Shown piece by piece: positions 1 through 40,201 of a stretch of DNA of 40,201 nucleotides. Positions within the stretch are counted from its first letter, which is position 1; every line of letters starts with the position of its first letter. Under the pieces are notes generated by a model. That model saw only the letters and a list, made by a program, of their open reading frames with translations, did no database searches and was not told where the DNA came from. This DNA comes from a virus: IMG/VR virus record IMGVR_UViG_3300042939_000054, positions 1 through 40,201 of that record; one strand, given 5' to 3'. The translations under genes and the position numbers were made by a program.

Positions 1-14
1 AGAGAGGGACAGAG

Positions 15-218
15 ATGACGGGCAGGGAAATGGCCGGGCTGATTGGCCGAGAGTTCCTTTTGACGGTGGATGCGTTCACGATCGTTGTCACGGTGGATGA
101 TGTGAAGGTGTCCTATGGGACTCCGCGGGTGCTTGTGCAGCCGGTGGGTGGCATGGGTTCGGCGTGGGTTGCTGCTGACCGGATCAGGGAGTATGATCCC
201 TCACAGGGGTACTACTAG
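15..218 (+). CDS. Small early protein, unknown function (67 aa)
   Basis: First gene of the rightward early operon. It begins directly after a purine-rich leader (positions 1-14) of the type found before other early genes. The protein alternates hydrophobic and charged residues (IGREFLLTVDAF, VLVQPVGG), which suggests a small beta-barrel or SH3-like fold. Similar short proteins are common in actinobacteriophage early regions (recalled, not searched). No catalytic motif is visible. If the genome is circular, the promoter at 40173-40201 would read straight into it. Confidence 0.75.
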   Translation: MTGREMAGLIGREFLLTVDAFTIVVTVDDVKVSYGTPRVLVQPVGGMGSAWVAADRIREYDPSQGYY

Positions 219-231
219 GTCTCTAGTCTGT

Positions 232-254
232 CCCACGGTCCTCGTGCCCGTGGG
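232..254 (+). promoter_or_regulatory. Hairpin in first early intergenic gap
   Basis: A perfect 7-bp stem, CCCACGG with CCGTGGG, encloses a 9-base loop in the 76-base gap between the first two genes. No T-run follows, so it is either a weak terminator or processing site, or part of the leader of the next gene. Confidence 0.5.
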
Positions 255-294
255 GCGGGCGGGATATCTAGGTCCCAGAGAGAGAGGGAGTGTC

Positions 295-462
295 GTGAGG
301 GTTCGCGTATCGTTCACGGTTGAGGTCGATCAGAAGGCTTGGGCTGACGCCTATGGCATGGACAATGACGCTGGGGATATTCGCGCTGACGTGAATGCCT
401 GGGCGTACCACGGTATTCTTAGCCATATCGAACAGAACGGATTAGGGCCCGTACAGTCCTAG
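295..462 (+). CDS. Small early protein, unknown function (55 aa)
   Basis: The GTG at 295 is chosen because it follows the purine tract AGAGAGAGGGAG; an open frame extends further upstream but only over non-coding sequence and the previous gene. The pattern VSFTVEVDQKAWADAYG followed by an acidic helix resembles a recurrent family of actinobacteriophage small proteins (recalled, not searched). No function is known to me. A strong hairpin follows at 476-500. Confidence 0.65.
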   Translation: MRVRVSFTVEVDQKAWADAYGMDNDAGDIRADVNAWAYHGILSHIEQNGLGPVQS

Positions 463-475
463 TTGCCTAGTCTCG

Positions 476-500
476 CCCTCAGGGTGCTACGCTCTGAGGG
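476..500 (+). terminator. Hairpin after the 55-aa early gene
   Basis: CCCTCAG (476-482) pairs perfectly with CTGAGGG (494-500). Three further inner pairs (two G-U) leave a 5-base loop. There is no T-tract, so termination would have to be by a U-tract-independent mechanism; otherwise it is the first hairpin of a structured non-coding RNA. Confidence 0.45.
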
Positions 501-540
501 TGGGGCAGGGTGCCTAGCCCTAATAGACTGCCGGAGGTGA

Positions 541-646
541 CTAGGGTCGCTCCCTAGCCCAATGGACCGCCCGCCAGAGTTGGCCGGACTTAGGTTCGGG
601 AGGGTGCAAGTCCCTCGCGGGTGGCGATAGTGGGAAACTCCCACTA
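541..646 (+). ncRNA. Densely structured non-coding region with a tRNA-like three-way junction
   Basis: No gene is visible between 463 and 666. The stretch folds as successive hairpins: 541-557 (CTAGGG/CCCTAG); then a three-way junction closed by 568-574 with 617-623 (one G-U); inside it a 6-bp hairpin at 584-599 and a 5-bp/7-base-loop hairpin at 600-616 shaped like a T-arm (loop TGCAAGT); then an 8-bp hairpin at 628-646. The closed unit resembles a tRNA lacking its D-arm, but the loop is not the canonical TTC form and there is no CCA end. It could instead be a long structured leader of the gene at 667. The function is unknown. Confidence 0.4.
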
Positions 647-666
647 GACAGAGAGAGGACAGACAG
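628..666 (+). promoter_or_regulatory. Early-gene leader module: hairpin, CTAGA, purine tract
   Basis: TAGTGGGA (628-635) and TCCCACTA (639-646) form a perfect 8-bp hairpin. CTAGACAGAGAGAGG follows immediately and serves as the ribosome-binding stretch for the ATG at 667. The same arrangement recurs at 1273-1313 and 2306-2341. Confidence 0.6.
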
Positions 667-924
667 ATGGAGCGCATCGGAGTGTGGACCCGCTACTATG
701 GTCCTACTAATCATCGTGGGTCCCGTATCCGCGTGACGTGGGGGGGTAGTAGTGTGACTGTCCCCTATGATCATGGCGCGCATAACGCTAACGAGAGTGC
801 CGTGCGTGAGGCTCTCACCGGGTGGGGCAGGGAGGTTGTCTCGTTGGAGAGTGTGGCGCCTACGGAGTCGCGTCAAGGTACTGTGTATCTGGTGACGCTT
901 GCTGACCGGATGGTGACGGCATGA
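667..924 (+). CDS. Small early protein, unknown function (85 aa)
   Basis: Starts at an ATG after the leader module. The N-terminal motif TRYYGPTNHRGSRIRVTW and the following VTVPYDH resemble a family of short proteins widespread in actinobacterial phages and plasmids, with no assigned function that I know of. It contains no cysteines or membrane segment. Its stop overlaps the next start (ATGA at 921-924), implying translational coupling. Confidence 0.75.
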   Translation: MERIGVWTRYYGPTNHRGSRIRVTWGGSSVTVPYDHGAHNANESAVREALTGWGREVVSLESVAPTESRQGTVYLVTLADRMVTA

Positions 925-1070
925 TTACGTGCACCACATGTGGAACGGACACAGACAGGCTAGAACTATTTCCCGGTGACGTGTGCCTAGCGTGTTGGGC
1001 GGATAGTCCCGAGGGTAGGCGTATGCCTACGGCACAGGAGTTAGTGTCAATGTGGGGAGGTGGGCGATGA
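921..1070 (+). CDS. Mini zinc-ribbon protein (49 aa)
   Basis: ATG overlaps the previous stop, and its own TGA overlaps the next ATG at 1067. The protein has two CxxC pairs, C4/C7 and C22/C25, the spacing expected of a one-site zinc ribbon, followed by a short acidic and arginine-containing tail. Small zinc ribbons can bind nucleic acid or modulate host proteins; which applies here cannot be told. Two coupled overlaps and the regular cysteine pattern support a real gene. Confidence 0.7.
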   Translation: MITCTTCGTDTDRLELFPGDVCLACWADSPEGRRMPTAQELVSMWGGGR

Positions 1071-1234
1071 CTGACCGTAGAATGTACCGGGTGACGTTGC
1101 GTGCTGATGGTGGCACGTTCCCCCGCATTATCGTTAGTGCCACTAGTGAGGATGACGCTATCGTGCAGGCTTGCAATATCGAACTAGCACCGCGCCGTAG
1201 CGTGCTTAGTGTGGAAGAGTATTCGGGAGTGTAG
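1067..1234 (+). CDS. Small early protein, unknown function (55 aa)
   Basis: The ATG at 1067 is preferred over an upstream in-frame start at 1052 because it forms an ATGA overlap with the preceding stop. The sequence (MYRVTLRADGG, IIVSATSEDDAIVQACN) suggests a beta-alpha fold in which a strand is followed by a helix containing SEDDA, a pattern frequent in tiny phage proteins. No function is recognisable. It ends 79 bases before the next gene, in a gap filled by two hairpins. Confidence 0.7.
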   Translation: MTDRRMYRVTLRADGGTFPRIIVSATSEDDAIVQACNIELAPRRSVLSVEEYSGV

Positions 1235-1237
1235 TGT

Positions 1238-1273
1238 CATGGTGCCTACCATCATGGTATGGTGGGCATCATG
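1238..1273 (+). promoter_or_regulatory. 15-bp hairpin in early intergenic gap
   Basis: A stem of 15 bp including two G-U pairs joins 1238-1252 and 1259-1273, with loop CATGGT. It sits only four bases after the stop of the 55-aa gene. No T-run follows; it may end or protect the upstream transcript or act with the leader hairpin beside it. Confidence 0.5.
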
Positions 1274-1313
1274 GTGGGACAGTCTCACCTAGACAGAGAG
1301 AAAGGGTAGGACA
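1273..1313 (+). promoter_or_regulatory. Early-gene leader module: hairpin, CTAGA, purine tract
   Basis: GGTGGGA (1273-1279) pairs with TCTCACC (1283-1289) around loop CAG. CTAGACAGAGAGAAAGG follows and leads to the ATG at 1314. Same layout as at 628-666 and 2306-2341. The central GGGACAGTC-type core also makes it a candidate protein-binding inverted repeat. Confidence 0.6.
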
Positions 1314-1556
1314 ATGAACGACGAACCCAAGGTGCATTTCTTCGGGGCGAGCATCGAACTAACTATTAAGGATGCGCTTCGCATGATCTCTGCGCTCTCA
1401 TCAGTTGCGAACTCCGGTGAACAAATGAATATCAAAATATACAACGAGAAAGAGGCCGAGATAACTTTCGGTCCTTTCCCTCACATGAATCTTCCCGTTG
1501 TTGATGTTGCCTACCATTTCAATGATCCGTTCATTGACCCTGAGGATGGTGAGTGA
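1314..1556 (+). CDS. Small early protein, unknown function (80 aa)
   Basis: ATG follows the leader module and an AAAGGGTAGG ribosome-binding stretch. The protein is acidic, with a central helix (IKDALRMISALSSV) and strands on either side (KVHFFGASIEL, AEITFGPFP), and ends in an acidic tail. No family is recognised. The stop overlaps the next ATG in TGATG at 1554-1558. Confidence 0.75.
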   Translation: MNDEPKVHFFGASIELTIKDALRMISALSSVANSGEQMNIKIYNEKEAEITFGPFPHMNLPVVDVAYHFNDPFIDPEDGE

Positions 1557-1669
1557 TGGTGGCGTGGTGCTGTGGAATGTGCTACGGGTTGCAGGTTAGT
1601 CTCGCATGGTTGCCTAGCCTGACGTGTCGTGAGTGCGGATCGAAACTACAATGGCGCAAGCCTAACTAG
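1556..1669 (+). CDS. Mini zinc-ribbon protein (37 aa)
   Basis: Very short gene beginning inside the previous stop (TGATG). Two cysteine pairs, C6/C9 and C24/C27, make a zinc-knuckle pattern, and the C-terminus is basic (KLQWRKPN). The stop codon TAG is itself part of the CTAGA element that begins the leader of the next gene. Coupling and cysteine spacing are the only support. Confidence 0.6.
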   Translation: MVAWCCGMCYGLQVSLAWLPSLTCRECGSKLQWRKPN

Positions 1670-1682
1670 AAAGGATAGAAAG

Positions 1683-1934
1683 ATGGGTACTATTACAACG
1701 TTCGGACCATTCGCTAGTGATGCTGGTCGCGCCGAGATGGCGTGGGAGAATCATGGTGGCGATACCGTCATCATCACCGACATACATGGTGGCAAGACTA
1801 AGTGCATAGTAGAGAGTTTGAGTAGGACACCAGATGATGAGCCGTTGCTGGTGGTGAGTGTGCTACCGTTGACCGGTAAGTTTGATTACATGTTTGCTTC
1901 GGATATTGTGCAGATAGAAACGGTTGGTGCGTGA
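1683..1934 (+). CDS. Small early protein, unknown function (83 aa)
   Basis: The ATG at 1683 is chosen over an upstream in-frame start at 1629 because the latter lies inside the zinc-ribbon gene, while 1683 follows AAAGGATAGAAAG. The predicted fold is mainly beta strands (DTVIITDIHGG, LLVVSVLPLTGKF) with a C-terminal DYMFASDIVQIE, as in small SH3-like barrels. Function unknown. The stop overlaps the next start in TGATG. Confidence 0.7.
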   Translation: MGTITTFGPFASDAGRAEMAWENHGGDTVIITDIHGGKTKCIVESLSRTPDDEPLLVVSVLPLTGKFDYMFASDIVQIETVGA

Positions 1935-2101
1935 TGGGTACGTGGGCCGACGATTTGGACATGATGGTGCGCCAACAGACACCATGCCACGAGTGTGGTG
2001 AGACGTTGGTGCGTGACGCTACCGTGTGCGAGGAATGCGGTACGCTAGTGCCGCAGGAATCATGGTTCATGCCAGACAGAGTGGAGGAATACTATGAATA
2101 A
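1934..2101 (+). CDS. Mini zinc-ribbon protein (55 aa)
   Basis: Begins within the previous stop (TGATG at 1932-1936). Cysteine pairs C18/C21 (CHECG) and C32/C35 (CEECG) form a regular zinc ribbon of the double CxxCG type. The N-terminal helix and C-terminal acidic tail (RVEEYYE) flank it. The 3' end overlaps the next gene by 8 bases. Confidence 0.7.
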   Translation: MGTWADDLDMMVRQQTPCHECGETLVRDATVCEECGTLVPQESWFMPDRVEEYYE

Positions 2102-2237
2102 CAATGCCCCGAGCGTATGGGACCTACCATTACCCGCATGTATCGAATGCGAGGGTGCGTTAGATGATCCGCGTGATGATTTGTGTGTGACGTGTGCCAT
2201 ATTAGAGAGGATGGTGAGTAGCGGTGAGGTTGACTGA
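2094..2237 (+). CDS. Mini zinc-ribbon protein (47 aa)
   Basis: ATG at 2094 lies 8-12 bases after GTGGAGGAAT, a good ribosome-binding site placed inside the previous gene. Pairs C16/C19 (CIEC) and C31/C34 (CVTC) again form a compact zinc-binding unit; the rest is acidic. It is a third distinct CxxC protein within 1.3 kb. Confidence 0.65.
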   Translation: MNNNAPSVWDLPLPACIECEGALDDPRDDLCVTCAILERMVSSGEVD

Positions 2238-2325
2238 TCGTGGGAAGTTTGTGGTGACCATGTTTGTGTTGCTTGTGTTCATTGGTGTGTGCTATGTTGA
2301 GAGTGTCGGGACAGTCCCGAACTAG
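2224..2325 (+). CDS. Tiny single-span membrane protein (33 aa)
   Basis: A GTG start within the end of the previous gene gives a peptide with a basic N-terminus (RLTDRGK) and one hydrophobic segment (FVVTMFVLLVFIGVCYV, about residues 9-25). A positive-inside single-span topology is likely. Its last codons form the hairpin of the next leader module and its TAG stop supplies the CTAGA element. It is too short for family assignment; it may be an early host-membrane effector. Confidence 0.5.
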   Translation: MRLTDRGKFVVTMFVLLVFIGVCYVESVGTVPN

Positions 2326-2341
2326 AGAGAGGATTAGATAG
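2306..2341 (+). promoter_or_regulatory. Early-gene leader module: hairpin, CTAGA, purine tract
   Basis: TCGGGA (2306-2311) and TCCCGA (2315-2320) form a perfect hairpin with loop CAG. CTAGAGAGAGGATTAG follows before the ATG at 2342. Unlike the copies at 628 and 1273, this one lies within the 3' end of a coding sequence. Confidence 0.6.
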
Positions 2342-2509
2342 ATGGAAACTGTAGATCATGTGTGCTGGATTGATGACACGTACTGTTCTGACTGTGGACC
2401 CATCACAACGCCATTGTTGGATGGTGAAGCGGCGATGCGTAGGTTCATTTACGAGTTCGCTGATGTATTCAATGTGACGTTGGAACGTCAACACAAGGGA
2501 GATAAGTAA
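2342..2509 (+). CDS. Small cysteine-containing early protein (55 aa)
   Basis: ATG follows the leader module. C8, C15 and C18 (CSDCG) with H6 could bind one zinc ion, so this is probably another degenerate member of the mini zinc-binding group. The second half is a predicted helix (AAMRRFIYEFADVFNV). The TAA stop overlaps the next ATG (TAATG at 2507-2511). Confidence 0.65.
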   Translation: METVDHVCWIDDTYCSDCGPITTPLLDGEAAMRRFIYEFADVFNVTLERQHKGDK

Positions 2510-2739
2510 TGAATATCGAAGTGGAAGTTTGCGTTGGCTCCGACCCATTCGTTGTTTGTTGTTACATGGATGAGTTTGCGAGCATTGGTAGAAAGAAATT
2601 CATTGACATCGGTAAGTTTGAGTACGAGTGGTTCGATAACTTTCTTACCCGCGATGACCTAATAGAGTTGGCTGGTGCGTTAGTGTTCATCGCTGACCAC
2701 ATTCCAGAAACTACAGAGAATGAGGAGACAGGTGAGTAG
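2509..2739 (+). CDS. Small acidic early protein (76 aa)
   Basis: Coupled to the previous gene through TAATG. It contains a strand-rich N-terminal half (IEVEVCVGSDPFVVCCYM) and a helical C-terminal half (RDDLIELAGALVFIADHI), then an acidic tail. No recognisable family. The 3' end overlaps the next gene. Confidence 0.7.
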   Translation: MNIEVEVCVGSDPFVVCCYMDEFASIGRKKFIDIGKFEYEWFDNFLTRDDLIELAGALVFIADHIPETTENEETGE

Positions 2740-2947
2740 GGCAGAGGAAACATACGTCACGCAACTATTGGCACGAACCATGCACCGCGCATGGTGTGCA
2801 CACAATGGTCACAAGCCTAGACCGTGGCCGTACTCCGACCCTGGTTCGCAAGACTATGCACGCATAGCGGTGCGCTACCTTGGGTATGAACCGAACGCGA
2901 TCAAGGACCTGGAGGATGACTTGGTGGATGCGGGTGACACGCTGTGA
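2732..2947 (+). CDS. Small early protein, unknown function (71 aa)
   Basis: I prefer the GTG at 2732, which is 4-6 bases after GAGGAG; an ATG at 2720 in the same frame lacks a ribosome-binding site and would add four residues. The sequence is mostly helical (AEETYVTQLLARTMHRAW, YARIAVRYLGYEPNAIKDLEDDL). No function recognised. Its TGA overlaps the next GTG (GTGA at 2944-2947). Confidence 0.65.
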   Translation: MSRAEETYVTQLLARTMHRAWCAHNGHKPRPWPYSDPGSQDYARIAVRYLGYEPNAIKDLEDDLVDAGDTL

Positions 2948-3081
2948 TCAGGGTGACTGTGTACGGTGGTGCGAACCCTGAGTTTCACCATTTCGATACT
3001 GACGAGGATGCTTTGACGTGGCTTGTGCGTAACACGAGTGACACGATCCGTGAAATGTCGGTTAGTGTGGTGGCACGATGA
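2944..3081 (+). CDS. Tiny early protein (45 aa)
   Basis: A GTG start sits in GTGA with the preceding stop, and ATGA joins it to the WhiB-like gene that follows. The predicted fold is a strand, a helix (EDALTWLVRNTSDTIREM) and a strand. No motif indicates a function. The double coupling is the main support for it being translated. Confidence 0.6.
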   Translation: MIRVTVYGGANPEFHHFDTDEDALTWLVRNTSDTIREMSVSVVAR

Positions 3082-3311
3082 GGTTTGAGGACGTGAAGTG
3101 GCAGCAAGCAGCGTGTATTGGTACGGATACGGAGTCGTTCTATCCGTCGAATGGTATCCCAATCAAGACTGTTTCTAAGATATGCCAGGATTGCCCCATC
3201 TTGTCTGACTGTGCCGCATATGCCCTAGAACATGAGCGTTACGGCTATTGGGGTGGTATGTCGGAGTATGCCCGGTTCCGTGCGAGAAAGAGGACACGCT
3301 ATGCGGCCTAG
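3078..3311 (+). CDS. WhiB-like iron-sulfur transcription factor
   Basis: The 77-residue protein carries all four cluster cysteines in WhiB spacing: C13, C36, C39 and C45 (C-x22-C-x2-C-x5-C). It also has the preceding W8-x3-AAC, the FYP motif and the G-Y-W-G-G turn (56-60), then a basic C-terminal tail (RFRARKRTRY) for DNA contact. WhiB-like (Wbl) proteins bind a [4Fe-4S] cluster and act with the actinobacterial primary sigma factor. A phage copy most likely retunes host or phage promoters. The Y in place of the usual V or I in the turn is a minor deviation. It overlaps its upstream neighbour by ATGA and the next gene by 11 bases. Confidence 0.93.
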   Translation: MRFEDVKWQQAACIGTDTESFYPSNGIPIKTVSKICQDCPILSDCAAYALEHERYGYWGGMSEYARFRARKRTRYAA

Positions 3312-3579
3312 AGCAGCAGAAATACGAGCCATCACAGCGTTGCTGGACCAAGAGTGGGACAACGTGGACGACCTAGCATCCACTCTCATATCGGAAGTGT
3401 TCGGTATGGCTGAGAAACGTGACAAGTGGTGCGTCATCATGCAAGACCCACGCTTAGGCGTGTTCACGTACGGACCGTACGATACGGAGAACCAGGCGAG
3501 GAAGGCTATCGGGAAGAGTATAGTGTCCCCAGGGCCGGAGCCTGCGAAGGCTATCATCCGACGAATACAGGAGGCATGA
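3301..3579 (+). CDS. Early protein, unknown function (92 aa)
   Basis: The ATG at 3301 overlaps the end of the WhiB-like gene; a longer upstream extension is rejected because it would run over that gene. The protein has an N-terminal helix (ITALLDQEWDNVDDLASTLISEVFGMAEKR-type composition, spanning about residues 10-38) and a strand-rich middle (WCVIMQDPRLGVFTYGPYDT). The latter is of a type seen in small phage proteins that describe a folded alpha/beta unit. No function assigned. Confidence 0.7.
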   Translation: MRPRAAEIRAITALLDQEWDNVDDLASTLISEVFGMAEKRDKWCVIMQDPRLGVFTYGPYDTENQARKAIGKSIVSPGPEPAKAIIRRIQEA

Positions 3580-3959
3580 TGCTAGAAGCACTATTCATGG
3601 TGCCGAGTACTGACATACCGAAGTATGAGGTTCCTGCCGTGTACCGTGAGTACGAGAAGTGCGTGGCGAAACGTGAATCGAACGGTCGCCCTGAGGCCGT
3701 GTCACCTAGCGGCAAGTATCGTGGCATGTTCCAGTTCGATGAAGAGTTGAAGGATGGCACGACGTGGCACATTGTTGATTGGTTGGCGACGTGGCACCCG
3801 CAGCCACGTAAGTATGCTGCCGTGTTGCGTGACACACCCATGAACAAGTGGCCTAAGCAAGTGCAGCGTGCAGCGTTCGTTGCTGTGCTTGATGGTCACG
3901 ATAAGGGTAAGCGTTGGGCTGGTAAGGCACACTTCGACTTCGGGAACCGGTCATGTTGA
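3576..3959 (+). CDS. Lysozyme-like transglycosylase (RPF/SLT-type fold)
   Basis: The segment CVAKRESNGRPEAVSPSG followed by YRGMFQF matches the active-site region of lysozyme-like lytic transglycosylases and resuscitation-promoting-factor domains. E34 in RESNG is the predicted catalytic glutamate. The 127-residue protein is essentially just this domain; there is no signal peptide or cell-wall-binding part. A strong AGGAGG at 3569-3574 fits a start at 3576 or, better spaced, 3579. It lies in the early block, far from the holin and M15 endolysin genes at 14.8-15.7 kb. It could be a second lysin, a virion-delivered muralytic enzyme, or a host-wall-modifying early factor. Confidence 0.7.
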   Translation: MMLEALFMVPSTDIPKYEVPAVYREYEKCVAKRESNGRPEAVSPSGKYRGMFQFDEELKDGTTWHIVDWLATWHPQPRKYAAVLRDTPMNKWPKQVQRAAFVAVLDGHDKGKRWAGKAHFDFGNRSC

Positions 3960-4255
3960 GATTCAACAAGCGCCAAAAACCGTTGAAAAATAAGGGTTTT
4001 TCGCACCCTCTCCCGTGGATGCAGCATTTGTTGGAGAGTGATGACCGCTCCGACTATCGTGGTGTACCCACGTACGTGTGCCCGTGCGGGTATGACATGT
4101 TCCTGATCGCTGCCGTGTTCGATGGTGACACGCAGGAACCAGGCATGTACCTACTGGATGGTGTGTGCTGCCATTGTGGTGCACTCGTGACTGTCCCGTG
4201 CCCCGCTGATGGGCCTGACCCGCTGGAGGTGAACGATGACATGTCGTTCCTGTGA
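3953..4255 (+). CDS. Cysteine-rich zinc-ribbon protein (100 aa)
   Basis: ATG overlaps the previous gene by 7 bases. Cysteine pairs CPCG (about residues 43-45) and CCHCG (about 72-75), plus a later VPCPAD, indicate at least one structural zinc site. The N-terminus is strongly basic (RFNKRQKPLKNK), suggesting nucleic-acid contact. No family recognised. Confidence 0.65.
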   Translation: MLRFNKRQKPLKNKGFSHPLPWMQHLLESDDRSDYRGVPTYVCPCGYDMFLIAAVFDGDTQEPGMYLLDGVCCHCGALVTVPCPADGPDPLEVNDDMSFL

Positions 4256-4406
4256 TACGGCAAACCTTATCAACGAACGTGGCATCGCACACATCGGTAA
4301 GGGTGAGGTGCGTGCTGCCGAGACTGCGTTCACGCAGGCGGAGTTCATGCACGATGAGTGTTTGGGTAAATGTGATTGTCCTCATGCGATAGGGAAGGGT
4401 GAATAG
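4236..4406 (+). CDS. Small cysteine-rich protein (56 aa)
   Basis: ATG at 4236 follows CTGGAGGTGAACG, an excellent ribosome-binding site inside the preceding gene. C3/C6 (CRSC) at the N-terminus and C42/C46/C48 with H50 near the C-terminus (CLGKCDCPH) form a probable zinc site either side of a helix (AAETAFTQAEFMHDE). Function unknown. Confidence 0.65.
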   Translation: MTCRSCDTANLINERGIAHIGKGEVRAAETAFTQAEFMHDECLGKCDCPHAIGKGE

Positions 4407-4408
4407 TT

Positions 4409-4699
4409 GTGGCTGCTGTGAAACTGAATGGGTTTGCTACTGCAAGCATGGATGTGGAGAATGTGGGTGATTTGCGTAGGTTTGTGGAGTGGTGTGACAG
4501 GTACAAGATCAGTGACACTGCCGTGGTGGACGCGAATGGCCCCGTGTACCTGGAGTTGGCTGACTCCACGCTGGGTGCGATTGTGGAAATGATCCAGTGT
4601 GGTGAGCATATCCCACCGGATGATGGTTGGGATGTTGTGATCAACACACACAAGCATGATAACGTTGATCGTTATGGTGATGAGGCGAGGCCGGAGTGA
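4409..4699 (+). CDS. Early protein, unknown function (96 aa)
   Basis: The GTG at 4409 is preceded by GGGAAGGGTGAATAG. The sequence suggests an alpha/beta fold (DLRRFVEWCDRYKI, AVVDANGPVYLELAD, LGAIVEMIQCG). No catalytic residues stand out. The stop overlaps the next GTG (GTGA at 4696-4699). Confidence 0.65.
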   Translation: MAAVKLNGFATASMDVENVGDLRRFVEWCDRYKISDTAVVDANGPVYLELADSTLGAIVEMIQCGEHIPPDDGWDVVINTHKHDNVDRYGDEARPE

Positions 4700-4785
4700 A
4701 AGAGTTCTATGGTAAATGGAAGTTCTCTAAGAAACGTGGAGCGTGGATATGGAAGTGGAAGAAACGGAAGATGAGGAAGCCGTGA
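4696..4785 (+). CDS. Tiny lysine/tryptophan-rich peptide (29 aa)
   Basis: GTGA overlaps link this frame to both neighbours. The peptide is very basic and aromatic (KEFYGKWKFSKKRG, WIWKWKKRKMRK), like a nucleic-acid- or membrane-binding cationic peptide. Support rests on coupling only. Confidence 0.45.
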   Translation: MKEFYGKWKFSKKRGAWIWKWKKRKMRKP

Positions 4786-4871
4786 AGATAGACTGGATGA
4801 TTGTGCTTGCCACTGTGGGTGTGATCGCGTCCCTCGTGGGTGTGTCCGCATTGTTCATGGTGCAACCATGA
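4782..4871 (+). CDS. Tiny membrane peptide (29 aa)
   Basis: A GTG start in GTGA with the previous stop, and a stop inside the ATGA that starts the glycosyltransferase gene. Nearly the whole peptide is one hydrophobic span (WMIVLATVGVIASLVGVSAL). It may be a small membrane effector or simply a coupling cistron for the glycosyltransferase downstream. Confidence 0.5.
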   Translation: MKIDWMIVLATVGVIASLVGVSALFMVQP

Positions 4872-5971
4872 GGGTCGGGTTCATAGCGGAAGACTTCCTC
4901 CTAGACAACGGGCTACTACGCCCATCAGGATGCTCCTACTACCGTTGCCTACTACCCAAGAACACACTACGCAACACCACCACTGGCTTCGGTCCGCCAG
5001 CATACGCACGGGAACACGGCTTCGGTGTGCGGATCAACAGGCAGCAGGCCACGTTCGGGTTCGACGTGATCGTGATGAAGATGCTCATGTCCAGGTGGAT
5101 ACCGTCACAGATGCGTGAAGCGCAAGAACTAGGGCAGACAATCATCGTGGACGTGGACGACTTCTACCCTGGTCTGCATGAGGCGAACCTGGCGTACGAG
5201 ATTACGGACCCCGAGAAGAATAAGGTTGCTAACCGTGACCACTATCATGCGGTGATCATGGCAGCGGACTGGGTTACCGTGTCCACACCGTTCCTGCACG
5301 ACTACTATTCACAGTTCCGTGACAATGTGGTGATGATCCGTAACGGCATCAACCCTGAACAGTTCGTGAAGCACGAGCAGAAGAACCGTAAACCCGTACT
5401 GGGGTGGGCTGGTGCTTTACGCTGGAGGTCTAACGACCTAGTTGGGTTATCGGATTGGTTGCCTGACTTCCTGCACGACAACGACCTCATGTTCCATCAC
5501 GCCGGTCACATGAAGGACGCACCCGACTTCGCTGTGGAGGTGGGTGTTCCGGAGGAACGTATGATCAAGACACGCATGATGCCGTTGCACAAGTATCACG
5601 AAATGTTGACGTTCGATATTGGTTGCGTGTTCCTGTCAGAGATTGACTTCAACCGTGCCAAGTCCACGATCAAGGGCCTAGAGTATTTAGCGTCTAATAT
5701 TCCGTTCGTGGCACAGGCACTACCGGAGTACGAGTTACTATCCGAGCAGGGTGTGGGTCGTGTTGCTAGGACCGGTGAGGATTGGGTGCGGGAACTAACC
5801 CCGCTACTGGACTTCAAGACCAGACGTAAAGAGGCAGCAGTGCAACGCAATATTGTGTTGAAGGATCACACCATCAACGCCCGTGCCCACGAGTGGGTGG
5901 ACTTCTTCAACAAGTTCGCCGACAACAAAGCCAACATTCCCACGGTCACAGGATGGTACAAGTCACTGTGA
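4868..5971 (+). CDS. GT-B type glycosyltransferase
   Basis: The 367-residue protein has the two-domain pattern of GT4-like glycosyltransferases. The N-terminal Rossmann half includes IIVDVDDF (92-99) and WVTVSTPFLHD; then comes the domain linker with VMIRNGINPEQF (155-166). The C-terminal half has LGWAGALRW (178-186) and the donor-binding region FNRAKSTIKGLEYLAS (about 262-277), where a lysine and E273 are in the usual places. It would transfer a nucleotide sugar onto an acceptor; DNA, virion protein or host wall are possible. It ends the plus-strand operon and overlaps tail-to-tail by 9 bases with another glycosyltransferase. Confidence 0.85.
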   Translation: MRVGFIAEDFLLDNGLLRPSGCSYYRCLLPKNTLRNTTTGFGPPAYAREHGFGVRINRQQATFGFDVIVMKMLMSRWIPSQMREAQELGQTIIVDVDDFYPGLHEANLAYEITDPEKNKVANRDHYHAVIMAADWVTVSTPFLHDYYSQFRDNVVMIRNGINPEQFVKHEQKNRKPVLGWAGALRWRSNDLVGLSDWLPDFLHDNDLMFHHAGHMKDAPDFAVEVGVPEERMIKTRMMPLHKYHEMLTFDIGCVFLSEIDFNRAKSTIKGLEYLASNIPFVAQALPEYELLSEQGVGRVARTGEDWVRELTPLLDFKTRRKEAAVQRNIVLKDHTINARAHEWVDFFNKFADNKANIPTVTGWYKSL

Positions 5972-6730
5972 ATGGACACGTTTAGGTATCTGCCTGTTCT
6001 CCACGACAGCCAAATGCCCACGATGCTGTGCGTGAATGTCTTTACGCACCCACGTCATGCCGTGATCCAGGCGGAGTGAATGGTTCTGGAACGTGGGGTC
6101 GTCACTGAGATTCATGTACGCATTGTGTGACCACGGCAGGTCATAGTATGCGGGTGCGTTCACGAGCAGCATCCCCGCTGTCGTCCAGTGTTCCTCAATC
6201 AGCGGGTCACCGCACACGACAGGTCCACGCAGGTTGTATTGCGGCACATGCACACCCACCAGTGGACGATCCACCTCTAGTAGTTTCTCAATAATCTCAG
6301 GTGTCAACTCTATGTCGGAGTCCACGTACAGGATGGCGTCATAGTTCACCACGTCATACTGTGGCACTTCGTCACCCCAATAGTGGCGTTGCATGACACG
6401 CTTCCGTTGCGCGAACTCACGGACCAGGTTCCTGCCTGTCTCTATCCTGATCCAACGGTTACTGGAGGTGACTTCTTCCTCATTGTCGTTGATCATGTAC
6501 GTCCAGTATGTGCCGCCTAGTTCCTGCAGTTCGGTGATCATCTTGCGGAATGGGTCGATGCCGCGAATGTCTAACTCTAGGGCAGCGAAGAACACGGCGT
6601 TGGGGAATCGTTCCTTGATGCGGGCACCATGCTGCAGCCAGTTACGGTCTTCACCTTTCTCACACTTCCAGCCCACCAGTGGTGTGCCGATCACGAAATG
6701 CTTGTCATAGTCGATTGGTTTCAACACCAT
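5963..6730 (-). CDS. GT-A type glycosyltransferase
   Basis: The start is set at ATG 6730, which overlaps the upstream methyltransferase stop in TGATG and follows AAGGTGGA; an upstream in-frame GTG at 6760 would overlap that gene by 31 bases. The protein (255 aa) has the nucleotide-sugar-binding signature ILYVDSDIELTP with the metal-binding DxD at about residues 137-139. An acceptor-side motif EEHWTTAGMLLVN follows, then a late DHGMTWVRKDI. The sugar and acceptor cannot be predicted. Confidence 0.78.
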   Translation of the reverse strand: MVLKPIDYDKHFVIGTPLVGWKCEKGEDRNWLQHGARIKERFPNAVFFAALELDIRGIDPFRKMITELQELGGTYWTYMINDNEEEVTSSNRWIRIETGRNLVREFAQRKRVMQRHYWGDEVPQYDVVNYDAILYVDSDIELTPEIIEKLLEVDRPLVGVHVPQYNLRGPVVCGDPLIEEHWTTAGMLLVNAPAYYDLPWSHNAYMNLSDDPTFQNHSLRLDHGMTWVRKDIHAQHRGHLAVVENRQIPKRVHSQ

Positions 6731-7329
6731 CACGGTTCCACCTTCTTCAACACGAGCCACAGTTCCGGCTCACGATAGTCGTCACGTTTCTTCTCAACCA
6801 ACTCAAACCCACGGCTAGTAAAAAACTCAACAACCCTGTCCTCGTCGTCACCGTCAGTACCAAGAGCATACTTGCCTACGTGGATGGCGTCATTCCAGTC
6901 ACCGGGATCAGGGAACGGAAGAACCACGAACAGGAACCCGCCGTGATGCAGAACGTCACGGAAGTTATCAACCACCACGCTAGGGGTGTGTGCGTGTTCC
7001 AGGGTGTGCGACGACAGCACGGCATCAAACTTCATGACGGGGTAGTCGTCACGGTTGTGCATGTCACCTTTTTCCACAGGGAGCATGAGTGACTTTGCGA
7101 TACGCAGTTTCTCATCAGATAAATCCCTGCCGATAGGCACATGGTTCAAGCGTTCCAGTTCCACCATGCCAACACCATCACCACAGGCACAGTCAAGCAC
7201 AATGCACGGGCCGTCAAGGAACGTGTCAGCGTACCGGACGAAACGCCTCTGCCCCTCCACCCAGCGTTCGTTCTGTGACTCGTGACTCAACCCCGCCACA
7301 GTCTGCTGATACACGTAATCCTCAGTCAC
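6730..7329 (-). CDS. Class I SAM-dependent methyltransferase
   Basis: A complete 199-residue Methyltransf_11-type domain is visible. Motif I is VLDCACGDGVG (44-54), the acidic residue after strand 2 is in GRDLS (68-72), KGDM is at 87-90 and the post-motif FDAVLSSHTLEH at 101-112. Its place between glycosyltransferases suggests it methylates a sugar or a sugar precursor made by its neighbours. It is not a DNA methyltransferase by any motif I can see (no DPPY or catalytic PC). Confidence 0.87.
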   Translation of the reverse strand: MTEDYVYQQTVAGLSHESQNERWVEGQRRFVRYADTFLDGPCIVLDCACGDGVGMVELERLNHVPIGRDLSDEKLRIAKSLMLPVEKGDMHNRDDYPVMKFDAVLSSHTLEHAHTPSVVVDNFRDVLHHGGFLFVVLPFPDPGDWNDAIHVGKYALGTDGDDEDRVVEFFTSRGFELVEKKRDDYREPELWLVLKKVEP

Positions 7330-8066
7330 TGCTTCCTCCTGTACCAGTCTGCCGGAAACCTATACTCCCTGACCCATGCGGGAGTGAACTCATCGAACTT
7401 TGTCTCAGTGAACTGTTCACCGTAGAAGTGGGCATTCTCCCAACAATCCACGGTCGCTTCCTCTAGGGTGCCGTCGTTGTATTCACTGTGCGCGTACCCA
7501 CTCATCTTACGGATAGCGTTACCCACGTCACCCATAGTGGTAAGATGCACCCCGCCAGTGACACGCGGAAGTTTGTGTCTCCGCTTCCTGCGCTCATGGT
7601 CCAGGTTGCGGTCCTTGAAATACCACCATTTGCCACCGACACCGGTGAGTTCATGCTTGTGATACCAGTGCAGGCTCATGTTGTATTTAGCCATGTTGAA
7701 TGCGACAACATCGAAGTCACACGGGAACGATGCCGGGTCCCACCATTCGTCCACGTCACATACAGTGATCACGTCACTGTCCAGTAGGCCCATGTCGTGC
7801 AGTGTGGGTTCAGCGGCACGTCGCTGCTGTGTCTCGTTGTCCCACGGGTCACCGGATAGTTCCGACTTGACTTGCACGTACGTTATTTTGTCATGGAACC
7901 GAACAAACCTGTCCCAGTTCTGCTCCAGCACGTAACCCTTGGGCTGGTTCTGGAAGTGATGATCCGACTCGGTAATAACGAAACGGTCAACATACGGGTC
8001 TAGGGTGTGGAATCTACCTTCCAGCATGTCCAGTTCCCACCCGAACATGACACAATCAACCAGCAT
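7326..8066 (-). CDS. Family 17-like glycosyltransferase
   Basis: The N-terminus FGWELDMLEGRFHTLDPYVDRFVITES (2-33 region) is the signature of GT17 proteins, the family of beta-1,4-GlcNAc transferases acting on mannosyl cores, widely found as phage and bacterial homologues. The metal-binding DVDEWWDP lies at 104-111. The C-terminal half carries HxT and aromatic patches usual for the family. Length (246 aa) fits. It overlaps both neighbours by a few bases and must be co-translated with them. Confidence 0.85.
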   Translation of the reverse strand: MLVDCVMFGWELDMLEGRFHTLDPYVDRFVITESDHHFQNQPKGYVLEQNWDRFVRFHDKITYVQVKSELSGDPWDNETQQRRAAEPTLHDMGLLDSDVITVCDVDEWWDPASFPCDFDVVAFNMAKYNMSLHWYHKHELTGVGGKWWYFKDRNLDHERRKRRHKLPRVTGGVHLTTMGDVGNAIRKMSGYAHSEYNDGTLEEATVDCWENAHFYGEQFTETKFDEFTPAWVREYRFPADWYRRKQ

Positions 8067-8637
8067 AGGTTTCCCTATACAGGTCAGTGTCCTGCCTCAC
8101 TAACTCCATCAACTCTGGGTTTGTTGTCAGGTTACCGTTCGGGTTCAAGTGACCGAAACCTGGGTACGTGAACTTGCCGAACCTGCCCTGGGCCTTTGCC
8201 CTGTCGAACAGTTCCGTGTCCCCATACCACCAACGGTATCGCTCATCCAAACGCATACCGTATTTCAAGTCCATAATCCATGCTGCCCCGCCACCGTTGC
8301 CACTGTTGTCCGTGTCCACGACAGCAAGGTCATGCCGGATCAGATGCTGCAGCATGGCTGGGATGAAACCGTTATCGAACTCAACATCATCATTCAACAC
8401 GGCCACGTATTCGGCACCGTCACGCTGCGCGTAGTTGATGCCCACATTCCACCACCTGTAAATGTTGATGGGACCGAAATCCTCAACGTGATGCACCCCA
8501 TCGAAACGTGTGTATCCACGGTGATTGTTGACGAACACGATCCTGCCCTTGAAATCCTGCAGGCCAGCAAGCAAACCGGGAAGGTACTGTTCCCGTTCAC
8601 CCACGGGGACAGTGACCCACGTTGCTACCGTGTCCAC
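8056..8637 (-). CDS. GT2-like glycosyltransferase
   Basis: A short GT-A domain of 193 residues: IVFVNNHRG (33-41), IYRWWNVGINYA (59-70) and the donor/metal motif VLNDDVEFDNG (80-90). A late GGAAWIMD and aromatic region match family 2 glycosyltransferases. It overlaps the HTH gene upstream by 13 bases and the GT17-like gene by 11. Confidence 0.8.
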   Translation of the reverse strand: MDTVATWVTVPVGEREQYLPGLLAGLQDFKGRIVFVNNHRGYTRFDGVHHVEDFGPINIYRWWNVGINYAQRDGAEYVAVLNDDVEFDNGFIPAMLQHLIRHDLAVVDTDNSGNGGGAAWIMDLKYGMRLDERYRWWYGDTELFDRAKAQGRFGKFTYPGFGHLNPNGNLTTNPELMELVRQDTDLYRETYAG

Positions 8638-9245
8638 GGTGGTTCGCCACCCAACCGTTCCACCAGTTTCTCCATGATCCTGTCATCCCTACGCCGCACC
8701 GTACGCTCAGTCACGTCCCACTGTACACTCATCACGTCAACCGGTAGGCCACCGTCCTTGTACATGTCGGCAAGGAACTGCTGGTCCCTCTTCGGGAGGG
8801 AGAAGTATGCGGAGCGAACGTCAGCGATCATGGCGAGACGATTGTTGCCCTCCGATGGGCGGGAAGGGCCACGAAGTTCACTGTTGTTAGTGGAACCAGT
8901 GGACCAGTCATCCTCATCGAAAATGTCAGGGATAATCTCGCGGATCATTTGTGCCGAATAGTAGAACACGTCACCAGGTTCAAGACCGCTGCGCTTCCTG
9001 CGTTCAGTGGCGATCACGGTAAGGCAGCGTTGCCTGCATGCGGTGCGTAGTTTGTTCTGACCATGCCTACCTTGACCGTGCCATAAGACAACCTTATCAA
9101 CGTTCTGAACCATCCACATGTTAGCGACACCGATAAGGTCATCCTTGTCCACCAGTCCACGACCCGAACGGTGCGCCGATAACGCACCCTGCTTGGCGAT
9201 CTTCAGGTCGTTGGCTGTGATCGTGTCACCCTCGTCTGTCACCAC
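8625..9245 (-). CDS. HTH / sigma-factor-like DNA-binding protein
   Basis: The C-terminal part (about 150-200) has LPKRDQQFLADMYKDGG, then DVTERTVRRRDDRIMEKL. It reads like sigma-70 region 4: a helix, a turn, and a recognition helix with arginines. The N-terminal part (LVDKDDLIGVANMWMV, helical, followed by basic RLRTACRQR-type sequence) resembles region 2. Comparable proteins are annotated as sigma-like or HTH proteins in actinobacteriophages. It may direct late transcription. It overlaps the phosphoesterase gene by 7 bases. Confidence 0.65.
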   Translation of the reverse strand: MVTDEGDTITANDLKIAKQGALSAHRSGRGLVDKDDLIGVANMWMVQNVDKVVLWHGQGRHGQNKLRTACRQRCLTVIATERRKRSGLEPGDVFYYSAQMIREIIPDIFDEDDWSTGSTNNSELRGPSRPSEGNNRLAMIADVRSAYFSLPKRDQQFLADMYKDGGLPVDVMSVQWDVTERTVRRRDDRIMEKLVERLGGEPPWTR

Positions 9246-9979
9246 GAGTACACTGTTCCTTCCACAATGAATGACTTCTTCTCAATCGGGATGGGTTGCG
9301 GGTACACGTTCTTCCCATCCACGTACAGGATTCCGAAACCTTGCTGCCAGTTGTGAGTCTTCGCGTACTTCGCTTGCCTCATGTCCATCAGGTTGCCGAC
9401 CTCGAAACCCCACAGTGTGCGGGTGATGTGCCCGTTCACTGATGTGGAGTGCGGCTGCAGGCCGAGCCGGTGCGTGTGACCACACACAACCGATAAGCCA
9501 ACCTTCTTACACAGGCCAGCGGCGGTTTGCCCAGCGATCTGTGACACACCCGCCTCGTCTCCGTGCATGGCGACCCAACCGGGTGCAACCTTGAATGCTT
9601 CCTCATGGAACGTGATACCCAGTTCGGGTAGCCGCAGGAAGTTCGGCAACTCCAACTCAGGTGCACCCAACAGGCCGGGGATTCTACGCATAACCTGGTT
9701 ATATAACCGGTCAGTGTGGTTGGATCGAATCATGTGCTGCACTTGCAGGTCTTTCAACACTTGCACGGTGGCGTCACGGTCCCTGCCGATAGAACGTTCG
9801 TGTTCTAGGGGCGTGCCTTGGGACCAGCGGCTAATCGTCTGGAAGTCCATCTCGTCACCGATAGAGATAACAAGATCGTCCTTCTGCTTCATGTCTTCAA
9901 TGCACTGCGAGAGGGCATCGACGGCACGTTTATCATGGAACGGAACCTGCAGGTCTGACACGACCCATACTCGTTTCAC
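9239..9979 (-). CDS. Calcineurin-like metallophosphoesterase
   Basis: All five family motifs are present: DLQVPFH (9-15), GDEMD (41-45), SNHTDR (86-91), HGDE (139-142) and GHTH (167-170), giving the di-metal site. The start is placed at GTG 9979, which forms GTGA with the upstream stop and follows GGAGGAG; an in-frame GTG at 10006 would overlap the neighbour by 31 bases. Such phage enzymes usually sit beside primase genes and may act on nucleic acid ends or nucleotides; the substrate is unknown. Confidence 0.88.
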   Translation of the reverse strand: MKRVWVVSDLQVPFHDKRAVDALSQCIEDMKQKDDLVISIGDEMDFQTISRWSQGTPLEHERSIGRDRDATVQVLKDLQVQHMIRSNHTDRLYNQVMRRIPGLLGAPELELPNFLRLPELGITFHEEAFKVAPGWVAMHGDEAGVSQIAGQTAAGLCKKVGLSVVCGHTHRLGLQPHSTSVNGHITRTLWGFEVGNLMDMRQAKYAKTHNWQQGFGILYVDGKNVYPQPIPIEKKSFIVEGTVYSW

Positions 9980-10356
9980 GTCTGCTCCTCCAGTGCTAGT
10001 TTCCACCTAGACAACTGTATGTCTAGGAAGGTGAGGTAGTTCACTGCGTCCGCAACTTCGTCACGTAACTCGTCAATCAAACGGTGCAAACCCATGTCCT
10101 CAAACGCCTGCTTGCCACCGTGGTCATAGTCCCGTTTGCCGACACCAGTGAGACGCAGGCGGGCATAGTTAGTGAACCTGCGCTGCGCCTGGGCCAGTTC
10201 GTCTACAGTTATGCCGTACCTGGCGTGTTGTGCCGGGGCAATGGGTATACTGCCAATGTTATTTTCCCCGTCTTGCGGTCTTGTGACTCTATAGCCAAGC
10301 CACTCTGCTGCAGAAAACGAAGGAGACTGATCCAATCGTCCTGTGTCATCATTCAC
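9976..10356 (-). CDS. MazG-like nucleotide pyrophosphohydrolase (tentative)
   Basis: GTG 10356 follows GGAGTTGTTTC; an upstream in-frame start at 10383 overlaps the membrane-protein gene and is rejected. The helical C-terminal segment with HRLIDELRDEVADAVNYLTFLDIQL (about residues 89-113) resembles the E-x-x-E/D-x-x-D metal-binding helix of all-alpha NTP pyrophosphatases. If right, it would cleanse or balance dNTP pools. Only one of the usual two acidic helices is clear, so the call is cautious. Confidence 0.45.
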   Translation of the reverse strand: MNDDTGRLDQSPSFSAAEWLGYRVTRPQDGENNIGSIPIAPAQHARYGITVDELAQAQRRFTNYARLRLTGVGKRDYDHGGKQAFEDMGLHRLIDELRDEVADAVNYLTFLDIQLSRWKLALEEQT

Positions 10357-10516
10357 GAAACAACTCCGTCTCCTCAAACTCAATACGTGACAGGCGACGA
10401 CGCCACTTGTACTCGTCCCACTCCGTCACGATCCACACCACGAAAGCAGCAAGCGCCCACCCCGATATCATCGCCCCCAGGATGAGGGCACCTAGCCAGT
10501 AGAAATCAGAACTCAC
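10349..10516 (-). CDS. Small membrane protein (55 aa)
   Basis: GTG at 10516 overlaps the primase stop (GTGA), and the 3' end overlaps the MazG-like gene by 8 bases. A hydrophobic span (YWLGALILGAMISGWALAAF, about 6-25, extending to VVWIV) is followed by a charged cytoplasmic tail (DEYKWRRRLSRIEFEETE). It would be missed by a length filter, but the overlaps on both sides and clear membrane topology support it. Function unknown. Confidence 0.65.
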   Translation of the reverse strand: MSSDFYWLGALILGAMISGWALAAFVVWIVTEWDEYKWRRRLSRIEFEETELFRE

Positions 10517-11130
10517 AACCCAACCCTCTTCCTGATACCGTCTGCCCCTTCTTGGAGGTAGACTTCGTTAGCGTCCAAACCTTCAGGCATCGGCACCACG
10601 ACAGCAACGTCGATAGCCTGCATGATCTTCTTACCCATTTCCCTACCGGCCTGGTCACCGTCCGTCAACACGAACACCTTCCGGTAGTCCGCGAACGCAC
10701 GGGCATACCAGTTCTTCCAACCGTTAGCACCAGGCATACCGACCGCTGGGATACCCACTACCGTGTTCACGATGATCGTGTCCAGTTCACCCTCGCACAC
10801 GCAGATAACATCGGAGTCTTCCTGGAACGCAAGCACGTTGTAGATGTGCTGCTGTGACCCGGCACGGGACAGGTACTTGGGTGAGTCGTCGGGGTGCACG
10901 GAGCGGAAACGAATATCAACAGCACCCGTGGGTGTCAGGTATGGTATTGCGAGTCTGCCTCGCATCTCGTCGTCACCGACCATCGGTTCTTTGACGTAGC
11001 CGAGGTGGTGTGTAAGAGCGGCTTCGCCGTTTATCCCCCGACCTAGAAGATAGTCGGCTATGTCTCCGACCTGACGGAAGTACGCCAGTTCCGCTTCGTC
11101 CAGAGATTTCCTCGCATCTACCGACAGCAT
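10513..11130 (-). CDS. DNA primase, TOPRIM catalytic part
   Basis: TOPRIM motifs are evident: CEGELD (112-117) with the catalytic glutamate, and the DxD motif LTDGDQAG (155-162). Upstream, RGRLAIPYLT and IRFRSV match the linker seen in phage DnaG-like primases. The zinc-binding part is encoded separately in another frame (10973-11356), overlapping this gene by 158 bases if the ATG at 11130 is used; a TTG at 11163 is the only earlier start before an in-frame stop. The protein should synthesise primers with the DnaB-like ATPase encoded nearby. Confidence 0.85.
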   Translation of the reverse strand: MLSVDARKSLDEAELAYFRQVGDIADYLLGRGINGEAALTHHLGYVKEPMVGDDEMRGRLAIPYLTPTGAVDIRFRSVHPDDSPKYLSRAGSQQHIYNVLAFQEDSDVICVCEGELDTIIVNTVVGIPAVGMPGANGWKNWYARAFADYRKVFVLTDGDQAGREMGKKIMQAIDVAVVVPMPEGLDANEVYLQEGADGIRKRVGL

Positions 11131-11356
11131 CCTTGTATCCCATTCCTTCGTAGTGCCGTACAACGTCTATCGCATCGCCCTTGAAGTCGCACGCTAAACA
11201 TTTCACTTTCCCCGCATCATGTGACACACGGCAGGAAGCGTGATGGTCGTCGTGGGCGTGGCATTTGACTGACTGCCAGGTGCCCCTGGGTTGCGGTAGT
11301 TGCCACCCGTAGTGTTCCAGTATGGGCCAAATGTCGAAGCGGGGTTCGTCATCCAC
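10973..11356 (-). CDS. DNA primase, CHC2-type zinc-binding part
   Basis: After FDIWPILEHYGW, a CHC2-like zinc finger is present: VKCHAHDDHHASCRVSHD, then VKCLACDFKGDAIDVV. This is the template-binding module of DnaG-like primases. The GTG at 11356 is chosen because the upstream frame extension overlaps another small gene (11349-11498). Beyond about residue 84 the protein becomes arginine/serine-rich, while the +1 frame encodes the TOPRIM part. Normally both modules lie in one chain or in adjacent genes; the long out-of-frame overlap is unusual. Confidence 0.8.
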   Translation of the reverse strand: MDDEPRFDIWPILEHYGWQLPQPRGTWQSVKCHAHDDHHASCRVSHDAGKVKCLACDFKGDAIDVVRHYEGMGYKDAVGRCEEISGRSGTGVLPSGRRHSRLSSRSGDKRRSRSYTPPRLRQRTDGR

Positions 11357-11498
11357 GACCGGCCAAGTCTCGTAGTGTCTCCATGTTTCCCCACTTGCGG
11401 CCTTCCTCGTAGGATGCGTCGATGGCTTGGTAGATGGGGAAGCCGATGATGCGTGATGCGAGCCAATGCCGGAACTGTAGCCAGCGGTATTCAATCAT
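11349..11498 (-). CDS. Small protein, unknown function (49 aa)
   Basis: The ATG at 11498 overlaps the nuclease stop (ATGA), and the 3' end overlaps the primase zinc-module start by 8 bases. The peptide looks natural: an aromatic N-terminal helix (EYRWLQFRHWLASRIIGF) and a charged end (SYEEGRKWGNMETLRDLAG). It explains why the longer primase frame here is not coding. No family recognised. Confidence 0.6.
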   Translation of the reverse strand: MIEYRWLQFRHWLASRIIGFPIYQAIDASYEEGRKWGNMETLRDLAGRG

Positions 11499-11857
11499 GC
11501 TAGTCCATTCCACCTGAGTAGATTCAGTAGTGTGTCTTGCGTCATCATCACGACACCACCAGTAGCACCCTTCTGGGGTGTCTTCCGCACCACCACACCA
11601 TACGTGGGACAGTCATACTTCGCCGTGTAGTTCTCCGCCTCCACGTCCGCTTCAGCCAACCATTCCGCTACCTTATTGGCGCGTACGTTCTTGGCTTCCA
11701 CCACGACAACGTGACCGTTCTTCAGTTCGATAGCGACATCACCGATGTCTTTGCTACCGGCACGAGGTAGACGACGGGCACGTAGCCCTGACTGGTTGTA
11801 GTATTCTTCCAGGTCGGTTTCCCACCGTGAGCCTTTACGCTTGTTGGCGGAACTCAT
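11495..11857 (-). CDS. Holliday junction resolvase-like nuclease
   Basis: The 120-residue protein has the PD-(D/E)xK layout of archaeal Hjc-type resolvases. These features are an N-terminal basic KRKGSRWETDLEEYY with E15/E18, a loop RRLPRAGSKDIGDVAIEL providing the metal-binding aspartate, and VVVVEAKNV with the E-x-K pair. It would resolve branched replication or recombination intermediates before packaging. An alternative is a generic restriction-like nuclease of the same fold. Confidence 0.7.
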   Translation of the reverse strand: MSSANKRKGSRWETDLEEYYNQSGLRARRLPRAGSKDIGDVAIELKNGHVVVVEAKNVRANKVAEWLAEADVEAENYTAKYDCPTYGVVVRKTPQKGATGGVVMMTQDTLLNLLRWNGLA

Positions 11858-12021
11858 CGGACACTCATCTCGGACTCAGCGCATGGTTGGCATAGCCACT
11901 TGCGTTTTTCCCTGGGGGTGAGGAAACTTATTCCAATGATTGTGCCTGCGTGTATGTTTTTCTTGCAGGATGGGCAGGTCTTGTCGCGTTTGGCGTGAGT
12001 GAAATATCCCTGTCTACTCAC
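11854..12021 (-). CDS. Mini zinc-ribbon protein (55 aa)
   Basis: The GTG start overlaps the ATPase stop (GTGA at 12021-12018) and the TGA overlaps the nuclease ATG. Cysteine pairs C16/C19 (CPSC) and C44/C47 (CQPC) with a basic stretch (PREKRKW) form a zinc ribbon likely to bind nucleic acid. It lies in the replication operon, unlike the similar mini ribbons in the early region. Confidence 0.65.
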   Translation of the reverse strand: MSRQGYFTHAKRDKTCPSCKKNIHAGTIIGISFLTPREKRKWLCQPCAESEMSVR

Positions 12022-12800
12022 GAGTCAAGGTCTTTCAGTTGCATGTTCGTCGGAAAATAATCCATCCACAAAGCACTACGACCAGTCGCGTCAGCGGGAC
12101 CGTAACGGTTCTTCACGGCAGCAGCAGCCATCAAACCAGGCTGCTCCGATGAGAGAGTCACAATCAGCGACGGCACCTGGGCGATCTTCCCATGCAACGC
12201 TGCACGCGGAGGACACGGGTTACCATCATATCCCTCACTCGTGTGGTGCAGGATCAGGAACGCTGCACCCGTGTCACGAGCCCACCACTTCACCTCACGC
12301 ATCAGAGAACGCAAACTGGAGAACTCGTCACCCGACTCGTGGGTCACATCCACAGCATTATCAACAATCACCAGGCTGGGGTTGTCACCCATTAGTTCCC
12401 GGTACACGTTGATTTCGTCCTCCAAATCAGCAAGCGTGGGGGACGCATCAAACATCCACCTGATGTGACCGATGGAATCCTTCAAAATGTCACTAGCCCA
12501 CAGCGGGTCAGAAGCCATGCGTTCCTCAACCTCAGCCTGCTGGATACCTGTCACCATTGACAGTGAACGAATAGCCATAGTGGACTCGTGCGAATCAGCA
12601 CTCGCATACAGGGTGGGAACTTTCGCCTTCACCGCTATCGCCAAAGCAGCGGTGGATTTTCCCGCACCGGGTGGGCCAGCAATCATGCTGACCTCACCAC
12701 GGCGAATGGAGATGTTGCCATCGGACCACGACTTGAACGGCATAGGTATGACCATCGCCTCACGGTTGATGGACCTCACTGCACGGTCAAGTGACCTCAC
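12018..12800 (-). CDS. DnaB-like helicase / RecA-fold ATPase
   Basis: Walker A is GPPGAGKST (42-50) and Walker B is LVIVDNAVD (143-151). A third conserved element, FLILHHTSEG (181-190), is typical of DnaB/RadA-type RecA folds. At 260 residues it lacks an N-terminal DnaB domain, like the short replicative-helicase ATPases of many actinobacteriophages. It should unwind DNA ahead of the host polymerase and work with the two-part primase. It starts at a GTG 4 bases after the upstream gene. Confidence 0.82.
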   Translation of the reverse strand: MRSLDRAVRSINREAMVIPMPFKSWSDGNISIRRGEVSMIAGPPGAGKSTAALAIAVKAKVPTLYASADSHESTMAIRSLSMVTGIQQAEVEERMASDPLWASDILKDSIGHIRWMFDASPTLADLEDEINVYRELMGDNPSLVIVDNAVDVTHESGDEFSSLRSLMREVKWWARDTGAAFLILHHTSEGYDGNPCPPRAALHGKIAQVPSLIVTLSSEQPGLMAAAAVKNRYGPADATGRSALWMDYFPTNMQLKDLDS

Positions 12801-12803
12801 TGT

Positions 12804-12944
12804 CTACACCTCGTCAAGCCATGAGGGGCGGACAGCGATACGGGATGAGATGAACTCTCCACGGGACATGACCCATGAGAGTAGTTCAGCGTAGTCTTGC
12901 AGGTTGTCGATTTTGACTTGAATGTTTACGGTGTATTCGGTCAT
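12804..12944 (-). CDS. Small protein in replication operon (46 aa)
   Basis: The ATG at 12944 overlaps the upstream stop (ATGA); an upstream open stretch is discarded because it covers the neighbour. The protein begins with a strand (EYTVNIQVKIDN) and continues as a helix. Function unknown. Confidence 0.6.
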   Translation of the reverse strand: MTEYTVNIQVKIDNLQDYAELLSWVMSRGEFISSRIAVRPSWLDEV

Positions 12945-13345
12945 GCCGGGAACGCATTCCACTCGGGTGTTCCACGGTTGATGAAGATGGCGCTGCACTG
13001 GTCCGCTGTGCCCTTCGGTGTGGGGCAGAACCAGCCACGCCACGGACCCTTGGAACCTGACCCGGTACGGGCAACCATGTCACCGTGCACGCACTGCTTG
13101 ACTGCCGCACTCGTGAACGAGGCAGGTGGTCCCGATGGTGCTGCTGCAGGTGCAGCCACAGCAGCCGCTACCGCACGGGCACCAGCCAACTTCGTTTGCA
13201 CATCGTGAATCGCTGGGATACCGGACTCTTCCAGTTCCCCCAGTAGGTCAACGAACTCGCTCATGGAGTTCGCGTACACGTTGAACAGGTCGTTGCCAAT
13301 CTTGAAATTGGCCTGAACCTTTGTCCCTTCAGGTGATGCAGCCAT
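12941..13345 (-). CDS. Replication-region protein with possible zinc site (134 aa)
   Basis: The N-terminal third (VQANFKIGNDLFNVYANSMSEFVDLLGEL) is alpha/beta. An alanine/proline linker follows (about 58-73). The C-terminal module has C85 in CVHGDM, then WRGWFCPTPKGTADQCSAIF, giving three cysteines and a histidine that could hold zinc. It sits between the helicase-type ATPase and the Cas4-like nuclease. A nucleic-acid-binding accessory role is likely but not shown. Confidence 0.65.
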   Translation of the reverse strand: MAASPEGTKVQANFKIGNDLFNVYANSMSEFVDLLGELEESGIPAIHDVQTKLAGARAVAAAVAAPAAAPSGPPASFTSAAVKQCVHGDMVARTGSGSKGPWRGWFCPTPKGTADQCSAIFINRGTPEWNAFPA

Positions 13346-14016
13346 TATTCTTCTCCAATCAAATCATCCCCGAAATCGGGTTGGTATTCCTTGTGACCGA
13401 AAGCATAGCAGAACTTTTGCACACCACAAGAGGCACACAGGTTCGTCACGTTCGGCACGAAAATCCTAGCGTCAATGCCACGTTTCACGTCCCGCAGCCA
13501 ACGCTGCACCATGTCCAGTGGGTACTGGCGTAGGTCATGCACGGTGTCCAATGTTCCACTGCGTGCCATCCAGTAGGAACCATAGTCGGGTGCCTCACCG
13601 TATTGCGCCTGCAGGGCGAGACGGTACACGGCTAGTTGGAGTGCCGACTTGGGTGGTTGTCCTGTTTTCAGGTCCACGATCATTGTTTGCCCGGTTGCCT
13701 TGTCAACGAATACCCGGTCAATGTATGAACGTAACGTCAGATCACCGGGTAGGTGGATCATAACGCCTAGTTCGATGGCGGGTGTTCCTTGTGGGGTCCG
13801 CCAAATGTCAAGGTTAGGGTTACCTAACCTCCAGTTGTAGTAGTTGTGGACCATTGTTGGTCCCTCGCTCATCCACCACGATTCGTCTTCCTTGTTCGGG
13901 TACTGTTTCGTGGCACGTCCACCTGCACGCCAGGTTTTGCCTTTGTTGGTTTCTTTCGCTTCAGCGATGGATGCCCTGAAGGCGTCCATGCCAGCGTCGT
14001 AGGCCGTATTACTCAT
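13345..14016 (-). CDS. Cas4/RecB-like nuclease, C-terminal half
   Basis: This reading frame holds the metal- and DNA-cutting part of a PD-(D/E)xK nuclease: YIDRVF (D at about 100), MIVDLKTGQ (D115, K117) and LQLAVYRLAL. It ends with three cysteines (C194, C197, C203; CASC and FC) of a Cas4-type 4Fe-4S cluster. The N-terminal part with the first cysteine and the conserved GTAVH motif is encoded separately at 14224-14409, with another gene between. The ATG at 14016 overlaps that gene's stop by 8 bases. A complete family member would be about 290-320 residues in one chain. Confidence 0.8.
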   Translation of the reverse strand: MSNTAYDAGMDAFRASIAEAKETNKGKTWRAGGRATKQYPNKEDESWWMSEGPTMVHNYYNWRLGNPNLDIWRTPQGTPAIELGVMIHLPGDLTLRSYIDRVFVDKATGQTMIVDLKTGQPPKSALQLAVYRLALQAQYGEAPDYGSYWMARSGTLDTVHDLRQYPLDMVQRWLRDVKRGIDARIFVPNVTNLCASCGVQKFCYAFGHKEYQPDFGDDLIGEE

Positions 14017-14227
14017 TGAAAGGATCAATTTGTGCTGAAACAAATGTTAAATAAGTGTCTGATGCAATGTTTTCTTTTGAAGGTTTAATTGTTAGAGAAT
14101 GTGCCGCTAAAGCATCAAGAACATCAACGAGAGTAATGTCCAAAGTTTCAAAGTGATTAGCAATTTTATCTGCGTATTCAAGTAGGTCTAATCCTTCTAG
14201 CCCAAGCATGCCAGCAGGGATAATCAT
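14009..14227 (-). CDS. Small gene inserted between the two Cas4-like halves (72 aa)
   Basis: The ATG at 14227 overlaps the N-terminal half's stop (ATGA), and its own stop overlaps the C-terminal half's start. The 72-residue product (helical, e.g. LDLLEYADKIANHFETLDI, VDVLDALAAHSL) shows no Cas4 feature and no homing-endonuclease motif. Its DNA is visibly more AT-rich than its neighbours, suggesting recent acquisition. Function unknown; it may be an accessory subunit, an inhibitor or passenger DNA. Confidence 0.65.
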   Translation of the reverse strand: MIIPAGMLGLEGLDLLEYADKIANHFETLDITLVDVLDALAAHSLTIKPSKENIASDTYLTFVSAQIDPFNE

Positions 14228-14409
14228 TTCGCCTCCAATAGTGCGTGGTCGATGGCGTCAGCAGCGGAGTGCACAGCGGTGCCCCCACTGAAGTACCAGG
14301 CGGGGTCTTCTTCCACCCCAACGATCCTGGTGAGACGGTACTTCTCCCCGCACTGCAGCCACGTCGTGAACTGGGAGTGCGAGATGTACGGTTTGGTGTT
14401 TTCTTCCAT
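14224..14409 (-). CDS. Cas4/RecB-like nuclease, N-terminal half
   Basis: The 61-residue product starts at ATG 14409, six bases after a -10-like element, without a ribosome-binding site. It contains YISHSQFTTWLQCGEKYRL, with C20 as the first iron-sulfur ligand, and FSGGTAVHSAADAIDHAL, with H47 the conserved active-site histidine of RecB/Cas4 nucleases. It stops abruptly at LLEAK where single-chain relatives continue. With the half at 13345-14016 it could rebuild one active site from two chains. Confidence 0.75.
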   Translation of the reverse strand: MEENTKPYISHSQFTTWLQCGEKYRLTRIVGVEEDPAWYFSGGTAVHSAADAIDHALLEAK

Positions 14410-14415
14410 GGAGGG

Positions 14416-14454
14416 ATTGTGGCGTGTCGCGGGTTGCGTTGTCAACCGACACGC
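14416..14454 (-). promoter_or_regulatory. Promoter of the replication operon with overlapping inverted repeat
   Basis: On the minus strand TTGACA (14445-14440) and CACAAT (14421-14416) are 18 bases apart. The ATG of the first gene begins six bases after the -10 element, so transcripts would have little or no leader. An inverted repeat GCGTGTCG (14422-14429) / CGACACGC (14447-14454) flanks the -35 box and covers the spacer, a natural repressor site. Confidence 0.55.
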
Positions 14455-14678
14455 TGTAGGTTTGTGGGGCGCGTAAGCGTGGGGCAGAAACTCCATGACG
14501 GGCGACGGCACATGCCTGACTCCTGAAGGGGATGCTCCCTCTACCCACCCGGGCTCCGGTTTCTTGGGGGGGTAGGGGGGGCATTTCTCTTTCTGGGTTC
14601 CGGCAGGGAGCGAGGCTAATGCCGAGCGACCTAGTAGGGTTTTGGGTGGGGTTTAGGGTTATATGTTTTTAGGGATTT
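14455..14678. other. Intergenic stretch without a visible gene
   Basis: Between the replication promoter and the late terminator there is no open frame with gene-like start context on either strand. It contains long G runs (around 14570-14580) and AT-rich sequence near 14655-14680. No conserved RNA is recognised. Confidence 0.5.
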
Positions 14679-14736
14679 AGAGACACGAAAAACTCCCCCC
14701 ATCCAATATCATTGGACAGGGGGAGAAAACGTCTCT
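14679..14736 (-). terminator. Strong terminator ending the late transcript
   Basis: The minus strand has CTCCCCC (14725-14719) pairing with GGGGGAG (14699-14693), with an inner CCAAT/ATTGG stem and 3-base loop. TTTTT follows directly (14692-14688). An outer pair, AGAGAC (14679-14684) with GTCTCT (14731-14736), extends the stem. It also has A/T flanks on the other side, so it could stop transcripts from either direction. Confidence 0.8.
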
Positions 14737-14766
14737 ACGTGGCTGAAATCGCCATTTAGAGGGGGT

Positions 14767-15276
14767 CTACTGGGGGGTTTTAAACCTACCCGTAGGGGTG
14801 ATACCAAGCCTAGCCATCTCAGACTTAACCAACTTCACATCAGGAGTATGGATCACAAGGTGCATCGGATCATAGAACTTCTTATAGTCCCCACCCCACT
14901 CCAGCAGACGATACTTCTTCAGTAAGGCCCGCATCCTCATGGCCTTCACCGGGTGCTTCTTCCACCACACGTTAGACCTAGACTGGGAACCTTCCTTCGT
15001 AGCATTCAGGTCAATAGCCACACCCCCACAATGGTCCGATACTCGGACACTAGCCCGACCTTTACGGACAGGCGACCACGACCAGTCATCCATCACACCC
15101 TCATCAATCGGGGCAATCTGGGAGTGGTACTCAGACGCGAACGCCACCAGATACGGGCCAACATCCTTACGAAGCAGCAACTTCCGATCCGTCCCCGGCA
15201 CAGTGAACCACTTCAACTTAGGGTCATTACCAGAACTGATAACCGGCCAACCCTTAATAGTTAAACGTTCAACCAT
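14767..15276 (-). CDS. Endolysin, M15-type peptidase
   Basis: The 169-residue protein carries the zinc-site signature of M15 (VanY/L-Ala-D-Glu) peptidases: SDHCGGVAIDLN with H82 and D89, and the distal LEWGGDYKKFYDPMHLVI with H139 as the third ligand. There is no separate cell-wall-binding domain. It would cut the peptide stems of host peptidoglycan. It lies directly behind two membrane-protein genes, forming the lysis cassette at the end of the late operon; its ATG abuts the holin-like gene's stop. Confidence 0.85.
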   Translation of the reverse strand: MVERLTIKGWPVISSGNDPKLKWFTVPGTDRKLLLRKDVGPYLVAFASEYHSQIAPIDEGVMDDWSWSPVRKGRASVRVSDHCGGVAIDLNATKEGSQSRSNVWWKKHPVKAMRMRALLKKYRLLEWGGDYKKFYDPMHLVIHTPDVKLVKSEMARLGITPTGRFKTPQ

Positions 15277-15459
15277 CTACTTGTCCTTGGGGGCAAGATG
15301 AGTCAGGGCCAGAGACGGGGCCAACACGCTACCCACCAAAGCAATCCACAAGGGTGCAGCATCCTGCTCAATAATCCCATACGCAACCAGCAGCGGAACC
15401 ACCGTCAACGACACGCTATACAGCCACTTACGCACTTCACGATTAGCGAGAAACTTCAC
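15277..15459 (-). CDS. Holin-like protein (60 aa)
   Basis: Two hydrophobic spans (about LYSVSLTVVPLLVAYGII and APLWIALVGSVLAPSLALTH) are separated by a short acidic turn. A basic N-terminus (KFLANREVRKW) and a charged C-terminus (APKDK) complete the picture of a small class II-type holin. It directly precedes the endolysin and overlaps the upstream membrane-protein gene by ATGA-type coupling. Confidence 0.75.
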   Translation of the reverse strand: MKFLANREVRKWLYSVSLTVVPLLVAYGIIEQDAAPLWIALVGSVLAPSLALTHLAPKDK

Positions 15460-15701
15460 TGCAACTCCTCAATATCCTCTTCGATCTGCAATACTGCAGT
15501 CTTCAACATGGCAACATCCACAACTAGCGTGTCAACCTTGCGGTGCAAATCAGCAAGCGACTTACCACCATTCGTACCCGGTTGAATCTGGTACGTCGCG
15601 GCCTTAATCTTCGTGTTAATCCACCAGCCAAGGGCAGTCAGAAGGATACCCGTGATCGTGAGAACCGACAGAACCAAACCCGAAATCTCCGTAGGGGACA
15701 T
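15456..15701 (-). CDS. Second lysis-cassette membrane protein (81 aa)
   Basis: The ATG at 15701 overlaps the tail-protein stop (TAATG); an upstream extension is discarded. One N-terminal hydrophobic span (ISGLVLSVLTITGILLTALGWW) is followed by a charged, probably coiled-coil region (LADLHRKVDTLVVDVAMLKTAVLQIEEDIEELQ-type heptads, about 48-81). This architecture is common for the partner membrane protein next to holins and could be an antiholin or holin subunit. Confidence 0.65.
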   Translation of the reverse strand: MSPTEISGLVLSVLTITGILLTALGWWINTKIKAATYQIQPGTNGGKSLADLHRKVDTLVVDVAMLKTAVLQIEEDIEELQ

Positions 15702-17638
15702 TACACAGTCCTCAGAAGAACAGTACACACACCGCCAGACCCCTTACGGGAACCAAGCGACGGCGGGGTAGTGCGGGAATAGTTCACTTCCTCCACGTAC
15801 ACTTCCTTCACCTCACCAGTAGTGAAATCAGTGAACGAAACCGTGGCACCCGCCTGCTCCATGTCCTTCAAAGCCTGGAACCTGCTGTATGCATTACCAA
15901 CCCGGCCGTACTTAGCGCCCTGCTTATCCGTCTCAAAATCAAACATCAACAGCGGCAACTGGATCAGTTCCGTCTTACGAGGTGAAGGCACCGCACGAAC
16001 CTGGTAGCCCGTCAAACGGGCACTACAGCCACAATCAGGATCAGACTTCAAGTAGAACGCGAGCCATAAATCCGTGGCCGTCCCCGGTGCAGCGACGTTC
16101 AGTTTCCCGTAGCCGTCAGTGAAACCATCCTGCAACGTCAACACCGTGTCCCACGTAGACGGGGCAGTCGTACCGAAAATAGAAGCCTTACCGATAATCT
16201 CGCCACTCAACGTGTTCGGGGCGATCATGCGAAGGTCACGCCACGCCTTCTGCTCCATCGTGCCCAAGCGGATACGGCCAGTCTCAATCCAGCCATCAGA
16301 CACAAACGTGTCCTGCTCCTTCACGATACCGGCACCATCCACCGCGAACCACAGTTTCCCACCAGAAACCGTGACAGCCACAGCGGAACCATCAAAACCC
16401 ACAGGGGCAACAAGGTCATTCGCCCACGCAAACTGCAACGGGTCATTATTCAGAATCTGGCCAAGGTTGATGCGACGTAAACCAGCAGCCGTCACCCGGT
16501 TACCACGATTACCCTGATCCCGTGAGGTCACATACAGGTACGACTCGAAACCGACAGCATCATCCACAGTCACACTGTTAAACACGAGCGGGCCAAGAAT
16601 CAGCGACCCGTCAGATTCGATACGTGCAATACGGACACCCTTCGTGGTGCCGATCACAAGGAACGAACCCACATACGAGTACATGGATACGACCTCTTCA
16701 CCGCGAGGCATATCCACCACAACAATCGGGACAGCCAACTCCACACCAGTCGTGTCAGATGTGACACCGATACGGTAAATCTGGGATGACTCCTTCGAGT
16801 AGCCAGCGGCATAGATACTGTTAGGTCCATCAGCGAAGTCAGTCCAACGCCACCCCGCGTTAGGGTTCTCAAAGAATGGGGTAGGTAGTGTCGCCGATGA
16901 TGGCGACAAGTTAGTAATCTCCCAAATGCCCTGGTTCTCGGCGTACATGAGACGCGACTTCACCCACCGCAAAAGACTGTACGTGGGTGTGGAGTAGTGT
17001 TTGTTGTAAATCTTAGAACCGGCACTGGACGGCAGAGTGCCCTTCCAAATACCAACAACGTCAGAAACCAAATACACTTGCCCCGTGTCCGAGAGGGAAA
17101 ACACGGTGTGCGTGCCACCCCACGCGACTGACGAGACAACACCAGCGTTAGTGATATACGTGACCGATGCTGCTGCAGCAAGCAGCACACCCGTCTCTAC
17201 GCCGATCATTTGCTGACCAGACGCAGACGACTGCGCGTACACGGATGCAGTCTTGTTCAACAACTGCACTTGGCCTGGTGTCCACGGGTCCACACCCCCA
17301 GACTGGTAGAACCGGAACCGTGCCTCGTTACTGTTAACCTCCAACGGTTCAGCCGAGGACAAACCAGCACCGTAATGCCACGAGGCTTGCGAGCGAAGCC
17401 ACAAGCCGTTCTCTAGTGACTGCTCGCCAGGGTCACGTTCCGTGTCGATACGTTCACGACGGAACTGTGCCGTCCTACGGATCATCGGGGACTGGTCGTT
17501 ATTAGCGAACAGGAACTCCAGGCCACCGATAGAACAATCCCAACGCAAGGCGTCAGGACCGTACGATCCGACACCGCCAGGTGCCTCTAGTGTGGAACCT
17601 AGTTCCTCAACTACGTCATCGCTAATATCAGTGGACAA
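15701..17638 (-). CDS. Large tail/appendage protein with beta-propeller-like repeats
   Basis: The 645-residue protein is rich in short beta strands with repeated aromatic and glycine turns (for example VAWGGTHTVFSLSDTGQVYLVSDVVG, and YAAGYSKESSQIYRIGV), as in WD/kelch-like propellers of virion proteins. The start is TTG 17638, the only start after an in-frame stop, with GAGGGG upstream. Its position between lysis genes and tail genes suggests a tail or receptor-binding component; no enzymatic motif is seen. Confidence 0.65.
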   Translation of the reverse strand: MSTDISDDVVEELGSTLEAPGGVGSYGPDALRWDCSIGGLEFLFANNDQSPMIRRTAQFRRERIDTERDPGEQSLENGLWLRSQASWHYGAGLSSAEPLEVNSNEARFRFYQSGGVDPWTPGQVQLLNKTASVYAQSSASGQQMIGVETGVLLAAAASVTYITNAGVVSSVAWGGTHTVFSLSDTGQVYLVSDVVGIWKGTLPSSAGSKIYNKHYSTPTYSLLRWVKSRLMYAENQGIWEITNLSPSSATLPTPFFENPNAGWRWTDFADGPNSIYAAGYSKESSQIYRIGVTSDTTGVELAVPIVVVDMPRGEEVVSMYSYVGSFLVIGTTKGVRIARIESDGSLILGPLVFNSVTVDDAVGFESYLYVTSRDQGNRGNRVTAAGLRRINLGQILNNDPLQFAWANDLVAPVGFDGSAVAVTVSGGKLWFAVDGAGIVKEQDTFVSDGWIETGRIRLGTMEQKAWRDLRMIAPNTLSGEIIGKASIFGTTAPSTWDTVLTLQDGFTDGYGKLNVAAPGTATDLWLAFYLKSDPDCGCSARLTGYQVRAVPSPRKTELIQLPLLMFDFETDKQGAKYGRVGNAYSRFQALKDMEQAGATVSFTDFTTGEVKEVYVEEVNYSRTTPPSLGSRKGSGGVCTVLLRTV

Positions 17639-17709
17639 AACCAGTACCCCTCAATAGTGGGTGGGCAAGAAAAAGTGAGCAGTTTAAAGTCATACTCAGG
17701 ACTCTGACC

Positions 17710-17734
17710 AACCCCGTGAGGTGGTGGTGGGGTT
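17710..17734 (-). terminator. Weak hairpin between tail genes
   Basis: AACCCC pairs with GGGGTT around a 13-base loop at the end of the 92-aa gene. No T-run follows on the minus strand; it is a possible attenuator. Confidence 0.3.
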
Positions 17735-18011
17735 ACGGGGTGGCAGGCTCTTCTTCGACGGGTGCTTCGGGTGCGACGAACTCGTCAAGAGCAGCGTCAT
17801 ACTTGTCCCCGATACCGGCGTAGCGGCCACGGAAATTATGGTTGTACGAGGTCAACTTCCACACGCCTTCCAAACCCAGCGAGTGCTGGAAAGCGTTAGC
17901 CGCTGCCTCGGTCTCAGCGGAGAACTCGCCGTTGTTCGGCAGGTCGCTGTTGTTCAAGACGTGTACTTCGCGGACGATGCCGTCCTCGTCGATCCTTGCT
18001 ACGTGTGCCAT
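17733..18011 (-). CDS. Small tail-associated protein of aquatic-phage type (92 aa)
   Basis: The opening MAHVARIDEDGIVREVHVL, then GLEGVWKLTSYNHNFRGRYAGIGDKYDAALDEFV, closely recalls a small conserved protein of marine and freshwater phages in which NFRGNYAGIGxxYD is the hallmark. Its function is not established there, but it is always near tail genes. The C-terminus is acidic and proline-rich. A good ribosome-binding site AAGGAACAC precedes the ATG. Confidence 0.75.
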   Translation of the reverse strand: MAHVARIDEDGIVREVHVLNNSDLPNNGEFSAETEAAANAFQHSLGLEGVWKLTSYNHNFRGRYAGIGDKYDAALDEFVAPEAPVEEEPATP

Positions 18012-18042
18012 GTGTGTTCCTTAGTTGTCGTTGTTGGATAGT

Positions 18043-19758
18043 TTACGCGGTGCGGACGCGGATAACTACGATGCCGGAGCCGCCGTTGCCGGATGTTCCT
18101 GTTCCAGCACCGCCACCACCACCGCCAGTATTGGCGGTTCCAGAAGTACCATTTCCAGCACCTACCGCTCCCGCACCACCACCACCAGAGCCACCTGAGC
18201 CAGCGACAGAGTTTCCTCCACCACCACCACCACCTGCTCTTGTCACGCTAGACCCTGTGTACGAGTTTGCTAAACCAGCACCACCGTTTCCGCCTGTGCC
18301 ACTAGTACTGTTTGCTCCAACTGCTCCCGCACCACCGCCACCACCACCTGAAGTGTTGTATCCGCCTGCACCCGATCCACCATTATTTCCCTGACTTAGA
18401 ATAGACGAACCAAAACTACCTGATGCAGTACTAGGCGATCCAGACCCACTACCACCGTCGGCTGACACACCGGACAATGCGGAAACATCACCGCCACGCG
18501 GATACATGCCGCCGCCACCGCCACCTATAGCAATAAGGTTTCCTAGCCTTGAGTAGTCACCGCGCTTACCGCTAGTAGTTCCACTTGATCCTCCTGAACC
18601 ACCTGCACCGATAGTTACGGTAATACTTCCACTAGGAAGATACACATTTGCTGCTTCTAGGTAACCCCCCGCACCGCCGCCACCCATTTGAACGTCTCCA
18701 ACTCCATCGTTGTTGCTATAGCCGCCAGCGCCGCCACCAGCAACAACGAGAACATCAGCGAAACCCTCACGAGTAACAGTAAACGTCCCATTAGCCGTAA
18801 ACGAGTAGTAGTCATACGTCGCTGAACCAGACGTGTACGTTCCAGTAGCGGTGTTAGAAGTAACCGCACCACCCGCTGCAACTGAGACGGGACGAGCAAC
18901 ACGGACAACGACTACGCCGCTACCGCCAGCGCCACCGAGCGTGGCGCTACCAGTAAAGCCGCCTCCACCGCCGCCACCACCTGTGTTTGCGGTACCAGCA
19001 GTCGCGTTCACCGTGCCAGAGGCCGTTCCAGCGCCTCCTCCACCTGAACCACCGGAGCCAGCCACGCCGCCCCATGAACCGCCAGCCCCGCCTCCTCCAC
19101 CGCCACCGCGAGTGACTGCGGTTCCGGTGATAGAGGAGGAAAGCCCAGCGCCTCCATTACCGCCTGCGCTTGCTCCGCCGGGACTTGCGCCAGCCGCACC
19201 AGCACCGCCGCCACCACCACCTCCACCGCCGAACTGGACGGAAGAGCCGGTACCCCCGGAGTTGCCCTGACCAGAAGTCCCAGCACCGCCAGCACCGGAA
19301 GTGACGGCACCGCCACCACCTGAGCCGCCTGTCATGCCAGCGCCACTAAGCGGGTCGCTATTCATGCCAGCGCCGCCGCCAACCCCGTAGTAAGGACCGA
19401 CGCGGCTGCTTGTTCCGCTGTATCCGGGCTGAGACGTGCTGCTGTTGACTGCACCGCCAGCACCAACGGTCACCGTCTGTGTCCCAGATGAGAGATAGAC
19501 GCTTGAAGCCTCCAGATATCCTCCTGCGCCGCCACCGCCAGAAGTTCCAGAGCCACCGGAACCGCCACCGCCGACGACCAGCACGTCGGCATTACCAGCG
19601 GTAACAACATTCAGCGACGAATTACCCGTGAACGTCCAATAGTCATACGTCACCCCACCCGACGTGTAGTTACCTGTAGGGGTGTCAGTGATCGTTGCCC
19701 CACCGATACGGGAAGGTGTGTTGAAACCTTGAACGGTTGAAAGTTTATTGATAGTCAT
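18043..19758 (-). CDS. Glycine-rich tail appendage protein with two repeat units
   Basis: 571 residues, of which large parts are GGGG/GGxGG tracts. Two copies of one module are seen: TPTGNYTSGGVTYDYWTFTG, then DVLVVGGGGSGG (near the start), and TATGTYTSGSATYDYYSFTA, then DVLVVAGGGAGG (near residue 310). This is the glycine-rich domain arrangement of phage tail or adhesion proteins that fold as polyglycine-II-like sandwiches. It is probably a receptor-binding or fibre tip protein. A third copy of the module forms the upstream gene. Confidence 0.72.
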   Translation of the reverse strand: MTINKLSTVQGFNTPSRIGGATITDTPTGNYTSGGVTYDYWTFTGNSSLNVVTAGNADVLVVGGGGSGGSGTSGGGGAGGYLEASSVYLSSGTQTVTVGAGGAVNSSTSQPGYSGTSSRVGPYYGVGGGAGMNSDPLSGAGMTGGSGGGGAVTSGAGGAGTSGQGNSGGTGSSVQFGGGGGGGGGAGAAGASPGGASAGGNGGAGLSSSITGTAVTRGGGGGGGAGGSWGGVAGSGGSGGGGAGTASGTVNATAGTANTGGGGGGGGFTGSATLGGAGGSGVVVVRVARPVSVAAGGAVTSNTATGTYTSGSATYDYYSFTANGTFTVTREGFADVLVVAGGGAGGYSNNDGVGDVQMGGGGAGGYLEAANVYLPSGSITVTIGAGGSGGSSGTTSGKRGDYSRLGNLIAIGGGGGGMYPRGGDVSALSGVSADGGSGSGSPSTASGSFGSSILSQGNNGGSGAGGYNTSGGGGGGAGAVGANSTSGTGGNGGAGLANSYTGSSVTRAGGGGGGGNSVAGSGGSGGGGAGAVGAGNGTSGTANTGGGGGGAGTGTSGNGGSGIVVIRVRTA

Positions 19759-19759
19759 G

Positions 19760-20506
19760 TCAGACCTTCACCCTCACGATCACGATACCGGAACCGCCAG
19801 CCGCACGACCGCCGCCACCATTGCCAGTATTTGCAGATCCAGCAGAACCAGATGTGCCTTTATTCACACCAGCCCCCCCCGCACTCCTAGTTACCGAGGA
19901 ACCCGTAATCGAGTTCGCAGTACCACTACCACCAGTTGATGATGACCCGGCTCCACCTGCACCGCCGCCGCCGCCGCCCGTTCCATTTGCACCACCCGGC
20001 CCACTCGCACCGCTATTTCCTAGAGCAGTAATACCGGGTCCACCCGCTGAGCCTGTGCCACGTCCTCCACCACCTGACCCGCCAACACTTCCAGCATTTT
20101 CGTTAGAATACGCAACGAATCCACCAGCACCACCGCCAACACCGATAAAACTATTGACGCTGGAATGTCCGCCTATCCCTCCATCCGCTGCTCCTGCACC
20201 ACCAACGGTGACTGTGTAGGAACCTGCGGCGAAATATCGGGAAGTAACATAAAGATGACCACCACCACCACCACCGCCGCCGCCGAAGTTTCCATCTCCC
20301 AGTCCACCACCACCGCCGCCGCCAACGACCAGTAAATCAACTAACCCCGCCGAATTCACCGTCAGCGTGCCGCTACCCGTAAACGAAAAATAGTTATACG
20401 TAAACCCGCCATCCGTATACGTACCCGTGGGAGTACCGTTAATGACAGCGTTAGGGACACTCGTCGTGACACTCAACCCAGAATTACGGAACGAACTAAC
20501 AGCCAT
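19760..20506 (-). CDS. Glycine-rich tail appendage protein, single repeat unit
   Basis: This 248-residue paralogue of the neighbouring gene contains one module (TPTGTYTDGGFTYNYFSFTG, then DLLVVGGGGGGG) and long glycine tracts, ending in GIVIVRVKV like its relative (GIVVIRVRTA). It arose by tandem duplication. GGAG lies 10-13 bases before the ATG at 20506. Likely role: tail fibre or adhesin component. Confidence 0.72.
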   Translation of the reverse strand: MAVSSFRNSGLSVTTSVPNAVINGTPTGTYTDGGFTYNYFSFTGSGTLTVNSAGLVDLLVVGGGGGGGLGDGNFGGGGGGGGGHLYVTSRYFAAGSYTVTVGGAGAADGGIGGHSSVNSFIGVGGGAGGFVAYSNENAGSVGGSGGGGRGTGSAGGPGITALGNSGASGPGGANGTGGGGGGAGGAGSSSTGGSGTANSITGSSVTRSAGGAGVNKGTSGSAGSANTGNGGGGRAAGGSGIVIVRVKV

Positions 20507-20507
20507 G

Positions 20508-20840
20508 TCAGGTGATCTCCGTCAAAAACGCCGAGAACGCACACGTCGAAGCAGACGACGACACGCGCAAATACTTATCCGCATCAAGAGCAACACCAAG
20601 CGTCAAAGCAACCGTGTCATTACCCGCCACAACAGCGTCATACACAAGAAACTCGGACACGCCAGGAGTACCAGCAGCCGTATCCAAACCGATACGCACC
20701 GTCACATTAGACGACGCCTGGTTACACACAACCAGCGACGACACAACAGCCTCCGTCGCGGCAGGCGTGTTATACAGAGTCGCGTACGTGCCCGTGCTGT
20801 TAGTGCCAGCACACTGCGAGAACTTGTAAGCATTAGCCAT
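20508..20840 (-). CDS. Small virion protein of aquatic-phage type (110 aa)
   Basis: The pattern LYNTPAATEAVVSSLVVCN, later TVRIGLDT and ALDADKYLRVSSSASTCAFSAFLTEI, resembles a beta-sandwich protein frequent beside tail-fibre genes of aquatic phages. No function assigned there to my knowledge. GGGAGGTTAGG precedes the ATG. Confidence 0.65.
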   Translation of the reverse strand: MANAYKFSQCAGTNSTGTYATLYNTPAATEAVVSSLVVCNQASSNVTVRIGLDTAAGTPGVSEFLVYDAVVAGNDTVALTLGVALDADKYLRVSSSASTCAFSAFLTEIT

Positions 20841-20844
20841 GAAC

Positions 20845-21339
20845 CTAACCTCCCATCAAAAAGAACGAACTGAAATCCCCGCCACCAGCGGCAGCAGCCC
20901 AAGAAACACCAGTACTTGCGTTAGAGTCGGCAGTCAACACGAAACCATTAGTGCCGACAGTCAAATTGTCGACAGTGCCACTAGCAGTAGCAGCCAGCAA
21001 ATCACCCTTAGCCGTCACCAGCGGCAACGTGCCCGCATTCAAAAAAGCGTTAGGTTCATCAAAATCGCGGGCAGACACGCCATGATTCACGGCAGCACCC
21101 GCATCATGCGACTTAGCAGTCGTGCCATCAACAGCGCGAGTCACCGTCAACGTGGTGCCGGAACGGTTCGTCACCTCAACGACTTCCTCATTCACCGTAT
21201 CCTGGTCAATGATCAAGGTGTACGGGAACGACGCGGGCCAACCAGACACCGCCACCACACCGATAGTGGTAGTACTGTCGTTGATACCCGTCGATAGTGT
21301 CGTTCGGGCCGCAGTAGACGAATAGTATCTACGTGCCAT
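20845..21339 (-). CDS. Tail-associated protein (164 aa)
   Basis: The N-terminal half is a beta domain (TTLSTGINDSTTTIGV, FPYTLIIDQDTVNEEVVEVTN, TLTVTRAVDGT). It leads to AKGDLLAATASGTVDNLTVGTNGFVLTADSNASTGVSW, a C-terminal motif common in phage tail and fibre-associated proteins of aquatic phages. AAAGGAATAAC precedes the ATG. Probably a structural tail or appendage protein. Confidence 0.68.
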   Translation of the reverse strand: MARRYYSSTAARTTLSTGINDSTTTIGVVAVSGWPASFPYTLIIDQDTVNEEVVEVTNRSGTTLTVTRAVDGTTAKSHDAGAAVNHGVSARDFDEPNAFLNAGTLPLVTAKGDLLAATASGTVDNLTVGTNGFVLTADSNASTGVSWAAAAGGGDFSSFFLMGG

Positions 21340-21354
21340 ATGTTATTCCTTTAC

Positions 21355-22248
21355 CTAGCGGGTGTAGTAACTACGGACTGGGAACAGGTTCTGCAAACCA
21401 CGAGTCTCCTCAGCCAAACGGACCTGGTACATTTGCAGCAAGAACCTAGACAGGGATGCTGCATTGTTTTGGTTACGTGGCTGACCGGAGTAGTCCGCCT
21501 CAGCGGACTGGCCCGACAAGTGGGCAGAGTCAAAGTAGGGTGTCAAACGGTAGGAGGCGCCGAAACGGATAAGGTCCTCACACGACGATGGTAAACCAGT
21601 AGTCGTGGCAAACGGGTCACTGTCATTCACCAGCGGTGACGGTTCCTTCGTGAACACGATATTCATTGCCGCACCAGGAACGATAGAATCATACACGCTT
21701 ATCGTGACACCAGTGGAGAACACTGACGTGGCAGCGTGCTTATCGACACGCAACCTGCGTACCGGCAGCCACTCCTTCGATGGGCCAGTCGTGCGCCACG
21801 ACACTTGCAGGACATCCAGCGCCCCAGCAGGCAAGGCGTACGTGCTGATGGCGGGCTGGAATGTTACCGTCGTCTCACCCACCGCGAACAATTCAGGGTA
21901 CACGGAGATGATAGCGTCATTAATGGCCTGCTTCACCATGTTACGTGGGAACATTGGTGAGGATACGACACGCACACCAGGTGCGTACGCTGCAGCCGTA
22001 GTGCCACGGAACCCGCGACCATACGGGGGGACAGTGATAGTTTTAGCGGACGAGTCGATAGAGTCAACCCAAATGATCTCGTCACCGATCTCCACAATGC
22101 CACGCGAAATAGCGGTCACGTCATTCACCGACAGGACAGTCGCTGATGCTGTGGCGGAGGCAGTCAGATACGTTGCCTGATCCTGCAGTGTCGTGTAACC
22201 ATACAGTTGCATCAACGTCTGGTCAGTTAACTGGCTGAACGTACTCAT
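21355..22248 (-). CDS. Virion structural protein, possible tail adaptor (297 aa)
   Basis: An N-terminal helix (FSQLTDQTLMQLYGY) and a small beta domain (IVEIGDEIIWVDSID) lead to a middle with MFPRNMVKQAINDAIISVYPELFAV. A C-terminal helical part (RFLLQMYQVRLAEETRGLQNLFPVR) follows. The overall pattern is like adaptor or tubular tail proteins of podoviruses and related aquatic phages. No enzymatic motif. The ATG directly follows the upstream TAG. Confidence 0.6.
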   Translation of the reverse strand: MSTFSQLTDQTLMQLYGYTTLQDQATYLTASATASATVLSVNDVTAISRGIVEIGDEIIWVDSIDSSAKTITVPPYGRGFRGTTAAAYAPGVRVVSSPMFPRNMVKQAINDAIISVYPELFAVGETTVTFQPAISTYALPAGALDVLQVSWRTTGPSKEWLPVRRLRVDKHAATSVFSTGVTISVYDSIVPGAAMNIVFTKEPSPLVNDSDPFATTTGLPSSCEDLIRFGASYRLTPYFDSAHLSGQSAEADYSGQPRNQNNAASLSRFLLQMYQVRLAEETRGLQNLFPVRSYYTR

Positions 22249-22572
22249 CTAGTTGCTCGCATTCACGAAACGGGCCGTGTTCTTGTTCACGATCATGGAC
22301 GCCGGGGGCATAGTATTTGCGTCATACGGGCGACCCAAAGCACGAGAAGCAGTCTCAGCCTGACGTACCTTGTCAATGGTTGTCCCCTCGGGTTGGATTC
22401 CGTTACGTCTCGCCGTCTCATACGCGGCAAGATCAGTCTTGGTTTTTGACCACATGGATGCGAGACCGCTTGTGGCGGTTGCGTTGATGGTCGGGTTCGC
22501 TGCCTGTAGACATTCAGCGTACGTGGCGTGGTCTTTTGTTTTGCAGCCTGTGCGGCAGTTATTCGACAACAA
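22249..22572 (-). CDS. Small conserved virion-region protein (107 aa)
   Basis: The start is uncertain: consecutive TTG codons at 22572 and 22569 are the best candidates, overlapping the upstream stop by about a dozen bases. The N-terminal CRTGCKTKDHATYAECLQAAN is a motif I recall from actinobacterial and aquatic phage proteins near tail genes. The remainder is helical (LAAYETARRNGIQPEGTTIDKVRQAE). Function unknown, presumably structural. Confidence 0.6.
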   Translation of the reverse strand: MLSNNCRTGCKTKDHATYAECLQAANPTINATATSGLASMWSKTKTDLAAYETARRNGIQPEGTTIDKVRQAETASRALGRPYDANTMPPASMIVNKNTARFVNASN

Positions 22573-23227
22573 TGTATTGTCCGTATCCTGCCGCCACCAC
22601 GGCGGCCTCCGACTCGTCATCAAGAATGTTTGTTGCACCGCCACGGAAATAGTAGTCCGCGTCAGTGATGGCCTCTTGTGCAGGGAACGTGAGCAGTTCA
22701 CCCGACGTTCCAGTGATCAAGAGTGCCTGACCGTTATCAATCGGGTAACGGCTCAACAGCACGTTGTCCGTGTATGCCAGTTCAATAGTCGGCAGCACAA
22801 GATACCTAGATGGTATGTACACGGTTGCCGTGAGGTTTGAACTGAACTCCATTGGCCTAGCCGCAATGTCCTTCACCAGCAGCAGTGTCGCTGTCACGTT
22901 AGAATCAGACGACATTGGTTGTGCCGAAACGAACTGGATGCGGGTAGACTCGGCAGTCAAATTAGACGAGCCAACAATAATACTCGCTGCCGCAAACACG
23001 ATCTTCACGTTGACCGTCAGCGTCACCTCGGCGGACATGGACGCGGAAGCGAGCAGCACACCGACACCGTTAGCGGTCACGTTAGACTGTGCCGACATTG
23101 ACGACTCAGCAAACGCCGTGATATTCGCTGCAGCCGTCAGGCTAGAATCAGCCGTTAAAGCGGCGGCACCGTCAAACTGCTGAGGGATACCCAGCAGGAA
23201 AACGACAGGCTGCGAAATGTCAAACAT
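22559..23227 (-). CDS. Repeat-containing virion protein (222 aa)
   Basis: Residues about 20-140 are five or six imperfect 20-22-residue repeats built on S-x-M-S-x-x-S-N-V/L-T-A (for instance SSMSAQSNVTA, PMSSDSNVTA, PMEFSSNLTA), predicted beta strands. A non-repetitive C-terminus follows (ITDADYYFRGGATNILDD). This is typical of tail or appendage proteins. TAATG couples it to the upstream gene. Confidence 0.62.
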   Translation of the reverse strand: MFDISQPVVFLLGIPQQFDGAAALTADSSLTAAANITAFAESSMSAQSNVTANGVGVLLASASMSAEVTLTVNVKIVFAAASIIVGSSNLTAESTRIQFVSAQPMSSDSNVTATLLLVKDIAARPMEFSSNLTATVYIPSRYLVLPTIELAYTDNVLLSRYPIDNGQALLITGTSGELLTFPAQEAITDADYYFRGGATNILDDESEAAVVAAGYGQYIVVE

Positions 23228-23610
23228 TAAGACAGGCTAAGAGTCACCGAAGAAGAAGCAAACTGGACAGTATCACCAGCAGACACCGTGCGGGAAGCCG
23301 TCAACGGGCCATAAGCGAGACGCTTAGGGGTTCCCGCGTTATCCCAAATCTCAACACCAACCACCGTACACGCAGGCATACCCGTGAACGAGATAGCAGC
23401 ATTGTTACTGATTGACCCGGACGACGCCGCATCAAACGCGATAGTCTGGCGGGCATATGACCCACCAGTCACCTCAGTGCCAGGAGCCGAATCTGAACCG
23501 TTCGCCGTCATCAAAGCCAACTTGACAGGCGTGGTGACAGTGTACGCAGACGTACCCACCAGCGCATCAAGCAACTGATTCTCAATAGTATCAGGGAGAT
23601 TGTCAGCCAC
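23227..23610 (-). CDS. Conserved tail-type protein (127 aa)
   Basis: The pattern ENQLLDALVGTSAY, VKLALMTANGSD, EVTGGSYARQTIAFDAASSGSISNNAAISF and VGVEIWDNAGTPKRLAYGPL belongs to a family of small tail proteins found across many siphoviruses and podoviruses. Start GTG 23610 with AAGGA upstream. It is probably a structural component of the tail or an appendage. Confidence 0.7.
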   Translation of the reverse strand: MADNLPDTIENQLLDALVGTSAYTVTTPVKLALMTANGSDSAPGTEVTGGSYARQTIAFDAASSGSISNNAAISFTGMPACTVVGVEIWDNAGTPKRLAYGPLTASRTVSAGDTVQFASSSVTLSLS

Positions 23611-23650
23611 GCTGAATCCTTATCTTTGTAGAAGCAAAACTAATGTTGCA

Positions 23651-23686
23651 GTGGAGGCCACACCCGCTATATGATGTGGCCCCCAC
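23651..23686 (-). terminator. 12-bp hairpin after the capsid gene
   Basis: GTGGAGGCCACA (23651-23662) pairs with TGTGGCCCCCAC (23675-23686) over 12 bp with one G-U, loop of 12 bases. It lies 10 bases beyond the capsid stop. There is no immediate T-run, so it may be a partial terminator or an mRNA end-protecting structure that keeps capsid mRNA abundant. Confidence 0.6.
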
Positions 23687-23696
23687 CAGCCATCAA

Positions 23697-24629
23697 CTAG
23701 GCGATGGACGAACCAGACTCAATCCGGTACAGTGCATCGTTACGGTAGATGGACCAGCCCTGGAGGCTGTACCAGCCGACCGGGCGGAACCGCATCAACT
23801 TGTCAACGACGGGACCGATAACGATACCCGGCTCAACAGCGGTCGCCTCAGCGAGCGCCTGCTGGCCTGCGATGATTGTACGGTACACCTTCGCGGACGT
23901 GGTGCCGTCATTCGCCGTGTACGCGCGAGGCGTCTCCACGACGTAAGCGCCACCGTACACACCGGTCGTCGCGTTGAGGATGTTCCCCACGTTCGGATCG
24001 GTGTACTTGCGGATGTCCTCAAACGAGAGGGAGCCGGTCTCTGCACGGAGGTCGTGCGCGACCTCGGGGTGCATGTAGGCGGCGTACAGCATTCCCTCGC
24101 GGGGGACAGCGTTCGCGGAACGCATCTTGGCGACAGCCTTACGGATGTACTCGCCCTCGATCACGTCGGTCGCGGTGATACCGGAAGTGGCAGTGTTGCC
24201 AGTTCCCGCGTAGATCACGTTGGTGCCGGTGATGAGGGTCGAAACAACCAGGCGGTCGATCGAATCTGCCATGTTGTAGGCGACAATGTTAGCGATTGCC
24301 GGGTCAACATCGGAGAACGCGAACTCACCCAACTTGCGGGTGTTCAGCACAGTGTTGCCGTACTCGTTCAGAGTAACAGTCACCGTGTTCACGTCCGACA
24401 GTGCGACAGCGTTCGGGTCCACAGTCTCCGACAGCGTGCTTGTGGCAGCGGTCAGGTCCTGGTACAGGGAGAACACCACGGACGAACCGGGCATTGCCTG
24501 CTGCACCGGGCGCTTATCGGCGAGGTTGCGGAACAGCGGCTGCGAACGAAGAGCGAACTCAACGTAACGGTCATAGGCTGCCTTAACCAAACCGGCAAGG
24601 GCCGTGGTAGAAGTGTATGCGTTAGACAT
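23697..24629 (-). CDS. Major capsid protein (N4-gp56-like family)
   Basis: The 310-residue protein begins with helical TALAGLVKAAYDRYVEFALRSQPLFRNLADKRPV. It then has GSSVVFSLYQDLT, LSETVDPNAVALSDVNTVTVTLNEYGNTV and late VVETPRAY / GWYSLQGWSIYR, matching the N4-gp56 family of HK97-fold major capsid proteins. Its ribosome-binding site AAGGAGGT (24648-24641) is the strongest in the window, 11 bases before the ATG. Scaffold lies upstream and a stable hairpin downstream, as expected for the most abundant virion protein. Confidence 0.87.
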   Translation of the reverse strand: MSNAYTSTTALAGLVKAAYDRYVEFALRSQPLFRNLADKRPVQQAMPGSSVVFSLYQDLTAATSTLSETVDPNAVALSDVNTVTVTLNEYGNTVLNTRKLGEFAFSDVDPAIANIVAYNMADSIDRLVVSTLITGTNVIYAGTGNTATSGITATDVIEGEYIRKAVAKMRSANAVPREGMLYAAYMHPEVAHDLRAETGSLSFEDIRKYTDPNVGNILNATTGVYGGAYVVETPRAYTANDGTTSAKVYRTIIAGQQALAEATAVEPGIVIGPVVDKLMRFRPVGWYSLQGWSIYRNDALYRIESGSSIA

Positions 24630-24640
24630 TTGTAGCGTTC

Positions 24641-24648
24641 ACCTCCTT
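24641..24648 (-). promoter_or_regulatory. Near-perfect ribosome-binding site of the capsid gene
   Basis: AAGGAGGTGA on the minus strand complements the 16S rRNA 3' end almost perfectly; no other gene here has as strong a match. Confidence 0.75.
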
Positions 24649-24686
24649 AGGTGAATAGTTGTTGTGAAAGATACCTAGCGAGAATG

Positions 24687-25169
24687 CTAGATAGCCTGCG
24701 GTCCCAGGGCGTTACCGAACAGAACCCTGTTGAGTTCTTCCGGTGTTTGGGCTGCACGGATAAGTGCATCCAACTGGTCTGGGTCACCCGCGTAGGTTTC
24801 ACCCGTATTCTGCACGTTGGCGATACGGTTGAGAGCCTGCAATTCAGGATTCGGAGCCGCAGGCTGCTCCTCGCTTTGCGGCTTGGCACCGAACACGTCA
24901 CCGTACTCGGAAACCCAAGCCTCAACCTCCTCAGCGGAGGTCACATCCTCGGGAATGAACTTGGAGATTTTCTCCGGCAGTCCCTTGGATGCGAGAACGT
25001 CCTTGACTGAGCGTTCACGGACACTGTTTTTCATGTTTGTGAGATTGTCTAGCAGTTCTTTGTTCTGCTTCTTCATCTCACGGTATGCTTTACGCAGTTC
25101 CTTCATCGCGTTCGACTCTGCTTGAGCGTCCTCAAATGCGTCGTCGTCGTCCCAGTCAAAATTGGACAT
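24687..25169 (-). CDS. Capsid scaffolding protein
   Basis: 160 residues, very acidic at the N-terminus (FDWDDDDAFEDAQAES). A long charged coiled coil (MKELRKAYREMKKQNKELLDNL-type, about 21-50) comes next, then a helical C-terminal domain (PELQALNRIANVQ, PDQLDALIRAAQTPEELNRVLFG). Composition, size and location directly upstream of the capsid gene fit a scaffold. The ATG at 25169 follows AAGGGAGTACC; an upstream extension to 25259 is considered non-coding. Confidence 0.82.
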   Translation of the reverse strand: MSNFDWDDDDAFEDAQAESNAMKELRKAYREMKKQNKELLDNLTNMKNSVRERSVKDVLASKGLPEKISKFIPEDVTSAEEVEAWVSEYGDVFGAKPQSEEQPAAPNPELQALNRIANVQNTGETYAGDPDQLDALIRAAQTPEELNRVLFGNALGPQAI

Positions 25170-25208
25170 TGGTACTCCCTTACTATTCGATAGGTGAATC
25201 GCCACCCA

Positions 25209-25235
25209 CATCATCAACCGGGGAAGTAGATGATG
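25209..25235 (-). promoter_or_regulatory. Hairpin upstream of the scaffold gene
   Basis: CATCATC (25209-25215) pairs perfectly with GATGATG (25229-25235) around a 13-base loop, in the 205-base gap before the scaffold and capsid genes. It may regulate or process the morphogenesis mRNA. Confidence 0.4.
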
Positions 25236-25287
25236 GCTGTGACTCTCGGACTCATACACTGACGGGGCCGATCGATCCGTCTAGGAG

Positions 25288-25366
25288 TGGACGTGCCCAG
25301 TATCGAACTGGGGTTTGGACAATCTTAACCTTTTGGGAAAGAATTGTCCACTCACCTGTCACGCCC
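25288..25366 (-). ncRNA. tRNA-like element lacking a normal D-arm
   Basis: Read on the minus strand (79 bases), 25366-25360 GGGCGTG pairs with CACGTCC (25295-25289) over 7 bp with one G-U, as an acceptor stem, with A as discriminator. The T-arm is canonical: CCCAG, loop TTCGATA, CTGGG. The D- and anticodon-arms are replaced by one long hairpin closed by GGACAAT/ATTGTCC, and CCC flanked by T and A lies in it. No CCA is encoded. This looks like the tRNA-like domain of a tmRNA or a degenerate tRNA, and sits between an internal-virion gene and the scaffold gene. Confidence 0.5.
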
Positions 25367-25374
25367 GTATTCAG

Positions 25375-26460
25375 TTATATGCCAGGAGTCCTAGCGAGAG
25401 TGCCACTCGTGATACCGCCAGCGGTGCCACCGAAACGTGCACGCTCACGAGACTGCAAACCACGAACCTTACGGCGGGCTTCCTCATCCAAGTCCAACTG
25501 GGACAAGGCCGTCTCCTCAGCAGTCAACGTGCCCTGCTCAATCTGGGCTAGACGTTCCGTAGTACGCTGTGTCCTAGCGATGTCCGCAAGTTGCGGTTCA
25601 ATCTGCGTGCCCATAATGTCACGCTCACCGCCAAGGAACTCACCGATACGCTCAGACACGCCAGCACCGAACTCCAAACCGGCACGTTGTGCGTAGCCAC
25701 CGACGATGGCGGCGTTAGCGCGGCGTTGAATCTCACCCGTCGTGCGCTGCGGGTCCAGAACGTAGGATGTGAGTGTCGCTGGGTCCACGTTGTAGAAACG
25801 TTGCAGGCTGTCGCGGACTTCTTGCGGTGTCTCTGCGACTACTCTTTGTGCGTCTGTAATCCTGTCGCGTACCTCGTTGACGGAGACGGAGAAGTCGCTT
25901 GCGAGTCTTGCGATAGCGTCGTATTCTGCTTGTGTACCAGACTGACCCAGGTAGTCGCGTAGTCCTGCCTCACGGAAAGCCTGACGGTACTGTTTCTCCA
26001 GGTTCAGGTATTCTGCTTCATTGCGAACATCAGGGATACCACGCTGCTGCAAACCAAGCAGCCCCTTGAACCGAACCTTATACGGTTCCGTCTGTCGTAG
26101 ACGCTCGGAAATAACGTTAACATTAGTTCCCCACTGGTTGATCAAAGACTCAACTTCACCAGACAACGAACCAAGACCATACTGGTCAAGGATTCCACGA
26201 AGGAAAGAACCAGCACCTTCTCGGGCCTGTTGGCGTTCCTCGTCACGTTGGCCTTGGAGGGCTGTAAGTTGTGCCTCTAGTGCAGAGAGTCTTGCCTTTT
26301 CGGCTTCGGACATTCCTCCCCTACCACCGCCGCCTGGTTGTGGGGGTTGTGTTCCTGGTGCTGGGGTTTGTTGAAGCCTAACATACTCTTCAACGCCCTG
26401 CTGGGTGGGAATCCCACCACCCATAAGGACGCCTTCAATGTAGTCACTACCTATGCTCAT
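25375..26460 (-). CDS. Putative internal virion protein (361 aa)
   Basis: The protein has a proline/glycine-rich N-terminal segment (QTPAPGTQPPQPGGGGRGG). A coiled coil follows (SEAEKARLSALEAQLTALQGQRDEERQQ-type, about 51-78), then long helical arrays. It follows two other helical proteins and the giant 1864-residue protein in one coupled series (TGATG at 26462-26458). By analogy with podovirus ejection proteins it may be packed in the capsid and delivered with DNA. No sequence family recognised. Confidence 0.6.
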   Translation of the reverse strand: MSIGSDYIEGVLMGGGIPTQQGVEEYVRLQQTPAPGTQPPQPGGGGRGGMSEAEKARLSALEAQLTALQGQRDEERQQAREGAGSFLRGILDQYGLGSLSGEVESLINQWGTNVNVISERLRQTEPYKVRFKGLLGLQQRGIPDVRNEAEYLNLEKQYRQAFREAGLRDYLGQSGTQAEYDAIARLASDFSVSVNEVRDRITDAQRVVAETPQEVRDSLQRFYNVDPATLTSYVLDPQRTTGEIQRRANAAIVGGYAQRAGLEFGAGVSERIGEFLGGERDIMGTQIEPQLADIARTQRTTERLAQIEQGTLTAEETALSQLDLDEEARRKVRGLQSRERARFGGTAGGITSGTLARTPGI

Positions 26461-27443
26461 CAGCGGAATCCAAACATCTGCAGCAACTTAGTCCCCACAT
26501 CCGTGTACGTGGAATAAGCATTATCCGTATACTGCCAGCGAGGGTCCTCACGAACCTGCCGCTCAAACTCATACAACGGGACAACACTAGGCTTACCGTC
26601 AGCACCGACACCCTGCAGGCCACGCTGCAGCAACGGATCATTAAAATCAATCGCCGTATCGTCAATCTCCAACAAACGAGCCATCTTCTCCTTATACGGA
26701 GCAGCAATATCCGCGATATCATAACCGGCATCAATACGATCCGACCACGCCGGATACGCCCCAGCCATGTAGGTTCGGCGAAGATCAGACAAAACATCCT
26801 CTTCAGTCATATCGCCACGCTGAATCTGACGCACATAATCATTCACAAGATTATCCGTCAGACTAATCCCATTACGACGCGACCATTCCTTAATGTTCCT
26901 CTGGAAAGAACCAGCAGCGCCACGGAAATCACCAGACTTAGCGGTAGCAAGATCAGTGAGCGTATTCCTCAACTGCGCCTCGTTCATTCCGAAACGGCGC
27001 TTCTGCTTCGCTAACTCACGAAGTTCAACCTCGTCAACCTGGACACCGGCCTGCACCGCCTGGTCACGAAGAGTCTCAACCTCGGCATCAAGTTCCTGAC
27101 GGTAAACCTCAGGAAACCGTGCCTCACGATCCATGTCCTTAATGGCTTCAGAATTATACTTCTGCCGCCACGGCTGCTGATCCATGTCCAACTTGAACGC
27201 ATCAAAACTCCACCCCGTAGGGTTGTTTCGATACTTCTCAACCTGGCTATCAAACCACTGGGCAAACTGCTGTGCATCAGGATCGTCAGAGTTACGCAAC
27301 TGGGTAATGAGCGCGTAACCGATACCCCACTTGCCAGCAACAGACTCGGCTGCACCGCGACGAAACTTACGACGCTCCGCATCAGACACCTTCTTGTCTT
27401 TATTGGTGTCCATCAGTTTCTCATCAGCAGTTAACTCAGCCAC
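26460..27443 (-). CDS. Putative internal virion protein (327 aa)
   Basis: A GTG start overlaps the upstream gene by 8 bases. The N-terminus MDTNKDKKVSDAERRKF looks like a lone EF-hand-type calcium loop (D-x-N-x-D-x-x-V-x-x-x-E). The rest is charged helix (VETLRDQAVQAGVQVDEVELRELAKQ; MTEEDVLSDLRRTYMAGAYPAW). Likely a capsid-internal or ejected protein; family not recognised. Confidence 0.6.
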   Translation of the reverse strand: MAELTADEKLMDTNKDKKVSDAERRKFRRGAAESVAGKWGIGYALITQLRNSDDPDAQQFAQWFDSQVEKYRNNPTGWSFDAFKLDMDQQPWRQKYNSEAIKDMDREARFPEVYRQELDAEVETLRDQAVQAGVQVDEVELRELAKQKRRFGMNEAQLRNTLTDLATAKSGDFRGAAGSFQRNIKEWSRRNGISLTDNLVNDYVRQIQRGDMTEEDVLSDLRRTYMAGAYPAWSDRIDAGYDIADIAAPYKEKMARLLEIDDTAIDFNDPLLQRGLQGVGADGKPSVVPLYEFERQVREDPRWQYTDNAYSTYTDVGTKLLQMFGFR

Positions 27444-28278
27444 GCGGTCCCTCGCTCAAAGCCTTGTAGAAAGCGTCCATCATGGTTGTCGCCTGCGTGA
27501 ACTCTTTAGCCTCGGGACCCTGCATCAACATGTCGGTGATAAGGTCCTTACGGCCTTCTGCCGTGATACCTGACTCGGTGACGGTTTGACCACCCATGCG
27601 GGTAGTGACTGTGGGCTGGGAACGTTCCGCCGAGCGGACCTTCTTCAAAACCCGCTGGAACTCTTCCTCAGTAACACCGCGACCAAGTACTTCGGAACCA
27701 ATAGCGTCGGCTGTAGAACGAAGATCGCTTTCATTTGCCATTGTAAATGTTGAACGTGGTCCACGACCCGCCCCAGGTGCGCCAGTTTCATTCCCAACAA
27801 GACCTGCCGAGTATTCACCAATCCAGTCAAAAGCCGTCATGGGCCTACCACGCCGCGTGGAAGCAGCAGAACCCTTAACAGCCTTTTCCCACAACCCCTC
27901 ACCAGTTGCAGTAGGCCATTTCATTTTAGCAATTTTGTCAATTGTGCGCCGAGTGCTTTCCGGAATGGAAGCCCACAGGGCGGTTGCATCTGTGTTAGTT
28001 AAAGACTCAACCCAGTAACCAGACATCGGATCGGAAACGCGACCATACAAGTCACCACTACCAATGTATGATGGGCTTCCTAGCGCCTCTCGCTCCACCA
28101 AAACCGAAGAATCACGTTCCGGTAATTCAACAACCGTAACCCCGCCTTTGTTTGACGAAGTGGCTTTACCGTAAACGCTACCTGGAGCCCCAACAGGGGA
28201 GCCCCCCTCTACCCTCGGACCGGGTGGGGTCTGTGTAGGCTTCGGTGTTGGCTCTTCCGTGTTAGCCCTGATAACCAT
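27436..28278 (-). CDS. Putative internal virion protein (280 aa)
   Basis: Proline-rich, presumably flexible N-terminus (TEEPTPKPTQTPPGPRVEGG), then a mostly helical domain (SIPESTRRTIDKIAKMKW; SDLRSTADAIGSEVLGRGVTEEEFQRVLKKV). GGAG lies upstream of the ATG at 28278. It sits right after the giant virion gene and before two similar-sized helical proteins, so it is probably part of the same internal core. No recognised family. Confidence 0.58.
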   Translation of the reverse strand: MVIRANTEEPTPKPTQTPPGPRVEGGSPVGAPGSVYGKATSSNKGGVTVVELPERDSSVLVEREALGSPSYIGSGDLYGRVSDPMSGYWVESLTNTDATALWASIPESTRRTIDKIAKMKWPTATGEGLWEKAVKGSAASTRRGRPMTAFDWIGEYSAGLVGNETGAPGAGRGPRSTFTMANESDLRSTADAIGSEVLGRGVTEEEFQRVLKKVRSAERSQPTVTTRMGGQTVTESGITAEGRKDLITDMLMQGPEAKEFTQATTMMDAFYKALSEGPRG

Positions 28279-28290
28279 ATAAACTCCAGC

Positions 28291-31200
28291 CTACCTTGGT
28301 GTTCCGTCTGGTCTAGCCTTCAGCAACGGATACATAACTCTGCGGATAAACATTTCAGCATTTGGGTCCTCGGAAGCAATAGCGCGAAGGTTAGCCAAAA
28401 GACGAACCCTGTTCTCAGCCCTAGCATCAACCTCTGCTCGCTTGCGACCAGTTATTTCCTTTGATGCAGTGGTGAACGCATCGTATGTTGCTATTGCTTC
28501 AGCGATTTTTTCAACAGATTTCGGTATTTTTGTTCCGTACTTTCCGGAATAAAAATCGTCAATCATCATACGCATTTCGGAACGGCCAGTAACGACACCA
28601 TTTTCGTCACGTTGCCCGTTAAGAATCTTGTCTGCGTTAGATTGTTTTTCGGCAGAACTAATCATAAATTCTTTAGACAAATCAACGTCATCAAACATTG
28701 AGTAAACAAATGCTTGTGCCGTTTTCTTGTCTTTTTCTGCTCGTTCAAGTTCCTGTGGAGTTCTTGCATTGGCAATAGCCTCATCTGCATCATCCATAGT
28801 TACTTGATAGACGTAACGCGCATCAGCCAACCGAAGTTCCTTTTTGAATTCGGTTATAGAAGTTGGAACCCGATAACCGTTATCCATTAAGAATCTACGG
28901 GTCGCTGGATCGTAAACATCATTAGGCCCACGAGGTGGGGCCAAGAACATGCCAGCAGCAGGATACTTGTTTAGAAGTTCCTTGTTGTTTTCCGTGAATT
29001 CAAGAACTTTATTGTCGTACGAATACTCCGGCAACGACTTCAAATCAAGTCCTTGCTTTGTTTTTCCAAGTTCGTACGCAGTGAATCCGATACCATAAAT
29101 ACTGACACCCTGAATCAAAGCGGAAGCGTATGGGTCTGGATTGCCATTCTTGACTGCCTGGTCAACAAGTTTCCGGTAAACAGTTGTCATGCCATCGTAA
29201 CCGTATTTGCGTGCATACGTTGTTACGTTGTTTTCCATAGTCTGCGGAATGGCTGGGTAAACAAAACCGAGCGCAAACCTAAGAAGAAGAATCTGATTAG
29301 CAACGCTTGAAATACCATCCCACGACTTGCCAACCTCAGATGGCAATGCTCCTTCGCCTGGAAGTTTACCAGAAGCCTCCAGTACCCTAGCAGCACCCAT
29401 CCACGCGGAAGCATACATTGAGTAACGCTCATCACGATCAAACAAAGCAAAAGCGCGAAGAAGTGGACCGGGCATTACTGCCTGTGGCGTTGGCTTGCCC
29501 TCGGCGTATGGTCCTAAAATATTATCTTCGTACTTCTGGAAATCTGGAATAAGATTCAAAATAGTTTTTACCGCAAAAGTTGACAGCGGAGAAGACAAAG
29601 ACGGAACTGCTGCGTTAATGTCAAATGATGGAGCAAACTGTGTAACCTTGCCACCAAAAATCAAAGGAGAAGAACCAAAGTATAGTCCTTCTTTATCTCC
29701 CCCACCGTATGCCATTGCTCGCGCAAGAACATTATTTACGAGACCATCACCAGGGTACAAGAAATACTTATCCCCAAACGAATCTTCGTAAATAAATCCA
29801 GTCTCGTCAAGAACGCCAATAGCAAGATACGCTTTATAGAATGCCATTGGATTATACTTGGCTGCGCGGTATACGCGACGGTAAAAATCTTCTTGCGCCC
29901 GGTAGTATCGCGCGTAGTTACGCAAACGATACGCAAGCATAGACCGATTCTTGGGGTTATCCGTAAACGCTAGTGTTAAAGCGAGGGCGCGATCTTGCGC
30001 TATTTTTGTTGCTGCAATAGAGGCGGCCTGTGGGCCAACTGCCGCAGTAAGAGATGATTCGTACTGAGCAAGACCCTTGCGTGAGCGAATATAGTTGGCA
30101 AAGTAAATTGGCTCTTTGGCAATTCTCGCAAACGCATTACCCATTGAGTTCCATATTTTTTCAGAAATACTAATTGGAATCTCGATACCGTCAGAACCAC
30201 CGCTTTTGCCAAGAATGTACTTGGGCGCATTGTTGGGGTCAATCTTCGACAAGTCCTCCAGGGAAACAACAGGAACAAACTTGCCATCAACCTTCATGTT
30301 CCAAGATACTATGCGTTCACCATTTGGGCCACGTCGAATAAAGTTAGCCCATAGTTCGTTATTGAATGAGCCATCGCGGCGAGAAAACATATTCAAAACA
30401 TCTTGAACGTATCTGCGGGCAAACTCCTCATCGGAAACATTAATCTCAAAAAATGCCGCAAGTCTTTCACGGTAACCATATTTCGTGTCAGACTTGATTG
30501 CTTCCGCAACTGCTTTAATTGCTTCGTCTGGGTTGTCAAGATTAGCAACCGCTATCTTGCCAATGGACCCATCTCTCAGCATGACACCTTCAAGGCCACG
30601 GTGCCACCAAGAGTACTTGAACGGCTCTCCGCCCTTCATTTCAAGGTTAACGAAAGAACTGCGCGGCCAAAACATCTTAGAACCAGGTGACGCTAAACCA
30701 CCACCAGAAAACTTTGAGCCAGGCATTGTCCCGAGATTCAGACCTTGGGCAAGTTCAACAAGATCATCTAGGGCAATGAAGGACTCATCTGAAAGAACAT
30801 ATTCGTTAATGTATCGGACTTCGTCTTCATTTAATATGCGACCAAGTTTTTGTCGAACAACCGCTACAGTAAGAAGTTCCCTAAACTTGGAAAGATCGCC
30901 GACCTCCATCGCTTCTTTTGCGATAGATATTTCTTCCTTGTTCAACTGTGGAAGAATAAGATTATCCCAAATGCTATACGGGTTATACTCTGGTCCAGCC
31001 TCTCCACGGGCTTTACGCATCTTTCTGGCAAAAAAACCAATGTTTGGTTGGAAGCCAAAAGTTTTGCTGTAAACCTGGTCGCCTCGCGTTTCGCGTAACG
31101 CGGTTGACATTGCCCTGCCAGAAAAAACGTCCTTTAGGTATCCACCAGTAAGGGCATACATTGTGTAGTCTTCTGTGGCGTTACGGACAGAATAACGAAA

Positions 31201-33885
31201 ACCGGCAAGGTTTACCATGCTCCACCAGTTAACAAAGTTATTCGCAAACGTGTCAGGTGTGGCACCAATCAAGGCATTGGTAAGTTTACTGCGTTTCGTT
31301 ATCAATTCAAGGTCTGACATGTTCGGAACGGAGAGATAGTCACTGGTCTGCCAAAGGTGCAGCGGAAGTTGCTGCCCATCAAAGTTAGAAGGACTTGTTC
31401 TGACCGCCCTGCTAAGAACGTCAATAGTGTCTGGGTTTAATGAAAGCAAACCAGCACGAAACGCATCGACCTCGGAATCAAGTTGTTGCTGACTTTTGCC
31501 AGCGACCTCGCCAGCCTCGTTGCGTGCACGAACAAACTCGTCAACCTGAGACTCAATCCAGTCATCAACGGTAGTTCCCGCGTCGTCAAGAACAGCAGAC
31601 TCTGGAGAAAACAAGTTCCTGGGGTCGCGTGCAAAAGTTAACTCGTCCGCAATTTCACCAACAGTTTTTTGTGTTGTATTAAAGGCACCAAAAGCGGAAC
31701 CGAGATGGCGTTCTTGTTCCGCAATTTCTGACGCGCCACGCCTCTCTGCGGCAGAACGAACCAAACCAACCCACATGAGAATTCTTTGCGACTGGCTTGC
31801 GTTGCGCCATTCGTTGGCGAGAAAATCTGCGTGATTTCGTGACATAAAGATTCTGGCAAATCGACGAAATACTTGCGTGTCCCTAGAGTCAGCCGTGTAA
31901 ATAACATCACGCCCAGTTGTTTGTGCGGCCCACCGTGTGGTACGATCCCAGGAATTGGTAATCTTCTCGTCAAATTTTGACACCGCTGCTGGGTTATCAA
32001 ACAATATAGCACCAGCGGGTACATCGGGATTGTTAGCATCCTTGTAAAAGGCGCGAACTTCTTCACGAGCCGACTTGCTTCGCGCACCAACGGAAAGAAC
32101 GTCACTTACCTTCCGTCTAATAAACGACCCCCAAAGAATACTATTACGCGGAAGAAGCGGCTTACCCCTTTGAGCCATTTGCTGGTTAGCAAGCCGAGCA
32201 AAAACAGACTTCTCTTCAATCCGAGCAAGTGCCCTAGCCTGAGCATCCGGCGTCATTTCACTAGCAATAATCTTACCGCGTTCAATCGCAAGCATTGCGT
32301 TAGTATCATTAACGTATTTAATGAACGTTTCTGGCGAGTCAATTCCCTGACGAGCCATGTCAAATAGGACATCTTCAGGAAAATAATTCTGATATCGGCG
32401 TGCTATTATTTGACCAAGTTGAGAATTATCCTTGCCCTCATCGGCAAGTTGCTTGTACTTTTTTAAGTCGCCCGTAAGGTCATCTAAATATGCACGAACT
32501 GGTGCTTTATTGAGTGCGGCATTAACGCTTTTTTCACCAGCATCAATGGCGATACGTTCAAGACCATATTTAGCGCCAAGGTAAACGGTACGAACTTTGC
32601 TACCGATAATCAGTGGATCAAGCAGAAATGTTGACGCAACATTTGTGGTCGCAGCCAGTGCTTGTTGCGGGGTAGAACCACGCCACCACGAATCAATCTC
32701 AACGGGCTGACCCGTAATTGGGTTGGTTGTGGTAATCATTTTACCAAGATCGTTTGCCTGCGCGGAAAGAATTTTATCCGCCGCAGACAAAACATTCTGC
32801 TGCTCTGCTACAAGTTCTGGATCGTCAAACTGCCGCTCGGAAAGAAGTCGAAGAACACGAGCCTTTTCCGGATCACCATAGTATTTGGCTTGGACGGTTG
32901 AAAGCGGACTTGGGTCACCATCATCGTAAAGATTTTGGATTTCAACAACAACATCAACAACTTCTGAACCAAACTCTTTTCTTGCATCATCTAGGGTTTG
33001 TTCGGTCCATGTGCTGGGGCCGACTTCATCCCAAATAAAGAATGGGTCAACAAGGGCTGACATTGCGGTTGCAGAAACAGACTTACCTTCTTGTCTACTT
33101 TCCGTAACAGACTTAACAACACCGCGAGCAAACTGTTGAATCCCCTCGGAAATGATTCCATAGGTTGAAAGAGCGGCGGCACCAACATCTTGTGAAATTT
33201 GGGAAGTGGGCTCTATTGCATTCTCGCGGCGACTAATTTCTTCTAACTGGTCATCGCGTACACGCTTCTGCTCATCTTCAATTTTTGACTGCCAAATATC
33301 CCACACAACAAGACGCTGAACATCTGGAAGGGAAAGAAAAATATTCCACTTGCTGTATTCGTCCGGAGCATCCCAAATAGCGTCAGCAGCAGTCCAGGCC
33401 GCAGCAAAGTTAACAATGCGGCGAACGTCAGCCTCGGTGACATCCGGTGCATCCATCAAGGCTTTAGTTAGTGTTGGGTAATCCCTTAATGGCTTAGGAT
33501 TTTGCAGTCTTTCAGAAAAAGTTGCAACGCGCTCGTTTGCATTGCGAAGTTTATCCCGCGCAACATTGACAGCAATTTCGTCCTGCATCGGATCATAACC
33601 AGGATAGTAAACACCTGGGCGATATTGATGCTGTCTTTGTTCCCCAAGAGATGCGGCTAGTTCTTCTGCGGCAGCCCAGCGATCAAGATTAGCCCGAACA
33701 TTGCCATATTCCTCAATTGGCAAATCCGCAAACATGGTTTCTTCCTCAGTAGGAAGAACCAATCTCGGAGCGTTTCTGGTTGATTCAACGTAAGCATCAA
33801 CTTCAGGCCAAGGATTCCTTGGATTGTAACGCGCCGGGTTTTTAACCTGTGCTTCACGTTCCAAGCGGTCTGGGGACTTTGCCAC
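28291..33885 (-). CDS. Giant virion protein, probable internal/ejection protein (1864 aa)
   Basis: By far the largest gene, almost wholly helical, with no transglycosylase or RNA-polymerase motif that I can identify. A region near residues 1340-1410 (YARYYRAQEDFYRRVYRAAKYNPMAFYKAYLAI) resembles the large polyvalent-protein-associated modules found in huge phage structural proteins. There is no tape-measure or tail-tube gene, so it probably takes the role of the large internal protein of podoviruses. The GTG at 33885 is preferred to a TTG at 33891 because it forms TAGTG with the upstream stop and follows AGAGG. Its G+C content is clearly lower than that of its neighbours. Confidence 0.7.
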   Translation of the reverse strand: MAKSPDRLEREAQVKNPARYNPRNPWPEVDAYVESTRNAPRLVLPTEEETMFADLPIEEYGNVRANLDRWAAAEELAASLGEQRQHQYRPGVYYPGYDPMQDEIAVNVARDKLRNANERVATFSERLQNPKPLRDYPTLTKALMDAPDVTEADVRRIVNFAAAWTAADAIWDAPDEYSKWNIFLSLPDVQRLVVWDIWQSKIEDEQKRVRDDQLEEISRRENAIEPTSQISQDVGAAALSTYGIISEGIQQFARGVVKSVTESRQEGKSVSATAMSALVDPFFIWDEVGPSTWTEQTLDDARKEFGSEVVDVVVEIQNLYDDGDPSPLSTVQAKYYGDPEKARVLRLLSERQFDDPELVAEQQNVLSAADKILSAQANDLGKMITTTNPITGQPVEIDSWWRGSTPQQALAATTNVASTFLLDPLIIGSKVRTVYLGAKYGLERIAIDAGEKSVNAALNKAPVRAYLDDLTGDLKKYKQLADEGKDNSQLGQIIARRYQNYFPEDVLFDMARQGIDSPETFIKYVNDTNAMLAIERGKIIASEMTPDAQARALARIEEKSVFARLANQQMAQRGKPLLPRNSILWGSFIRRKVSDVLSVGARSKSAREEVRAFYKDANNPDVPAGAILFDNPAAVSKFDEKITNSWDRTTRWAAQTTGRDVIYTADSRDTQVFRRFARIFMSRNHADFLANEWRNASQSQRILMWVGLVRSAAERRGASEIAEQERHLGSAFGAFNTTQKTVGEIADELTFARDPRNLFSPESAVLDDAGTTVDDWIESQVDEFVRARNEAGEVAGKSQQQLDSEVDAFRAGLLSLNPDTIDVLSRAVRTSPSNFDGQQLPLHLWQTSDYLSVPNMSDLELITKRSKLTNALIGATPDTFANNFVNWWSMVNLAGFRYSVRNATEDYTMYALTGGYLKDVFSGRAMSTALRETRGDQVYSKTFGFQPNIGFFARKMRKARGEAGPEYNPYSIWDNLILPQLNKEEISIAKEAMEVGDLSKFRELLTVAVVRQKLGRILNEDEVRYINEYVLSDESFIALDDLVELAQGLNLGTMPGSKFSGGGLASPGSKMFWPRSSFVNLEMKGGEPFKYSWWHRGLEGVMLRDGSIGKIAVANLDNPDEAIKAVAEAIKSDTKYGYRERLAAFFEINVSDEEFARRYVQDVLNMFSRRDGSFNNELWANFIRRGPNGERIVSWNMKVDGKFVPVVSLEDLSKIDPNNAPKYILGKSGGSDGIEIPISISEKIWNSMGNAFARIAKEPIYFANYIRSRKGLAQYESSLTAAVGPQAASIAATKIAQDRALALTLAFTDNPKNRSMLAYRLRNYARYYRAQEDFYRRVYRAAKYNPMAFYKAYLAIGVLDETGFIYEDSFGDKYFLYPGDGLVNNVLARAMAYGGGDKEGLYFGSSPLIFGGKVTQFAPSFDINAAVPSLSSPLSTFAVKTILNLIPDFQKYEDNILGPYAEGKPTPQAVMPGPLLRAFALFDRDERYSMYASAWMGAARVLEASGKLPGEGALPSEVGKSWDGISSVANQILLLRFALGFVYPAIPQTMENNVTTYARKYGYDGMTTVYRKLVDQAVKNGNPDPYASALIQGVSIYGIGFTAYELGKTKQGLDLKSLPEYSYDNKVLEFTENNKELLNKYPAAGMFLAPPRGPNDVYDPATRRFLMDNGYRVPTSITEFKKELRLADARYVYQVTMDDADEAIANARTPQELERAEKDKKTAQAFVYSMFDDVDLSKEFMISSAEKQSNADKILNGQRDENGVVTGRSEMRMMIDDFYSGKYGTKIPKSVEKIAEAIATYDAFTTASKEITGRKRAEVDARAENRVRLLANLRAIASEDPNAEMFIRRVMYPLLKARPDGTPR

Positions 33886-34343
33886 TACCAACCTCTACTA
33901 GCGGCAATAGCCTGCAGTTTTGCAATTTCTCCACGCTCATCGTACGGAAGAAGTTTTTGCAAAGTTTCGGCAAGGCTGTAAGTTGGTTGAACCCCAAGTG
34001 GCACCATGCTGCCGCTAGGCCCGTCACCAGGTCCGAATGGTGCACCGGCAGTAACCGGCTCATCGGGGCGCTGCGTAGGCGAAAACAACGGAACAGGACC
34101 ACCCATACCGCCACCACCACGCCCCTGACGGGGACGCGGAGAACGGGCCGTAGTCTGACCAGCAGCCGACATAGGAGCCTGACCCTGCAACGTGTTAAAC
34201 TCCGCATTCTCACCATACGGCATACCAGTCATCTCAGCCTGAGTCTGCTGAGGACCACCATCCGTACGCTTCGACAAACGACCAGGACCAGACACAGGAG
34301 CCGGTTGACCTGGAGTACGACGACCACCCTGACCGTTAGCCAT
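33885..34343 (-). CDS. Proline/glycine-rich virion-region protein (152 aa)
   Basis: The ATG at 34343 follows GGAGGAGGAC. The sequence is low complexity (GRRTPGQPAPVSGPGRLSKRTDGGP) with a conserved-looking MPYGENAEFNTLQGQAPMS, VPLFSPTQRPDEPVTAGAPFGPG and a helical C-terminus. Proteins of this pattern occur next to portal and internal protein genes in actinobacterial and aquatic phages (recalled). Function unknown. Confidence 0.65.
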   Translation of the reverse strand: MANGQGGRRTPGQPAPVSGPGRLSKRTDGGPQQTQAEMTGMPYGENAEFNTLQGQAPMSAAGQTTARSPRPRQGRGGGGMGGPVPLFSPTQRPDEPVTAGAPFGPGDGPSGSMVPLGVQPTYSLAETLQKLLPYDERGEIAKLQAIAASRGW

Positions 34344-34608
34344 TATCGTCCTCCTCCACAAACACTATACGCGGATCAACAAGTTCCCTATCAGGAGTCG
34401 GACCGAACTCGTCCTCATCCTCATCCTCTTCAAACGTCCCATACTGGGCAAGCGTCAACATAGACTGGTCAAACAGTTTACCCATCCGACCAATCATGTC
34501 ATCAGCAACATCAGGCGACCAGGCCATACCCTGCGCCACAATCGCCAAATGTAGGTCCAGGTAGGCAACGTGGACACTCATATCACGCGCTGGAATCCTC
34601 ATCCTCAT
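34336..34608 (-). CDS. Small protein between portal and giant gene (90 aa)
   Basis: ATG 34608 is selected; an ATG six bases downstream is better spaced from GGAAGG. Upstream open sequence overlaps another tiny gene. Helical N-terminal two thirds (VHVAYLDLHLAIVAQGMAW; ADDMIGRMGKLFDQSMLTLAQYG), then an extremely acidic stretch (EEDEDEDEF). Function unknown. Confidence 0.6.
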   Translation of the reverse strand: MRMRIPARDMSVHVAYLDLHLAIVAQGMAWSPDVADDMIGRMGKLFDQSMLTLAQYGTFEEDEDEDEFGPTPDRELVDPRIVFVEEDDNG

Positions 34609-34624
34609 TGCCTTCCCTAGAAAC

Positions 34625-34762
34625 CTACTTGCTGCCCTTTGTGCCCTTGCTGTGAATGCCCTGCTTGACGCTGGCTCCATCGCTAGTCTTGCTTCCCGCT
34701 GCACCCTTAATCGGGGCTGAAACGTGCGGCTTGCCGTGAGTGCCCTTATTAGGCTGTGGCAT
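34625..34762 (-). CDS. Tiny lysine-rich protein (45 aa)
   Basis: ATG 34762 is preceded by GGTAGGAGAATAATT. The product is basic and glycine/serine-rich (PNKGTHGKPHVSAPIKG; HSKGTKGSK) without hydrophobic core, so probably unstructured. Part of the tiny basic gene chain behind portal; it may be DNA-condensing or packaged. Confidence 0.6.
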   Translation of the reverse strand: MPQPNKGTHGKPHVSAPIKGAAGSKTSDGASVKQGIHSKGTKGSK

Positions 34763-34772
34763 AATTATTCTC

Positions 34773-35039
34773 CTACCATTTCACTTTATCAGCCCAATAG
34801 GCTGCTGACATTTTACCTTTTTGAATGTTCTTCGCGTGACGTGCCTTGAACGAAGCCTGCCGTTTCGTGGGCTGCCGGTCACCAGTGACACCTTGCTGCC
34901 CGAAACGGATCGTCTTAACCTGCGAACCCTCCTTAGCCACAACAACGTGCGACTTAGTTGGGTGGTTAGGTGTCCGCTTCGGCTTGTTGAAACCACTGAC
35001 ACCGGCACGCTTCAAACGCGGGTCAGGCTTACTTGCCAC
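34773..35039 (-). CDS. Small basic protein of aquatic-phage type (88 aa)
   Basis: The C-terminal SFKARHAKNIQKGKMSAAYWADKVKW is a hallmark of a small basic protein widespread in marine and freshwater phages, near portal and capsid genes. The rest is lysine/arginine-rich (DPRLKRAGVSGFNKPKRTP). GTG start overlapping the upstream gene by 11 bases. Function not established; DNA binding or virion incorporation is plausible. Confidence 0.7.
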   Translation of the reverse strand: MASKPDPRLKRAGVSGFNKPKRTPNHPTKSHVVVAKEGSQVKTIRFGQQGVTGDRQPTKRQASFKARHAKNIQKGKMSAAYWADKVKW

Positions 35040-35187
35040 GACTCGCCCGCATATTGTCCACCAGGTTCGGGTACTTGCGGCCAGCCTTCTTAGCGGCAGC
35101 CTTAGCCTTCGCCTTCTGTGCCGAAGTCAACGGGGTAGATTTCTTCTTCGGGTTAGGCTTCTCCCACACGGGCTTCTTCGCTGCCAT
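35029..35187 (-). CDS. Tiny lysine/alanine-rich protein (52 aa)
   Basis: ATG 35187 overlaps the upstream TAA (TAATG). Its composition is histone-like (KKPVWEKPNPKKKS; QKAKAKAAAKKAGRKYP), ending NLVDNMRASRGK, an ending I associate with small aquatic-phage proteins. Probably a nucleic-acid-binding or packaged peptide. Confidence 0.65.
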   Translation of the reverse strand: MAAKKPVWEKPNPKKKSTPLTSAQKAKAKAAAKKAGRKYPNLVDNMRASRGK

Positions 35188-35336
35188 TACTTCTTCTTCT
35201 TACCCTTAGGTGGGCTGTAACTCCACAGGCTCGCAAGATACTTTTCGTATTCTTTCGTGGACATCATGCCCGAACCGTTTTTCTTACCGCTACCCTTAGG
35301 CTTGCCGGGTTTTCCGTTTGACATTGTACCAGGCAT
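35187..35336 (-). CDS. Tiny lysine-rich protein (49 aa)
   Basis: ATG 35336 overlaps the upstream TAA (TAATG), and its own TAA overlaps the next ATG. Basic low-complexity ends (GKPGKPKGSGKKNGSG; SPPKGKKKK) flank a short helix (STKEYEKYLASLWSY). Function unknown. Confidence 0.6.
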   Translation of the reverse strand: MPGTMSNGKPGKPKGSGKKNGSGMMSTKEYEKYLASLWSYSPPKGKKKK

Positions 35337-35500
35337 TACTTCTTCTTCTTCTTGGACATGCCAGCCTCAGACAGCGCGATAGCGACAGCCTGCTTGCGGG
35401 ACTTCACGACAGGACCCTTCTTGCCGGAATGCAGCGTGCCAGACTTGAACTCGCGCATAACCTTCGCAACCTTCTTGGCTGCCTTCTTCTTCGCGGGCAC
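35336..35500 (-). CDS. Small basic DUF6496-like protein (54 aa)
   Basis: The core KVMREFKSGTLHSG, followed by RKQAVAIALSEAGMSKKKKK, matches what I recall of DUF6496, a small conserved protein of bacteria and aquatic phages with unknown function. GTG start in TAGTG with the upstream stop. Strongly basic; belongs to the chain of tiny lysine-rich genes. Confidence 0.68.
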   Translation of the reverse strand: MPAKKKAAKKVAKVMREFKSGTLHSGKKGPVVKSRKQAVAIALSEAGMSKKKKK

Positions 35501-35637
35501 TACTGCCCCTTCGACGGCTTCGCCAACGGCGACACGGTAGTCTTCACATTCGGCATGACACTGGCATCCTCGGGATGGTTACCGTCGCCACCGGCCTTAC
35601 CTGTGACATCCATCCAGCAGCCACACGAGACGCACAT
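35500..35637 (-). CDS. Tiny cysteine-containing protein (45 aa)
   Basis: The MCVSCGCWMD start (C2, C5, C7) is typical of very short actinobacteriophage proteins of unknown role; the rest is polar with PEDASVMPNV. The gene starts two bases after the upstream TAG and its TAG overlaps the next GTG. Confidence 0.6.
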   Translation of the reverse strand: MCVSCGCWMDVTGKAGGDGNHPEDASVMPNVKTTVSPLAKPSKGQ

Positions 35638-35638
35638 G

Positions 35639-35770
35639 CTACTTAGCCTTCTTCTTCGAAGCAGCCTTCTTTGCCACGGAAGCCATTGGACCCTTTGAAG
35701 GAACCATCTTCTTAACGGACTTTGACGGAGACTTCATGTTCATCTTGCCATTCTTCTTGCCGTACATCAT
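35639..35770 (-). CDS. Tiny lysine-rich protein (43 aa)
   Basis: Starts at one of two adjacent ATGs (35770 or 35767) after TAGGAGTACG. Sixteen lysines in 43 residues (KKNGKMNMKSPSKSVKKM; KKAASKKKAK). First of the chain immediately behind the portal gene. Possibly DNA-binding and packaged. Confidence 0.6.
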   Translation of the reverse strand: MMYGKKNGKMNMKSPSKSVKKMVPSKGPMASVAKKAASKKKAK

Positions 35771-35778
35771 GCGTACTC

Positions 35779-37650
35779 CTAGATAGGTAGGCGGCGAGAA
35801 ACCCCCGCCGACAGTTGAGGTTGACCACCAGCACCAAGCGAGGCCATGAGCATTTGTAAGTCCGGCCTTCCACCGGCAGGCATACCAGCCTGACCGGCAG
35901 CGACACCACGCATCAAACCAGTAGAACCAAGACCCTCCAGTTCACCTGGACCACCGGGGGGAGTCTCACCAGGGGCACCGACCATCCCTGCGGTTTCCTC
36001 ACCTAGGGCCTCAACCCCCGGCGGTACAGGCATCTCCTCAGGGGCAAACGCCTCAGAAACGACCTCTTCAATAGATCGTCCTCTTTGACGGCCAAGGATA
36101 ATCGCGGACAGGCGTGCCAGGATATCGCCGGGATCTTGCCCAGCCTGGGCCAACACGGGGATAGCCTGTGCGTACCCCGCTACTGCCTGCTTCAATGCGT
36201 CGCGCATCTCTTCGATATCGACGCGCTGCTCTTCCTCGGATGCGTTCAACGCGAATGGCATTTGCCGCCTGAGAAAGTCACGTGAAATGAGACGGTCACC
36301 GCGAGCCTGCAGACCGAAAACCAAAGCACGGTTCGGGTCAAGTCCGGCCATCAGCCCATACTGGACATCAACCGTGTAGTCGCCCTTAATGTCCTTCTCG
36401 GGTCGGTAGCGAATCTCGTACGGTGTGCCGTCAGCGTTTCCACGCAACGTCTTGTTCTCGTTGCCGAACAGTTTCTCGTCAACAAGGAAAACCTTACGGA
36501 TAAGGTTCTGTAGTGTTCTGGCAAACATTGCCTGACCGGTACGAACTTGGGTGTCGAACCCTGACATGAGGGCCTGGACACCGCGCCCAGTCACAATGCT
36601 ACCGTCAACATCACCCATGCGGGCGTTGGGGTAGCGTGAACCTTGCCGTAATTCTTGATCCAGCACGCCTTGCTGCGCGAACGCTGCCTGCGGAACCTCA
36701 ATCGGTACGCGGCGGACACGTTCCCCGTTTGCGGTGCGGATCACTGCATCCGGCCCTAGCGCCAACTCTTGCGCGTCAGGCGGAAGAACAATTGGGGCTT
36801 GCACACTCTTAGTGGCAGCCTCCAAAGACAACAGAGCAAACCGGGCCTTCGCCACCTGTACGGCGATAACGTCATCGAACTGGCCGTGTGATTCGCTGTC
36901 AACGCCCGGTCGCTGCGTCCATTCGATCAGGCATTCCCCGACAGGGTTAGCGACCCTCTCCAGAATGATACCGTCACGGGTCGGCAGGAACAGGATGTCT
37001 GACTTGTTATCGTGGTAGCGGACAACCTCAATCAGTTCCATGCCGGTAGAGGACTGCTTGATAAGCGACTCAGCCTCGGGGTACATTGCCACGAGTTCGT
37101 CACGGTTCTTGTAGAACGAGAAGAAACCAGCCTTGATGCCACCCCAACGGTCAAACACGGGGTACGCGCCGATGGAGTCCATGAACGTGATGCGCGGCAT
37201 GCGCGCCTCTAGGTCAATCTCCACCATCGCTGGGACGAAACCGTACGTGAAATACCGGTCTGTCGCCGTGTACATTTGGCGTTGCAGGTTAGAGAAGTCA
37301 ATGTATCCGTTGACGATACGGGTCCGCTTCTCCGCGAACTCCCGTGCACTATCGGACACCATCTTGCTGCTTGCACAGTTAAACGCAGGCAGTGGTGCTA
37401 GAACCTCAGAGAGGTCGCGGGCCGCGACATCCACCATGTTCGCCACAATGCCCTTATCGAACGGGCCATCAGGGAACAGGTCAGGGTACACGTCACGCAT
37501 ACGGCCCTGCCGTACGGCAAGAACGTCCTGCATACGCCCGTCGCGGGCAGCGAACTGTGCCTTGATGCGGTCGTAGTGTGAACGAATCTCCCGCAAGCGG
37601 GGGCCGCCACGCTCACCAATAGCGGAAACGTCACCGTAACTGATACTCAA
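35779..37650 (-). CDS. Portal protein
   Basis: The 623-residue protein has the layout of podovirus-type portals. Features are a helical N-terminus (REIRSHYDRIKAQFAARDGRMQDVLAVRQG), a wing region with YFTYGFVPAMVEIDLE and SIGAYPVFDRWGG, and the clip and stem helices. The C-terminus is glycine/proline-rich (GAPGETPPGGPGELEG). It follows the terminase directly. The start is TTG 37650 after GGAGTTAAAGT. It forms the DNA entry channel at one vertex. Confidence 0.83.
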   Translation of the reverse strand: MSISYGDVSAIGERGGPRLREIRSHYDRIKAQFAARDGRMQDVLAVRQGRMRDVYPDLFPDGPFDKGIVANMVDVAARDLSEVLAPLPAFNCASSKMVSDSAREFAEKRTRIVNGYIDFSNLQRQMYTATDRYFTYGFVPAMVEIDLEARMPRITFMDSIGAYPVFDRWGGIKAGFFSFYKNRDELVAMYPEAESLIKQSSTGMELIEVVRYHDNKSDILFLPTRDGIILERVANPVGECLIEWTQRPGVDSESHGQFDDVIAVQVAKARFALLSLEAATKSVQAPIVLPPDAQELALGPDAVIRTANGERVRRVPIEVPQAAFAQQGVLDQELRQGSRYPNARMGDVDGSIVTGRGVQALMSGFDTQVRTGQAMFARTLQNLIRKVFLVDEKLFGNENKTLRGNADGTPYEIRYRPEKDIKGDYTVDVQYGLMAGLDPNRALVFGLQARGDRLISRDFLRRQMPFALNASEEEQRVDIEEMRDALKQAVAGYAQAIPVLAQAGQDPGDILARLSAIILGRQRGRSIEEVVSEAFAPEEMPVPPGVEALGEETAGMVGAPGETPPGGPGELEGLGSTGLMRGVAAGQAGMPAGGRPDLQMLMASLGAGGQPQLSAGVSRRLPI

Positions 37651-37660
37651 ACTTTAACTC

Positions 37661-39673
37661 CTATGCTCCGATGGGGTTCCATGCCCCCGCCGCTTCTGCT
37701 TCTAGGAGGCTCACCGTGCGTTGCTGTCCCTTATCCCACTGGGTGAGGAACGGGTTGTTGACGTGGGTGCGTGTGTAGTTAGATGCCATCATCACCCTGT
37801 CCCGTGCCGCAAGTTCAGCAAACCACAAAGCCATCACAATGTCAGTCTTCTGGTTCTTCGGGGCGTCAGGGTGCCACGTCACAAGTTGCTCCACAAGTGA
37901 CTTAGCGGCCTCGTTACCGTGCGTAGACGGCAACTCAATCAACTGCTGCTTATCCTGCCAGCCATTAAACAAAGTCGTCATAGATGCGACACCGAAATCG
38001 GCGTCATGCTTATTCGCCCCAGTGAAGTGTGGGCGGATCACTGTGCCACGGGCCGAACAGAACTCGTTAATCTCACGGTCATGCACCAGGAAGCCCTGGA
38101 AGCCGTTCCGTTCGATACGCCACTCAATGATCTTGTACCGTTCCGTCCACGAGCGGATCATTTCCCGCATCGCCTCAGGACTGATACTGGCTTTGTTGTA
38201 CACGTCCAGGATGTAGCGTTTCTGGTTCTGAATATCCAGGCCCATTACCACGGCAGCGGTGTGGCCTGAGGTTGCCGGGTCAAGTCCCGCGAGAATAATC
38301 AAACCATCCATGCCAGCGGGGCGGCAGTTCACCATGCCCTTAGGTATCGGTCCAGTCATCCTGTTACCGTTAATGGCGGTACGGACAGCCTCGGGGTGGA
38401 ATACGGCGTCGTCGGCGACTTGCTGCTGCTGGTACACCATCGCCCACGCGCGAGGCGACACACGCCTACGCTTCTGCGAAAGCCTAGTGCCATCCCACTT
38501 CGGGAACAAACCATCACTGTCTGGTTCCTGGTCGCGGACACCAGCCTCAGGCTGATTCGACCTGGGCCACAACGTCACCCAGTCCTTAGGTTCCTCATGG
38601 AACTCCAGCACAGCGGGCATCGACAGGTATGACCACGGTGACACCTCATCAGGATACCTGTGCGGGTCACGCAGTTCCGAATACAAATCCTTGGACGCCA
38701 GCCGGGTGCCCACCACCAGCATAGAACCATTAGCGGACACGCGGGAGATAACCTCAGACTGCAGCCAGTCAATCTGCTTCTCGTACTCGTGGGCGTTCGT
38801 CAAGTCCACAGTGTCGTCCAGGATGATCAGGTCGGCGCGGGCACCATAAATATGCCCACGGATACCCAGAGCCTGAACCGTGGGGTCCTTCTCACCCGAG
38901 TCACGGGCGTCATCAGACACGTAGATCATGTTCTGATTCCACGCCTCAGCGTTCTTATCGAACCCACCAGCCGGGGCATACGCCGTGATCATGTCATCAA
39001 ACTTAGGATGAGTCAGCCTGGTCTTGATGGCGTACAGCATCTTCTTCGCCATCTCAGCCGTCTTAGACACCACGATCACCCGAATGTTCGGGTCCATACA
39101 GATACGGTACGTCACATAGTTGATCGTGATAGAAGTCGTCTTAGAATGCTCGGGGGGCATGTTCACCATGACCAGGTCACGCTCACCCTGCTCAAACACC
39201 ATCGACGGGTGCGACCAGGACGGCTCACGGCCCTCCAGAAGGTCCACCACATTCAACATGTGCGGAAACACTCGGGCACCCAGGAACCGTTCCGAGAACT
39301 CAGGGAACGGCATCCACTCCCGCTCACGCGGGCCACTCAACTTCTCAAACGAACGGATACGCTCCACGGCAGTTAGGAAGTCGGGGTCATCCCGACGCCA
39401 CCGCTCATACGTGGAACGGTTACGGCCAACCACCTCTAGGGCCTGGTTGATGTTCATGCCCTGCTGGAAGCGGCGCAGAAACTCCTGCTTTACCGCGTCA
39501 ATGTCTTGCTTCGGCTTACGGCCAGCCCTAGCAGCCACGGCACCACCAATCAGAGAAAAAGCCACGGGGTTAATACCGAGGCCAACCGCAGGAAGAGGCC
39601 GAGGTAGTAGAGGGGGAGGAGGGACCGTACCATGAGGGGAGGTCCCGACGACCCCCCACCTTGTTATAGCCAC
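37661..39673 (-). CDS. Terminase large subunit
   Basis: ATPase motifs: a Walker A variant NMPPEHSKTTS (171-181) and Walker B DLIILDDTVD (281-290). The nuclease begins at LAGLDPATSGH (459-469; D463) with further acidic residues downstream. Residues about 58-100 form a helix-turn-helix (NINQALEVVGRNRSTYERWRRDDPDF) like a small terminase, and no separate small-subunit gene is visible. The annotated GTG start has no ribosome-binding site and lies at the edge of an inverted repeat; in-frame GTG codons at residues 37 and 46 are alternatives. Confidence 0.9.
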   Translation of the reverse strand: MAITRWGVVGTSPHGTVPPPPLLPRPLPAVGLGINPVAFSLIGGAVAARAGRKPKQDIDAVKQEFLRRFQQGMNINQALEVVGRNRSTYERWRRDDPDFLTAVERIRSFEKLSGPREREWMPFPEFSERFLGARVFPHMLNVVDLLEGREPSWSHPSMVFEQGERDLVMVNMPPEHSKTTSITINYVTYRICMDPNIRVIVVSKTAEMAKKMLYAIKTRLTHPKFDDMITAYAPAGGFDKNAEAWNQNMIYVSDDARDSGEKDPTVQALGIRGHIYGARADLIILDDTVDLTNAHEYEKQIDWLQSEVISRVSANGSMLVVGTRLASKDLYSELRDPHRYPDEVSPWSYLSMPAVLEFHEEPKDWVTLWPRSNQPEAGVRDQEPDSDGLFPKWDGTRLSQKRRRVSPRAWAMVYQQQQVADDAVFHPEAVRTAINGNRMTGPIPKGMVNCRPAGMDGLIILAGLDPATSGHTAAVVMGLDIQNQKRYILDVYNKASISPEAMREMIRSWTERYKIIEWRIERNGFQGFLVHDREINEFCSARGTVIRPHFTGANKHDADFGVASMTTLFNGWQDKQQLIELPSTHGNEAAKSLVEQLVTWHPDAPKNQKTDIVMALWFAELAARDRVMMASNYTRTHVNNPFLTQWDKGQQRTVSLLEAEAAGAWNPIGA

Positions 39674-39695
39674 GGCTACCGTGATAGTGGCTATA
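39665..39695 (-). promoter_or_regulatory. Inverted repeat over the terminase start
   Basis: TATAGCCAC (39665-39673) and GTGGCTATA (39687-39695) are a perfect 9-bp inverted repeat, and the first base of the predicted terminase start (39673) is in one arm. It could be an operator or an mRNA structure controlling terminase translation. An alternative shorter hairpin CACGG/CCGTG competes with it. Confidence 0.5.
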
Positions 39696-39712
39696 GGATA
39701 ACCATACGGTAA

Positions 39713-39736
39713 GCCCCGGCCTTCATGGGCCGGGGC
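39713..39736. terminator. 9-bp GC-rich hairpin
   Basis: GCCCCGGCC (39713-39721) pairs perfectly with GGCCGGGGC (39728-39736), loop TTCATG. It lies between the origin region and the terminase gene and could insulate them, or form part of the packaging site. Neither strand has a strong T-run. Confidence 0.55.
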
Positions 39737-39745
39737 GTTAAGGGT

Positions 39746-39773
39746 GGGGGTTCGTAGGCTGTGAAGAACCCCC
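39746..39773. terminator. 8-bp hairpin next to AT-rich tract
   Basis: GGGGGTTC (39746-39753) pairs perfectly with GAACCCCC (39766-39773). On the plus strand, TACTATATATATCC follows, so a plus-strand terminator is possible. Confidence 0.5.
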
Positions 39774-39775
39774 TA

Positions 39776-39960
39776 CTATATATATCCTCGTTTTCTCTAA
39801 CTTTTCGGACACCAAAATCAGAAAGTTCATCAAATCGTTACAATTAAACCACAACAAACCAGGACAAAAACGGACAACTTTCAACAAGAGAATCACAATA
39901 TCACACACAACCAAAAAGGGTATATATATAGTAAGATAAACGTCAAAAGTTAAAAAGGAG
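39776..39960. other. AT-rich tract, probable DNA-unwinding element
   Basis: About 180 bases of A/T-rich sequence, including TATATATATA near 39920-39930 and several A-runs, lie immediately beside the DnaA-box array. No gene is visible. Next to DnaA boxes such a tract is the expected melting site of a replication origin. Confidence 0.6.
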
Positions 39961-39968
39961 GGGTCAAG

Positions 39969-40021
39969 TTATACACAGGTTATCCACAGGTTTTCCACAA
40001 GATATCCACAAGTTATCCACA
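39969..40021 (+). repeat. Five tandem DnaA boxes at 11-bp period
   Basis: The repeat unit is 9 bases plus a 2-base spacer (GG, GG, AG, AG). One unit per helical turn would place all boxes on the same face of the DNA. Confidence 0.88.
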
Positions 40022-40143
40022 CCCCACCACCATACCCCGGGGGGTATCCACATAATTTGTTCGATCCCACAACAAATAAGGGAATATGGCCGAAGGCAGA
40101 CTAGGCAGGGAGATGGCGGGGGTTGTCCACAGCCTGTGGATAT
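39969..40143 (+). other. Probable replication origin with eight DnaA boxes
   Basis: Five boxes in the same direction start at 39969 (TTATACACA), 39980 (TTATCCACA), 39991 (TTTTCCACA), 40002 (ATATCCACA) and 40013 (TTATCCACA), spaced by exactly 11 bases. A sixth is at 40044 (GTATCCACA). An inverted pair follows: TTGTCCACA (40123-40131) and TGTGGATAT (40135-40143). The bacterial DnaA consensus is TTATNCACA, and TTGTCCACA is the usual actinobacterial form. Together with the flanking AT-rich tract this forms an oriC-like arrangement that host DnaA could open. Confidence 0.82.
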
Positions 40144-40172
40144 GGGTGTGGCAGGGATCACATGACTCTGGC

Positions 40173-40201
40173 TTGACAGGATCAGTCACACCTGTCATGA
40201 T
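40173..40201 (+). promoter_or_regulatory. Rightward promoter with inverted repeat at the window edge
   Basis: TTGACA (40173-40178) and CATGAT (40196-40201) are 17 bases apart. TGACAGG (40174-40180) and CCTGTCA (40191-40197) form a perfect inverted repeat across them, a likely operator. If the end joins base 1, transcription would begin a few bases into the leader of the first early gene. Confidence 0.55.

Follow-up and report, generated by a model that had tools for sequence, protein, structure and literature searches.

The end of one IMG/VR virus record carries a regular array of DnaA boxes, which raises the question of what such sites do in a phage genome. The initial annotation had proposed that the phage recruits host DnaA to serve its replication origin. 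The window analysed here is the whole record (IMGVR_UViG_3300042939_000054, 40,201 bp), in which no end repeats are present. As judged from its sequence, the record holds the near-complete genome of a lytic actinophage that is a distant relative of the Beephvirinae. The early genes begin at the left end of the record and are read rightward (+); the late genes begin at its right end and are read leftward (-). The sequences of two relatives, L005 and L007, continue across the end-to-start junction of the window. Therefore, the record should be close to complete, and the array lies in the intergenic gap from which the two sets of genes diverge. Identity to the Streptomyces Beephvirinae Manuel and FlowerPower is ~47% for TerL, ~41% for the portal, ~51% for the major capsid protein and ~38% for the DnaB-like helicase, and these low values suggest a related but distinct lineage. 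The phage carries a WhiB-family gene, which indicates an actinobacterial host. No TerL relative was found in the bacterial genome contigs searched for host assignment, and tRNA and Rfam searches of the window gave no matches. The coordinates of the features are collected in Table 1.

Table 1. Positions of the features discussed, in the window unless another sequence is named.
Feature	Position	Strand	Remarks
WhiB-family regulator	3078..3311	+	PF02467, 6.9e-15
Primase, two overlapping frames	10513..11494	-	zinc-finger part 10973-11494, Toprim part 10513-11163
DnaB-like helicase	12018..12800	-	RecA-fold part only, 260 aa
TerL (terminase large subunit), first late gene, leftward	37661..39673	-	phrog_38, 1.4e-62; 47% to Beephvirinae
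AT-rich tract	39771..39968		62-72% AT in 60-bp windows over 39771-39980; candidate unwinding and/or late promoter region
Predicted direct terminal repeat holding the array	~39926..~40101		inner edge approximate; homology to Manuel, FlowerPower, ZooBear and Stella termini
TGACCC element	39961..39966	-	invariant in aligned relatives
Five head-to-tail DnaA boxes, 11-bp period	39969..40021	+	9-bp boxes, 2-bp linkers; 39969 TTATACACA, 39980 TTATCCACA, 39991 TTTTCCACA, 40002 ATATCCACA, 40013 TTATCCACA (all +)
Sixth DnaA box	40044..40052	+	GTATCCACA; off the 11-bp phase
CTAGTCTGCC element	40095..40104	-	invariant in 7 aligned close relatives; predicted outer terminal-repeat edge (homology)
Inverted pair of DnaA boxes	40123..40143	both	TTGTCCACA-gcc-TGTGGATAT; members 40123 TTGTCCACA (+) and 40135 ATATCCACA (-); ~30 bp upstream of early promoter-like -35
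Early promoter-like site	40173..40201	+	TTGACA-17-CATGAT, TG before -10; points across the junction into the rightward early genes
DtxR/IdeR iron box of L007	L007:7074-7092

Boxes were called throughout the 40,201-bp window at no more than one mismatch from TTATCCACA. The five direct-repeat boxes at an exact 11-bp period, the sixth box and the inverted pair described in the initial annotation are all present and correctly placed (start-to-start distances in the array 11, 11, 11 and 11). Chance as the origin of the array was ruled out by shuffles and by permutation of the consensus. Shuffling predicts 8.4 ± 3.1 boxes for the window; there are 18, of which 8 fall within the 175 bp from 39969 to 40143. 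In 150 dinucleotide shuffles, no chain at 11-bp spacing was longer than 1 (5 in the window), and no 175-bp stretch contained more than 2 boxes (8 in the window). None of 300 random permutations of the consensus letters gave more than 3, except redraws of TTATCCACA itself. The boxes are thus clustered beyond chance, as expected of an oriC-type site. All five array boxes fit WTWTNCACA and variation is confined to positions 1, 3 and 5. For this reason, and because the candidate phage binders (HTH protein, TerL and replication proteins) are 66-87% conserved in relatives that lack the array, host DnaA is most likely the ligand of the boxes.

The array sits at the record end, upstream of the terminase gene and between the divergent early and late operons. 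In an alignment of this region (the window and six near relatives), it fills a variable stretch between the CTAGTCTGCC and TGACCC elements. Manuel, FlowerPower, ZooBear and Stella resemble the window in gene order, in a repeat region upstream of the terminase gene and in these boundary elements. Their annotated direct terminal repeats measure 253-276 bp; Abafar differs, with a terminal repeat of 396 bp. In the first four phages, the outer edge of the repeat falls between A and GTCCC (after TACA in three phages, after GACA in ZooBear), and a GACCC or TACCC element precedes the inner edge by ~40 bp. Because the boundary elements of the window are homologous to these annotated termini, the array is predicted to lie inside a terminal repeat, with the inverted pair just outside it. 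DNA beyond CTAGTCTGCC is replaced even between near-identical phages; in L002 and L011 the array sequence is nearly unchanged, while the DNA just outside CTAGTCTGCC has been exchanged. The AT-rich tract is flanked by an inverted repeat with TATATATA-bearing arms (39774-39794 and 39913-39933), and the TATATATA motifs are conserved in relatives.

The replication module of the phage comprises the DnaB-like helicase, the primase, a RusA-like nuclease and a Cas4-like exonuclease. The exonuclease is spread over at least two frames (window 13345-14511; N-terminal part 14224-14511, C-terminal part 13345-14043). Manuel shows the same overlap of two primase genes, and a programmed frameshift is possible in window 10513-11494. 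The proteins scanned gave no match to a family of initiators, loaders or DNA polymerases; several small ORFs had no family match. The phage apparently depends on the replisome of its host, and origin support is therefore the most probable single role of the array. Our tentative preference, held at somewhat less than even confidence, is that the array offers host DnaA a platform where the genome ends meet and acts as an accessory booster of a junction origin. After the genome ends have joined, host DnaA would assemble cooperatively on the in-phase boxes beside the AT-rich tract and might help to open the DNA. The host replisome, together with the phage DnaB-like helicase and primase, could then start replication outward along both operons. 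Since the site lies where early (+) and late (-) genes diverge, forks leaving the array would run with transcription on both arms. Origin support is partly borne out by an array beyond chance, by the lack of a detected initiator or DNA polymerase, and by the skew minimum and AT-rich tract at this place.

Bacterial origins such as E. coli oriC contain head-to-tail DnaA boxes with 2-bp linkers. The array resembles them in its 9-bp boxes, its 11-bp period and the neighbouring AT-rich tract. Unlike oriC, it is borne by a phage, is not linked to dnaA and is dispensable in close relatives, in which the AT-rich tract is kept without the boxes. The origins of P1, pSC101 and RK2 also use host DnaA, through few DnaA boxes and a dedicated replicon initiator. 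The window shares the host DnaA boxes with these replicons; unlike them, it has no initiator that we could find.

Comparison with close relatives limits how much of an origin the array can be. L002 and L011, with TerL essentially identical to that of the window, keep the array at the same spacing (5 and 4 boxes, respectively) without the inverted pair and the sixth box. A shifted or altered array accompanies the pair in L005, L006 and L012. The initial annotation had held that loss of the array from relatives with conserved replication genes would refute its proposal, and such relatives exist. L007, L008 and L009 have the inverted pair but no array, and the replication proteins of L007 and L008 (helicase, primase, RusA-like nuclease and Cas4-like exonuclease) are 66-87% identical to those of the window. 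The pair also occurs elsewhere near TerL in L021, L023, L025, L028, L029, L034-L036, L038 and L039. The Streptomyces phages compared, including the Beephvirinae with their otherwise similar termini, lack a DnaA-box array. The array is lineage-specific, and close relatives run without it. On these comparative data, it is probably an accessory at most and not an essential origin.

The cumulative GC-skew has its minimum at 40073, close to the array, as would suit an origin. However, the full-length, array-less L007 has its minimum in the same intergenic region, so that the skew is no evidence for the array. The minimum coincides with the gene-strand switch and may reflect transcription; the skew of Manuel and FlowerPower also switches at the genome ends. 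The AT-rich tract is equally kept in relatives without the array. Thus, neither the skew minimum nor the tract depends on the array.

Phased arrays of this kind are not unique to the window; unrelated phages have them at their genome ends as well, among them T7-like phages with their own replisome. Triple boxes at an 11-bp period are common in IMG/VR, with at least 120 stretches, although some of the array contigs could be host DNA. With the core TNTNCACA, five boxes were found in 38 IMG/VR stretches, although not every one makes a good DnaA box. Some arrays adjoin a terminase gene (L188, L153, L212 and L210) and others a recombination gene (L194, L208 and L189). The T7-like phages A7 (Berlinvirus, MK685668; L164:22-147) and phiEap-1 (Eapunavirus, KT321314; L176:71-174) hold 8 boxes in a 177-bp and 5 perfect boxes in a 195-bp terminal repeat, respectively. 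Their boxes are of the TTATCCACA type, many 11-12 or 21-23 bp apart, and lie next to the terminase gene within a short direct terminal repeat, as is predicted for the window. The array of the window lies between the terminase gene and the early region, where a terminal-repeat array of the A7/phiEap-1 type would be expected. The T7-like genomes differ in carrying genes for an RNA polymerase, a DNA polymerase and a primase-helicase of their own. Arrays in terminal repeats of phages that need no host initiation argue against origin support. The claim that host DnaA is recruited for an origin therefore stands as regards the likely ligand and the presence of a skew minimum, and is weakened by the array-less L007-L009 and by T7-like arrays that need no DnaA-driven origin.

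P483, nasanit and NJ2 have an array in the interval from the terminase gene to the early region. In Arthrobacter phages, arrays occupy the last ~100 bp of the record, and in T5-like phages they lie between divergent genes of the pre-early region. ValentiniPuff, AM1 and cyanophages carry them away from the ends. These arrays were retrieved through their resemblance to an ideal array and are no unbiased census, so that the preference for genome ends should be taken as a lead and not as a rate. The microvirus MZ089777 (Microviridae, small ssDNA phage) has a perfect tandem TTTTCCACAGG array at 1954-1997, which is intergenic, and similar arrays occur in other Microviridae. T5 has its own replication proteins and a two-step DNA transfer, and belongs to a phage group and host unrelated to those of the window phage. 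Its pre-early, terminally repeated, divergent intergenic region resembles the locus of the window in holding DnaA boxes, which have been described in the T5 injection stop signal (PMC13250531). Such T5 features are thought to form structures or to interact with host components (PMC13250531). On DnaA boxes of actinophages or of terminal repeats, literature searches yielded nothing beyond this T5 statement and predicted origins.

These arrays at ends bear on a role tied to the ends themselves, in which DnaA bound in the terminal repeat would act in DNA entry or in duplication or processing of the repeat, and not in an oriC-like start. The predicted position of the array inside the repeat, its counterparts in the A7 and phiEap-1 repeats, at Arthrobacter record ends and in the T5-like pre-early region, and the T5 stop signal all speak for it. 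We consider it rather unlikely, yet a serious rival. Against it, the terminal repeat of the window is predicted and absent from the record, and other phages carry arrays away from their ends. DnaA might instead act as a transcription regulator, with the pair and the array controlling the divergent early and late promoters according to the growth state of the host, and with replication elsewhere or free of DnaA. The position of the inverted pair relative to the promoter-like site fits such control, and, by eye, similar hexamers stand in the same place in L005 and L011; pair and hexamers recur together in L005 and also in L007, where the -10 is different. On its own, the promoter match is weak and within chance (1 found against 0.8 expected), L002 and L011 keep the array without the pair, and five in-phase boxes exceed the usual need of a promoter operator. 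Control by a host regulator gains from what array-less relatives carry in the array slot upstream of TerL, namely near-perfect matches to the iron-box consensus of another host regulator, DtxR/IdeR. Eight relatives (L007, L021, L024, L026, L027, L030, L031 and L032) have such a box with 1 mismatch in 19, against a shuffle rate of 0.01 per kb at five mismatches. The exact iron-box pattern occurs in 13 stretches of the viral collection (viral_contigs), 5 of which adjoin a relative of the window TerL. On balance, we regard the regulatory role as rather unlikely, yet likewise a serious rival. From the sequence comparisons, different host regulators, DnaA or DtxR/IdeR, seem to have their sites in this slot. 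It is tempting to speculate, if with considerable doubt, that phased arrays have arisen convergently at the ends of unrelated phage genomes (in terminal repeats, at genome ends and in pre-early DNA), also in phages with their own replisome, and that they have an end-specific function (terminal-repeat duplication, DNA entry or host control in the first minutes), and that the actinophage slot is refilled by either kind of site.

Titration of host DnaA is improbable. Multiplying phage genomes could soak up DnaA and shut down host initiation, and the high density of boxes, present twice per virion genome if the array indeed lies inside the repeat, would suit such a decoy. However, each genome copy offers only six to eight sites, and the position at the junction is left unexplained. 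Least probable of all is that the boxes only look like DnaA sites and serve a phage protein as iterons or for packaging. The position on the terminase side and at the predicted packaging ends would suit this, but array-less relatives keep the same TerL (86-87% identical), the HTH protein (84%) and the replication proteins, and the exact DnaA consensus is also present in unrelated phages, whose terminases are unrelated as well. A phage-specific iteron was rejected since the candidate phage binders are conserved in the array-less relatives.

A junction platform for host DnaA remains our preferred reading. If host DnaA loads here, the start of phage replication or the early programme would be tied to the replication clock of the host, and the array would offer a clean substrate for DnaA filament assembly outside oriC. 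Since such arrays turn up again at the genome ends of unrelated phages, including some that can do without host initiation, the long-noted and unexplained DnaA boxes of the T5 injection stop signal become part of a general question that can be tested.
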